From contig JANXWY010000050.1 in assembly GCA_025350905.1 (NCBI GenBank), positions 1-50,305 of the forward strand: a stretch of DNA of 50,305 bases, written 5' to 3'. The notes under the pieces are model-generated. The model saw only the letters and a program-made list of their open reading frames with translations. It was not told the origin of the DNA and did no database searches. Shown here one piece after another: positions 1-50,305 of the stretch. Position 1 is the stretch's first letter; each line of letters begins with the position of its first letter. The stretch comes from Verrucomicrobiota bacterium (GTDB lineage: Bacteria > Verrucomicrobiota > Verrucomicrobiia > Limisphaerales > JADLHS01). The position numbers and the translations under genes were made by a program.

Positions 1-32
1 CCCTCAACGCGTGCGGCCGCGCATTGTCCGTC

Positions 33-581
33 TTAGATTTCGCGGCGCAACATTGACTCCAGCCGCCATGCTTTTCCGTCCGCTCCCGTTTTCGCCTGCT
101 CCCACCCCACGCCGCTTTCCCTCAAAATTACAATTGCTGGGAACAAGCCCAGCGGTTTGCCCTTGGTGATCAGCGGGGTGATATAAGTTTTGCCGGCCAG
201 CGCTATCTCAATGGCGGAGATCAATTCACCGGACGCGGAACTTTTGAGCAAGTAACCCGACGCGCCCAGCTGGATCGCTTCGGCGGCAACGTCCGGATCT
301 TCATTCACCGTGAGGAAGACCACCTTGATACTGGGCAGCTTGCGCCGGAGTTGCGCGGCAGCCTCCATGCCGTTCAAGCGCGGCATCGAGATGTCAAGGA
401 CTACCACATCCGGGCGGGTCTGCGCAGCAAGTTGCACCAAGGCGTGGCCATCGGAAGCCGTGCCCACGACTTCGAACTCCGGTTCGAGCAGACGCCGGAA
501 GGCATCCAGCAGCATCGTGTGGTCATCCGCCAGCAGCACGCGTGGGCGATGAGGCGTGAGAACTTTGGAGTGTTTGGCCAC
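33..581 (-). CDS. Truncated NarL-type response regulator (receiver domain only)
   Basis: A CheY-like receiver fills residues 14 to about 135 when the GTG at 581 is used as start: the acidic pair is in LLADDH, the phosphoacceptor is Asp63 in VVVLDISMP, and the switch Thr is in VVFLTVNED. In the NarL/FixJ family a LuxR-type HTH should follow YITPLITKG. Here the sequence instead runs into about 40 unrelated residues (KPLGLFPAIVI to MLRREI) and stops, so the DNA-binding half is gone. A longer reading frame extends upstream to 878, but those extra ~99 residues look like translated intergenic DNA, so I chose the GTG. It lies 366 bases downstream of the kinase at 948, its likely partner. It may be a pseudogene or a receiver acting only as a phosphate sink. 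Confidence 0.7.
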   Translation of the reverse strand: MAKHSKVLTPHRPRVLLADDHTMLLDAFRRLLEPEFEVVGTASDGHALVQLAAQTRPDVVVLDISMPRLNGMEAAAQLRRKLPSIKVVFLTVNEDPDVAAEAIQLGASGYLLKSSASGELISAIEIALAGKTYITPLITKGKPLGLFPAIVILRESGVGWEQAKTGADGKAWRLESMLRREI

Positions 582-947
582 GGCAAGCGCACTGTAACGA
601 ATTACCAGGCGCTCCGCAAATGGTGCATGATGACAAATAAGTAAACTTACCGGACCTGCTTGGTAGTGATCAAGGAAGAGCCTGCCTGTACGTATGGCTG
701 AAAGTGCCGCGCAATCAGCGACTGCGACGGCAACCACCCTTGGTTGCCGTAGAGAACGTGCATTCTTGCCTCCCGGAAAATGGCACGAAATACAGACACG
801 GCTTGGACACCGTTTAGCGCAGGGTGATGAGAGACGCTTTTTCCACCGGGCTGGGAAGCCCGGCTCTATGGCAGGCAAGGAGGCCCGCCGCTACGTTGCA
901 CAGCACTTTCAGTCGCACTCCACGTCAGTCCTCTCCACACCCTACCA
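582..947. other. Intergenic region with palindrome between kinase and regulator
   Basis: This stretch carries no convincing gene. At about 846-864 lies a perfect 7-bp hairpin (CCGGGCT, short loop, AGCCCGG). Read on the minus strand it comes after the kinase stop, but an A-rich rather than T-rich tract follows, so it is not a standard intrinsic terminator. It could be a REP-like palindrome or an mRNA-processing hairpin between two co-transcribed genes. Confidence 0.4.
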
Positions 948-2694
948 TCAAGCCGAAGGAGGAATCGGCACGCGCACCTCGATCTGCGTCCCCGCGCCCG
1001 GGCGGGAGTGTACGGTCAGCTCTCCCTGCACCATGCGCACGCGTTCGCGCATACTGACGATGCCCAGCGCACCGTTGGTAGCAGCGGCCGAGGAATCAAA
1101 ACCTTGGCCGTCATCGGTAACGCTGAGATGAAGTCCGTTTGCGCCTGCCGCCAATTCCACGCGCGCGCCGGAGGCCCCGCTGTGCTTGATCACGTTCCGC
1201 AGCGCTTCCTGCGTGATCCGATAGAGACACAGTGCCACATCCTGTGGCAGTTCGCGCGGTATCTCATGCGACTTAAACGTGATGACGATTTCGTGCGTCG
1301 CCGCCACCTCTTTGCAAAATCCGCGCGCCGCCGCCACCAGCCCCAGCTGGTCCAGTTTGGCAGGATGCAACTCATGAGCGAGCCGGTGGACGTCGGACGA
1401 AAGATGTTTCACCACCCCGGAAAACTCCTCCATCCGGTCCGCGATGACCTCGCGTTGAGCCGGTGGCTTTTGCCCGAACATTTCCAGTTCGACGGAAAGC
1501 AGCGCGAGGCGCTGGCTCAAGTCGTCGTGCAAATCGCGGGCGATCCGGCGGCGTTCCGCTTCCTGCGCGTTAATCAGTCGCCCGCCCAGCTCGCGCGCTA
1601 CGGATTCCGCGTTGCGCCGCCCGGTGATATCTGCCACCACGCCCAGGATGCGCGTTGGTTTACCGCTGGCATCGCTTTCCATGCGACCGACCGACGTCAG
1701 CCACCGCACCGTGCCGTCCGGGAGCAGGACGCGGTATTCGGTATTGTATTGGCCCGTGCCGGCCACTGCCTGCTCGATGGCGCGCGCCCGCGAGGCGCGA
1801 TCCTCCGGATGCACGCGGGCGAGGAGATTGGCCAGGTTCAATTCGATTTTTGGGGAATACCCGAAGAGCCGGTTGCATTGCTCACTCGTCCAGACACGCT
1901 CGGTCGGAATTTCTCCGCTCCAGAGACCAAGCTGCGCCGCGTCCACCGCCAGCGACATCCGTTGCTCGCTTTCCCGCAGGTCGCTCGCGTGTTGCGTCGC
2001 GCGCAAGACGTCTTCACTCAACTCCATTCCCATGGCCACCAGGATGGCCAGGTAGGCAAAAGTGAGGAGATAGGGCGTCCGGATGATCTCTTCGTCCACC
2101 AGCGCCGCTTGCGTGCCGCCGGCCAGAACAAAAAAGGTGATGGCGCCACCGATCACGGCCGCCCGACGGTGTGCCCCGCGACGCCAGAGCGTGACCGATG
2201 CATCGGCCACGAACACCAAAAGCAGCAGGACACCCAGGTAAAATAGGGCATTCCACGGATTTTCAACCCCGTCCGCCACCGTGTAAGTCGCACCACCAAA
2301 AGTCGAAATCTTCCGGATGCCGGTGAGCTGAAGGTAAACTAGTTTTGGCTGCGGCATTAAATCGGCGACCAATGCCAGACACGACAAACCGGGGGCCAGG
2401 AGCGCGAGCCACTTTCTGCCGGTGCCAAAGAACACCCACACGAATGCTGCCGTCGTGACGACCTGCAGTCCCGCCGTGATATCCAGCCAACGCAGCAATC
2501 CCAGATATTGAGCGGGGCTGTCCGCGCGGGCCAAGGCCAGTTCAAAACAGGAATAAACCGCCACCACGAAAGCGTTCAGAGCGAACAGCAAGTGGGCCTC
2601 CTGGCGTACGGCGGAGACCCACCCGCAACTGGATCAGTCCCATTGTGACGCAAGCGCCAATCGCCATAGGCCACAGAATAGTAATCCAAGTCAT
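948..2694 (-). CDS. Membrane PAS sensor histidine kinase (HisKA_3), frameshifted near its N-terminus
   Basis: Counted from the TTG at 2591, the protein has an N-terminal block of about six membrane helices (residues 1-190), a PAS domain (about 205-325, ending GVVADITGRR), a HisKA_3 dimerisation helix with the phospho-acceptor His355 in RRRIARDLHDDLSQR, and a HATPase_c domain with the N-box ITQEALRNVIKHS and the G-box VTDDGQGF. This is the NarX/DegS kinase architecture, and the NarL-type regulator at 33-581 is the obvious partner. The open frame starts abruptly inside the membrane domain. A different frame upstream begins at an ATG at 2694 and encodes MTWITILWPMAIGAC and a first helix. Removing one C from the CGCC near 2608 would join the two. 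So the gene probably starts at 2694 and carries a one-base insertion, either a real lesion or a sequencing error. Confidence 0.85.
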
Positions 2695-2869
2695 ATCTGA
2701 TGTTCCGAGTGACGGTCGGGTACGTCAAACAGGTTCGCCATCCGGCACGGACGTATGACTCTCAAAGTGCCGAATCACGGCAAGCTTTTCAAAAGTTACT
2801 TGGGCGCATATTTGCCCAAGGCTCCACAGGTCCTTCAATGGATACATGTAGCGGATGACGAGGCGGACT

Positions 2870-3330
2870 GTCCGTGAACTTGGACGCGGACTAAACAAGG
2901 CTTTGGATTGCCGGAGGACGTGGAAAGTCTGCGTCCATGGACTGACCGTGGACAAGGATTATTCAAGGACTGTGCGCGTTTCTTCCGTAGTTTGTTTCGC
3001 ACACGTTGCATGGACGCTCTGCGAACGCCGTATTGGAAATTGCGTGGAGGATTCGCTGGTTGCAGCGCGGACTGCGGTGTGACTTTCCGACGGGACGCCA
3101 ACCTAGATGTTTCGTGGACTTCACCGGCAAATGCCGGGACATTGCGCCAACCGCTGCGCGGACATTTACCGGTGTTGCGTGGGATGTTTCCCAGCAACTG
3201 CCCGGACACAGCGCGGCTGTTTCCCTACGAATACCCGGACGATTTATCGGAATTTGCGCGAATGCTTCGCCGTACGTTGCGCCGGATGCTGCGCGGACAT
3301 CGCGCGATTTCCTGCCTGACATTCATGTAA
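2870..3330. repeat. Degenerate ~11-bp GGAC-phased tandem repeat
   Basis: The stretch divides almost without remainder into 11-12 bp words, mostly beginning GGA(C/T) and ending GCGC, TTCGC or CCC: GGACATTTACC, GGATGTTTCCC, GGACACAGCGC, GGCTGTTTCCC, GGATGCTGCGC, GGACATCGCGC. Spacings between successive GGAC words cluster near 11, 22-23, 33, 44-45 and 57. Frames on both strands stay open over long parts of it, as expected from stop-poor repeated words of a length not divisible by three. I therefore read it as non-coding repeat DNA rather than a gene. It lies upstream of the kinase gene, with no IS end visible on either side. Function unknown. Confidence 0.65.
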
Positions 3331-3534
3331 GGGGATGCTGTCTAACCAAAATGACCGGCTTTCCTATTCCAGAAAGCCGCCAAAGATTTCGTTCGACTGA
3401 ACACCTCAAATTGATGCGTCCATGAGCAAATTACCAAGCACTGAACGGGCGTTCTGAGAGCTGGACCCCGAAATCAAGACCAGTGGTTAAGTTAGACTTT
3501 GCGAGGACTGCTCAATGTGAGAAAGAGCAGATCC
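3331..3534. other. Intergenic stretch with possible IS3 left end
   Basis: No gene is visible. TGGACCCCG at 3462-3470 resembles the terminal TGxACTGxCCCC-type ends of IS3 elements and sits about 70 bases before orfA, so it may be the left inverted repeat. No right-end partner remains. Confidence 0.3.
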
Positions 3535-3843
3535 ATGAAACAAAAACGCAGGCGGTATAGTGGCGCCTTGAAGGCCAAAGTTGGGCTTGAGGCGGTGATG
3601 GGAATCAAAACCACGTCGCAGATTGCGCGGGAGCACCAGGTGCATCCGTTGCTGGTGACGCAATGGAAGCGGATCCTTCTGGATCGATTGCCAGGGATCT
3701 TTGAGCGCGGGCCCCAAGTCCCGGACGAGAGCGAAAAGACGATCGCGCAACTGCATCAAAAGATCGGCCAGCTGACGGTCGATCTGGACTGGCTCAAAAA
3801 AAAGTGCAGGCAGTTGGGCCTGTCGCCCGACGACGAACGCTGA
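3535..3843 (+). CDS. IS3-family transposase OrfA
   Basis: This 102-residue protein (from MKQKRRRYSG) is a helix-turn-helix OrfA: the HTH_Tnp_1 core covers roughly residues 8-50 (GIKTTSQIAREHQVHPLLVTQW) and is followed by a Leu-zipper-like helix (EKTIAQLHQKIGQLTVDLDWLKKKC) used for multimerisation in this family. I prefer the ATG at 3535 over one 12 codons upstream because family members start near KRRRYS. Near the end lies a run of eight A followed by G at 3796-3804, the classic slippery site for -1 frameshifting into OrfB. OrfA looks intact, but the element is dead because OrfB is cut (see next entry). Confidence 0.85.
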   Translation: MKQKRRRYSGALKAKVGLEAVMGIKTTSQIAREHQVHPLLVTQWKRILLDRLPGIFERGPQVPDESEKTIAQLHQKIGQLTVDLDWLKKKCRQLGLSPDDER

Positions 3844-3964
3844 TCCAAGAGCAAGACGAGCCGAGCATTCGACGCCAATGCGAACTACTGGAGATCAGTC
3901 GGACGGCCTACTACTACCAACCATGCCCCGAGAGCGAAGAGAACCTGGAGCTGATGCGACGGCT
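3804..3964 (+). pseudogene. IS3 OrfB, N-terminal fragment
   Basis: In the -1 frame relative to OrfA, just after the A8G slippery run, the first ~54 residues match the start of an IS3 OrfB (PSIRRQCELLEISRTAYYYQP, then ENLELMRRL). Where family members continue into DELYLEHPFYGSRQM and the DDE integrase core, this sequence switches at about 3964 to another transposase. The whole catalytic domain is missing. Confidence 0.75.
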
Positions 3965-4180
3965 CTGGGCTACTTCGTCCGCAGCGTCCCTCGCATGCAG
4001 TACGGCACCTTCCGCGCCGCAGGCTACTTCATCGGTTCCGGTGTCGTTGAGGCCGGCTGCAAAACCGTCATCGGCGGACGCTGCAAACAGTCCGGCACGT
4101 TCTGGTCCGAACCAGGTGCCCGAAACATCCTCGCCCTCCGTTGCATCCACAGCAGCCGTCGCCTCGACGAATTCTGGAAA
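3965..4180 (+). pseudogene. ISKra4-like transposase, C-terminal fragment
   Basis: In a second frame, about 72 residues read LGYFVRSVPRMQYGTFRAAG, then YFIGSGVVEAGCKTVIGGR and a Trp/Leu-rich end (FWSEPGARNILALRC, LDEFWKHR). This is the conserved C-terminus of ISKra4-family transposases; the N-terminal part is absent. It is joined to the IS3 fragment at about 3964 and to the MBG repeats at about 4181, where CACCGCCGA is shared by both sides. It is a recombination scar, not a working gene. Confidence 0.7.
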
Positions 4181-5103
4181 CACCGCCGACGCCAGCACCA
4201 AAACTTTCGGCGCGGCTGATCCGACGTTCACGGCAACTTACGTCGGGTTCATGAACAGCGAGACTCCCGCCGTGCTCGGCGGTACGCTGGCCTTCGCCCG
4301 CGCTCCTGGCGAAAGCGTCGGCAGTTATCCCGTCACCCCCCAGCGGTCTGACCAGTGGCAATTACACCATCGCCTTCAACTCCGGCAACCTTAGCATCAC
4401 CAAGGCAGCACTGGCTGTCACCGCCGATGCCAGCACCAAGACTTACGGCGCGGCTGATCCAACGTTCACGGCGAGCTACGTTGGGTTCATGAACAGCGAG
4501 ACGCCGGCGGTGCTCAGCGGCACGCTAGCCTTTGCTCGCGCGCCCGGCGAGAACGTCGGCAGTTATCCCGTCACCCCTAGCGGTCTGACCAGTGGCAATT
4601 ACACGATCGCCTTTAACCCCGGCAACCTGAGCATTACCAAGGCGGCTCTGGCTGTCACCGCCGATGCCAGCAACAAGACTTACGGTGCGGCTGATCCGAC
4701 GTTCACGGCGAGCTACGTTGGGTTCATGAACAGCGAGACGCCGGCGGTGCTCAGCGGCACGCTAGCCTTTGCTCGCGCGCCCGGCGAAAACGTCGGCAGT
4801 TATCCCGTCACTCCCAGCGGGCTGACCAGCGGCAATTACACCATCCCCTTTAACCCCGGAAGTATGAGCATCACCGCACCGGCCCCGACGATCCTTTCAA
4901 TCAATTTCCTTAGTCCAACTGACGTTATGATTACGTGGAGCGCGGTCAGCAATGGCAACTATCGTATTCAGTATAAGGTAGCCATGGCGGCGACGAGCTG
5001 GACCGACCTCACCGGCGACGTTACCGCTGACAACAGCACGGCATCCAAACACGACGCCCCAACTGAGTCAGCTCGGTTCTATCGAGTTCAGGTCTTGCCA
5101 TGA
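4181..5103 (+). pseudogene. C-terminal remnant of an MBG-repeat surface protein
   Basis: Three tandem units of 79 residues, each with KTYGAADPTFTASYVGFMNS and a closing SGNYTIAFNPG, match MBG domains, Ig-like modules of bacterial surface proteins. They are followed by a small domain ending ARFYRVQVLP (residues just before the stop), a C-terminal module also seen twice at the start of the 9558 protein. The 5' part is missing, replaced by transposase fragments at 4181. The first unit carries an extra C in the run at 4336-4341, which shifts the frame relative to the other two. Unit starts, taken at the KTYG/KTFG codon, are 4200, 4438 and 4675 (238 and 237 bases apart). The remaining open part from 4489 has no evident start signal of its own. 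Confidence 0.8.
4200..4870 (+). repeat. Three 237-bp tandem MBG-coding repeats
   Basis: Near-identical DNA units begin at 4200, 4438 and 4675. The second and third differ at very few positions, so they duplicated recently or are kept alike by gene conversion. The first has diverged more and holds a one-base insertion. Confidence 0.85.
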
Positions 5104-5407
5104 GGGGATTCGCGTTGGAGTCGATCACCGTTAGGCGCTGGAGCGGACGTGCAAGTCCGTAACCTCCGGCAAGGCCGATGGCTTGATTACCGAAATCTTT
5201 CCTTCCAAAAGTAGCGCGGAGGCACGAAGTCCAGGAGCGCGCGCAGCTGGGCAGCTGGGCAGCAATGCCGCCGCGATGGGCTGCGCTCGAAGTTTGCTGC
5301 GGCGACGGCAGGTAGGTGAGGGTTGCGGAAAAACAATTCGAACCCTTAGAAACTTCTAATTTTCACCAAAGGAGTTTCCAATCTGATGTCAGTCATGCTG
5401 GGCGCGC
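5104..5407. other. Intergenic region before rubrerythrin
   Basis: No gene seen. It holds a small hairpin (CGGAC, loop, GTCCG) near 5144, a short tandem CAGCTGGG duplication near 5248, and a strong AAAGGAG at about 5368. That Shine-Dalgarno is well placed for a short out-of-frame ATG at 5386, but is about 33 bases from the rubrerythrin ATG at 5408, which is unusually far. Confidence 0.4.
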
Positions 5408-6013
5408 ATGAAAAAAATATTCATAATCATTATCGGCGCCGCACTCGCGGTGGTTACCACGGCGCAAGCCAATGTCTCCCCCCAGACACTCGACAACCTC
5501 AACGCTGCGTTCCAGGGCGAATCGAACGCTGCTCATCGCTATCTCGCCTTTGCACAGAAGGCCGACACTGAGGGCTACACTTATGTCGCGCGGCTGTTCC
5601 GCGCCGCCGCCAAGGCCGAAGGCATCCATCGGGACACGCACAAACAGGCGATTCTGGAGCTCGGCGGCAAAATCAAGAACTTTCAACTCGACGCGGTAAT
5701 GGCTGGAACGACGGGCGAAAACCTCCAGACGGCGATCAAGGGCGAGAGTTACGAGCGGGACACGATGTATCCGGAGTTCATGGCCCTGGCAAAAAAAGAA
5801 GGGGCGAAGCCCGCCATTCGTACGTTGCTGTACGCCCAGAAGGCCGAAGCGGAGCACGCCAAGCTCTACCAAGACGCACTCGCCAACTTGGGTAAAAATG
5901 CAGATCGGCCACTCTATGTTTGCAAAGTGTGCGGGTACACCGTCACGCAATTGCCGGCTAACAATTGTGCCAGCTGCCGCGAGCCGATCAGTAATTACGA
6001 GCGCATCGATTAA
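5408..6013 (+). CDS. Exported rubrerythrin
   Basis: Rubrerythrins reduce peroxide at a ferritin-like di-iron site, using electrons from a rubredoxin-like Fe(Cys)4 centre. Residues 1-22 form a signal peptide (KK, then FIIIIGAALAVVTTAQA), which is unusual because classical rubrerythrins are cytoplasmic. The di-iron ligand motifs are visible as GESNAAHRY, AEGIHRDTH, GESYERD and AEAEHAKLY. The C-terminal centre has the paired cysteines CKVCGY and CASC. Total length of 201 residues is the usual ~180 plus the signal. An in-frame stop at 5384 forces the ATG at 5408. It lies 37 bases before a DUF2231 membrane protein, so a redox or stress unit is plausible. Confidence 0.9.
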   Translation: MKKIFIIIIGAALAVVTTAQANVSPQTLDNLNAAFQGESNAAHRYLAFAQKADTEGYTYVARLFRAAAKAEGIHRDTHKQAILELGGKIKNFQLDAVMAGTTGENLQTAIKGESYERDTMYPEFMALAKKEGAKPAIRTLLYAQKAEAEHAKLYQDALANLGKNADRPLYVCKVCGYTVTQLPANNCASCREPISNYERID

Positions 6014-6050
6014 AGGTTCAATTTGTGGCCCCAAATCCACCCATAATAAT

Positions 6051-6578
6051 ATGAACTTCATTCCCAATCCGCTGCATCCCGCCGTGGTCCACTTTCCGAT
6101 TGTCTTGATTGTAATCGGAGCGGCGGGGTCGATCCTCGCGGTGTTCTGGCGCAAAGGTTACGTGCCGGCCTTTGCCGCCATCCTCCTGACCCTGGGCGCC
6201 TTGGGTGCATGGGCGGCCATGGAAACCGGCGAGTCCGACGGCGGTTTGCTCGAGAAGACCGCCGCCCAAACGGAACCGCTGTTGGACGCTCATGAAGACT
6301 GGGCGAAACGCACGCTGACCGCGGCCGCGATCGCGGCCGGTCTGGCGGTGGGCGCGGCGGCGCTATTCCGGTTCCCGCGCGCTGCGCGCGGGGTTGCGGT
6401 GGCCGCCGCCCTGGCGGCCGGCGTGGCGGCCTGGTCGGTTTATGAAACCGGACACCGCGGCGGAGCGCTGGTTTACCAACACGGTGCGGGAGTGACCACT
6501 TCGCGGGTGACCACGGGGGCGGAGGCTGCCGTCGTTCCGCGCGAACGGCGAAGTCCCGCAGTGGCGGACCGGGATTAG
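6051..6578 (+). CDS. DUF2231 integral membrane protein
   Basis: This 175-residue protein opens with NPLHPAVVHFPI, the hallmark of DUF2231, and has four hydrophobic segments (about residues 10-30, 38-56, 90-105 and 113-128). DUF2231 proteins often accompany cytochromes or other redox proteins, and the conserved His residues have been suggested to bind haem; that is family background and not shown here. A second His lies in LLDAHEDWAKR. The C-terminal ~35 residues are polar. It follows the exported rubrerythrin closely and precedes a two-component pair, suggesting an envelope redox function. Confidence 0.75.
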   Translation: MNFIPNPLHPAVVHFPIVLIVIGAAGSILAVFWRKGYVPAFAAILLTLGALGAWAAMETGESDGGLLEKTAAQTEPLLDAHEDWAKRTLTAAAIAAGLAVGAAALFRFPRAARGVAVAAALAAGVAAWSVYETGHRGGALVYQHGAGVTTSRVTTGAEAAVVPRERRSPAVADRD

Positions 6579-6627
6579 GGCTGGGAGCATCAGTCGCCGC
6601 CGGCTTGGCGTTGCTGTTAAGCGCCGG

Positions 6628-7326
6628 GTGAACCAGAATGGTCCCGTGAAGATTCTATTGGCGGAAGATGACAGCAAGTTGCTGCGCCACCTCGCCGCCG
6701 GGTTGCGTGCGGCGGGACACACGGTCGATTGCGCGGAGGACGGGGCCGAAGCTCGCTGGGCGGTGGAGAATGGGACCTACGATGCGCTGGTCCTTGACAT
6801 CATGATGCCGCAGGTGGATGGGGTCACCCTCGTCCGAGGCCTGCGCCGCCGGGGCTTGGGCCTGCCCATCCTGTTCATCACGGCGCGCGGTGAAGTGCGG
6901 GATCGCGTGGCCGGCCTGGACGCGGGGGCGGATGATTATCTGGTCAAACCCTTCTCGCTGGATGAGCTGCTCGCCCGGCTCCGCGCGCTGGGTCGCCGCC
7001 AACGAGGCGAATTAAGCCACACGCTGCGCGTGGGTGATCTGGAAATGGATCTGGTGGCGCGTACGGTGACGCGCGGCGTCCGGGTGATTGAGCTGACAAA
7101 CCGGGAGTTCGCCCTGTTGGAATTCCTGGCCCAGGCTTCACCGCGAACGGTCACCAAGACGGCGATTGTCGAACATGTGTGGGACCAGCATTTCGATGGC
7201 GGCACCAATGTGGTGAACGTCTATATCAATTACCTGCGGGCCAAGCTCGATGCGGCTGAAGCACCCTCCCTCATTCGCACCGTGCGCGGGGTTGGATTCG
7301 CGCTGGTAGCGCCCGAGGCCGCATGA
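6628..7326 (+). CDS. OmpR/PhoB-family response regulator
   Basis: Complete two-domain regulator. The receiver has the acidic pair in LLAEDDSK, phosphoacceptor Asp57 in ALVLDIMMP, switch Thr in LFITARGE and Lys107 in DDYLVKPF. The C-terminal winged helix is clear (LTNREFALLEFL, then NVVNVYINYLRAKLD, and IRTVRGVGF at the end). The first possible start is the GTG at 6628; a GTG six codons later at 6646 (VKILLAED) fits the family better and may be the true one. It overlaps the next kinase gene by four bases (ATGA), so the pair is translationally coupled. Similar to CusR/QseB-type regulators; the signal is unknown. Confidence 0.92.
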   Translation: MNQNGPVKILLAEDDSKLLRHLAAGLRAAGHTVDCAEDGAEARWAVENGTYDALVLDIMMPQVDGVTLVRGLRRRGLGLPILFITARGEVRDRVAGLDAGADDYLVKPFSLDELLARLRALGRRQRGELSHTLRVGDLEMDLVARTVTRGVRVIELTNREFALLEFLAQASPRTVTKTAIVEHVWDQHFDGGTNVVNVYINYLRAKLDAAEAPSLIRTVRGVGFALVAPEAA

Positions 7327-8354
7327 AATCTCTGCGTTGGCGGCTCACCGTTTGGTTTGGACTCAGTCTGTTGGTCCTGGTCACCGTCCTGATTCTGTCC
7401 GCCCACCGGCATCTGGATTTCGAACTGCGACAGGAAAAGTGGGAACGCACCACGCCGGAGCATCCCGATTGGATTCTGCATGGCAGCTACAGCGACAAGG
7501 AGGTTCAGGATATCCTGGGTGAACTGGTGCAATTCTGGGTCTTGGTGGGCGTCCCGCTCGTCGGGCTGGCATTGGTTTCCGCCTATTTCATCGCCCGCCG
7601 GTCGGACCGCCCGGTGCGGGAAGTGAACCGGCAGCTGGCCCGTTTTGGGCCCAGCACCCTGGCCGAGCGGTTGCGCGCCCCCGACGTGGATCCGGAGGTG
7701 GGCGAGTTGGTCCGCCACGTCAACGAACTACTGACACGGCTGGAGTTGGCGTTTACCCACCTGCAGGAGTACACGACTCAAGTCGCGCATGAATTGCGGA
7801 CGCCGTTGCAATTGATGCGGGTGCGGATCGAAGCCGATGCCCTGGGGATGAAACCGGAACTGGCGGAGGATTTGCAGGAAGAACTCGCGCGCTTGACCAA
7901 CTATGTTGAAACCGCGTTAACGCTGGCTCGCGCCGAGCAAGGCCGGCTGGAATTGCGGCCCGAACCCCTGCAATTGAAAGCATTCTTGACGGAGGTCCTC
8001 GAACCGTTCGGCCGACTCGCGGCAGCTGAAGGCCGCCGCCTCCGTTGGTCGTGTCCGGGGGAGCTCGTGGTCCAGGTCGACCAGAACAGCCTTAAGCAAA
8101 TTTTGTTCAGCCTGCTGGCCAACGCGTTGAAGCATGGGGAGCAGGACATTCTGCTCCGGGTGCGCCCGCGCGCCCACGCAGTCAGCCTCCTGATCGGGAA
8201 TCGCGTGACGGGACGAACTCCCGCCTCGCGCAGTGGTCTGGGCATTGGGATTCGCTTGGTTCGAGCCTTGGTGAATCAGATGAAACCAACCCGGCTGACC
8301 ATTCGCCGGCGGAATTTCTTCTGGGTGCAGGTGCGATTACCAGCCGCACCGTAG
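7323..8354 (+). CDS. HAMP-type sensor histidine kinase with a degenerate ATP-binding site
   Basis: 343 residues: TM1 (8-27), a short ~45-residue periplasmic loop, TM2 (70-90), HAMP (about 91-145), HisKA with His156 in QVAHELRTPL, and a C-terminal HATPase domain. The N-box Asn is present (FSLLANALKHG). The G1 box, normally DxGxG, reads LLIGNRVTGR, while a glycine stretch SGLGIGIRLV remains. The domain is also short. It may bind ATP weakly, or act mainly as a phosphatase of its partner. It is coupled by ATGA overlap to the regulator at 6628. The small periplasmic loop leaves little room for a dedicated sensor fold. Confidence 0.88.
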   Translation: MKSLRWRLTVWFGLSLLVLVTVLILSAHRHLDFELRQEKWERTTPEHPDWILHGSYSDKEVQDILGELVQFWVLVGVPLVGLALVSAYFIARRSDRPVREVNRQLARFGPSTLAERLRAPDVDPEVGELVRHVNELLTRLELAFTHLQEYTTQVAHELRTPLQLMRVRIEADALGMKPELAEDLQEELARLTNYVETALTLARAEQGRLELRPEPLQLKAFLTEVLEPFGRLAAAEGRRLRWSCPGELVVQVDQNSLKQILFSLLANALKHGEQDILLRVRPRAHAVSLLIGNRVTGRTPASRSGLGIGIRLVRALVNQMKPTRLTIRRRNFFWVQVRLPAAP

Positions 8355-8504
8355 GCCGCGTCACACCGTCATTGCTGCGCGGGAACGCCAGACAACTGGC
8401 GATTCTGTTGAAGCCCGAAAACAAAGCAAAGTGCCAACGCGGACGGCGAGGGAGACATTCAATACGATTGAGGGGCTGAAATTGGCGACCCATTTACGCG
8501 GGCG

Positions 8505-9503
8505 GTGTTGCGCGACATCGCCCCGATCCGTTCGGAGAAATTCCTTCGTTTCCTTCTTCAAAGATCCCGTATCGCCTTGCTCGAAATCAGGAACCTCCAG
8601 CTCAAGTTCGGTTCCGGCCGCGACGCCGCCCGCGCGGAGGACGGCGGCTCCTTTTCGCTGAAAGCCGGCAAGACTCTCTGCCGTGTCGGCAAGAGCGGTT
8701 CTGGGAAAAGCGTGACCGCGCCTTGCATCGCGAATCTGCTGTCTTCTCCGCCCGCGCGCTACGTCGGCGGCGAGATCCTGCTCGAAGGCCGCGACGTGTT
8801 GAAGATGTCTTCGCGCGAGTTGCACGACGTTCGAGGCGGGCTCGTGAGCTACGTCTTCCAGGAGCCGGGCGCGTCGCTGAACCCGGTCTTCCGCATCGGG
8901 GCGCAGATCAAGGAATCCCTCAATTACCATCGGCCTGCGGTGGCCAACGACGCCGAGGTTGTCCGGCTGCTGAAACTCGTCAGCATTCCCGCGCCGGCAT
9001 CGCGCCTGAGAAATTATCCGCACGAAATGTCCGCCGGCATGCAGCAGCGCGTGATGATTGCGATGGCGCTCGCGTCGCAACCCAAGCTGCTCGTGGCCGA
9101 CGAACCGACCACCGCGCTCGATGTCACCATCCAGGCGCAGATCATCGAACTGTTGGGCGACCTGCGCCAACAGCTGGGCATGGCCGTGCTGCTCAGCACG
9201 CAAAACCTCCGCATCCTGGACGACCTCGCCGATGACGTGGCAGTGATGTATGCGGGGCAGATCGTCGAGCACGGACCGGTGCGCGAGGTTCTCCAGCGTC
9301 CGGTGCATCCCTATACGCAGGCGTTGATCCGGTCCGTGCCGGATCTGGAGGCCGAAGGAGATCGACGAAACCCTCTTTCTTGGCTTGGTCTTTGCCACCC
9401 GTCGCTATCTGCGCCTGAAAACTTCCGCGGCAGCCTCAATTGCCTTGCAATCCCAAACCGCGTCCGCCTTAATACGCTCTGCACGCCGATCAAGGCGTGG
9501 TGA
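8505..9503 (+). CDS. Oligopeptide-type ABC transporter ATPase, probably decaying
   Basis: Residues 26-280 match DppD/OppD-type ATPases that power peptide importers. Walker A is VGKSGSGKS (residues 61-69; the family has GESGSGKS), the Q-loop is [12 protein letters not shown], the signature is MSAGMQQR (usually SGGM), and Walker B is [12 protein letters not shown]. The switch His expected in LITHD is replaced (STQNL, Gln233). The family start, usually MxLLEIRNL, falls on an ATC codon, so translation would need an odd upstream start at 8505. The C-terminal oligopeptide/dipeptide domain stops after [21 protein letters not shown] and is followed by unrelated residues. No permease or binding protein is nearby. 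I read it as a displaced, probably inactive copy. Confidence 0.65.
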
Positions 9504-9557
9504 ATCACAAGGTACCCGTTGAGCAACCCCAAGTCATTCTCTGGGAGCAGTCAAACG

Positions 9558-12500
9558 ATGCGGCGCGTCTGGCTGTTGTTGCTGTTGTTGTTGCTGACCG
9601 GGGAAACCCACCACTCCAATTCCTCGGACAATCCGCCCCTCGTTTCGACTCCGGTCCGCCAGCCTAACGGCAGTTGGCGGGTGGCTTGGTCGAGCATCGA
9701 AGGTCACACTTATCTGCTGCAACGGGCGGCGAACGACGTACTGGGTGGCACGAATTGGGTGGATCTCGCCGTCGTCATCGGCACCGGCACCACCACGTAT
9801 TACGATGATGCCACTTCAGCTCGCCAGCGTTTTTATCGGGTCCGGGCCGAAGCCAATCCTGATTTTCGTTTTCTGGCGCCACCGCAACGACAAGTCAGTG
9901 GCGCTTGGCGGCTCTCCTGGTCGAGCCAACCCGGACATACCTATGTACTGCAGCGCGCCACCAACGATGCGCTGGGCGCCAACGATTGGACTGACATCAC
10001 AACGGTGTTCGCCGTGAATGCGGTTACTTCCTTCGATGACATCTCCTCAAGCACGCGCCGATTTTACCGCGTCCGGCTGGCGGACACGGTCGCCGCGCCC
10101 GTTGCCATCGGGGATGCCGATCGCTTTGTCAGCCTTGGTACGAACGGCCTGCCCGTCGAGGGATCCGGGTTAACGTCGTTCGCGAACGGGTTGTTGGCCG
10201 CTTTCGAGTTCCGGCCGGGGGGGCGGAGCGGCCTGGGAATGGGGGAAGGATTTTTTCTCCGTTTTCCCAACGGGGCGCGGATCATCACCAATGGGAGTGC
10301 GCGGCAGATCGAGTTCACGAACGTCGTGGGCGGATTCAGTTCCAATTTCCCAGTTCAACTCACCACCGCTTTGACCTGGAGCGGTACAACACCCCGAAGC
10401 GTGCCGTCCGCCGGGCTGGACTATGATCTCCTGTGCCAGACGTTCGACCGGAACCCAACGAACGGCATTGACTTGGTGCTCTTTGGCCAGACGCCGATCA
10501 CCTGGCTGGCTGGAGTGCTCGAGGACGATGGCATTCGTGGTGGTCGCTTCGGTTTCAAAGCCCTGGCTTCCCTGCCCTTGCCTGGCTCGAGCGGCGCTTA
10601 TCCCGATTTCACCATTGATCTCACTCGCAAAGAGGGCGTGCGGATTCCGTTCGCCGGCAGCTTCGCGCTGCCGGACGGAACGTCCTTTCCCGCCCGGCTG
10701 ACCATCCCACCACAACGCCCGCTCTGGCTCACCATCAAACCGAGCGGCCAGCTCGCGTTGGAAGGCCGTGCCGACTTGCAGTTCACCAACGGACCGAGTT
10801 TCAGCGTTGATTTCGGGTTCGATGATCCTTTTTACCATCTCAAGATGGTGGCGAGCGGTATTCACGTACCGGCCCTCGGGAGCTTGTCGGCGCTGCTGCC
10901 CAATAATCCGTCGAACTGCATTCCGGCGGCCGCGACTTCCAACCAACTAAATCAAGCCGCCGCCTGCCTGCGCAGTTTTGACCGCGCCTATCTGAACTTC
11001 AGCGCGGCCGCCGTGGGCGCAGCGTCCACGAGCAACCAAGTCGCCGCCCCAACCGCGCCTCCCGATCCGGTCACGCTGGGCGTGAGCGTGCTTCAAGCTT
11101 GGACCGCCAGCGCCACGGCGAATCAATCGCTGCCGCTCGCCAGCCTGAAGGATCTGTTGGCGCAATCCGGAGACGCCGCCGTCGGGGCGCGCGACTTGAG
11201 GACGATTTGCGATTACTACGGAACGCTGCTCCAAGTCAAGCTGGCGCGCGCCACCAACGGGTTTCAAGCCGACGTCACAGCGGATGCCGAATTGAACGAT
11301 GCCCTGGCCAAGATCGTATCCGCCGCCGTGGCGCGGGCTGATCAACCCGACGCGATCCTCAATCTAAAAAACATGACCGACACCGCGCATTGCCTCCTGG
11401 AGGCGCAAGCGCTGTTGCAAAAGCTCGGTAGCCCGCTCGATCAACCCTTGCAAGCTGCGCTCACCCGGCTCGTGTCACGGTTCACGCAGAGTTATGTCGC
11501 CAGCCTGGGGGTTACGAACGGTGTGTTCACGCCCCCGGCCGGATCAATGATTGCGGCCTTGAATCGCTTCGTCGCGCTCGAGACGCTGCGCGACCTGGTT
11601 GGACTTCGCGCCGACGCGCAACTGCTGGGTATCGATTCGCTGATCACGGCGCCGGTGGATGAAGCAATGTCCCAGCTCGCACTCCGACTGTGGAGCGTGC
11701 TCGAAGCGCAGCTCAACGCCACCGAGACGGCGCACGATTATCCCGGTTTCGCGTATGCCCTGGAAGATACGCTCGATCTGGTCGCGCTGGAGCAATCCGG
11801 AATCTTCCCCAACCATCCGGCCTTGGCTGGTCTGCCCGGCCCCAGCGCCTTGAACGGTTTTGCCGCCCGCCTCGGAAATGTCTTCACCGCCGATTCCACG
11901 CGCACGGCGGGCGACCGCAGTTTGGGCAACCAGGCGGCGGAGATCCGGCGACTGTTGCGCATCCTACACGACTTGCCGTCCGGCGTAACCTACGCGTCGC
12001 CGCCGTTTCAGCGCGCTTACGACCGGCTGGAAACCACCCTCGCCAGCAGCGTGGCCGTGCTCGCGGCGCAGACCAGCCAGCCGGCGCTGGTGGATTTGTT
12101 CGAGGCGGGAATCCTGCAAGCCCAACTGCGCGACCAGTTCACGCTCGCCGCGCCAGTGGTCTGGGAATCGCAGCGGCTGCCGCTCCTCGTCAGCCGGCTG
12201 ATTGCGGTCGCCGGCGCCAACCACGGCTGGTCCCAATTGCATCAGGCCGCCGAGCTGGCGCTGGCCGAAGCGGAACGACGTTCCACGCTCGGAGACCAAC
12301 CGCGCCGACTCCTCTACCTGCAAACCACCGCGCAATTGTTGCAAGCCGCGCACGAGGTTTCCGTGGCGCTGTGGGCCGAGGAAGGCGCGCGCCGGGCGGC
12401 CAACCCCGGACTGTACCTGGCCGACCTGCTGCTACCGGGCGACATTTTCGTGGATAAAATTTCCGGGGCGGTGAGTTACGACCGCTCCCGGCAGCTGATC

Positions 12501-15500
12501 ACCGGTGCGTTCGGGGGACAACTGCGTCTGCCGAAGTTCGGACTGTCATTGACCGTCGCCAACGCCTCGTTCGGTCCGGGTGGGGCGTTTGACCTCAACA
12601 CGTATGGCACGATCAATGTCCCGCTCACCAATCCGCAAGGCGCGCTTTCGATTCCGGAACGACGGCCATTGCACATTGCCTATGCGCCGCCGGACCGCCT
12701 CACAATTGCCGGTGGGGCGAAGCTGGCGTTGAACAATGGATTGAGCGTCGAAGCTTACGCGAGTCTCGCCGATCCCCAATACGTGTTCGGCTTTATGGCC
12801 GAAGGGATCTGCTTTGACCTCGGCGATAAGTTGCGCGGTTATCTTCCGGTTCTATCCAACGCCCCGGCGTTCGCTCCGGCAGCCGCGCGCGATTTGAATG
12901 ATTATTTCCGCAGCCTTTCCGCCACGCTCGATCGCTTTAGCGGCCTCACCCAACCGCCGCTCGTGCGCGGGCCGGGCGAACCGCCGGATTTTTCCTCACC
13001 CGCCACGGCCTTGCCCACGGACGGACTCGAGGCGTGGGCCAACAGCGAACTCGCCGACGCCCGGCTCGGTCTGAGCCGAAATTATTCCAACACCCAGGCG
13101 AGCGTCGCGGCGGAACTGCGCCGGCTACAGGAGGAATACCGCAGCCGTCAAGCCAGCAACGACGTCAGTCGCCTGTTGCTCCAACTCGATCTCATCCGCA
13201 AGCTCTGCCGCGCGTTTGAACAGAAGAGCAGCAAGCCCGGCGAGGACCCGACGCGCGATTTGCAACCGGAGATGACTGAAGTCCTCCGCAACATGGAGAC
13301 CAACGTTGTTCTCAAGCTGCTGCAACCCGGACCCGCCCTGCCGCTCACGGAGGAGAATGAATTATTTTTGCTCACCAGCGAAATCATGTTCGTGGGAGCG
13401 AACCCGTGTTTTGCCTACGGTGGGGGTTTTGACACGAACCGACTCAAGCAGGCGCTCGCGGTTTATCACGATGCCACCATCGCCACGCGCTTTGCCGAGC
13501 TCGGCTTGCAGCTCGCCGACGGCACGCCGCTTTCGCCCCCGGACGTTTTGCACGCACTGCCGCACGAATACTTGCTCGCCGGCCTCACCAACCTGGTCGC
13601 ACGCTGGAACATTGACGCGGTGAACCAGCGGGCCACGGTGCCCACGAACCATCAGGATGTGAACTCATTTTATATTCGCGCCAATTCCACGCTGGCGCTG
13701 CAGGCACGGGAGCAAGCCATGGCCGGCTTGGTGTCCCGCTCCGTCACCAATGAAAATGATTATGCCGAAATTCGCCTCCGCTATCTGCAGCTCAGCGAGC
13801 TTTACCTGCACCAGCAAGTGGGGGCGTTTGACTATGGCACCAACCTCCTGCTGAACCTGGACGGCAGCCGGACGGTGTATGACGCCGGCCGCGAGCAGGA
13901 CAATACCACCACCCGTTTCGAAGGCGCGTTCCTGTACGCCGCGGAACATCCGCACCGGATTTTTGTCCCGGTAATCTATTTCACCAACAGCGATCTCCGG
14001 CTGCCCGTCAATACCCGCGTGACGAACCTCGAGAAGATCATGGGCCTGGACCGTCCGCTGGCCCAGTACAACATCGAGTGCCGCACTTTGGGCAAAGACC
14101 CCGGGCTGCTCTATCGGCCGCCGGTTACGAATGTCAATGTCGCAGTCGCCTATTCGAATTACGTCTTTCAGGTGCGCCGTCAGCCCGTGCTAACTGCCCC
14201 CGCGGCGGAAGCGGTGCGCCGGGAAATGGTGCAGGGTCGGCTCGCCCAATTGCAGGACCTGGTGGGCCAACCGGTTGGGGCCGGGACTTTGGAGAAAGGC
14301 CGGACCGCGCTCATCGAATTCATTGTGCTCGGCACCTTCATGGAAGGTCAGGCCTTCGACAGCGAACTTGCCCAAATGGCCCTCGATGTCCGCAGCCTGA
14401 CGGCGAAATACCGTGCCGTCGCCGAGGCCCAACGTGGTTGGTGGTATTTGAACCAATACACCACGCTCCTGCTGGATGCGGCCGAGGCTCCGGTGCTGAC
14501 GGTGGGCGGTGCGCTCCGGACCAGTCTCGCGGCCGCCGCCGACGAGACGGTGCGATCGGCCGCCAACATCGCCGATACGCTGAAGCAGCTCCTGCCGTTG
14601 CAGCGACCGTTTGAACTCGCGCTGCCCGGCAATCTGGAGGTCCGCCGGGTCGGCGGTGAGGTGCGCTATAACCGGCAAACCGGAGCGTTGAGCGGCTCCT
14701 TCCTCGGTCGGTTGGAATTTCCGGATCTGCAAAATGCCTTTTTTGAAATCAGCCAAGCCACACTCGACCGCGACCTGAATTTTTCCATCGCCGCCGCCAC
14801 GGCCGGGCCGCTGCCGTTCACCGGCGTTCGCGCCACGGCCAGCGTGCTGGCCAGCAACGGTCCGAATCATTCGCTGGTATTCACTGGCAACGGCAGCCTG
14901 GCCGTCACCAATGGCCCCAGCCTCGCGGTCACCCTCGGCTTCAACACCGACACCCGGGAGCTTTCCTTCGCCAGCCAGGCGGGGAATCTGGCGTCGCTGC
15001 GATTCACCGACAACCTCGTGCTTTACGACGCCGGCTTTGGCTTCACGGTGCGCAACAATGCCCAAAGCGGGGAGCTGCGCGCGAATGGCTCAGCGGGGTT
15101 TTTCGCGAAAGGCCCCTTGCCCGCCACCAACGCCCCGTTGTCCCGGACCAATTTTCATCTCTTCGCCACCAACGTACAGGTGGCGCTGAACTATTCGCCC
15201 GGCCGCGTGGACCTCGCCATTAGCAATGGCACGTTCTTCCTCCCGAGCTTTTTTTATCCGACGAACCTCGCCACCCTCTGTCCGGGCCTCGGAAGCGCGA
15301 CGGGGCCGAGCATTCAACTCAATCCCGATAACCCCATCACCGCCACCTTCCTTGACCAGATGCCGCCGTCGGTGAGCTTCAACGGCGAGCTGGATTTCCG
15401 CCAATTCGCCTTTGAAGCCCCGGAGTTGCCGGGATTGGCCGCGGCCGTCTGTTCCGCTCAATTAAAATTCAGCAGTACTAATTTGCCGTACCTCACCAAT

Positions 15501-18500
15501 GTCACGGCGGCCCTCCAAATCCCGATTCCAAAACAAACGAACTATGTCGATCTAACCAATGGCGTGTTTACCCTCACCGGTTTCCCGAGCGGCCGGATCC
15601 AATTGCGTGACGACCTGACCTTACTGGATTTGAACGGATTCCGGTTCACGCTGCTCGGGCAGACCAATCCGGCCTGTGGGCACGCCAGCGGGTTGACGGT
15701 TTATCCGTCCGATGGTTTTACCCAACTCCCTTCCCTCCGACTGGACGGCGGACTGCGCATCGTCGCGCCGGTGGCCATGCTCACCGGCGCAACCAACGAC
15801 AATGCCAGCGGCCTCGCTTGCGGCAGTCTGGCGATCACGAACGGGCAATTGCCGTGGCTCGAGGTGCAGACGCTGCAATTTGGCGGCACCTTCCATCTGG
15901 GCCAGGGTGGGCCGGTCATCAGCAATGCGCTGATCTCTTTCACCGGCCTGGAGAATCTGTTCCGGCTCGACGCCGGGCACCCGTTCGCGGTCCAGGTGAA
16001 CGGCGCGCTGCAGATTCCCAGCGGCCCGCAATTCATAATGCAAAACGCGCGCTTTACCTTTTCGGATCCGCTCCAACTGCCGCGCTTTTCCGTCACCAGC
16101 CTCGGGCTCAACAATGAAAACTTCACCCTGCTCAACGCACTTCCGGCGAAGGTGACCAAAGCACAGCTCACGTTGCGAAATCCGAACGCCGAACTGCCCT
16201 GGGCGTTGGCGCCGACCAATGTTTCTTTCCTCATTAGCAGCGAAATTCGGCTTCCGCCCGGCGCGAACCCCGTGCTCCTCGGCGCCGTGGACAATCTCGT
16301 GGTCGAGTTCGATCCAAACGGAGTCCCCCGAGTCAAGGGCATCGACGGTTTTGATATGGCGGTCGGTGGCCTGAAATTGCCGCCGATCAAGGAGCTCGGC
16401 GGGCGGTTGCGCGTCGGCGGGCTCAGCAGCGGCAACCTGCAGGACATCTACCTGGTCGGCCGGCTCGGCGGCAGTTACCAAGGCTACACTTTGGTCGGCC
16501 AGTTCGCGGCGAATTACACCGGCCCGCTGGGTTTCTGCCTGGACGTGAATGCCGGCGCGGCGGGCATTCCCATCGGCCCGACCGGCATTCTGTTCACGGG
16601 GGCGAGTGGTGGCGAGTCCCTCGTCAACAACAACGGCGACCCGTGTGATTTCAAGACTTACTTTACCAAGGACGCCAGTGGGAATCTGATGGGTCCGTCG
16701 GGTCCCACGCCGCCGACCGTCGGCATGACCTGGGAAAATTTTCGCACCGTGGTGGAGCGCGTCGAGGCGCAAGCCCAGGTGTTCGCCAACAACGTGCCCG
16801 GCCTCGCGAATCCAGGCCTGCAGCGGCTCCAAGCCCGGAATTCCACTGCCAATCTGCCGTGCCCGGGCGATTGCCCGCCGCCCACCGTGAATATTTTCTG
16901 CCAGCCCCATCCTGACCAGACAAATTATCCGGGCAAAATCATCGCCAAGTTCAGCGCCATTGACGAAGCGACTTTGAATAATAAACTCCGCATCACGCCG
17001 GAGTTGATTGCGTCCCTCGGCAACAGCTTCACGGTCCTCGCCAGCGGCGTGGCCCACGCCGTCCGCACTAATATCGCCGCCCAAACCCCGCTGCCGGATG
17101 CGTCCTTGTTGGGACCGGCGGCCGCCGCCGCCCTGGGCGGCGTCATTACAAATGCGCTCGACGAGCTGGAAGCGTCTTTCTCGAATCTTTGTTACGTTGC
17201 GCTGGACTCGAACCAAGCCGGCGAAAATAATTATTCCGTCATTCGCCGGCTCGCGTATGCAGGCTTGCCTTGCCCCGACGTCACTATGTCCGTCAGCGGC
17301 AACCTCAGTTACACCGGCATTTCCAGTTTTGCCTACGTTAGTGGCAAAGGCGTGCTCAGCACCGCCGGCGCGGGCGGCGTCATCGGCACCGTTTACGTCG
17401 TGGGCGTGCCCCTCGGCGAGGCGCGCGTCTTCATCGCGGTCACCGACGCGCAGGGGAATCCCAATCCCTCCATTTGCGGGACGGCGAAAGTCGCGTTTGG
17501 CCCGTTGGAGCTTGGGGAACTGCGAATCGCCGAAGCCTGTCCGGGCTGCGTGACTGGATTCCTGAGCGGTCTGCCACAAATCCTCGCTGCGCTGTCCGAC
17601 ACCGTGCTAAATCGTCTGGCCACGCAGGTCATGCCCGAACTCGCCGCACAAAATCCCGGGCGCGCGCAACTCATCGCCGCATTTCTGGCGCTGCCGACGA
17701 CGCAGCAAGTCGCCCTCTTTGCGCACCTAGCCAACCAACCGCTCAGTGCCCTGCCGCCCAACCTGCCGCAGGTTTTCTTCCAGGGCATTTCCAATGTTTA
17801 TTCCTCCCTCAATCCGGTGTTTGTCGGTTGCGGTGATGTCACGCCCAAGATTTTCGGCCTGCCGCTGGGTTCGTCGGTGGTGGGCGCGCGCTTTTATGCC
17901 ACCAAGTCCGAGGAAGCCGGCGCAGTGGATTTCTCGCCGTCCTGGTTGCTCGGTTATTTCCTGCCGGTGTTGCCGGGCAGCGATACCGCATCGCTGTCGT
18001 TCGCGCTGGCGTATGGCGATCAATATGAACTCCTATTCGGCGGACTCGCCGGCGGGTTTTCGCCCGAGAACGCACCCGGATATATTCAGTCGGCGATCGA
18101 CTATTCCCTGCAAAACACAACGTTTGGCATCGCCTACGAACTGCATCCCTTCGGCTTTTCGATGGGCGCGGCCGCCGCCCGCGTCATCCTGCCCAACCTC
18201 ACCACGCACCCGGTCCTGCCGTGGAGTACTTGGGTGCGGCCGGAGGATCGCGGCCTCACCAACCTGCCGTCCCGCCACGAACTGGCGCTCGCCGCGTTGG
18301 ATGCCCGGGTGCTCGGGGACGCCGTCAACTGGCGGGGCACCACCAATGATTTTTCCACGATTTACCCCACCGGATCCCCGCAGCGAACCGCGCTCACCGG
18401 GTTGAGCCTGGCGAAGGATTACTTCCCGCACGGCGGCGTGGTCGGCGCCGCCAAGCTGACGCTGCCGGCAGTCCTTACCGACCAGCCGCCCTTGGACAAG

Positions 18501-21500
18501 ATCAATGTCGTATTGAATGCGCAGGCGAATCCGCTGGATCGCCTCGTGACCGCCATGGATTTGATTCAAAACTATTTTCTCCGCTTTAACACGAACGGCG
18601 CGCTCGCCTTTTACATCCCGGCGCCCAATCCGCCCGTGCTGTACGATGCGAGTGGCGGCTTGCTCGGGCAGGCGCAATTGCAGAGCCTCACCAGCGCACT
18701 CCACCCCCAGGACCTGCTGAATTCCATTAATTCCTTTGACGTGACCAACCTTCGCCGCGGCAGTTTTTATCCCACCGAACAGGGATTCATTCGCGGCTAT
18801 CTCGATGGCCAATTGCTGGGCGTCCCCATCAATCGCTCGGACATTGTCGGCCTGCCGGCAGACGCGAACCGCAGTGAGGGTTTTCTCAGTATTACGTCCA
18901 GCATTCCGAACGGCTCGTGGCTGAAACAATTCGTGACGCAAGCTTCGCTGATCTTCGACATCCGCGGGGTGCCGCCGGCACCGATTGAAACCCGTTTCAC
19001 CAAGTTGCTGGCGCAAATGCAGGCCGCCAAGGACACCAACGCCAATGCCACGGTATTAATGCAACTCGCCGACGACGCCATCACGGCCCTGACCGGGGAC
19101 ATGCCCAAGGCCCGGCTCACGGCCGATTTCGCCGCCAACAACCTGCTGATGCCGGCGCCGATCACGGATCTGGTCGCCTTCAGCGGCAGCGCGCAACTCC
19201 ACGCCTTCTCGGTGCGCTACAATCCGACTTTCGACCCGACCAACAATGGTCCACTGGCCCGAGTGCAACGCGAAGGTGGCATTGCGCTCCAAGGCGCGCT
19301 CAACTTGAGGGCGAACGGATCGACGCTGGCCGACATTCCCAACGCGGAACTCAGCGTGGTACCAAATGGCGCGAACCTGCCCGCCTTGGCCGGCCAGTTC
19401 CAGCTCGTGTCGCTCACCCTGCCCGGCGCGCAACTCAACGACGTCCGGCTGGATTTCGCTTCCGCGCCCGAACCGCATTTCTCCGGTTCCGGCTCCATCG
19501 CCGGACTGGCGGTCGGTTTGTTCGGCATTCAGCCGCTCGCGAGCGGCGCCCTGACCGGCCAGGTGGCGGTGGCGCGCACCGGGCCCAATGCCGCGAGCGT
19601 CGCGCTGGCGGTTGCCGCCGCGCAAATTTCTCTCCCGTCGATTTACGGCGACCGAATTCTCATCCATGGCACCGAGCGGAATGATCCGTTTACCTTCTCG
19701 ACCACCGGGCCGTGGCACGCGACCGTCGAACTCACAAACGGAATCACCGTTGGCGCCGCGGGCGTGAACCTCGTCCGACTCGGCGCGGGTGGTTTGCTGG
19801 ACCCGATCGCCTTTCGTGGCAATGGCACGAGTACCGGAGCTTTCACCGTCGGGTTCGGACCGGCAGTTTCCCTTACACTTTTCCCCGGTCAGGCGGCAGA
19901 GCGAACGGTGACCCTCGCCGCCGGGGGCACGGGTTCGCTGACCGTGAGCAGCGACGGGACCTTTGGGCTCAACGCGACCATCGGGGGCGCGGGCTTGTCG
20001 TTTGACGGCATCGCGGTACCCGCGAGCGCCAGTCTGGCGGTGAGCAACAACGGCGTGGCATTCACATGGACGATCAATGGCGGCACGACGGCAACGCTCA
20101 GCCTGGCGCCCGACGGTACTGTGAGTTTCAACGGCACCGCCGATTTGCCACCGCTGAACTTTGGTGTCTTCCAATTGACCGGGACCAATGGTGGCAATCT
20201 GCAAGGCAGTTTCAACCATGACGGCTTCGCCGTAACCGCCGGCGCGAAGCTCACCCTGCTCGCCGATTGGCTGCAAAATCAGTCCGTCACGCTGTCCGCT
20301 TTCACGTTCAGTAACAGTGGGGCATTCTCACTCGTCATTACCAACCCGGGTAATTCGCTGAGCTTTGGCGGATACCCGTTTGATCTCACCGGGTTTAGCC
20401 TCAACCGAACGCCGACCAATCAGGGCGGCGTGACCAGCTTGAGCCTGAGCGGCTCCCTGCACGCCGCGCCCAATTTCCCAGGCTGGCCGGCGGTGCCATT
20501 TAACGGGTCGATCTCGTCGGCGGGCGCGGTCAACCTGGCTGCCACGACAACCAATGTGAACCTGTTTGGTTTTGCGGTGCGCGGGCTGACCAACCGGCTG
20601 ACGCTCGCCACCGGACAGTTTGCAGGGCAGTTCACCTCGGAATTTCAGCTGGGCAACGGCACAGGCTTGTGGTCTCCGCTGGGTTCGAACTGGTTCAGCG
20701 GGACGCTTAACGTCGACGGCTCCGGACAATTCCAAACTGTTTCGCCGGGAGTGACGTTCGCCGGCTTTGGATTCTCGAACAGCGTGTTCTCGTTCACCAA
20801 AGCTTCGGCCAGCGCGCTGCCCGAAGTGCGATTGGAAGGGGATCTGTCGTTGAATGGCTTCCCGACGATGCGGCTGGCGGGTTCGTTCAGCCCGCTCGGT
20901 GGCGTGGCCATCACGCCCCTGCCGCCGACCGTCGTGCCGTTCCCCTACCCCGCGCTCGATGCGCAACTTTCGCTGGTGCTTAACAACACCGGATTCAATG
21001 TCACTGGCCAGCTGCACCAACCGCCGCTCCCGGCGTTCACACTGAGCGGTTTTATTTCAAACTCCGGCGCCTACCACTTGACGGGACTGGGCGGGGGCGT
21101 GGTGGATGGCTACAACTTCTCGGCGGTCAGCGCCACCCTCGATCGGCTCGCCGGCGGCGGCGCTTCGTTGACCGCCACCGGCACCCTCGCGGTGCCGAAT
21201 CTTGGTAGCTATCTGGTCAGTGGCGCTTTCACGAATGGCGGCGGTTATGCGCTGTCGGCGTCGATCCCACTGGGATTAAATTTGACGGGGTTGCCGATCG
21301 GCAGCATTGGAACATCCGGTGGGGCGACATTGTTCTGGACTTCCACCGGCGTCAAAATTTCCGGCATGTTAGCCGGCGGGGTGCTCGCGACCGTCACGCC
21401 CATCGCCACAATCAGTGGCGAAGTCGCCTACGCGCCCGGCACCGGTAGCCGGACGCTCTCGGCCAGCGCGGTGATCCAATCGCTCACGAACGGGCAGTTC

Positions 21501-24353
21501 CGTGTGCGGCCTGCGGCGGGGATCAATTTCACCAACACGCTGGACAACGCCGGGCTGCACCTCGCGGCGGGCGCCTTGTTTGAATACGGCAGTTACTTCG
21601 CCGCCGGATTGCCACTGCCCGAGATCACCATCGGCGCGGATGGATCGTTTTCCGCAGTGACAGGAAACCCGGACCCGGTGAACCTCTCGCTGCGCGGGTT
21701 TGGAATCAACAACGCAGCCTTTACGTTGCAACGCGCTGCGAACGGTACGCTCACGGTGCCAAACTTTGCCGGCGCCTTAAATGTGCCGGTACTCAACACG
21801 CTCGTGGACCTCAGCGGCGCGCTGACGAACAATGGCGGCTTCGCGCTGACGGGTTCGGTCGGAAACTCCTTGTCGCTTTCCGGCCTGGGGCTGCCCGTTA
21901 CCTCGCTCGGGGCCAACGCCGGCGTCACTTTAAATAATTCCAGCCTCACCCTCACCGGCGCGCTGACGGGCGCGATTTTCAATTCCTTGCCTGGCGCCAC
22001 AGTGGGCGGCACGTTGACGATCACCGCGCCACCTTCCGCCACGATTTCCCTGGGCGGCATTGTCTCCGTGCCCTCGCTCAGCTTGGGCGCGTTCACCCTG
22101 CATCGGTCGGATAACGGTCCGATCCAGGCCACTTGGAACGGGAGCGGGATCGTGTTCCCTGCTTCGGAGAATCTGCAACTCGAATACCGCGGCCTGCGAC
22201 TAGGCACATTCGCCCTCCCAACCTTTACCAACGACGCCAACGGTAATTTTAGTTTCAGTGTGAGCAATGCGAGTTTCACCTTGAACAACTTCTCGCTGTC
22301 TGGCGCCAATTTCACCTTCAGTCGCGCCGGCGGCGTCACCGCGCTTGCCGTGAGCAGCGCCACGCTCACGGTGCCGGGTTTCAATCAAACGGTGACCTCA
22401 TCCAACAGCGGCGCGCTGGCCAGCGACGGCACCTTTTCCCTGACCGGCAACGTCGCCGGCAACTTCACGCCCTGGCTCGCGAACTCGTTCGGAGCCCTGT
22501 CGGGCAACAGCAGTGTCACGTTGAATCATACCGCCCTGCACGTCATCGGCAGCGTAAGCGGAGGCGCGCTCGGCTGGCTGATTCCCGCCAACCCCGGATT
22601 CGCCGTCACCGCGGATCTCACTATTTTGAACACCGGGCAGATCACACCCGCCGCCTCGTTCGTGTTGCCGGAGCTGTTGCTGACGGACAAAGTCAACGGG
22701 TTCCACCTCGCCCGGGCCGGCGGTGGCAATTTCACCGTCAGCCTGAATGGCACGGGCGCGGTCCTGCCTTCGGGCGCGCAGCTTTTTTATCGCAACACCC
22801 TGCTCGGCAATTTTACGCTCGGTAGCTTCAACATCGCCAGCGATGGCAGCTTCAGCGTGAACTCCGGCGCCGTGAATCTTGCGCTCGACGGCTTCAACTT
22901 GACCGGCGCCAGTTTCGTCCTCTCGCGTTCTGGCGGCGTAACCCGGCTCGCGCTTGCCGGTGGTGCATCGCTCGCGCTGCCCGGTTTCGGTGCTTCCGTG
23001 TCCGTGACGGGCGCCGCGACCAATGACGGCACGTTTCGCTTCGCGGGCACGACCACCGGCGCGCTGCCGCTGAGCGGCGTGCCGGTTGCCAGCATGAACT
23101 TGGGGGCCACCGCCGTGCTGGCCCGCGCGGGCGGCGTGACGACTTTGACCCTGAACGGGGGCGTCGCCGGGGGCGTGTTGAACAGTGGCGTGAGCCTGAT
23201 CAGCGCCGTGGGTTCCGTCTCGGTGGCCGCTTCCGGCGCCCTGACGATTTCCGGATCGGTTACGGCCCAACCGCTTAACGCCGGAGTGTTCGTGATCGAG
23301 CGTCAGGGCACCATCAACGGAAACATCACCGCCACTTGGAGCAACTCCGGGCTATCGCTCAGCGCCATCCGGCTGCGCACCACCACCGGCATTTTCGACA
23401 ACAACTTCAATCTGCCGGACCTGACCCTGCCCTTCAGCGGGGCGGTTTCGTTCGCCGTCGCCCCGCCCAACTTGAAGCTGCTGGGTTATAGCCTCACCGG
23501 CGTGAGTCTGACCTTGAATCGCAATGCAGCGGGCGTGCTCACGATTGATCCCATCACGGCCACGCTCGGACTGCCAAATGGTTTTCCCGCCAAGACCCTC
23601 ACCGGAAACATCGCTGGGAACGGGAGCGTGGTGATGAATTTTAGCGGCTCGTTAACGTTGGGTGAATTTACTGCGGCCTCCGGTAACCTTTATCTCCGAA
23701 ATTCCGGGATGACGGCCGATGGAAGCTTTTTGCTGCGCGGCGCAAACACCGACTTTGGCACGGTGACTTTTTCGGGCGGCATTTACCTCGATGGCACCTA
23801 TTCCTTGACCGGCTCCGGCGGCCTGACGATTAATGGTTTTCCGTTGACTGGTAACATCAATTTCACCCTCAGCCCCTCCGGCGTTGTGCCGCAGGCGGGG
23901 TGGACGCCGACCTTGCGTTTTGGCACGGCGCAAAAATATCTGGCGGTGCCGCTGTCCAATTTCAGCCTCAACTCGAGCGGTATCAGCTTCAGCGCAACAA
24001 AAGTCGCGACTGATGGGTGGAGTCGATTCCTGGATGCGCCCAACGGTCTGTTTCCCAACGCCGTCGAGCTGGGTGATGTATACGGCATCCTCACCGGCAC
24101 GGTCACTTTGGCGTTGAACAATGCCAATGGCAGTTTTGGCAGCTCGTTAAACGGCACTTTCGGGTGGTGGATTGTCTCCCAGGACTGCAATGTCCCGGTT
24201 GGCTCCCGCTGCACGCCGAACTTTGCGCCAGACATCGCGGACCCCAACTTGACCCAGAAACTTTCCGTGTCCGGCAACATCAGTTCGGATGGCACGTTCA
24301 GCGTGAATGAAAATCACGGCGGCCAGAATGGATTCAACTTTCATTTGTGGTAA
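9558..24353 (+). CDS. Giant secreted beta-repeat protein (4931 aa)
   Basis: One uninterrupted frame of 14.8 kb. The ATG at 9558 gives a signal peptide (MRRVWLLLLLLLLTG); a TTG 13 codons upstream is less likely. Two ~75-residue modules ending RFYRVR follow (residues ~30-180). Residues ~450-960 and ~1090-1690 are largely helical and Ala/Leu/Gln-rich. Two related beta modules appear near residues 965 (DKISGAVSYDRSRQLITGAF) and 1695 (VGGEVRYNRQTGALSGSF), each opening a Gly/Asn-rich beta section. A Cys-rich patch (CPGDCPPPTVNIFC) is at about 2432. From about 3215 to 4815 the sequence is Gly/Leu/Thr/Asn beta repeats built on LxLxGFxLTGASFxLxR and related phrases; the last four supermodules are ~199 residues apart. 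There is no PEP-CTERM, LPxTG or obvious autotransporter barrel at the end (NGFNFHLW). It probably forms a very long extracellular or outer-membrane-linked fibre or sheath. Function unknown. Confidence 0.88.
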   Translation: MRRVWLLLLLLLLTGETHHSNSSDNPPLVSTPVRQPNGSWRVAWSSIEGHTYLLQRAANDVLGGTNWVDLAVVIGTGTTTYYDDATSARQRFYRVRAEANPDFRFLAPPQRQVSGAWRLSWSSQPGHTYVLQRATNDALGANDWTDITTVFAVNAVTSFDDISSSTRRFYRVRLADTVAAPVAIGDADRFVSLGTNGLPVEGSGLTSFANGLLAAFEFRPGGRSGLGMGEGFFLRFPNGARIITNGSARQIEFTNVVGGFSSNFPVQLTTALTWSGTTPRSVPSAGLDYDLLCQTFDRNPTNGIDLVLFGQTPITWLAGVLEDDGIRGGRFGFKALASLPLPGSSGAYPDFTIDLTRKEGVRIPFAGSFALPDGTSFPARLTIPPQRPLWLTIKPSGQLALEGRADLQFTNGPSFSVDFGFDDPFYHLKMVASGIHVPALGSLSALLPNNPSNCIPAAATSNQLNQAAACLRSFDRAYLNFSAAAVGAASTSNQVAAPTAPPDPVTLGVSVLQAWTASATANQSLPLASLKDLLAQSGDAAVGARDLRTICDYYGTLLQVKLARATNGFQADVTADAELNDALAKIVSAAVARADQPDAILNLKNMTDTAHCLLEAQALLQKLGSPLDQPLQAALTRLVSRFTQSYVASLGVTNGVFTPPAGSMIAALNRFVALETLRDLVGLRADAQLLGIDSLITAPVDEAMSQLALRLWSVLEAQLNATETAHDYPGFAYALEDTLDLVALEQSGIFPNHPALAGLPGPSALNGFAARLGNVFTADSTRTAGDRSLGNQAAEIRRLLRILHDLPSGVTYASPPFQRAYDRLETTLASSVAVLAAQTSQPALVDLFEAGILQAQLRDQFTLAAPVVWESQRLPLLVSRLIAVAGANHGWSQLHQAAELALAEAERRSTLGDQPRRLLYLQTTAQLLQAAHEVSVALWAEEGARRAANPGLYLADLLLPGDIFVDKISGAVSYDRSRQLITGAFGGQLRLPKFGLSLTVANASFGPGGAFDLNTYGTINVPLTNPQGALSIPERRPLHIAYAPPDRLTIAGGAKLALNNGLSVEAYASLADPQYVFGFMAEGICFDLGDKLRGYLPVLSNAPAFAPAAARDLNDYFRSLSATLDRFSGLTQPPLVRGPGEPPDFSSPATALPTDGLEAWANSELADARLGLSRNYSNTQASVAAELRRLQEEYRSRQASNDVSRLLLQLDLIRKLCRAFEQKSSKPGEDPTRDLQPEMTEVLRNMETNVVLKLLQPGPALPLTEENELFLLTSEIMFVGANPCFAYGGGFDTNRLKQALAVYHDATIATRFAELGLQLADGTPLSPPDVLHALPHEYLLAGLTNLVARWNIDAVNQRATVPTNHQDVNSFYIRANSTLALQAREQAMAGLVSRSVTNENDYAEIRLRYLQLSELYLHQQVGAFDYGTNLLLNLDGSRTVYDAGREQDNTTTRFEGAFLYAAEHPHRIFVPVIYFTNSDLRLPVNTRVTNLEKIMGLDRPLAQYNIECRTLGKDPGLLYRPPVTNVNVAVAYSNYVFQVRRQPVLTAPAAEAVRREMVQGRLAQLQDLVGQPVGAGTLEKGRTALIEFIVLGTFMEGQAFDSELAQMALDVRSLTAKYRAVAEAQRGWWYLNQYTTLLLDAAEAPVLTVGGALRTSLAAAADETVRSAANIADTLKQLLPLQRPFELALPGNLEVRRVGGEVRYNRQTGALSGSFLGRLEFPDLQNAFFEISQATLDRDLNFSIAAATAGPLPFTGVRATASVLASNGPNHSLVFTGNGSLAVTNGPSLAVTLGFNTDTRELSFASQAGNLASLRFTDNLVLYDAGFGFTVRNNAQSGELRANGSAGFFAKGPLPATNAPLSRTNFHLFATNVQVALNYSPGRVDLAISNGTFFLPSFFYPTNLATLCPGLGSATGPSIQLNPDNPITATFLDQMPPSVSFNGELDFRQFAFEAPELPGLAAAVCSAQLKFSSTNLPYLTNVTAALQIPIPKQTNYVDLTNGVFTLTGFPSGRIQLRDDLTLLDLNGFRFTLLGQTNPACGHASGLTVYPSDGFTQLPSLRLDGGLRIVAPVAMLTGATNDNASGLACGSLAITNGQLPWLEVQTLQFGGTFHLGQGGPVISNALISFTGLENLFRLDAGHPFAVQVNGALQIPSGPQFIMQNARFTFSDPLQLPRFSVTSLGLNNENFTLLNALPAKVTKAQLTLRNPNAELPWALAPTNVSFLISSEIRLPPGANPVLLGAVDNLVVEFDPNGVPRVKGIDGFDMAVGGLKLPPIKELGGRLRVGGLSSGNLQDIYLVGRLGGSYQGYTLVGQFAANYTGPLGFCLDVNAGAAGIPIGPTGILFTGASGGESLVNNNGDPCDFKTYFTKDASGNLMGPSGPTPPTVGMTWENFRTVVERVEAQAQVFANNVPGLANPGLQRLQARNSTANLPCPGDCPPPTVNIFCQPHPDQTNYPGKIIAKFSAIDEATLNNKLRITPELIASLGNSFTVLASGVAHAVRTNIAAQTPLPDASLLGPAAAAALGGVITNALDELEASFSNLCYVALDSNQAGENNYSVIRRLAYAGLPCPDVTMSVSGNLSYTGISSFAYVSGKGVLSTAGAGGVIGTVYVVGVPLGEARVFIAVTDAQGNPNPSICGTAKVAFGPLELGELRIAEACPGCVTGFLSGLPQILAALSDTVLNRLATQVMPELAAQNPGRAQLIAAFLALPTTQQVALFAHLANQPLSALPPNLPQVFFQGISNVYSSLNPVFVGCGDVTPKIFGLPLGSSVVGARFYATKSEEAGAVDFSPSWLLGYFLPVLPGSDTASLSFALAYGDQYELLFGGLAGGFSPENAPGYIQSAIDYSLQNTTFGIAYELHPFGFSMGAAAARVILPNLTTHPVLPWSTWVRPEDRGLTNLPSRHELALAALDARVLGDAVNWRGTTNDFSTIYPTGSPQRTALTGLSLAKDYFPHGGVVGAAKLTLPAVLTDQPPLDKINVVLNAQANPLDRLVTAMDLIQNYFLRFNTNGALAFYIPAPNPPVLYDASGGLLGQAQLQSLTSALHPQDLLNSINSFDVTNLRRGSFYPTEQGFIRGYLDGQLLGVPINRSDIVGLPADANRSEGFLSITSSIPNGSWLKQFVTQASLIFDIRGVPPAPIETRFTKLLAQMQAAKDTNANATVLMQLADDAITALTGDMPKARLTADFAANNLLMPAPITDLVAFSGSAQLHAFSVRYNPTFDPTNNGPLARVQREGGIALQGALNLRANGSTLADIPNAELSVVPNGANLPALAGQFQLVSLTLPGAQLNDVRLDFASAPEPHFSGSGSIAGLAVGLFGIQPLASGALTGQVAVARTGPNAASVALAVAAAQISLPSIYGDRILIHGTERNDPFTFSTTGPWHATVELTNGITVGAAGVNLVRLGAGGLLDPIAFRGNGTSTGAFTVGFGPAVSLTLFPGQAAERTVTLAAGGTGSLTVSSDGTFGLNATIGGAGLSFDGIAVPASASLAVSNNGVAFTWTINGGTTATLSLAPDGTVSFNGTADLPPLNFGVFQLTGTNGGNLQGSFNHDGFAVTAGAKLTLLADWLQNQSVTLSAFTFSNSGAFSLVITNPGNSLSFGGYPFDLTGFSLNRTPTNQGGVTSLSLSGSLHAAPNFPGWPAVPFNGSISSAGAVNLAATTTNVNLFGFAVRGLTNRLTLATGQFAGQFTSEFQLGNGTGLWSPLGSNWFSGTLNVDGSGQFQTVSPGVTFAGFGFSNSVFSFTKASASALPEVRLEGDLSLNGFPTMRLAGSFSPLGGVAITPLPPTVVPFPYPALDAQLSLVLNNTGFNVTGQLHQPPLPAFTLSGFISNSGAYHLTGLGGGVVDGYNFSAVSATLDRLAGGGASLTATGTLAVPNLGSYLVSGAFTNGGGYALSASIPLGLNLTGLPIGSIGTSGGATLFWTSTGVKISGMLAGGVLATVTPIATISGEVAYAPGTGSRTLSASAVIQSLTNGQFRVRPAAGINFTNTLDNAGLHLAAGALFEYGSYFAAGLPLPEITIGADGSFSAVTGNPDPVNLSLRGFGINNAAFTLQRAANGTLTVPNFAGALNVPVLNTLVDLSGALTNNGGFALTGSVGNSLSLSGLGLPVTSLGANAGVTLNNSSLTLTGALTGAIFNSLPGATVGGTLTITAPPSATISLGGIVSVPSLSLGAFTLHRSDNGPIQATWNGSGIVFPASENLQLEYRGLRLGTFALPTFTNDANGNFSFSVSNASFTLNNFSLSGANFTFSRAGGVTALAVSSATLTVPGFNQTVTSSNSGALASDGTFSLTGNVAGNFTPWLANSFGALSGNSSVTLNHTALHVIGSVSGGALGWLIPANPGFAVTADLTILNTGQITPAASFVLPELLLTDKVNGFHLARAGGGNFTVSLNGTGAVLPSGAQLFYRNTLLGNFTLGSFNIASDGSFSVNSGAVNLALDGFNLTGASFVLSRSGGVTRLALAGGASLALPGFGASVSVTGAATNDGTFRFAGTTTGALPLSGVPVASMNLGATAVLARAGGVTTLTLNGGVAGGVLNSGVSLISAVGSVSVAASGALTISGSVTAQPLNAGVFVIERQGTINGNITATWSNSGLSLSAIRLRTTTGIFDNNFNLPDLTLPFSGAVSFAVAPPNLKLLGYSLTGVSLTLNRNAAGVLTIDPITATLGLPNGFPAKTLTGNIAGNGSVVMNFSGSLTLGEFTAASGNLYLRNSGMTADGSFLLRGANTDFGTVTFSGGIYLDGTYSLTGSGGLTINGFPLTGNINFTLSPSGVVPQAGWTPTLRFGTAQKYLAVPLSNFSLNSSGISFSATKVATDGWSRFLDAPNGLFPNAVELGDVYGILTGTVTLALNNANGSFGSSLNGTFGWWIVSQDCNVPVGSRCTPNFAPDIADPNLTQKLSVSGNISSDGTFSVNENHGGQNGFNFHLW
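21684..24000 (+). repeat. ~199-residue supermodules inside the giant protein
   Basis: The phrase L-x-G/N-F-x-(L/I)-x-(G/N)-A-x-F recurs at 21690, 22281, 22884 and 23478, spaced 591, 603 and 594 bases. Between them a fixed order of sub-motifs returns: a xLPGF or VPxF strand, a TNDGTFxLxG strand, a SGNSSVTLxxxxL strand, and an RxxNGxxxATWxxSG strand. DNA identity is low, so these are old protein-level repeats. Confidence 0.7.
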
Positions 24354-24385
24354 ACCCTCGATTTTCCAGAGAGAAGTATTCTCGT

Positions 24386-27300
24386 ATGAAAACAACAAAG
24401 ACAATCCTCCTCACGGTCGCCTTGGCGATCGCCCGGCAACTCTCCGCTCAATCGACGGCCATCACGTATCAAGGGCGGCTGAGTGCAGGGGGGACGCCGG
24501 CCAACGGCACTTACGATCTACGCTTTGCCGTTTTCGACGCTGTCGCAAACGGGACCGCTGCCAGCGGTTGGTTGACCAATACTGCAATCAGCCTCAGCGC
24601 CGGCGAATTAACGGTGACTCTTGATTTCGGTGCGGGCGTTTTTTCGGGTGCGCCGCGATGGCTGGAAATCGGCGTCCGCACCAACGGCAGCATCGCGCCC
24701 TATTCCATACTGACACCGCGGCAGATGATTACTCCCGCGCCCTACGCCGTGCAATCGTTGAGTGCGTCCAATTTGTTGGGCTACGTGGCCGACAACCAGC
24801 TTTCGGCCAACATCGCGCGCGTCAACGGCAATCCCTCTTTTATTGGCGCGGTTTCGTTCAACCCGCTGCTCGGCTCACCGTTCAAGGTCAACAACGCCGC
24901 GCTGGTCACCAACTTGAACGCCGACTTCCTCGACGGCCTGCACAGCACCGCTTTCGCGGCGACGGGACACGTGCACAGTGCCGCGGATATCAACTCCGGT
25001 ACGCTCGGGGATCCGCGCCTGTCGTCCAACGTACCTCTGCTCAATCGGGGACAGACGTTCACCACTTCCAACACTTTTGCCGGCGTCCTGACAGCAACCA
25101 ACGCGACGAACGTGATCGTCGGATCCTTCAGTGGTAATGGGGCGGGCCTGGGCAATCTGGCCGCCGTCAACCTGACGGGCGTGATCGGAGAGAGCTTGCT
25201 GCCGGCCAATGTTCCGCGTCTCAGCTCGAACCAGACGTTTACCGGCGCGGTGACCTTCAATCCCGCGAGCGGACCGCCGCTGCGAGTGAACAGCACGACG
25301 CTGGTGACCAACCTGAACGCCGACGCGCTCGACGGTTTGGGCGCCGGTGCGTTTTGGAACGTGGGTGGCAATGGCGGCACCACCAACGGAAATTTCCTGG
25401 GAACGGTTGATAATCAAGCGCTGGACCTGCGCGTGAACAACCAGCGGGGGCTGCGGCTCGAACCCAATGCGACCGGCGCCAATCTCATCGGCGGGAGTGC
25501 GGCCAATCAGGTGACGAATGCCGGAGCGGCCATCGTGGCCGGTGGCCTCAACAATGTGGCCGGGGGGAACTTTGCGGTCGTGGCCGGGGGTATTAATAAT
25601 TTTGCCGGGGCGCCGTCCGCAACCGTCGGCGGCGGCTTGGGCAATGCCGCAACCAACACGGCGGCCACGGTGCCGGGCGGGGCGGCAAACCTTGCCGGCG
25701 GACCGTTCAGTTTCGCCGCCGGGCAAAAGGCGCAGGCGTTGCATGACGGTGCGTTTGTCTGGTCCGACAATTCGAGCGCCACGGCCTTCACTTCGACCGC
25801 GCCCAACACGGTCATTTTCCGCGCCGCCGGCGGCGTCGGCATCGGCACCAACAATCCGCAAAGCGCCTTGCATGTGGCCGGCACGCTGCAAGCCGCAGGG
25901 TTCAAATTGACGACAGCGCCGGCGGTCGGGGCCGTGCTTTCCTCGGACGGAGCGGGCAACGGGAGCTGGCAACCCGCGGCCGTGCGCCTGACGGCCGACG
26001 CGACCAGCCCGAATCTCATCGGCGGTCACGCAAGCAACACGGTGGCGGCAGGGGTTTCCGGCGCTACCATTGGCGGCGGTGGGACGGCCACGTTCAGCAA
26101 TTATGTCGCGGCTAATTTCGGCACCGTGGCCGGCGGTTTCGGCAACTCGGTGGCCGGAACTTATGGCGCCGTCGGAGGTGGCTACCGGAACTCGGCGCCG
26201 GGCTTCGCCGCGTTTGTGGGCGGTGGGTATTTGAACCAGGCCACCAATTCCTATTCGGCTTTGGTCGGTGGCTATGGCAACAGCGCGAACTCCCTCTTCG
26301 GATTTGTGGGCGGCGGCTACCAGAATCTGGTTTCGGGTTATGGAGCGGCGGTGGGAGGCGGGGAACTGAATTCGGCTGCGGGTTACGAGGCATTCGTTGG
26401 GGGCGGCTACCGAAACGCGGCGAACGGAAATTACTCTTTTGTTGGTGGCGGCTACTTGAATCGGGCCACCAACTACACTGCGACTGTGGCGGGCGGATAC
26501 TCCAATCTGGCTGGCGGCCAATATAGTTTTGCCGCGGGTCAAAACGCGCAGGCGTTGCACACCGGCGCCTTCGTGTGGGGGGATTATTCGGCTACGACAC
26601 CGTTTGCCTCCACCGCACCGAATCAGTTCCTCATTCGCGCGGCGGGGGGCGTCGGCATCAACACCAGCAACCCCAACGGGGCGGCCCTGAGCGTGAACGG
26701 TTCGTCCACCTTGAACGGCAACCTGCGCCTGAACAATTTTGACTTGGTACTGCGCGGTGATCCCGACTTCAATCACGGCCTCGGTTGGTACGGCAGCGAC
26801 GCGGTCTGGCCCAACAAACTGTTCGCCGGCCAGGCGCCCGACGGCCCGGTGCTCTACGGTTACTCCGGCGGCGGCCTCGGCACCACCGCGGGCGGGCAGA
26901 ATCTGGCGTTGACGTGGACCCGGCAAGGCACGGTCGGGATCGGCACCGCGAATCCCGACCGCCCGCTCAGCATCCAAGGTTATGAATGGATCAGCTTCAA
27001 GAAATCCAGCGGCGCGACGGCCTGGCACCTGAACAATAATCTCGATGGGCTTAACTTCGTCCAAACCGGCGTGGCGGATGCCCGGCTTTTTCTTTCCACC
27101 AACAATGGCTACGTCGGGATCGGCCTCTTGGACCCGGCGGCGAAGCTTGATATCAACACCGGCGCCGGCCGGCTCCAAGTGCGCAGCGAAGGCGTCACCC
27201 CCGGTCTCAACGTGGTGGGCGGCGGCGCCCCCGGCGTCTTGCGACTGCGCAACAGTCTGGAGATTTGGCCGGATGACGGCGCCACCCGGCTGGGCCATCT

Positions 27301-27988
27301 GGACCTGCGCGACCTCACGGGCAACGCGCAAATTTCCCTAAACGGAGACGGCAACATCACTACGACCGGCAATACAAGCGTCGGCGGCAAGCTGACTTTC
27401 GGGGCCACCACCCGGCAGATGGTTGATCTCTATAATTCGCTTTACGGCATCGGCGTGCAGGCTTGGACTTCCTACTTCCGGACCGACCCCCAAGGCAACT
27501 TTGCCTGGTATGCGGGCGGCACCCACAACGACGGGGAAAACAACCCGGGCCCGGGCGGCACGGTCCGCATGCTGATGGATTGGCACGGCAACCTTACGAT
27601 TCAAGGCACGCTCTACTCGGCCAGCGATCGGAATGTGAAGGCAAACTTTTTACCCGTGGATGCGCAGGAAATTCTCAACCAGGTTGTGGCGCTGCCGTTG
27701 ACCACCTGGAATTACACCAACGATCTTGTCCAGGTTCGCCATCTCGGGCCCGTCGCCCAGGATTTTCGCGCCGCCTTTGGCCTCGGCGTAGATGACAAGT
27801 CCATCGCCACGGTGGACACGGCCGGCGTAGCGTTGGCGGCCATCCAAGGATTGAATCAAAAGCTGGAAGCTCGCGGCGCCGAATTGACCCGGCAAGAAAT
27901 GGAGATCACGGAGTTGAAAGCCCGGAACCAAAACTTGGAACTGCGGCTCGCACGCCTGGAACAGGTGCTGAACCAAATCAGCCGGTAA
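24386..27988 (+). CDS. Secreted fibre protein with YadA-head-like repeats and peptidase S74 chaperone
   Basis: 1200 residues from the ATG at 24386 (the signal peptide starts MKTTKTILLTVALAIARQLS). Residues ~20-125 are a beta domain (ITYQGRLSAGG) ending ITPAPYAVQSL. Next come phage-tail-fibre-like segments (DGLHSTAFAATGHVHSAADI). Two stretches of 16-residue repeats, GGGYxNxAxxxYSxVGGG, resemble the left-handed trimeric beta-roll of YadA heads. The C-terminus is an intramolecular chaperone domain: Ser1080 and Lys1085 in SDRNVK fit the self-cleaving Ser-Lys dyad of peptidase S74, followed by a coiled coil (LEARGAELTRQEMEITELKA). In this family the domain drives trimerisation of fibres and is then released. 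It lies 32 bases after the giant gene, so the two are probably co-transcribed and may work in one surface structure. Confidence 0.88.
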   Translation: MKTTKTILLTVALAIARQLSAQSTAITYQGRLSAGGTPANGTYDLRFAVFDAVANGTAASGWLTNTAISLSAGELTVTLDFGAGVFSGAPRWLEIGVRTNGSIAPYSILTPRQMITPAPYAVQSLSASNLLGYVADNQLSANIARVNGNPSFIGAVSFNPLLGSPFKVNNAALVTNLNADFLDGLHSTAFAATGHVHSAADINSGTLGDPRLSSNVPLLNRGQTFTTSNTFAGVLTATNATNVIVGSFSGNGAGLGNLAAVNLTGVIGESLLPANVPRLSSNQTFTGAVTFNPASGPPLRVNSTTLVTNLNADALDGLGAGAFWNVGGNGGTTNGNFLGTVDNQALDLRVNNQRGLRLEPNATGANLIGGSAANQVTNAGAAIVAGGLNNVAGGNFAVVAGGINNFAGAPSATVGGGLGNAATNTAATVPGGAANLAGGPFSFAAGQKAQALHDGAFVWSDNSSATAFTSTAPNTVIFRAAGGVGIGTNNPQSALHVAGTLQAAGFKLTTAPAVGAVLSSDGAGNGSWQPAAVRLTADATSPNLIGGHASNTVAAGVSGATIGGGGTATFSNYVAANFGTVAGGFGNSVAGTYGAVGGGYRNSAPGFAAFVGGGYLNQATNSYSALVGGYGNSANSLFGFVGGGYQNLVSGYGAAVGGGELNSAAGYEAFVGGGYRNAANGNYSFVGGGYLNRATNYTATVAGGYSNLAGGQYSFAAGQNAQALHTGAFVWGDYSATTPFASTAPNQFLIRAAGGVGINTSNPNGAALSVNGSSTLNGNLRLNNFDLVLRGDPDFNHGLGWYGSDAVWPNKLFAGQAPDGPVLYGYSGGGLGTTAGGQNLALTWTRQGTVGIGTANPDRPLSIQGYEWISFKKSSGATAWHLNNNLDGLNFVQTGVADARLFLSTNNGYVGIGLLDPAAKLDINTGAGRLQVRSEGVTPGLNVVGGGAPGVLRLRNSLEIWPDDGATRLGHLDLRDLTGNAQISLNGDGNITTTGNTSVGGKLTFGATTRQMVDLYNSLYGIGVQAWTSYFRTDPQGNFAWYAGGTHNDGENNPGPGGTVRMLMDWHGNLTIQGTLYSASDRNVKANFLPVDAQEILNQVVALPLTTWNYTNDLVQVRHLGPVAQDFRAAFGLGVDDKSIATVDTAGVALAAIQGLNQKLEARGAELTRQEMEITELKARNQNLELRLARLEQVLNQISR
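26106..26540 (+). repeat. 48-bp repeats coding 16-residue beta-roll turns
   Basis: About nine consecutive units encode a Gly-Gly-Gly-Tyr-x-Asn-x-Ala/Ser pattern followed by a Val/Ala-Gly-Gly turn. A shorter array of the same type is at about 25520-25730. Each array is followed by the same closing block (FSFAAGQKAQALHDGAFVW, FSFAAGQNAQALHTGAFVW), so the array plus cap was duplicated as a unit. Confidence 0.75.
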
Positions 27989-28122
27989 AATTAATGAAGC
28001 CGCTCCGATTTCGATCCGTCGCGCAAAAATGACCGCTCCAGTTTCCCGAGATTTTCGCCTGCGGGGGCGATTTTCCGTTGTCTTGCCCGCAACCCCGGCC
28101 ACCTGGCTTGCCCGGCGGCGGA

Positions 28123-28743
28123 CTACTTCGGCAACAGGGCGATCAGATCATCGTGCGGACGGGCGATAACGTGGGCGGCGATCAGTTTTCCCAAACTACC
28201 CACCGCTTTGGCGCCCGCATCCACGGCGGCTTGGACCGCCGCCACGTCGCCCTTGATGATAATGGTCACGTACGCGGCGCCGATTTTCTCCTTTCCGACC
28301 AGCGTCACGTCGGCGGCCTTGAGCATGGTGTCGGTCGCTTCGAGCGCGGCGGTGAGCCCCTGGGTTTCAAGCATGCCAATCGCCTGGAGATTTGTGTTCA
28401 TGGTTTTAGGTTTGGTTTCCGGATAATCGGTGGGTAGGAATTGGTCGCGCCCGCCGTAAAGCGGATTTGTTGAATTCGGGAAATGGATCAGCGGGTCGAG
28501 CGCCGCCTCCGGGCGCGAAAGACAGCGAACTACCGCTGCGCTGCCCAATTCACGGGCGCGCCGTTCGGCGAATGCGAGCGCGGTCGCCACGGCCGCCACG
28601 TCGCCTTCCAAGCGCAGCACCAGGTGCTCGTTGCCCGTCGTTTCGATCCCGAGCAATCGCACCTTGGCGGCTTTTACCACCTGGTCGGCCACCACGGCGG
28701 TAATCGCAAAGAAAGGAATTTCCACGAAGCCCAAGGCATTCAT
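28123..28743 (-). CDS. Tandem BMC-domain microcompartment shell protein
   Basis: The 206-residue protein contains two BMC domains. The first (residues 2-90) reads ALGFVEIPFFAITAVVADQVVKAAKV, with EGDVAAV and VVRCLSRP. The second (residues 118-206) is closer to canonical hexamer proteins of the PduA/EutM class: AIGMLETQGLTAALEATD, KGDVAAVQAAVDAG and HVIARPHDDL. A linker of about 28 residues joins them (FPNSTNPLYGGRDQFLPTDY). Either it is one pseudohexamer-forming trimer protein, or two hexamer genes have fused: the second domain has its own Met at residue 115 but no convincing Shine-Dalgarno. Its ATG overlaps the stop of the aldolase gene (ATGA), so the two are translationally coupled. No BMC vertex (BMC-P) protein or aldehyde dehydrogenase is in the window. 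Confidence 0.9.
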   Translation of the reverse strand: MNALGFVEIPFFAITAVVADQVVKAAKVRLLGIETTGNEHLVLRLEGDVAAVATALAFAERRARELGSAAVVRCLSRPEAALDPLIHFPNSTNPLYGGRDQFLPTDYPETKPKTMNTNLQAIGMLETQGLTAALEATDTMLKAADVTLVGKEKIGAAYVTIIIKGDVAAVQAAVDAGAKAVGSLGKLIAAHVIARPHDDLIALLPK

Positions 28744-29792
28744 GTTTTCGGCGGCGGCGCCGAGCCGAGGCGCTGCATCACTTCGCGCACGAGTTCATCA
28801 ACGATCAGGTCAGCACCCGGTCCGCTCGGCCTGGCCGCCGTAGGGGGCGCCGGAATTGTCGCGTCGTTTGGTCGTCGACAGGCGCCCGCGGCTTCCGCGA
28901 AGCCGCAATCCGTCAGCAGACAGGCGATCCGGGAACGGATCGCCTCGTAATCGCACTGTTCCTTGGGCGAGAGCAATTGTCGCGTCGTGCCGAGCTGAAA
29001 TCCGCGCAAGGACATCCCGGCGCGAAAGCCTTCGGGAAAGTTCGTGCCATACAGCATCGCGTTGATGAGGTCGAGCAACTTGAATTGAATGCGCCGGGCT
29101 TCCTCCCAGTGACCCGCCACAAACTCGCGATGGAGTTTCATCACGACTTCGGGCACGACGCCGCTGGTGGCGATGGTGCCGCCATCCGCACCCATGAGCA
29201 GCGCCGGAAAAAGAATCTCCTCACAGCCGATCAGACAGGCGAAGTCGGGTCGCTGCGGTTTGATCGCCTGCAACGTGCAGAGGAAGCGGGAAAAATCCCG
29301 GCTGCTGTCCTTGATGCCGACGATGCGGGGACAATCCAGCGCCAGCCGCGTGACCACCGGCAGGCTGATCTCGTTGGAGAATTGCGGGATGTTGTAGAGT
29401 ACGATGTCAATGGGCGAGCGCCGCGCCAGTTCGCGAAAGAAATGTTCGATGCTCTCTTGGCTCACCTTAAAATAGTAGGGCCCGGTGACCGAGACGGCCG
29501 CGCAGCCCAGGTCCGCATAGGCCCGACACGCTTCCAGGATCAGGGTCAGGTTTGCTTCGGCCGCGCCCGCGAGAATCGGCACGCGCCCGCGCGTTTCCTC
29601 GGCGACAATTTGAATGACGCGGCGGCGCTCCTCGAAGCTCAAGCGGATGAATTCACCCGTGCTGCCGTTGGGATAAAGTCCGTGGACGCCTTTCTCAATG
29701 AGCCAGTTGATCATGCGGCGGAGTTCCGCCTCGTTAATGCGGCCGTCGTCGAGGAACGGCACCAAGTTCGGAGTAAAAATGCCTTGAAGCAT
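28740..29792 (-). CDS. DapA/NanA-family aldolase with a putative BMC encapsulation peptide
   Basis: Residues 1-300 form a class I pyruvate-dependent aldolase of the DHDPS/N-acetylneuraminate-lyase superfamily: the carboxylate-binding GSTGE motif (43-47), Tyr133 in VLYNIPQ and the Schiff-base Lys161 in VGIKDSS. Substrate cannot be read from sequence; 2-keto-3-deoxy sugar acids or N-acetylneuraminate are candidates. Unlike ordinary family members (about 290-305 residues), it continues with a Pro/Ala/Gly linker (residues ~308-326) and an amphipathic helix, DLIVDELVREVMQRLG (328-343). This matches the layout of encapsulation peptides that load enzymes into microcompartments. The next gene, overlapping by four bases, encodes a BMC shell protein. 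I infer that this aldolase is a compartment cargo; the product would be pyruvate plus an aldehyde. Confidence 0.88.
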   Translation of the reverse strand: MLQGIFTPNLVPFLDDGRINEAELRRMINWLIEKGVHGLYPNGSTGEFIRLSFEERRRVIQIVAEETRGRVPILAGAAEANLTLILEACRAYADLGCAAVSVTGPYYFKVSQESIEHFFRELARRSPIDIVLYNIPQFSNEISLPVVTRLALDCPRIVGIKDSSRDFSRFLCTLQAIKPQRPDFACLIGCEEILFPALLMGADGGTIATSGVVPEVVMKLHREFVAGHWEEARRIQFKLLDLINAMLYGTNFPEGFRAGMSLRGFQLGTTRQLLSPKEQCDYEAIRSRIACLLTDCGFAEAAGACRRPNDATIPAPPTAARPSGPGADLIVDELVREVMQRLGSAPPPKT

Positions 29793-29925
29793 CGCGGCTG
29801 AATTCTAAGCGATCAATCGAGCGAGGGCGAACTTGAAAATTGTCCCCGCTGGCGATGCTGATTTCCACTTCGACCTAATCATTGTGAGCGCACACCCGTG
29901 AACCACCCAGCACCGGGTCGGGCGG

Positions 29926-32595
29926 CTAATCCACATACAGAAACTCGTTCGCGCTCAGCAACGCCTGACAGAGATCAGTGAGGGCTTGCAGTTCGGGCGT
30001 GGGCTTCGTTGGCTGGTCCGGCTTGACCGTCTTCTTTTCGGCGACCTCCGGTTCGCCGGCGGCTTTCAAATGGTCCGTTTGGCAAGACAGGAACGCGAGG
30101 GCCGCGGCCTGTTCGGGTGCGGTCGGAAGTCGGCTGAAGGCCAATCGCCAGGCGTCTCGAATTTGAGCGGAACGATTTTCGCCAGATTCCTTTTGCAGGC
30201 GCTGGGCGAAGCGGGCGGCTTGTTCGAGCATGAATTGGCTGTTCATGAGCATGAGGGCTTGCGGGGCGACGGTGGAGGCTTGGCGGCGATCACAATTCAC
30301 TTCCATCACCGGCGCGTCGAACACGTTCAACAGCGCGAGCGGACGGCTCCGCCGCACCTGGATGTAAACCGCACGCCGGAACTCTTCGCCGTTGAGCGAC
30401 TCTTCCACCGGCATTTTGTTGTCGCCGACGGTCTTGTCGAAGCCGACCACGATCTGGCCATGCACATCCGGGCGCACGGGCACGGGCGAACCAAACATCT
30501 TTTCATTGATCGCCCCGCTGGCGGACAGGATGGCGTCGCGAAGGATTTCGGCTTCGAGCCGTTGGATCGGTTTACGCCAGTAGAGACGGTCGTCGGGATC
30601 ACGTTGCGCTCGCTGCGGATCGCGGCGGGAAGATTGGCGGTAGGCGGTGGAGGTCATGATGAGCTTGTGCAATCGTTTCAACTGCCAGCCGTGTTCGACA
30701 AAATCACTCGCGAGCCAGTCGAGCAATTCGGGATGGGACGGCCGTTCCCCCAGGTGACCGAAGTCCGCAGGTGTGCCGACGAGGCCACGACCGAAATGCT
30801 GCAGCCAGACGCGATTGACCAGAACCCGCGCGACAAGCGGGTTCGTGCCACTGGTGAGCCAGTGCGCAAAGGCGAGCCGGCGACCGGTGGTGGCTAGCTC
30901 CGCGGATTTCTCGGGCCACTCGATGGCCTGCCCGGGAGGCGCGAGCACACTGAGGCCGCCGGGACGGACGGCTTCCTTCGGTTGACGCGGATCCCCGCGA
31001 TGGAAGCGATAAGTGATCGGCGCCGGGTCCGCGGTTTCGGTCAGAACGCTGATGAAATCCTCCGGCGGTTTGCGTTCGCGCACCTCGGCGATCTTCGCGT
31101 CCCGGGCCTTCAAGTCGTCCGCGGCCTTTGGATTGTATTGATAAAGCACGCCGGCGTTGAGGTTCACGCTTGGATTGTCGGCCAGGAGTTTGGTTTGTTC
31201 GGCCGTGCGCTTGTCGGCCGCCGTATCGTAGGCGGCACGTAGTTGTTCGCGCACTGGGGACTCAAATTTCTCGAGCTGCTTTGTCAACGCTTCCTCCAGG
31301 TACTGTTTTTGTTTGGTTTCCTTTTCGTCGGCGAGCTGCTTCGCTTCAACTTCAACCGCAGCGGCCTTTTTCCGGTCGGCTTCCGTGTAGAGCGAGATCA
31401 GGCGTTGGTCGGGTGTGCGCCAGTTCTTCCCGTCATAGGCCGGTTCGAGCACGGCGCGCAGCCGGTAATAGTCGGTCTGCGGAATCGGATCGTACCGATG
31501 ATCGTGGCATTGCGCGCAGCCGACCGACAATCCCAGCAAGGAGGTGGAGACGATCTTGAGGGTGTCCGCCACGACCTGGTTCCGCACGGCGTCCGGATCC
31601 GCCACGGCGGGCGTGGCGGTGCCGTCCGCTCCCATGCGCAGAAAGCCGGTGGCGATGAGCCAATCGAGCTTTTGCGGGTCGGCGAGGGCGGCTTGCAGGC
31701 TGCCCTGGGTCGCGTGCGCGAGTTCATCCCCCGCGAGTTGCTCGGTGATAAACTGGTCGAACGGTTTATCGGCATTGAAGGCACGGATGACGTAATCACG
31801 ATATTTGTAGGCATAAGCGCGCGGCGGATCGGCGTCGCTGTAGCCATCCGAGTCGGCGTAACCCGCAACGTCGAGCCAGTGCCGGCCCCAGCGTTCGCCG
31901 TAATGCGGCGAGGCCAGCAAGCGGTCGATCAACTTTTCATAGGCGTCGGGCGCAGAGTCGGCGAGGAAGGCATCGACCTCGGCCGGCGTGGGCGGCAGCC
32001 CAAGGAGATCAAAAGAGGCGCGGCGCAACAGCGTGACTTTGGCGGCGTCCGGCGAGAAGCTGAGTTTCGGTTTCGCCATCGCGCTCAACAGGAAGGCATC
32101 GATCGGCGTGCGGGCGCGGTCCTTGGGTTTCGTGGCCGGAATCGTCGGCTGGCGAATCGGCTGAAACGACCAAAACGCGCGCTCTTCGTCAGTGATGCCA
32201 CCGTGCTGCCCCAACTCGGCGGGCTCGGGGCGGGCGGTCTTCGCGCCGGTGGCGATCCAGTGTTGGATCAGCGCCACCTGTTCGTGGGTGAGCTTCTGGT
32301 CGCGCTTCGGCATTTCGCCGCTGTGAACCAACTTGAACAGCAAGCTCTGCTCGGGCTTTCCCGGAACGATGACCGGTCCGTCGTCGCCGCCCTGGAGCAT
32401 CAGTCGTTGCTGGCGCAGATCGAGCCCCCCGTTCAATTTTTCGCCTTCGCCGTGACAATCAAAACAGTGGGCCTTGAGAATGGGGCGGATGTCCTTTTCG
32501 AACGTCGGCGGCAGGCCGGCCATGAGGGGTGCGGCAGCGAACAGCAGCCCGCCAACCACAGCGAACAGTTCGACCGCGTGTGCTGCGCGCTTCAT
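29926..32595 (-). CDS. Planctomycete-type cytochrome c / DUF1549 / DUF1553 protein
   Basis: 889 residues from the ATG at 32595. After a signal peptide ([12 protein letters not shown]), residues 30-110 form a PSCyt1-type cytochrome c domain with CFDCH (Cys44, Cys47, His48). DUF1549 (PSCyt2) follows with a second haem-like motif [12 protein letters not shown], then a ~100-residue Lys/Glu/Ala-rich helical insert, and DUF1553 to the end ([25 protein letters not shown]). These proteins are expanded in Planctomycetota and Verrucomicrobiota; their biochemical role is not established, though linkage to polysaccharide use is common. The ATG overlaps the stop of the DUF1501 gene (ATGA), the usual pairing. 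Confidence 0.92.
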
Positions 32596-34067
32596 GCGTC
32601 TTGCAGAATTTCTTTCACCACACGACACGGTTTTGTGTCGGTGATGCGTTCTTCCTGACCATTGTGGAAGTAGCGGAGTTTCGTGTGGTCGAGGCCAAAG
32701 AGATGAAGCAAAGTGGCGTGATAATCATTCGGGCTGACCGGATTTACGACGGCTTTGTGCCCGAACTCGTCGGTCTCGCCGTAAATCATGCCGCCTTTGA
32801 TCCCGCCGCCCGCGAGCCAGCTGCTGAAACCCTGACCGTTGTGATCGCGCCCGGCTTTCTCGGCCGCCCCGTGGTTTTCGGTCACGGGTAGGCGGCCAAT
32901 CTCGCCGCCCCAATGGACAATCGTGGTGTCGAGGAGGCCGCGCGCCTTGAGGTCCAGGACGAGCGCGGCCGACGGCTGGTCGGTCTTGCGGCAACAGTTG
33001 ACGAGGTTGCTCTTGATGCTCTCGTGATTATCCCAGATCTGGCCATTCACGAAGAGTTGCACAAAACGCACGCCGCGCTCGACGAGGCGGCGGGCGATCA
33101 GGCAACGCGTGCCGTATTCGCGGGTGACGGATTCGTCCAGGCCATAAAGTTTTTTGGTGGCTTCGCTTTCGCCGGTCAGATCGAGCGCCTCTTTCGCCGC
33201 GGTCTGCATGCGGGCGGCGAGCTCGTAACTGGCGATGCGCGCTTCCAGGTCCGTCTCGCCGGGGTGCCGCGCCAGATGCTCGCGATTGAGCTGGGCGAGG
33301 AAGGCGAGGTTTTGTTCCTGCAACTCGCCCTTCAAGTGGGGCGGGGGTTCGAGGTTTAGAATGCGCGGTTCGGCCGAACGCACAATCGTCCCTTGAAACA
33401 GCGGGGGCATCCAGCCGTTGGACCAATTGCGCACGCCATCGACCGGGTGGCCACCCGGATCGGTCAACACGACATAAGCGGGCAGGCTCTGACTTTCCGT
33501 ACCCAGGCCGTACGTGAGCCAGGACCCGAGGGCCGGCCGGCCGGGCTGCGCTTTCCCGGTGTTCATGTACCAGATGGAGGGTTCGTGTCCATTGATGTCC
33601 GTATGCATGGAACGGATTAGGGTGACGTCATCCACGATGCGCGCAAAGTGCGGGAGGAGTTCGGACACGTCCATTCCGCATTGGCCGTGCTTTGCAAATT
33701 GCCACGGACTGCCAAACAATTTCTTGGTGGCGCGATCAATAAAGCTGAACGTGATCTCCCCGGCGTAATCCTCCCCGCTGCGCCGGGTCAATTCCGGTTT
33801 CGGGTCGAGCAAATCAATGTGACTCGGTCCGCCGTGCATGAAAAGAGAGATCATGGCCCGGGCGCGCGGACGGACCCACGGCACCTTGGGCTTCAGGTCA
33901 AAAGATTGCGGTCCGCGCGGCATGGTCGGCGGGGTGGCGAGCAGGTTTTCCTCCCGCAACAACCACGCGAGGGCGACGCTGCCGATGCCCAGCGCGTTGC
34001 GAGAAAGAAAGTGGCGGCGGGTCCAGCGTGGGCCCAGGCCAACGCCCGATGGCGGAATTACTTTCAT
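32592..34067 (-). CDS. DUF1501 Tat-exported protein
   Basis: 491 residues. A twin-arginine leader is seen near the N-terminus (TRRHFLSRNALGIGSVALAWLL). The rest is DUF1501, part of the alkaline-phosphatase/sulfatase-like superfamily, with MISLFMHGGPSHIDLLDPKP as its first metal-site-like motif, and IVHWGGEIGRLP, ENHGAAEKAGRDHN and GFSSWLAGGGIKGG later. Partner of the DUF1549/DUF1553 protein, with four-base overlap. Function is unknown; the two are nearly always neighbours in this superphylum, so they probably act together in the periplasm. Confidence 0.92.
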   Translation of the reverse strand: MKVIPPSGVGLGPRWTRRHFLSRNALGIGSVALAWLLREENLLATPPTMPRGPQSFDLKPKVPWVRPRARAMISLFMHGGPSHIDLLDPKPELTRRSGEDYAGEITFSFIDRATKKLFGSPWQFAKHGQCGMDVSELLPHFARIVDDVTLIRSMHTDINGHEPSIWYMNTGKAQPGRPALGSWLTYGLGTESQSLPAYVVLTDPGGHPVDGVRNWSNGWMPPLFQGTIVRSAEPRILNLEPPPHLKGELQEQNLAFLAQLNREHLARHPGETDLEARIASYELAARMQTAAKEALDLTGESEATKKLYGLDESVTREYGTRCLIARRLVERGVRFVQLFVNGQIWDNHESIKSNLVNCCRKTDQPSAALVLDLKARGLLDTTIVHWGGEIGRLPVTENHGAAEKAGRDHNGQGFSSWLAGGGIKGGMIYGETDEFGHKAVVNPVSPNDYHATLLHLFGLDHTKLRYFHNGQEERITDTKPCRVVKEILQDA

Positions 34068-34144
34068 ACGGCTCGGTCAAAGGCTAATCCAACCCGGCGG
34101 CGACCGAAACTCAAAACTGGCAATCGTGAGACGCATCGTCCCAC

Positions 34145-34320
34145 TGCCCCTGTTGGTAGCGTTCGTCGCGCTGCGACGAATCTGCCCGCGCAGAGCGGGC
34201 GGAAAGAGTGCGAACCAGCGTGCAGATGTTACAAGACGCTTTGACAAACGATGCACAAAGATCGTTGCGCCGTTGCACGCGGCGCCGGTCGTCGCAGCGC
34301 GACAACCCTACCTCCGGGGC
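34145..34320. repeat. REPIN-like double palindrome
   Basis: Two REP-like units in inverted orientation. The left has TCGTCGCGCTGCGACGA (34163-34179, 7-bp stem) and a second small hairpin CCCGC...GCGGG. The right has GTCGCAGCGCGAC (34291-34303) and a hairpin GCGCCG...CGGCGC. The outer edges also match when one is reversed (GCCCC, then GGTAG followed by GTT). Such REPINs are mobilised in trans by RAYT transposases, and two RAYT genes lie in this window. It sits between the lactonase-like gene and the DUF1501 gene. Confidence 0.65.
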
Positions 34321-34341
34321 AAGTATCCGGATGCGCCTAGA

Positions 34342-35277
34342 TTACTCGGTCGACCGCAGGCGGGCGAAGGCCAAGCCGGGTCGATCCACGCGGAATTGCA
34401 CGAGCCGGCGATGCTCAACCTCCGTGACATAAACCGTGCGCCCGTCCGGACCGCCGAAGCAAAGATTGCTCGGCTTCGAACCCAAAACGTCGATTTCCTG
34501 CAACACCTCGCCGGCGGGCGAGAGTTTCACCACTGTGCCCTTGCCGTGGCGCGCGATGTAAAGATTGCCGTCCACATCACAGCGCATCCCATCAAAACCG
34601 TGCGTGTCGAATTTCTTCAGCAGCCGTTTGTCCGTGAGCGAACCATCGGTGGCGATGGCGAAGGCCCAGACGTTGCGTTGCACGCTCTCGTTGACGTAGA
34701 GAATTTTCCCATTCGGGCTGACCTCGATGCCATTGCTGGTGCCCAGGTTCGTCGCCACTAAACTCAGCTGGCCGGTGGAATTCGCCCGCCACACCTGGCC
34801 CGTATTCTCCTTCCAGTTCGGATCACTCGCATAGAGATCACCCGAAGGTGCGAGGGCCAGATCGTTCGGCTGGTTCATCCGGTCATCGTGCGCCCAAACT
34901 GAAACGGCGTGCGAGTTGGGTTCCAAGCGCAGAATGTTGTGGCCCACGTAATCCGCGACGTACATCGTGCCGTTGCGAACAATGACAATGCCGTTGCCCA
35001 CACTCTTGCCGGGCAACTCCACGAACACCTCTCCCTTGCCCTCGGGGGTCACCATGCCAATGGTCTGTTGCCGGTCGAAATTGACGGCGTAAATATTCCC
35101 GCGAGCATCACAGGCTGGTCCCTCGATGCCAATCGTGAAAGAATTCTCGGCTGTCAGCGACCGAGCCACGAACAATGGTTCTTCGGCCGCCAGCGCCAGT
35201 CCGCCTGGCCTACCGTCGGCTAAAAACAAAACGGCCAAGGTGCTCAACCATTTCCAGCGGGGGTTCAATCGGCTCAT
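34342..35277 (-). CDS. SMP-30/gluconolactonase-like secreted beta-propeller protein
   Basis: 311 residues from the ATG at 35277, which gives a clean signal peptide (WLSTLAVLFLADGRPGGLALA). The body is a six-bladed propeller of the SMP-30/gluconolactonase type, with repeated motifs such as GIEGPACDARGNIYAVNF, NGTMYVADY, QPNDLALAPSGDLYASDP, SNGIEVSPNGKILYVNES and GMRCDVDGNLYIARHG. The glutamate in IEGPA, the Asn of QPND, the Asn of SNGIE and the Asp of FDGMRCD are at the places of the metal-binding residues. Enzymes of this group open sugar lactones; a periplasmic lactonase fits a sugar-acid pathway. A longer frame to 35331 adds only an unlikely leader. Confidence 0.87.
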   Translation of the reverse strand: MSRLNPRWKWLSTLAVLFLADGRPGGLALAAEEPLFVARSLTAENSFTIGIEGPACDARGNIYAVNFDRQQTIGMVTPEGKGEVFVELPGKSVGNGIVIVRNGTMYVADYVGHNILRLEPNSHAVSVWAHDDRMNQPNDLALAPSGDLYASDPNWKENTGQVWRANSTGQLSLVATNLGTSNGIEVSPNGKILYVNESVQRNVWAFAIATDGSLTDKRLLKKFDTHGFDGMRCDVDGNLYIARHGKGTVVKLSPAGEVLQEIDVLGSKPSNLCFGGPDGRTVYVTEVEHRRLVQFRVDRPGLAFARLRSTE

Positions 35278-35643
35278 AGGTTTCACGGGTTCGTGCACCG
35301 GAGATTGCCGGATGGAGGCCCACTCTGGCAAACAGGAAGTTCAGTTTTGACCGGAACGGCGCCGCCCGAACCGAGGGAGAGCGCCGCCGCCCGCGCCGCG
35401 CTAAAATCACGCAAGGCCTCTGGCAGGTGGAGCATGCAATCCCGCGGTGGCGGGACCAATTTCCTTATGCTGGTGAGGGCAGACGCTGAGGTACCCAAGC
35501 TTGGGAATTCCGCTTCCGCCTCCGCGCCAACTCCGCGCCACAGCTCGACTGAGCATTCTTCCCGCGGTAGCAAACTCGGCTTCGAGACGCAGAAGGAAAA
35601 TCCGGGAGAAAACGTCTAATGCGGTACGGGCGCTGACAAATCA
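35278..35643. other. Intergenic region without a clear gene
   Basis: A frame of about 96 codons is open on the minus strand (35283-35573), but its translation is Ala/Pro/Arg-rich, lacks recognisable motifs and has no visible Shine-Dalgarno. I see no RNA gene or IS end. It likely contains the promoter for the lactonase-like gene. Confidence 0.4.
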
Positions 35644-36435
35644 TTAACCCGATGCTGCCTTGCCGATGACTCCCGTGAGCATGTGAGCAAAAGGAACGAA
35701 GCCGGCCTTCTGGAGCGTGCGGCGTGAAGCAATGTTGGTGGGATTGCAACGGGCACACGGCACCGACCCAAGGTCGTAAGCTGCGTGCTTCAGTTCCTGC
35801 ACGAACCAGGCGCCGAGCCCGCGCCGGCGGAATGGTTCGGCCACCTCCATGTAGATATCTCCGTATGGCCGATTGTAGTGAAATAGGATCCCGCCCTGGC
35901 CGACGGTTTTCCCGTCCACTTCCAGCACCCACTCCGGGCCGCCTTGCCGCTGCTCGATGTGGGTCGCAGTTTCCTTTTCGGATGTCACGCAGTGCAAGAC
36001 CGCACCGGGGGCCAGCAACTCCGTTGTGAACTGGTCGCGGAAGACAATTTTCTCACTGACAATTTGCCCGGCATAGGTGTGCAGCATCACCGCCAGGAGC
36101 GGCTCATTGGATTGAATTTCCATGAACCGCGCGTCCGTGGCAGCCAAGAGCGTCTCGAAAAGTTCAAAGGCCAGCCGGCGATGCTCGGGCAAGAGGTAGA
36201 ATTCAAACAGGGTTGGCTTGTCCTTCCACGGGCCCGCAATGGCGATGGAGCCGAAGCCGGTCGCAACGCCCCCGTGCTCGAGCCGGTAAGTCAGAGTCCA
36301 GCCCTCACGCCGATGAATCGAGTCGTGGACAATCTGACAGTTCATTTCCGCGCGATAACGCTCACGAAAGCTGTGAACCTCGGACGCAGAGCAGAGTTGG
36401 GCAAGTGCTGGCATACTCGCAGGACATCTCAACAT
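35644..36435 (-). CDS. GNAT-family N-acetyltransferase
   Basis: 263 residues from an ATG at 36435; an upstream extension to 36558 looks unlike protein. The C-terminal GNAT fold is clear: strand GDIYMEVAEPF, the acetyl-CoA-binding loop RRRGLGAWFVQEL (RxxGxG/A pattern), and the late motif CNPTNIASRRTLQKAGFVP. The N-terminal half (residues ~20-160) resembles a second, degenerate GNAT-like domain. The acceptor is unknown. It lies between the Tat protein and the lactonase-like gene on the same strand but with gaps of more than 200 bases, so co-transcription is uncertain. Confidence 0.82.
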   Translation of the reverse strand: MLRCPASMPALAQLCSASEVHSFRERYRAEMNCQIVHDSIHRREGWTLTYRLEHGGVATGFGSIAIAGPWKDKPTLFEFYLLPEHRRLAFELFETLLAATDARFMEIQSNEPLLAVMLHTYAGQIVSEKIVFRDQFTTELLAPGAVLHCVTSEKETATHIEQRQGGPEWVLEVDGKTVGQGGILFHYNRPYGDIYMEVAEPFRRRGLGAWFVQELKHAAYDLGSVPCARCNPTNIASRRTLQKAGFVPFAHMLTGVIGKAASG

Positions 36436-36654
36436 ATCCAGGCCGAGCCCGAAACAATTTTCCAACGAGCTTTCGATCCCCAGCCGATGCGTTGGGTTGG
36501 CGTTTGCCAAGCTATCCCCTGAACATCCTGATCGCTGGCACTGCGTCCGGAGAAGCATACGAACCTTACCAGCCCGTAGCCTCGATTCTCTATCCGGACG
36601 GTTCCCATCATGACGGCGCTAACGAGCAACCCCGATTCAACTGTCGTATAACAT

Positions 36655-37929
36655 CTAAGCTCGCAAAAAAGTAGATTCGCGGGATACGCGGTAACGCACC
36701 GCCAAGTGCGGCGTTTCAATCCGCCTTTGACCTTCGGCGAGGGATTGCATTCCTGCCGCAACGAGTCCGGTCGTCAGGAGCGTCCGCTCGATGGGATAAG
36801 TCGCCTGGCCGGTCACAAACAGCCGCTCGGCCTGAGCCATGAGGCCGGCGGAATAGGCCACGTTGGGGGTCGGCGGAAGATAAAACAGCGTGGAGAGCGG
36901 AGTCGTTTCCCCGGTGATGCGTGCGGCAAAGGTGAAGTCGCCGACCAATCCATTCAGCAATAACATCGTGGCCTTCAGCCCATCCGCGTATTCAAACCGG
37001 TAAGCGATGGGCTCCTTTACGTACTCACGAATCTGCGCGTTCGTGGGATAACGGTGACTGAACGTCGGCGGCTGGGCGAGGGTTTGACTCCGCGAAAGAC
37101 ACGCCGCGAACAGTTGCGGGTCCCACCCGCCGGTGGACCAGTCCCCAGCGTCCAGGGCGCGCCAGACCGCATCGCCGCGCAAGGCTTGGAGCGCGACGAC
37201 GCCGGTTTCGCCGCCTCGTCGGCGCTCCGCCATGCACTGAATCACTTCCAATGCATGGAAGTCATAGCTGTCCACGCCACCCATCGCCACACATAAGACT
37301 TCCGACATCCGCGCGCCGTAGGGTAGCTCGATAGCCGGCATGCGCCAGGTCACCGGTAAGGAAGAGCCGGCCAGGAAGGGGAACTTCAGCGCGCGCGCCG
37401 ACTCGACCATCGCGACCGCCCATTCCCATTTCCAGGAGAGATGTTTGTCATTGAACACGGCAGCAGTCCGTCCGTCATGGCGAAAGACGTCGGTGACTTG
37501 TTGGAAGAATTCGTAGCGGGGATATTGGGTTTGTCCCCATTCGCTTTTGGGATAATTACCGTGCTCGCCGATGATCAGCACAGCGTCCACGGCCAACTGA
37601 TTTCCCCCGCAGCGCAGCGCCTCGGCCACGGTCGGGTAAATTGTGAAACCAAATTCTTTGGCGCGTTGCCGGCTGAGATCATTCTCAGGAAACTGGTCCA
37701 CATAGGCCGAAACGACATCGAGAGGTGATCGATGCCAGCCGCCGCCGAGGGGATAGCCGACCAGGAATCGTTCGCCCATGTGCCAGGCGTGGGAGAATGC
37801 GCGCCATTCCGTCGTGAGGATGGCCAGGCGTTTGCGGCGGGCCGGTTCGCGAGCCAGCGCGGGAACGATCCACGGGGCCGCGATGACGCCCGCGGCCATG
37901 TGCTTGAGAAACTCGCGGCGGGAGTTCAT
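36655..37929 (-). CDS. Tat-exported protein of unknown function, paralogue of the 39685 gene
   Basis: 424 residues starting MNSRREFLKHMAAGVIAAP, a standard twin-arginine leader. It shares long stretches with the protein at 39685-41037: VSAYVDQFP versus VSLYADQFP, LAVDAVLIIGEHGNYP versus LAVDAVLSIGEHGEYP, NDKHLSWKWEWA versus NDKHLSYRWDWA, and VDSYDFHALEVIQCM versus VESYDFHGLEVLQSM, each followed by RRGGETGV. The family is often labelled oxidoreductase-like, yet no GxGxxG Rossmann motif is visible, so I do not assign a reaction. Conserved His, Asp and Glu in GEHG, NDKH and YDFH could form a metal or catalytic site. A periplasmic role in carbohydrate metabolism is inferred from the neighbourhood. 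Confidence 0.85.
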   Translation of the reverse strand: MNSRREFLKHMAAGVIAAPWIVPALAREPARRKRLAILTTEWRAFSHAWHMGERFLVGYPLGGGWHRSPLDVVSAYVDQFPENDLSRQRAKEFGFTIYPTVAEALRCGGNQLAVDAVLIIGEHGNYPKSEWGQTQYPRYEFFQQVTDVFRHDGRTAAVFNDKHLSWKWEWAVAMVESARALKFPFLAGSSLPVTWRMPAIELPYGARMSEVLCVAMGGVDSYDFHALEVIQCMAERRRGGETGVVALQALRGDAVWRALDAGDWSTGGWDPQLFAACLSRSQTLAQPPTFSHRYPTNAQIREYVKEPIAYRFEYADGLKATMLLLNGLVGDFTFAARITGETTPLSTLFYLPPTPNVAYSAGLMAQAERLFVTGQATYPIERTLLTTGLVAAGMQSLAEGQRRIETPHLAVRYRVSRESTFLRA

Positions 37930-38462
37930 GCAAACGCAGGTGAAAGTAAATCTGATCTGGTTGACCGAACCGCCCCGCCACGGTTGGCCAACTCATTGCT
38001 AAGATCGCGGGCAATTTGTAGGGGAGCATCATCAAGAACTGCGGACTTGAGCCGAAAAGCCCTGGCGCCCACACCCTGAATGATTTTCTGAGCGCCCGCC
38101 GAAAAAATGTCATTACAGACCAGCAGATTATCCGCGCAGCCAATCCTGCCATTGTTACAGAGGCGGTAGCCCCGGGGTCCGCCTTCGCCAAAGTAAATCA
38201 AAAGCCCGCCTGCGTTCGATGGAATCACCTCAGCCGCAGCCCGGATCGGGGAGAAAGCAGCGGCCTTGTGGTAAAATAACCACACAGTCAAGGTGCAGGC
38301 ATTCATAGCGGGAGCGTCCGAAACTTGTTCCAGGCGGTCAAACCAGAAAAGCGCTGTGCGCTGGTCCTGTTTGCCGGTAACCCACCCGCGATACCTTCCC
38401 ATTTTCGCTCCGCCTCGCGTCACGTCGCCACCGCGCTTGGAAAGCAGGTGGCCGTCGGTCAA
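37926..38462 (-). CDS. Doubtful hypothetical protein
   Basis: A 178-codon frame whose stop overlaps the ATG of the Tat protein by four bases, which would fit coupling. Its translation has no motif I recognise, no signal peptide and an irregular composition; only the middle (LTVWLFYHKAAAF to GGLLIYFGEGG) looks protein-like and could be a decayed secreted-protein fragment. Without a database match I cannot tell a real gene from a chance frame in this 554-base gap. Confidence 0.3.
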   Translation of the reverse strand: MTDGHLLSKRGGDVTRGGAKMGRYRGWVTGKQDQRTALFWFDRLEQVSDAPAMNACTLTVWLFYHKAAAFSPIRAAAEVIPSNAGGLLIYFGEGGPRGYRLCNNGRIGCADNLLVCNDIFSAGAQKIIQGVGARAFRLKSAVLDDAPLQIARDLSNELANRGGAVRSTRSDLLSPAFA

Positions 38463-38483
38463 AGGACGGGCGCGCGGCAGGTT

Positions 38484-39452
38484 CTAATCCATGGCCGCGG
38501 CATTTTTTCGGCGGGCTTTCAGTTCTTTCCAGGTCGTCAGAATAATACCGCGCTCCTTGATCAGCTGCTTGACGGTTGGATCCGTCAACGCCCGGGCGTC
38601 GGCCAGGCGCGCCTGACTGGAGGACGTGATGAGCGGAAAGTCCTCCGTCGGAATCGAGGCGTGGAAAAGAATCTCCGTCACGCCGGGTTTCAATTCCTTG
38701 AGCAGGGCGAGAAAGTTCTTCGTCTTCTCCTCCGCCTTCCACGTGTAGGAATCAGTGTGCAGATCATCAATGACCGGCAGCCCGGCGTTCCAGAGCTTGG
38801 GAATCCACGCACGCAAGGTGCCCGCTGCCTCGGGATTCTCCCGCATGGCGTAAGTGGCATGCCCGCCGATGGCGAGAATGGGGATACCCTTCTCCATGCC
38901 AATTTTGGCGAACCGCTCGAAATAATCGGGCCGGGCGAACAGCGTGCCCATGTGGGAATCCAGATGCGTGATCGGGATGCCGAGGTGCTCGGCGCGATCC
39001 AGCTGGGCGCGGATCTCGGCTTCGATTTCGTCCGCCGAGGCGTGCGTGGCCGTCTGCTCCACGCTTGGCCAAAGACATCCCTCGGCATCCACCAGGCCGG
39101 GCACTTTGGGTTTGCCGGCCAGCGGAGGCCAGCGATAAAGATTCCATTCCGAGGTAAGCGTCAGATGCAGGCCGCTGTCCACATCCGGATGCTGCTTCAG
39201 ATACTTGGCAATTTCCGGCACCCAGGGACACGGCATCATCACGCTCCAGGAAGTCGCCACCCCTTTTTCCACCGTTTCGATCGCGCCGAGGTTGGAAGAA
39301 TGCGCCATGCCTACGTCATCCACGTGGAGGATGATGACCACATCCTTCGGTTTCCAACCCAGGCGTTCGGCAAAAGTTTTTTCCGCGCGCGCGGTTGGCG
39401 GTAGCAGGAGCGATAGCAGCATGATGAGGCCAGCGCGATTGATAGTAAGCAT
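38484..39452 (-). CDS. ChbG/HpnK (YdjC)-family carbohydrate deacetylase, exported
   Basis: 322 residues from the ATG at 39452, with a signal peptide (LIMLLSLLLPPTARA). The YdjC-like TIM-barrel deacetylase motifs are present: VVIILHVDDVGMAHSSN (catalytic Asp and metal-binding Asp), DSGLHLTLTSEW (metal-site His) and ITHLDSHMGTLF (two further His/Asp positions), then ILFHAS near the end. Members remove acetyl groups from chitooligosaccharides or related glycans. Most are cytoplasmic, so the leader is noteworthy. The gene is divergent from the Tat-exported protein at 39685, with 232 bases between them that could hold both promoters. Confidence 0.87.
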   Translation of the reverse strand: MLTINRAGLIMLLSLLLPPTARAEKTFAERLGWKPKDVVIILHVDDVGMAHSSNLGAIETVEKGVATSWSVMMPCPWVPEIAKYLKQHPDVDSGLHLTLTSEWNLYRWPPLAGKPKVPGLVDAEGCLWPSVEQTATHASADEIEAEIRAQLDRAEHLGIPITHLDSHMGTLFARPDYFERFAKIGMEKGIPILAIGGHATYAMRENPEAAGTLRAWIPKLWNAGLPVIDDLHTDSYTWKAEEKTKNFLALLKELKPGVTEILFHASIPTEDFPLITSSSQARLADARALTDPTVKQLIKERGIILTTWKELKARRKNAAAMD

Positions 39453-39684
39453 GGCGCTCAAAATGCCCCTTGCCAGCCCAGCGGGCAAGCGCAAGTAATC
39501 TCCCCCTGAGCGGTTCGCCGGAGCCGTGCCTCGTGAGCGGAAAGAAAATCGAGGCTTGGCGCGTGGCGCTTCGTGGCCTACAACAAGGTTGCGCTCACCC
39601 TATGAAATCATTTTGGCCGGAGAATTTACTCGCCAGCTTGGCCGCCAATGCCACAAGTATCCAGAGCAGAGAATTGAAAGCACC

Positions 39685-41037
39685 ATGAGCTCGCAAATAA
39701 AAATCGGCCGGCGGGAGTTTCTTTGCCGCGGCAGTCAATTGGCCGGCGGACTGATGCTGGCGTCGGCCGGGCCCGCCGCCGCGCTCGCGGCCGCGGGCCA
39801 ACGGTTGAAGGTTGGCGCGGTGATCACCGCGTTCACCTATCGCAGTCACGCCCAGGTCATTCTGGAAAATTTCGTCGCGCCCTATTTGTTCAACGGCAAA
39901 TGGACTGACCCCGGCATGGAGGTGGTCAGCTTGTATGCCGACCAGTTTCCCGCCGGCGAATTTGGCCGGGCGTTCGCGGCGCAGTACAAAATTCCGATCT
40001 ACCCGACGATCGCGGAAGCGCTTTGCCGCGGCGGCGACCAACTCGCGGTGGATGCGGTTCTCTCCATTGGTGAGCATGGCGAATATCCCGTCAACGAAAA
40101 GGGACAACACGAGTATCCCCGCAAACGTTTCTTCGATGAAATCGTGGCGGTGTTTCGGCGGAGCGGAAAAATCGTGCCGCTGTACAACGACAAGCATTTG
40201 TCGTATCGGTGGGACTGGGCGAAAGCCATGTATGACACTTCGCGCGAGTTGAAGATTCCGTTCATGGCCGGCAGTTCCGTGCCGCTGGCGCAACGTCGTC
40301 CGCCGTTGGAGCTGCCCGCGCGTGCCAAAATTACCGACGCCGTCGCCCTGCATGGCGGCGGCGTGGAATCGTACGACTTTCATGGGCTCGAGGTGCTTCA
40401 GTCCATGATTGAAACCCGTCGCGGAGGGGAGACCGGCGTCGCGCGCGTCCAATTTCTACAGGGCGATGCCCTTTGGCAAGCGGCCGCGGACGGACAGTGG
40501 TCGCCGCAACTCGCGCAAACCGCGCTGGATGCCGAGCCCGATTCCGGCCGGGCGCCGGCCAAGGATTTGATTCGTCCACCGAAACCCGGTGAGGCGGGGT
40601 CGCCGTTCATCTCGCACGGGATTCTACTGCATTACCGCGATGGGTTGCGCGCCATGGTGTTGGCGGCGGCAACCGGCGGAATAAAGTGGCATTTTGCCTG
40701 TCAGCTCGACGGTGAACCGCAACCGCGCGCGACCAGTTTCTATGTCGGCCCGTGGCAAAACCGAAATCTCTTCAAAGCGTTATCACACGCCATTCAAACG
40801 CACTTTCGAGAGCGCCGAGCGCCGTACCCGGTCGAACGGACGTTGCTAGTTACCGGGATTCTGGAGGCCGAAATGGAATCGCGCTTCGAAAAGGGCAAGC
40901 CGATCGAGACCCCCCAATTGAACTTCAGTTATGCCGCGCGCGATTACCGCAAAATGCGCGAAGGGGGCGCAAGCTGGAAAATCCTCACGGAAGACATACC
41001 GGAGCCCAAGGGGATTGAAAGATGGAGGCCTTCATGA
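39685..41037 (+). CDS. Tat-exported protein of unknown function, paralogue of the 36655 gene
   Basis: 450 residues with a Tat-like leader (GRREFLCRGSQLAGGLMLASAG). An open frame extends upstream to 39526, but the ATG at 39685 puts the twin arginines at the right place. It matches the 36655 protein along most of its length (see that entry) and, like it, lacks a recognisable NAD-binding motif. Its stop overlaps the start of the creatininase-family gene by ATGA at 41034, so these two are made together. That link suggests the product or partner is an amide or lactam hydrolysed by the creatininase homologue, which is inference only. Confidence 0.85.
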   Translation: MSSQIKIGRREFLCRGSQLAGGLMLASAGPAAALAAAGQRLKVGAVITAFTYRSHAQVILENFVAPYLFNGKWTDPGMEVVSLYADQFPAGEFGRAFAAQYKIPIYPTIAEALCRGGDQLAVDAVLSIGEHGEYPVNEKGQHEYPRKRFFDEIVAVFRRSGKIVPLYNDKHLSYRWDWAKAMYDTSRELKIPFMAGSSVPLAQRRPPLELPARAKITDAVALHGGGVESYDFHGLEVLQSMIETRRGGETGVARVQFLQGDALWQAAADGQWSPQLAQTALDAEPDSGRAPAKDLIRPPKPGEAGSPFISHGILLHYRDGLRAMVLAAATGGIKWHFACQLDGEPQPRATSFYVGPWQNRNLFKALSHAIQTHFRERRAPYPVERTLLVTGILEAEMESRFEKGKPIETPQLNFSYAARDYRKMREGGASWKILTEDIPEPKGIERWRPS

Positions 41038-41762
41038 TCCAACCGGAAGTCCTGCAACGAAAGCTTACGCGCCGCGAATTCCGCGAGCGCATGAGCTCGG
41101 GGGAATTGCAAGCGTGCATCATTCCCGTGGCCGCGATTGAGCAACACCTCGAACACCTCGCCCTGGAACACGATTGGCGTACCGTCTGTCACGTCGCCGT
41201 GGCCGTGGCGGAACGATTGCGTCCAAACGTGCTGGTCGCCGAAGGGTTGCTGGCCGGCATCAGCGAACATCACATGCGGCATCCGGGAACGTTGTCGCTG
41301 CGACCTGGAACCTTTCTGGCGGTACTGGCCGACTTGATCGACAGCGTGGTGCGCGCGGGCTTCAAGAATGTTCTGGTCCTCAATGGCCATGGGGGCAACA
41401 CCGCCCCGATCAATGGCACGTGGGAGCAGTTGCTCAGGCTGAATCAGGTCAATCTCCATTTTCTCTCCTATTGGGATGTGCTCACCGCCGCGGACGCCCA
41501 AGAGTTGCTCAAGGGGGGCCACCAATTGCCGGAGGATCTGCCCGGCCACGCGCAGGAATTTGAAACCGCCATGGCGCTTGCGGCCTTTCCCGAAAATGTG
41601 CGCACCAACATGTGGACGGATCAGCCGGACAAAAAACCGTCGCTGGCCACGGCGGAACAAGGAACCGAAATCCTGCGCCGCATCGTGGACCGGGTGACGC
41701 TTCACCTGCAGGCGATAATGGAAGGCCGGCGCGTGGCGCAAATCCCTCCCTATTTCCCATGA
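41034..41762 (+). CDS. Creatininase-family amidohydrolase
   Basis: 242 residues from the ATG at 41034 (a start at 41022 is also open, but the ATGA overlap favours 41034). The creatininase metal-site motifs are intact: AAIEQHLEHLALEHD (Glu36, His38, Asp47), SEHHMRHPGT, LVLNGHGGN (His119) and PGHAQEFETAMAL (Glu ligand). Members hydrolyse cyclic or linear amides at a di-metal centre, including creatinine and formamides in cofactor synthesis; the substrate here is unknown. In planctomycete and verrucomicrobial genomes these homologues often sit in sugar-catabolic clusters. It has no signal peptide, unlike its upstream partner. Confidence 0.9.
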   Translation: MIQPEVLQRKLTRREFRERMSSGELQACIIPVAAIEQHLEHLALEHDWRTVCHVAVAVAERLRPNVLVAEGLLAGISEHHMRHPGTLSLRPGTFLAVLADLIDSVVRAGFKNVLVLNGHGGNTAPINGTWEQLLRLNQVNLHFLSYWDVLTAADAQELLKGGHQLPEDLPGHAQEFETAMALAAFPENVRTNMWTDQPDKKPSLATAEQGTEILRRIVDRVTLHLQAIMEGRRVAQIPPYFP

Positions 41763-41784
41763 GTGGACACGCGCACGAAGCGCT

Positions 41785-41905
41785 GGCCCCTCTCCCCTTC
41801 CGAAAGGGAGAGGGAAGGGTGAGGGTTTGCACGAAAACACAGCACCACTTCGCAGTTTCCCCCTCACCCCAACCCTCTCCCCCTCGGCGGGGGAGAGGGA
41901 GCAGC
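41785..41905. repeat. Pair of pyrimidine/purine hairpins (intergenic repeat)
   Basis: Two strong palindromes flank ~60 bases: CCCTCTCCC/GGGAGAGGG (41788-41814) and CCCTCTCCCCC/GGGGGAGAGGG (41873-41899, 11-bp stem). This arrangement (CCTCACCCCAACCCTCTCCC) is a dispersed intergenic repeat type found in many bacteria. Located between creatininase and MFS genes, it could act as a partial terminator or mRNA stabiliser. Confidence 0.7.
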
Positions 41906-41952
41906 ACCCGACGGACTCTTGGTTTTACCACCCATCCCACTTCACTCTGTAC

Positions 41953-43218
41953 ATGAGCGCCGCACTGCCAGCTCGGGCCGGCGCTTGGAAGTGGTGGGTT
42001 TGCGGGCTGTTGCTGCTGGCCACCACCATCAATTACATGGACCGGCAGACGCTGGCGAACGCGGCGGTCCGGATTATCAACGAGTTCAAATTGTCGAAGG
42101 AGCGTTACGGCGACCTCGAGCTTGCCTTCGGCTGGGCCTTTGCGGCCGGCTCGGTGCTTTTTGGGTTCCTCGCCGATCGTGTGAGCCTGCGCTGGCTGTA
42201 TCCGAGCGTGCTGTTCGCCTGGTCGGTGATGGGCTTTCTCTCCGCATGGACCACTGATTTCAGCCAACTGCTCCTCTGCCGCACATTGCTTGGGCTGTTC
42301 GAGGCCGGCCACTGGCCTTGCGCACTGAAGACCACCCAGCTCCTGCTTTCGGCGCGAGACCGGACGATGGGCAACAGCGTACTGCAGAGCGGCGCGTCCC
42401 TCGGCGCCATCATCACCCCCCTTGTGATGCGGGCCATGATGACGGAGGCGCCGGGAAGCTGGCGGCTGCCGTTCCAAGTCGTCGGGGCGGTCGGCATGCT
42501 ATGGATCGTGATGTGGTTTGCCGCCATTCGTCCGCGCGATCTGGGCGGAATGTCCCTATCGAACGGTGGCCAGTCGACGACCAGCAGCAGCCGGGAATCG
42601 CTGTGGGGTGTACTCCTCAGTCGTCACTTTGCGGTCGCGCTAGTCATCATCTTTTGCATTCACACCACCTGGCAGTTTTTGCGGGTGTGGTTGCCGATGT
42701 TCCTCCAAAAAGGCCGGGGCTATAGCGAAAGCGAGTCGTTGTTCTTTAACTCATTTTATTTCGTCGCCACGGATATCGGCTGCATCGCTGCGGGCGCGAT
42801 GTCGCTTTGGCTCGCGCGACGCGGTCTTACGCCCCACGCTGCGAAGGGCCGCGTCTATCTTATCTGCTCGCTGCTGACAGCGCTCACCGTGTTCGTGGCC
42901 GTGCTGCCCAAAGGCTGGCCGCTGCTCGGCATACTGCTCTTGGTCGGTGCGGGGGCGTTGGGCGTGTATCCGTGCTATTACTCGTTGGTGCAGGAAATCT
43001 CAGCGCAACACATCGGCAAAATCAGTGGTCTGCTCGCGACGCTGGTGTGGGCCATTTCCTCGCCCGTGCATAAATACTTCGGCCGGCACCTGGATCAAAC
43101 GCAATCCTTCGATCTGGGCCTCGCGCTGGTAGGGTTGACTCCGCTGGTGGGATACTGTGCACTGCGATTTTTCTGGAGTCAGCCGGAAGGCAGCTTACCA
43201 GGCAAGAGCATCAACTAA
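41953..43218 (+). CDS. MFS transporter, anion:cation symporter (ExuT-like) family
   Basis: 421 residues with about 12 membrane segments. The MFS signature between TM2 and TM3 is GFLADRVSLRW, and the ACS-family start INYMDRQTLANAA is clear (Tyr and Arg of this motif are conserved in hexuronate and glucarate carriers). The central loop (RPRDLGGMSLSNGG) separates two six-helix halves. Family members import hexuronates, glucarate or related acids with protons. Earlier in-frame codons from 41827 fall inside the hairpin repeat and are not coding. As the third gene of the plus-strand set it is the likely uptake step for this island. Confidence 0.9.
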   Translation: MSAALPARAGAWKWWVCGLLLLATTINYMDRQTLANAAVRIINEFKLSKERYGDLELAFGWAFAAGSVLFGFLADRVSLRWLYPSVLFAWSVMGFLSAWTTDFSQLLLCRTLLGLFEAGHWPCALKTTQLLLSARDRTMGNSVLQSGASLGAIITPLVMRAMMTEAPGSWRLPFQVVGAVGMLWIVMWFAAIRPRDLGGMSLSNGGQSTTSSSRESLWGVLLSRHFAVALVIIFCIHTTWQFLRVWLPMFLQKGRGYSESESLFFNSFYFVATDIGCIAAGAMSLWLARRGLTPHAAKGRVYLICSLLTALTVFVAVLPKGWPLLGILLLVGAGALGVYPCYYSLVQEISAQHIGKISGLLATLVWAISSPVHKYFGRHLDQTQSFDLGLALVGLTPLVGYCALRFFWSQPEGSLPGKSIN

Positions 43219-43553
43219 TCGGGCTGCCCGCACTTCCACGCCCGAAGGCGCCCAGGCTTGCCATCGATTTCCGAGCACTTTCCCATGACGCCACCCAAAC
43301 GTAGGCCGGCCCGCTTTGGAAATCCTGACCGGTGGTTTCCATTTCCGCTTGCCCCGGTGCCGAAACCCCGCATAATAATTTGCGTTCGTTGGACGGCGGT
43401 AATGGATTTGGTTGACTGGAGAGCGAGCCCACGCGTGAGCGGGTGTTTTGATGCGCTTACTTGAGTTTAAGTCGGCGGCGATGGTTAGCTGGAAAAATCC
43501 TCATCCAATGAATTTAGTGATTTTAGTGATGACGGATTGGTGAAGCAGTGGCT
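43219..43553. other. Intergenic region upstream of tRNA-Ala
   Basis: No gene seen. Just before the tRNA, TTTAGTGA is repeated twice in tandem (about 43513-43529). The AT-rich step here probably includes the tRNA promoter, but I cannot define -35/-10 boxes with confidence. Confidence 0.35.
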
Positions 43554-43629
43554 GGGGTCGTAGCTCAGTTGGTAGAGCGTCTCGTTCGCAATGAGAAGGT
43601 CGCAGGTTCGAATCCTGTCGGCTCCACCA
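43554..43629 (+). tRNA. tRNA-Ala (anticodon CGC)
   Basis: A 76-base cloverleaf with encoded CCA. The acceptor stem pairs GGGGTCG with CGGCTCC, and includes the G3-U70 wobble that identifies alanine tRNAs. The D-arm is GCTC...GAGC, the anticodon stem TCTCG/TGAGA has the loop TTCGCAA (anticodon CGC, reading GCG), and the T-arm holds GGTTCGAATCC. No integrase gene or att duplication is apparent beside it. Confidence 0.93.
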
Positions 43630-44524
43630 GCCACCCTGCATTTGTAGCGATTAGTGCATCTCGCGCCCGCCCCGCAGTGGTTCTCCCACTAGCGCTTGCC
43701 TTCGTGTTCCAAGCCGGCAGCCATCTCCCCGACGACCGCGCCGGCGGGAGGGAAATCATCACCGAAAGGCTCCGCATGAACCCCAGTGCCATGCGATCAT
43801 ACCACTCAAAATTGACGTGCACTGCAAAACAACCCAGCCCCACCTTGTTGGCGCAGCCATCCGCGAACGGCGTGGCGAGCAAACAAATTTTGGCTCAGCT
43901 ACCACCAGCCCACCTCCGCGTCGGGCGTCGGCCTTATAACTCAAGGCTTGTAACTCAAGGCTTGCTTAAGGAATGATGGTCAATTCCAGATTTTCAGAAA
44001 ATAGTCCGCCTGGCCAGAGTGCGCGACCCTGGAATCAGTCAAAACCTGACAACCCGTGGTTGGCGTCAAGAATTCCGATGGCAGCAACGGTGACGGATCC
44101 GCCTCCGAGCTTGCGCCCCTTCAAAACGTTGCTTAATGGATTCAGTTTGGATCGCTGGTTGGCGTGAGCCCGAGCTCGAGAGCCCTTGCTGTTACCGCAT
44201 CTCCAAGGGTCGCGCCCAATCGCGCGGCAGATTTCCCAAAAGCGAGTTCATCTCCCCACGAACTTCGGCCGCTACAGGTAGTCGAATCGCAACTTTCTGA
44301 CCGGGTGTCGATGGTTTTTGACAACCTGCGTCGGATCGATATTCTCCAAACTTGAAAGGTCGGGTCCGGATGGAGACGACGGGAGCTGGCGACAATCTGC
44401 CTCGCGATACGAAAGCGAGCGTGGGCGGCCCTTCTTGTTCGCCATGAATCGTTCGCAAGTTTGAATCCTTTTATCGCCGCTACCTTGGGTCGCCGGTGCG
44501 CCAATTACGGTCGTTGAGTCCTGA
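43630..44524. other. Gene-poor region of ~0.9 kb
   Basis: No supported gene. It contains a tandem duplication of TAACTCAAGGCTTG (about 43937-43964) and, at about 44448-44485, a stretch resembling the T-arm and 3' acceptor end of a tRNA (GTTCGCAAGTTTGAATCC, then GCCGCTACC), but with mismatched stems and no anticodon arm. It may be an old insertion scar behind the tRNA gene. Confidence 0.45.
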
Positions 44525-44986
44525 ATGAAATCTCATTCCCTCGCCAAACAAATCCTCCTCGTCTTTCTGGTTGCGCTGGTGGGCTACGCCTGCGTTTTCA
44601 ATTGGATCGAACATCGCCGCCGCAAAAATGGTCCGTGGCAGGTGACTTTCGCCGCATTAGCGGACGGGACGGCCATCGTTGTCAATCAACCGGCGCTGCA
44701 GCTTACAAATATCACCATCGTATTCGGCGGTGGGTCGGCGCCGACGAACCTGCCGCAGACCGTCCGCTTCGAGCACGGCCGCGCCGCGTCATTTGCCCTG
44801 CCGTTCGGCGAATGTGTTTTTGTCGATGCGATTTTCCTGCCCGGCACGGCGACCTGTGATATTTTCGGCCACGAAATCCAGCTGTTGCCGCGCACCCTGA
44901 CGATCGATGGCGTCGAACATCCGTGGCGCTCCGGCGAAAAAATCTTTTTACCTACTCCGCCACCGGCTATAGTACCGGCCAAGTGA
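44525..44986 (+). CDS. Small membrane-anchored hypothetical protein
   Basis: 153 residues: a short basic N-terminus, one membrane helix ([19 protein letters not shown], about 10-28), then a periplasmic domain of predicted beta strands ([32 protein letters not shown]). Two cysteines (in FGECVF and ATCDIFG) might pair. No family recognised. It ends one base before the amidotransferase gene at 44988, so they share an mRNA. The steady composition and tight spacing support a real gene. Confidence 0.65.
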
Positions 44987-44987
44987 T

Positions 44988-45554
44988 ATGTTGCTAGTCC
45001 TCGACAACTACGATTCCTTCACCTACAATCTCGTCCAGTATCTGGGCGAGCTGAAGGTGGAGATGCAAGTCCACCGCAACGATCAGATCACGGTCGAACA
45101 GGTGCGCGCCCTGAAACCGGATCGCCTGCTGATTTCACCCGGCCCGTGTTCGCCCAAGGAGTCGGGCCTCTCCAACGAAATCATCCGCACGTTCAGCCCG
45201 CAAATCCCGACGCTCGGTGTTTGCCTCGGGCACCAGTGCATAGGCCATGTGTTCGGCGGCAATGTTGTTGTGAATTACCGCATGATGCACGGCAAGACTT
45301 CCCCGATTAAGCACAACGGCAAGGATTTATTCGCGGGCATGCCGAATCCCTTTCCTGCCACGCGCTACCACTCACTCGTCATCGAGCGGGCTTCCGTCCC
45401 CGATTGTCTCGAGATCACCGCCGAGACCGACGAAGGCGAGGTCATGGGGGTGAAGCACAAACAGTTTCCTATCTGGGGCGTGCAGTTTCATCCCGAAAGC
45501 ATTCTCACTGAGAATGGCCGTTTGATCATGCAAAACTTTCTGAAGTTGAAATAG
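44988..45554 (+). CDS. trpG/pabA: Anthranilate/aminodeoxychorismate synthase glutamine amidotransferase
   Basis: 188 residues, a full class I glutamine amidotransferase of the TrpG/PabA group. It supplies ammonia from glutamine to chorismate for anthranilate (tryptophan) or 4-amino-4-deoxychorismate (folate). It starts with the family hallmark [20 protein letters not shown]. The oxyanion loop is [12 protein letters not shown], nucleophile Cys79 lies in [10 protein letters not shown], and the His168-Glu170 pair is in VQFHPESI. Sequence alone does not separate TrpG from PabA, and many bacteria use one protein for both. No trpE or pabB is adjacent. Cytoplasmic. Confidence 0.93.
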
Positions 45555-45596
45555 CGGCCGGCGACGGCGTTCCCCTCGGCCGTTGCGTCCGGCTTC

Positions 45597-45998
45597 CTAT
45601 CGGTCCCGAACTTCATCACCCTTCCGGGCTTCGCCGGAAACCAGGTCGGCGACGGTGTTGTGGTCACGCTGCGGCCCGGTGACTTTTACCTCGCCCACTT
45701 TGAGTCCTTGGCGAAAAACAAACATCACTTGTTCATTGGCAGGCAGGTGGCCGATGGGAAAATCCAGCACCACAAACCGCCCCGCTTCGTTGTAAACCGC
45801 CACCCGGCCCGTCAAATTAGCCTCCGGCGTGACGATGAGCGGGCCTTCCGTGTTGCCCGGTCTGATGGGCGAGACGGCTTCCGTACCCAGCCCGCCGGAG
45901 GAGGCGGGGGGCACGGACTGAAAAACTGGGGCCGGCTGGGTCGCGCAACCACCGGCCCACATTGCCGCGAGCCACAGCGCCGGAACTGGCAATTTCAT
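45597..45998 (-). CDS. Hypothetical lipoprotein
   Basis: 133 residues with a lipoprotein signal (LWLAAMWAGGC, lipid-modified Cys18), followed by a Pro/Ser/Gly-rich linker (about 20-50) and a compact domain of beta strands: EANLTGRVAVYNEAGRFVVLDFP, NEQVMFVFRQGLKVGEVKVTGP and DLVSGEARKGDEVRDR. The last part resembles small barrel domains placed after lipoprotein leaders in verrucomicrobial genomes. Function unknown. It is convergent with the trpG/pabA gene, 42 bases apart. Confidence 0.8.
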   Translation of the reverse strand: MKLPVPALWLAAMWAGGCATQPAPVFQSVPPASSGGLGTEAVSPIRPGNTEGPLIVTPEANLTGRVAVYNEAGRFVVLDFPIGHLPANEQVMFVFRQGLKVGEVKVTGPQRDHNTVADLVSGEARKGDEVRDR

Positions 45999-46133
45999 TG
46001 CCGCAGTTAAACTGGCCGCCGGCTAACGGTCAATCCTAGATGGCGGTTGGGAACTGACCGCCCCAGCCCGTAGGATGAAAGAGGATTGACCAAGTCCCGG
46101 CCCCAAGGTAACTACCGGTAAATCATTTCACCC

Positions 46134-46829
46134 ATGCACTTACTTTCACGCTCCCGAATCTTAGCGGTGCCGTTGATCATTTTAGTCTGCCTGCTCCCCG
46201 CGCGGGCCGGCGACCCCGAAACCGGCGACTGGAAGCCGCTATTCGACGGCAAGACCACGGCCGGCTGGCGGGGATATGGCCGGCCGGATTTTCCGCCCAA
46301 GGGTTGGGTCGTGGAGGACGGTTGTCTGCACCTGATCGCCGGCGGAGGCGGCGGCAACCTTATCACCGTGGACCAATTTACGGATTTCGAACTGCAATGG
46401 GAATGGCGCATCGGCCCCAAAGGCAACAATGGCGTCAAGTATCTGGTCACCGAGACCCGCCCCAATGCACCGGGCCACGAATATCAGATGGTGGACGATG
46501 CCACCGAGTCGGGCGCTAAACATCAGACGGCATCTTTCTACGACGTGCTGCCGCCGCAACGCCAGCCTCACGTCAATCCCCCCGGCTCCTGGAATCGATC
46601 GCGCCTCGTGCTCCGCGGCCAACACGTCGAACACTGGCTTAACGGAGAGAAAGTTCTGACGTACGAACTCGGAAGCGCGGCGGTGCAGGCGGCGATTGCG
46701 CAAAGCAAATTCAAAGACGCCCGGGGTTTTGGGGAAAAGATCAAAGGCCCCATCCTGCTGACCGACCACCACAGCGAAACTTGGTTTCGGAATATCCGGA
46801 TTCGCGAGTTCCCCGTCCTGCAACATTGA
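46134..46829 (+). CDS. Secreted DUF1080 (3-keto-disaccharide hydrolase-like) protein
   Basis: 231 residues. A signal peptide (LAVPLIILVCLLPARA) leads into a DUF1080 domain, a concanavalin-like beta sandwich: WKPLFDGKTTAGWRGY, WVVEDGCLHL, LITVDQFTDFELQWEWRI, NNGVKYLV, GHEYQMVDD, WNRSRLVLRGQHVEHWLNGE, and ILLTDHHSETWFRNIRIRE at the end. All are family hallmarks in the right order. Some members hydrolyse 3-keto-glycosides; many paralogues have no tested activity. Such genes are abundant in Verrucomicrobiota and Planctomycetota. It stands alone here. Confidence 0.9.
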   Translation: MHLLSRSRILAVPLIILVCLLPARAGDPETGDWKPLFDGKTTAGWRGYGRPDFPPKGWVVEDGCLHLIAGGGGGNLITVDQFTDFELQWEWRIGPKGNNGVKYLVTETRPNAPGHEYQMVDDATESGAKHQTASFYDVLPPQRQPHVNPPGSWNRSRLVLRGQHVEHWLNGEKVLTYELGSAAVQAAIAQSKFKDARGFGEKIKGPILLTDHHSETWFRNIRIREFPVLQH

Positions 46830-46979
46830 CCCATGAACTATGGACAGATTGATATAAAACACCGCGCCAAAAGAGCGTAGAATAGCTTGGGGCGATGGCC
46901 GGTGCCAAAAGGAAGGCGCGCCACCTTTATCCTACCCTTTGCCGGACAGCTGAACTTGGGTGCATTACCGCCCATAAAC

Positions 46980-47005
46980 GGGTCAGTTCTTATGATTGAC
47001 TAGTT
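46980..47005 (+). repeat. Left inverted end of RAYT element
   Basis: GGGTCAGTTCTTATGA and the next ten bases match, in reverse, 47967-47992 behind the RAYT gene (about 23 of 26 positions). The preceding AAAC is shared with the two tandem copies at 50064-50098. Confidence 0.8.
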
Positions 47006-47030
47006 GCAGCTGGGCCCTACACTTTCGGTC

Positions 47031-47972
47031 ATGGCGCGAAAACTCAGAATGGAATATCCCGGGGCGATCTATCATGTGCTGAACCGGGGCGACCGGCGGG
47101 AGCCGATTTTCCAGGACGATGAGGATCGGCAGGGGTTTGTGGCAGCGCTGGCAGAGGTCTGTGGGCGGAGCGGTTGGCAGGTGCATGCATATTGTCTGAT
47201 GCCCAATCATTTTCATCTGGTGGTCGAAACCCCGCAGCTGACGCTGGTCGGGGGAATGAAATGGTTGCTGGGCACCTACACCGGGCGGTTCAACCGCCGG
47301 CACAAGCTCTTTGGCCACCTATTCAGTGGCCGTTACAAAGCGCTGATCGTGGACGGGTCGGGCAATGGCTATTTGCGAACCGTCTGCGAGTATGTGCATC
47401 TGAATCCGGCGCGGGCGAAGCTGCTCCGGCCCGCGCAGGCGTTGCGGGAATATCGGTGGAGCAGTTGGCCGGCGTTTCTACGGGCACCCGGAAAGCGGCC
47501 GGAGTGGTTGCGCGTGGATCGGGTGTTGGGGGAGGCGGGGATTCCCAAAGACAGCACGGCGGGACGGCGGGCGTTGGAGCTCCGGATGGAGGCCCGGCGC
47601 GGGGCGGAGGAGGACGAGGGCTACCAACCGATACGGCGGGGCTGGTTTTTTGGGGAGCCGGCGTTGAAAAAGGAATTGCTGGGCCAGATGAATGAGCGGT
47701 TGGGGCCGGAGCATTACGGCGAGGAACGGCAGGCGAGCCAGGGGGAGAAGGCTGAACGGCTGGTCGCGGAGGAGTTGCGCCGGCGCCGGTGGACGGAGGC
47801 CACGCTGGGAGAACGCAACAAAGGCGACCTGGAGAAACTGAAGGTGGCGGTGCGATTACGGAAAGAGACGCTGATGACGGTGGCTTGGATTGCACAACGT
47901 CTGCAGATGGGCAGCGTGGCCAATGTAAACACGCTGCTATACCGATGGCGGCAGGAAAAACACAAAAACTAG
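47031..47972 (+). CDS. RAYT: REP-associated tyrosine (Y1/HUH) transposase, long form
   Basis: 313 residues from the ATG at 47031. The Y1 transposase domain opens RKLRMEYPGAIYHVLNRG. The HUH metal site is CLMPNHFHLVVETP (His60, His62) and the single catalytic tyrosine is Tyr121 in VCEYVHLNPARAK. A C-terminal ~150-residue extension contains a basic helical domain (GERNKGDLEKLKVAVRLRKE, MTVAWIAQRLQMGS) likely to bind DNA. These enzymes cut single-stranded DNA at hairpins and spread REP sequences. Unusually for a RAYT, the gene is flanked by near-perfect 26-bp inverted ends, the right one overlapping the stop codon, and it cuts an Rhs gene at 47993. All catalytic residues are present, so it may be active. 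Confidence 0.92.
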   Translation: MARKLRMEYPGAIYHVLNRGDRREPIFQDDEDRQGFVAALAEVCGRSGWQVHAYCLMPNHFHLVVETPQLTLVGGMKWLLGTYTGRFNRRHKLFGHLFSGRYKALIVDGSGNGYLRTVCEYVHLNPARAKLLRPAQALREYRWSSWPAFLRAPGKRPEWLRVDRVLGEAGIPKDSTAGRRALELRMEARRGAEEDEGYQPIRRGWFFGEPALKKELLGQMNERLGPEHYGEERQASQGEKAERLVAEELRRRRWTEATLGERNKGDLEKLKVAVRLRKETLMTVAWIAQRLQMGSVANVNTLLYRWRQEKHKN

Positions 47973-47992
47973 CTATTCATAAGAACTGACCC
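47967..47992 (-). repeat. Right inverted end of RAYT element
   Basis: Reverse complement of the left end at 46980-47005. It includes the last bases of the transposase stop codon. The Rhs reading frame begins directly after it. Confidence 0.8.
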
Positions 47993-48832
47993 TTTTACGT
48001 TCGGCGTAATGATTATTTCCGCGCCGAGTTGGCTGTAACGAACAGCTCGACAGCCGTCTGGCTCTCGGTGACAAACCTCGCCGTGCTGAACAATGGCACC
48101 AACTCGGACATCGTCGCCAGCACGATTGGCAATGCGTACGTGCCGCAAACGCCCGAGGCATTCAGTTACGATCTCGATGGAAACCTGACGAACAGCGGCC
48201 GGTGGACGATAACTTGGGATCCAGAGAATCGAGCAACTTCGTTCACGCGTATCACAAGTGCGCCGTCCGGCTCGAAGGTAAAGCTCGATTGCCAATACGA
48301 TTACCTCTGGCGCCGTACGCAGAAGATTGTGTCGGCGTGGAATGGCTCTGCCTACATCGCGCAATCGACGAACAAGTTTGTTTATGATGGCTGGAATCTC
48401 ATGGCGGTTCTCAACGCGACAAACGGGTTGGTTCAATCCTTTACTTGGGGCACGGATGCCAGCGGCTCAATGCAAGGGGCCGGTGGCGTGGGCGGATTGA
48501 TCTCGATGACCGTGTATCAAGGGACGAACGCCGGGACTTACTTCTATTGCTTCGATGGCAATCAAAACGTCAACGCCCTAGTGAACGCGACAAATGGAGC
48601 AATCGCCGCGCAATATGAGTTCGACGCGTTCGGCAACCCCTTGCGTGCCACAGTCACCCTGGCTTTCGCGAATCCGTTCACCTTCTCGACGAAATTCTGC
48701 GATTGGGAAACCGGATTCCTCTACTACGGTTATCGCTACTATGATCCGAGCATTGGAAGGTGGCTAAACAGAGATCCGTTGGGGAATTGGGTGGGAACAA
48801 TTTGTATCGGTTCGTGCATAACGACTGTGTGA
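47993..48832 (+). pseudogene. Rhs/YD-repeat core, truncated 5' by a RAYT and frameshifted 3'
   Basis: The Rhs frame is open right up to the RAYT edge (YVRRNDYFRAELAV at its start), without any start codon of its own, so the upstream thousands of residues are missing. YD-type repeats follow (AFSYDLDGNLTNSGRWTITWD, KFVYDGWNLMAVLN, QYEFDAFGNPLRAT), then the conserved Rhs core end GFLYYGYRYYDPSIGRWLNRDPLG. At about 48780-48784 a run of four G should be five: the expected DPLGELGGNNLYRF instead reads DPLGNWVGTICIG and stops at 48832. The correct continuation lies in the next frame at 48760. Confidence 0.88.
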
Positions 48833-49518
48833 ACCGAGTTGATCCGCTCGGACTCATTGATGCGAACAGCACCGTTGCAGAAATCGAAGCGGAGGTCAGG
48901 CGCTTAATCCAAGAAGCTCGCGACATGGGATGGACCGTCGGTCCAGACATGCTTCAGAACTACATCAACGGGGGAGGCGACCAAGTGCTCTCCGTGAGTT
49001 GGCTCAGGAGTTTCAGCAAGGTAAGAGCGGCAGAGCAGAAGAACCAGGTGCGATTCCAAGAGAGCTTGGAGAAGATCGCCAAGGGCATGAAGTGCGGCGA
49101 GACGAAGACGTTCCACGACTACTGGGACGCACAAATCTCGTATCATGGTCGCGGCTTCTCTTTCGACGAACTCTTCTTTGCGTCGGGTGACTCGACGCTG
49201 ACCTCGACCGGTGATTTTTCGCTGACCAAGAACTGCTGTATGCGGTCTTACAGCCGACGTTCGAGCAACATCAATTGCGAAGAGACCGTCATCATCGGCG
49301 CGGTCAATCACCACTGGCTTGATAGATACGACTGGAACGCCGGTGCGGGTGTTTACATTCCAGGCCACGGAAGCATCCCTGACGCCGCCCTCGACAAACT
49401 CCGCACCCAAGGAAGCGCCAAGGCTTTCAACATGAGTTCCGACTGGCAGCAAACCCTCTCAGGGTTCATCTATACCTGCCCGTTCTACCACGCGGCTTGG
49501 AGGTGGCAAGGCCCATGA
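48760..49518 (+). CDS. Rhs-associated variable C-terminal domain, possible toxin
   Basis: After the core junction (NNLYRFVHNDCVNRVDPLGL, residues ~13-32) comes a unique ~220-residue domain, the position where Rhs proteins carry their polymorphic toxin. Visible features are a helical first part (EIEAEVRRLIQEARDMG; a helix near RAAEQKNQVRFQESLEKI), a Cys cluster (NCCMRSYS, NINCEET) and a late AVNHHWLDRYDW, YIPGHGSIPD segment with several His/Asp that could be catalytic. I do not recognise the fold. As a separate frame it would start at a GTG at 48760; it was surely fused to the Rhs core before the G-run frameshift. It overlaps the following lipoprotein gene by ATGA, the usual toxin-immunity layout. 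Confidence 0.7.
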   Translation: MAKQRSVGELGGNNLYRFVHNDCVNRVDPLGLIDANSTVAEIEAEVRRLIQEARDMGWTVGPDMLQNYINGGGDQVLSVSWLRSFSKVRAAEQKNQVRFQESLEKIAKGMKCGETKTFHDYWDAQISYHGRGFSFDELFFASGDSTLTSTGDFSLTKNCCMRSYSRRSSNINCEETVIIGAVNHHWLDRYDWNAGAGVYIPGHGSIPDAALDKLRTQGSAKAFNMSSDWQQTLSGFIYTCPFYHAAWRWQGP

Positions 49519-49859
49519 AAACGATTTGGCTTACGGCGACAACCGTGATTGTCGCACTCCTGTTTATGACCGGCTGCTCAACCAGGTTCGTGGACTTTCA
49601 GCCGCTCAAACTTCAGGAGGGCGCACAGAACAAATTGATTCCTGCTCCTGAGTTGGTGACGCCTGACTATCTCAACCGGGTCAAAGCAGTGCTGGACTTC
49701 TACGGCCAGCCATACCGAACCAACGCAACTGGCGGCTTGCTCATCAATGCCAAACTCGCCCGTGACGAGGAGTTGGTTTGGAACTACAGCAAGAAAGCGC
49801 TGGACGACGCCTTCATCGAGCAGGCACGCAAATTCAAAACGCCGTCCGCTCCAAAATAA
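49515..49859 (+). CDS. Small lipoprotein, candidate immunity protein
   Basis: 114 residues starting at the ATG that overlaps the stop of the Rhs C-terminal domain (ATGA). The signal has a lipobox (ALLFMTGC, Cys21). The mature part is a short mixed domain (PDYLNRVKAVLDFYGQPYR, LLINAKLARDEELVWNYSKKALDDAF). No family recognised. Position and coupling suggest it protects the cell from the Rhs tail. If so, its lipoprotein nature implies that the toxin acts in the periplasm or on the cell wall or membrane. It could also be an unrelated lipoprotein. Confidence 0.75.
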   Translation: MKTIWLTATTVIVALLFMTGCSTRFVDFQPLKLQEGAQNKLIPAPELVTPDYLNRVKAVLDFYGQPYRTNATGGLLINAKLARDEELVWNYSKKALDDAFIEQARKFKTPSAPK

Positions 49860-50063
49860 ACCGGCTGTCCCGCACAAGCGGTGTAAGGAATCTTCTCGCT
49901 TTCAACGCGCCTGAACGCTCGCAGCCCCGCGCCGTCATGGCGGCTGCGGAATCAAAGGCCAGCCGTCCTGCCGGCGCGGACCTGCTCGCTCCCGAAATGT
50001 CAGTCTGCCCGTGGCGTCGCCCGTCCCGCCACGCGGGAGAGATGAGACGAATCAATTGGAATT

Positions 50064-50098
50064 AAACGGGTCAGTTCTTATAAACGGGTCAGTTCTTA
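50064..50098. repeat. Tandem pair of RAYT-end motif
   Basis: AAACGGGTCAGTTCTTAT (50064-50081) is directly followed by a second copy (50082-50098, ending TTAA). The same 18 bases stand at 46976-46993 at the left end of the first RAYT. These look like short end-only insertions or residues of excised elements. Confidence 0.8.
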
Positions 50099-50168
50099 AT
50101 GGCGGTTAGTTAAGGCCCAAAACTTTTTTGGAGAGGCGCTTGCGTCGTCGCGTGTCGGGCGCGGAAAG

Positions 50169-50195
50169 GGGTCAGTTCCGCTAATTGATAATTGC
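50169..50195 (+). repeat. Left end of the second RAYT element
   Basis: GGGTCAGTTC followed by ATTGATAATTGC mirrors the left end of the first element (GGGTCAGTTC, then ATTGACTAGTTGC). The distance to the transposase ATG is about the same (52 versus 51 bases). Confidence 0.7.
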
Positions 50196-50220
50196 TCGTG
50201 ATGGAGTCAGAGTCGGTGGC

Positions 50221-50305
50221 ATGGCTCGGAAGCTACGAGTTGAATATCCCGGGGCGATTTATCATGTGATGAATCGCGGGGATCGGCGCGAGGAGAATTT
50301 CGGAT
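50221..50305 (+). CDS. Second RAYT transposase, partial (runs off the window)
   Basis: Only 28 codons are present, MARKLRVEYPGAIYHVMNRG then DRREENFG, nearly identical to the start of the 47031 protein (MARKLRMEYPGAIYHVLNRG then DRREPIF). It is therefore a related but distinct RAYT copy. Completeness cannot be judged. Confidence 0.85.
   Translation, partial: MARKLRVEYPGAIYHVMNRGDRREENFG

Follow-up and report, generated by a model that had tools for sequence, protein, structure and literature searches.

Positions 2856 to 3305 (plus strand) of the window, the 50,305-nucleotide stretch of a Verrucomicrobiota contig analyzed here, carry a non-coding array of GGA(C/T)-containing units of 5-6 bp that is more regular than first described, all units lying in one orientation on a 17/3-bp lattice. 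Sequence comparison with relatives indicates that this array is one half of a two-part element, the other half being a conserved segment (T) on its 3' side. The array is probably the protein-binding half of a putative origin of transfer (oriT) region in MobF mobile elements of Verrucomicrobia (Limisphaerales and relatives), and the window copy would be a relic from which the nicking half has been cut off by an insertion sequence (IS). The analysis gives a candidate MobF oriT region of Verrucomicrobiota at the sequence level, of which no description was found in the open-licence PMC literature, together with a searchable model.

Periodicity of the array in the window

Within window positions 2850-3330, self-identity exceeded that of 500 dinucleotide shuffles at lags 23 (z 4.9), 68 (z 4.7), 11 (z 4.2), 34 (z 3.9), and 12 (z 3.1), and for the 21 GGA[CT] sites in 2856-3305 the mean cosine at a period of 17/3 bp was 0.65, compared with 0.02 +/- 0.085 for random placements, none of 5000 of which scored as high. 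The periodicity of about 11 bp claimed in the initial annotation is thus borne out. The expectation that such a peak would occur here alone held for lags 11 and 23, for each of which all eight best windows of a sliding scan across the 50-kb window started at 2781-3061, and mostly for lags 11 and 12 combined (seven of eight), but failed for lags 12 and 22 taken alone, whose best windows lay elsewhere (6201 and 47561, respectively). A lattice scan of the rest of the window says little, with two of 28 windows that had enough sites lying outside the array region (both -0.33).

Spacings of 6 and 17 bp occur in the window array beside those of 11, 23, and 34 bp, indicating that the basic step is about 5.67 bp (17/3), half of 11.33 bp, and that sites alternate between both faces of the helix. 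Helical phasing was a sensible lead, but the proposal that the recurring bases lie on one face of the helix did not survive. Segmentation with an EM model returned 78 units of mean 5.66, a weaker result than the spacing histogram in that shuffles also favour three-unit sums of 17 (38% versus 57% observed). The 450 bases contain 21 GGA[CT] but 2 GTCC/ATCC sites, and the sole report of Tandem Repeats Finder at the array was a 33-base piece (3262-3294). While the pattern placed by the initial annotation at 2870-3330 is real, its limits are corrected to about 2856-3305, and the conserved T segment, extending to 3457, belongs to the same element; as first held, the array is not itself an IS.

The conserved segment T as a candidate origin of transfer

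When the window's own genome (6.27 Mb, 489 contigs) was searched, another array, clearer than the first, turned up on contig C11, and further arrays were found at related T loci, in line with the initial proposal to look for more arrays in the genome and its relatives. The window and C11 arrays both end in T, in which a small hairpin (H0) and a first conserved part (T1) precede a long inverted repeat (T2), itself followed by another hairpin (T3). In the window, T occupies 3315-3457. Its H0 (3315-3332, plus strand), an imperfect small hairpin read in the sequence at the array/T junction, is placed like the paired H0 stems of other loci; perfect pairing reaches 4 bp here, and a perfectly paired stem of at least 5 bp is found in 37 of 43 loci, with varied arm sequences, such single stems being not rare by chance. 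T1 (3328-3412, plus strand) matched its profile at E 5.3e-27, this sequence being itself in the profile, and contigs C257 and C11 of this genome hold T1 copies that are 93-95% identical to it. Alignment located the left arm of T2 (3438-3457, plus strand), and the match to relatives stops at about 3457-3465. The rest of T is replaced by IS-like sequence (3462-3843, plus strand) that includes a transposase HTH frame (3499-3843; PF01527, E 7.5e-7) and of which 3462-3500 recurs several times in genome G011. Profile searches of the window returned no match to T2-T3, no relaxase, and no stb-like gene; the remainder of T2 is absent, as is the T3/nic part. Since T is broken inside the left arm of T2 and followed by IS-like sequence, the window copy is a relic without T3.

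When 293 genomes of the same order were searched with a covariance model of T2-T3, 32 gave matches, frequently with several in one genome; the loci used to build the T1 and T2-T3 profiles are among the loci that these profiles match. Among 17 named contigs with an exact T3-derived pattern, 15 bear Verrucomicrobial names, most of them Limisphaerales or subdivision 3, and the other two are called simply 'bacterium'. No match to array-plus-T DNA was found among PLSDB plasmids. Folding of whole T copies is stronger than that of shuffles (z -7.4 for DNA and -3.8 for RNA), the value depending on the stretch taken (z -2.2 to -6.0 forward for six 300-base stretches). A reading of T2 as an integron attC site was dropped, as the attC motif GTTRRRY is not conserved among copies.

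T lies upstream of and co-oriented with a gene for a MobF (TrwC-type) relaxase (PF08751, E 5.6e-54; NCBIfam MobF) in 26 of the 28 loci having both, the exceptions being L107 and L124. The nic-like motif TT[TG]GTCTG is present in 60 of 68 T2-T3 matches, and of the remaining eight, two run into a contig end. The oligonucleotide of R388 reads GTATTGTCT/ATAG, compared with GATTTGTCT/GG in T, and the R388 source states that a purine is required after the cut (PMC4176350). The downstream, co-oriented MobF relaxase and the R388-like nic motif together suggest that T is most likely an oriT. Two marks of a MobF-type oriT, an adjacent relaxase gene and a nic motif with inverted repeats or hairpins near it, are found at related loci, and both are absent from the window copy. 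Forty stretches around T2-T3 matches were fetched, rather than every match.

Two kinds of array and the genes beside them

Of the 42 usable loci, i.e., those with a T1 junction and a T2-T3 match (43 minus L108, void at a contig edge), 41 carry an array immediately 5' of T; the loci are related, sometimes share a genome, and hence are not independent. The one usable locus without a called array (L054) has 230 bp upstream before the contig end, with three GGA[CT] sites. Six named loci that duplicate genome-search loci were left out of the array, H0, and relaxase/nic counts. Against 68 T2-T3 matches there are 43 recognized T1 junctions, so that about 25 T copies have no recognized junction or array.

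Small genes running away from T are here taken to be traK-, traL-, and traM-like, names given by position. The 41 arrays, typed by thresholds set after the sequences had been seen, comprise 26 short arrays of a second kind (type B) with a traK-like gene, a two-unit form at L092, 13 arrays of the kind found in the window (type A), and one type B array without a traK match (L120). Thus, where a traK-like gene lies beside T, the array is type B in 26 of 27 loci, the 27th being L092, and where it does not, 13 loci and the window carry type A, with GGA[CT] on the 5.67-bp lattice. Type B units are GCG[AG]C or GTTGA, and both use spacings of 10, 13, 20, 23, 33, and 43 bp. No type A array was found at a traK-like locus among the usable loci, and in the fetched stretches, some limited by contig ends, no traK- or traL-like match was found beside type A arrays except for a traL fragment in L097. 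Type A occurs with both relaxase clades seen (L057, L110, and L135, with about 78-90% identity to the query; L089, L095, L099, and L106, with about 51%), and type B is also found with relaxases of about 51-54% identity (L115 and L116), indicating that the kind of array follows the traK-like gene and not the relaxase. Arrays flanking the putative oriT come in two mutually exclusive designs that track the presence of accessory genes. As a separate observation, a conserved stretch left of the type A array is common to L057 (180-330) and L099 and may mark the left part of the element.

Across 13 type A arrays (6500 bases, 298 GGA[CT] sites), chosen by eye and by a 6-mer scan that is biased toward GGAC-rich sequence without being able to impose spacings longer than 6, enriched spacings were 6, 11, 12, 17, 22, 23, 28, 34, 40, 45, 51, 56, 57, 62, and 68 bp, with strong enrichment at 11, 17, 23, and 34. 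Spacings of 7-10 and 13-16 bp were seen 0-2 times each, compared with about 14 expected; at longer range the gaps between allowed spacings fill in (e.g., 24 seen 13 times and 47 seen 15 times). When self-identity was combined across these arrays, lag 11 stood at z 22.7 and lags 2 and 3 were depleted, whereas random windows of the same loci peaked at multiples of 3 (lag 48, z 5.1; lag 3, z 4.6; lags 12 and 33, z 3.9). Between homologous type A arrays, the GG core is 95-98% identical versus 78-92% at nearby positions (sites chosen by motif in either partner), and 16 of 28 indels longer than 4 bases in nine array pairs are lattice steps by hand count (34, 12, 17, 40, 11, 68, and 51 bases), the rest and many indels of 1-2 bases not being so. 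Spacing remains quantised even in arrays too diverged for good alignment. Single-strand folding is weak for type A (z 0.7 to -3.4) and moderate for type B (z -0.9 to -4.6), which makes duplex DNA the likely form of type A. Together, the sequence comparisons point to duplex DNA that would be read by a protein, its register kept by selection and perhaps helped by in-register duplication. A 17/3-bp lattice predicts sharply how protein subunits would sit on the DNA.

The AF2 model of the traK-like protein has three helices and is HTH-like; fold searches with it returned nothing below E 0.001, and comparison of the protein with NAH7 StbA by hhalign gave a probability of 0.5% (E 0.12). The traL-like protein carries KGSLGKS (KGNLGKS in L116), resembling the motif of ParA-type ATPases. 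It had no significant match to NAH7 StbB, and fold searches with its model (pLDDT 58.5) returned many Rossmann-type folds, TP228 ParA (E 0.017) among them. Among PLSDB plasmids, there was no match to the traL-like protein and none at E 0.01 to the traK-like protein, while for the L132 relative of the latter E was 3 or more with the limit raised to 10. Where an element has stb/traKL-like genes, its array is probably bound by the small HTH protein that they encode; type A elements are without such genes, and their binder must then come from elsewhere (a co-resident element or the host). A search for a gene family specific to type A loci as a candidate source of the binder found none, the most widely shared clusters being out-of-frame readings of the array, with E1/E2 cargo recurring in three loci. 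A small HTH-like gene was also seen between T and the relaxase gene with either kind of array (L089, 6893-7207; L099, 420-812; L115, 4237-4659), and the two that were tested had no Pfam match.

Known systems, competing explanations, and cargo

The closest known counterpart is the 11-bp-period stbDR array of plasmids R388 and NAH7. The R388 source describes stbABC beside oriT, with two sets of five 9-bp direct repeats, 2 bases apart, that are bound by StbA, needed for plasmid stability, and affect conjugation, and notes a deviant Walker A motif in StbB (PMC3098194). In the NAH7 spacer the 11-bp lattice is exact (z 5.5 at lag 11, mononucleotide shuffles), with TGCA at 19760, 19771, 19782, 19793, 19826, and 19859. 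Both plasmids have a direct-repeat array with a period of about 11 bp between oriT and a divergent stbA, the same place as the arrays described here, and the NAH7 order stbC-stbB-stbA, spacer, relaxase is that of type B loci. The layout of type B, an array with a traK-like gene, thus matches R388-type stb, while homology of the proteins to StbA and StbB is not established. In contrast, type A has a half-turn (5.67 bp) lattice, a length of about 300-640 bp as analyzed, another motif, and no stb-like genes; for this last reason it cannot be filed as an stb system, although it may work like one. The initial annotation knew of no named element with such a structure, but the array is half of an oriT-like region with the R388 stbDRs as the nearest named relative. 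The kind of element is therefore known, and the half-turn lattice, the length, the alternation with stb-like genes, and the host group are new.

In the F oriT, too, sites for an accessory protein (sbmA-C) lie next to where a MobF-type relaxase nicks, but these are few, have another motif, and adjoin their own traM gene. The RP4 (IncP) relaxase is a MOBP enzyme, unlike the MobF enzyme here, and staphylococcal plasmids with SmpO sites, of which there are two (ossA and ossB) and no array, have a relaxase of another family. F TraM tetramers bind four GANTC motifs cooperatively (PMC8136818), and efficient transfer requires the sbm sites, although the relaxosome can form without them (PMC12117103). 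RP4 TraK is counted as an StbA homologue, and the region to which it binds, between nic and the traK gene (PMC3098194), has the same relative place as the array; SmpO sites set oriT specificity and occur on plasmids without transfer genes as oriT mimics (PMC8136818).

In the oriT-region explanation favoured here, an oligomerising DNA-binding protein would read the duplex array with subunits every half turn, the DNA would be slightly underwound at 11.33 bp per turn, and the complex would place the element so that the relaxosome can work and/or its circular form is inherited, in the way that StbA does on the stbDRs of R388. The place of the array 5' of T, the place of T before the relaxase gene, and a lattice that stays strict despite sequence divergence support this explanation, against which weigh the failure to find a binder gene specific to type A, the lack of a significant match of the traK- and traL-like proteins to NAH7 StbA and StbB, the many T copies without an array, and the absence of a relaxase, an stb-like gene, and T3 from the window itself. 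Its chief rival, which we consider unlikely, is that the array is purely a partition site (centromere) of the excised or plasmid form, beside oriT for historical reasons and with no role in transfer, long direct-repeat arrays being typical of such sites. The R388 source is consistent with this, in that StbA acts mainly in stability and lowers conjugation and the traL-like KGSLGKS resembles ParA-type ATPases by the motif rule given there (PMC3098194). Yet the array abuts T in all but one of the usable loci, type A loci are without the traK-/traL-like pair (save the fragment in L097), and L089 carries a tyrosine integrase (PF00589), so that some carriers are integrated elements.

A decayed minisatellite without function, grown by in-register duplication and carried along by oriT, would explain why the units are degenerate and why some indels are whole lattice steps, but it is improbable given the conservation of the GG core, the quantised spacing of arrays that align badly, and the alternation of array kinds with the traK-like gene. 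Less probable still is an operator array for neighbouring cargo genes with no link to transfer: type A does lie between T and cargo that is often transcribed away from T (L089, L104, and L117), but cargo varies by locus, the neighbours in the window, L090, and others are unrelated, and T is the constant partner. A coding sequence or structured RNA is scarcely credible. Several long open frames cross the array because stop codons are rare in the motif, whereas periods of 5.67 and 11.33 bp are a poor fit to codons, lags 2 and 3 are depleted, and single-strand folding is weak. Four overlapping frames across the window array had no Pfam match at E 0.01, the closest array pair (L021/L117) shows flat mismatch fractions across the three codon positions (0.10, 0.14, and 0.13), and the indels of that pair (-34, -12, and 1) are not triplets. 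The initial view that the array is not in a coding frame is upheld by these results, and conservation of one frame at the protein level was not found in this homologous pair. Rfam 15 at gathering score matched one tRNA (43554-43626) in the window and nothing at the array, and gave no match in six T loci.

An extension of the oriT-region explanation is put forward tentatively, the chances being somewhat against it. Mobile elements, several of which adjoin anti-phage defence genes, may have lost their stb/traKL-like genes and carry instead, beside oriT, a very long half-turn lattice of about 50 to 110 unit positions that nucleates a continuous filament of host or helper protein on underwound DNA, which would do the work of positioning and transfer without a binder of their own and would constitute a new class of oriT accessory region. 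The combination of array and T also marks non-autonomous islands, some of them next to defence genes, whose mobility is otherwise difficult to recognize. Twenty proteins picked near type A arrays at seven loci included defence-type families in six loci, a survey of type A only from which no enrichment is claimed; matches were to Hachiman HamA/HamB (L104), methyltransferases (L089, L117, and L095), Vsr (L117), and E1/E2 (L095, L106, and L110). The sensor histidine kinase gene beside the array (948-2591, minus strand; HisKA_3, HATPase_c, and PAS) lies outside the element. The initial annotation placed the array upstream of this gene, an association that is incidental, since no array match was found in 10 kb around the kinase ortholog of the same-genus genome G004 (84% protein identity), where the DNA match ends at window position 2739.

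Several further repeats were observed. In L057 (980-4040), L096 (6746-10256), and L056 (921-2412), each element has two or three copies of T2-T3, separated by small cargo genes; the cargo includes DNA-alkylation-repair-like and DUF6036 nucleotidyltransferase genes (L057) and glycosyltransferase and radical-SAM-like genes (L096). Relaxase-mediated oriT recombination could be the source of this cassette-like arrangement. Elsewhere in the window, a 237-bp unit repeated 2.9 times with 90% matches (4181-4875), downstream of the IS remnants, codes for MBG_2 domains (PF18676), and an 18-bp unit is present in two exact tandem copies near the contig end (50063-50098).
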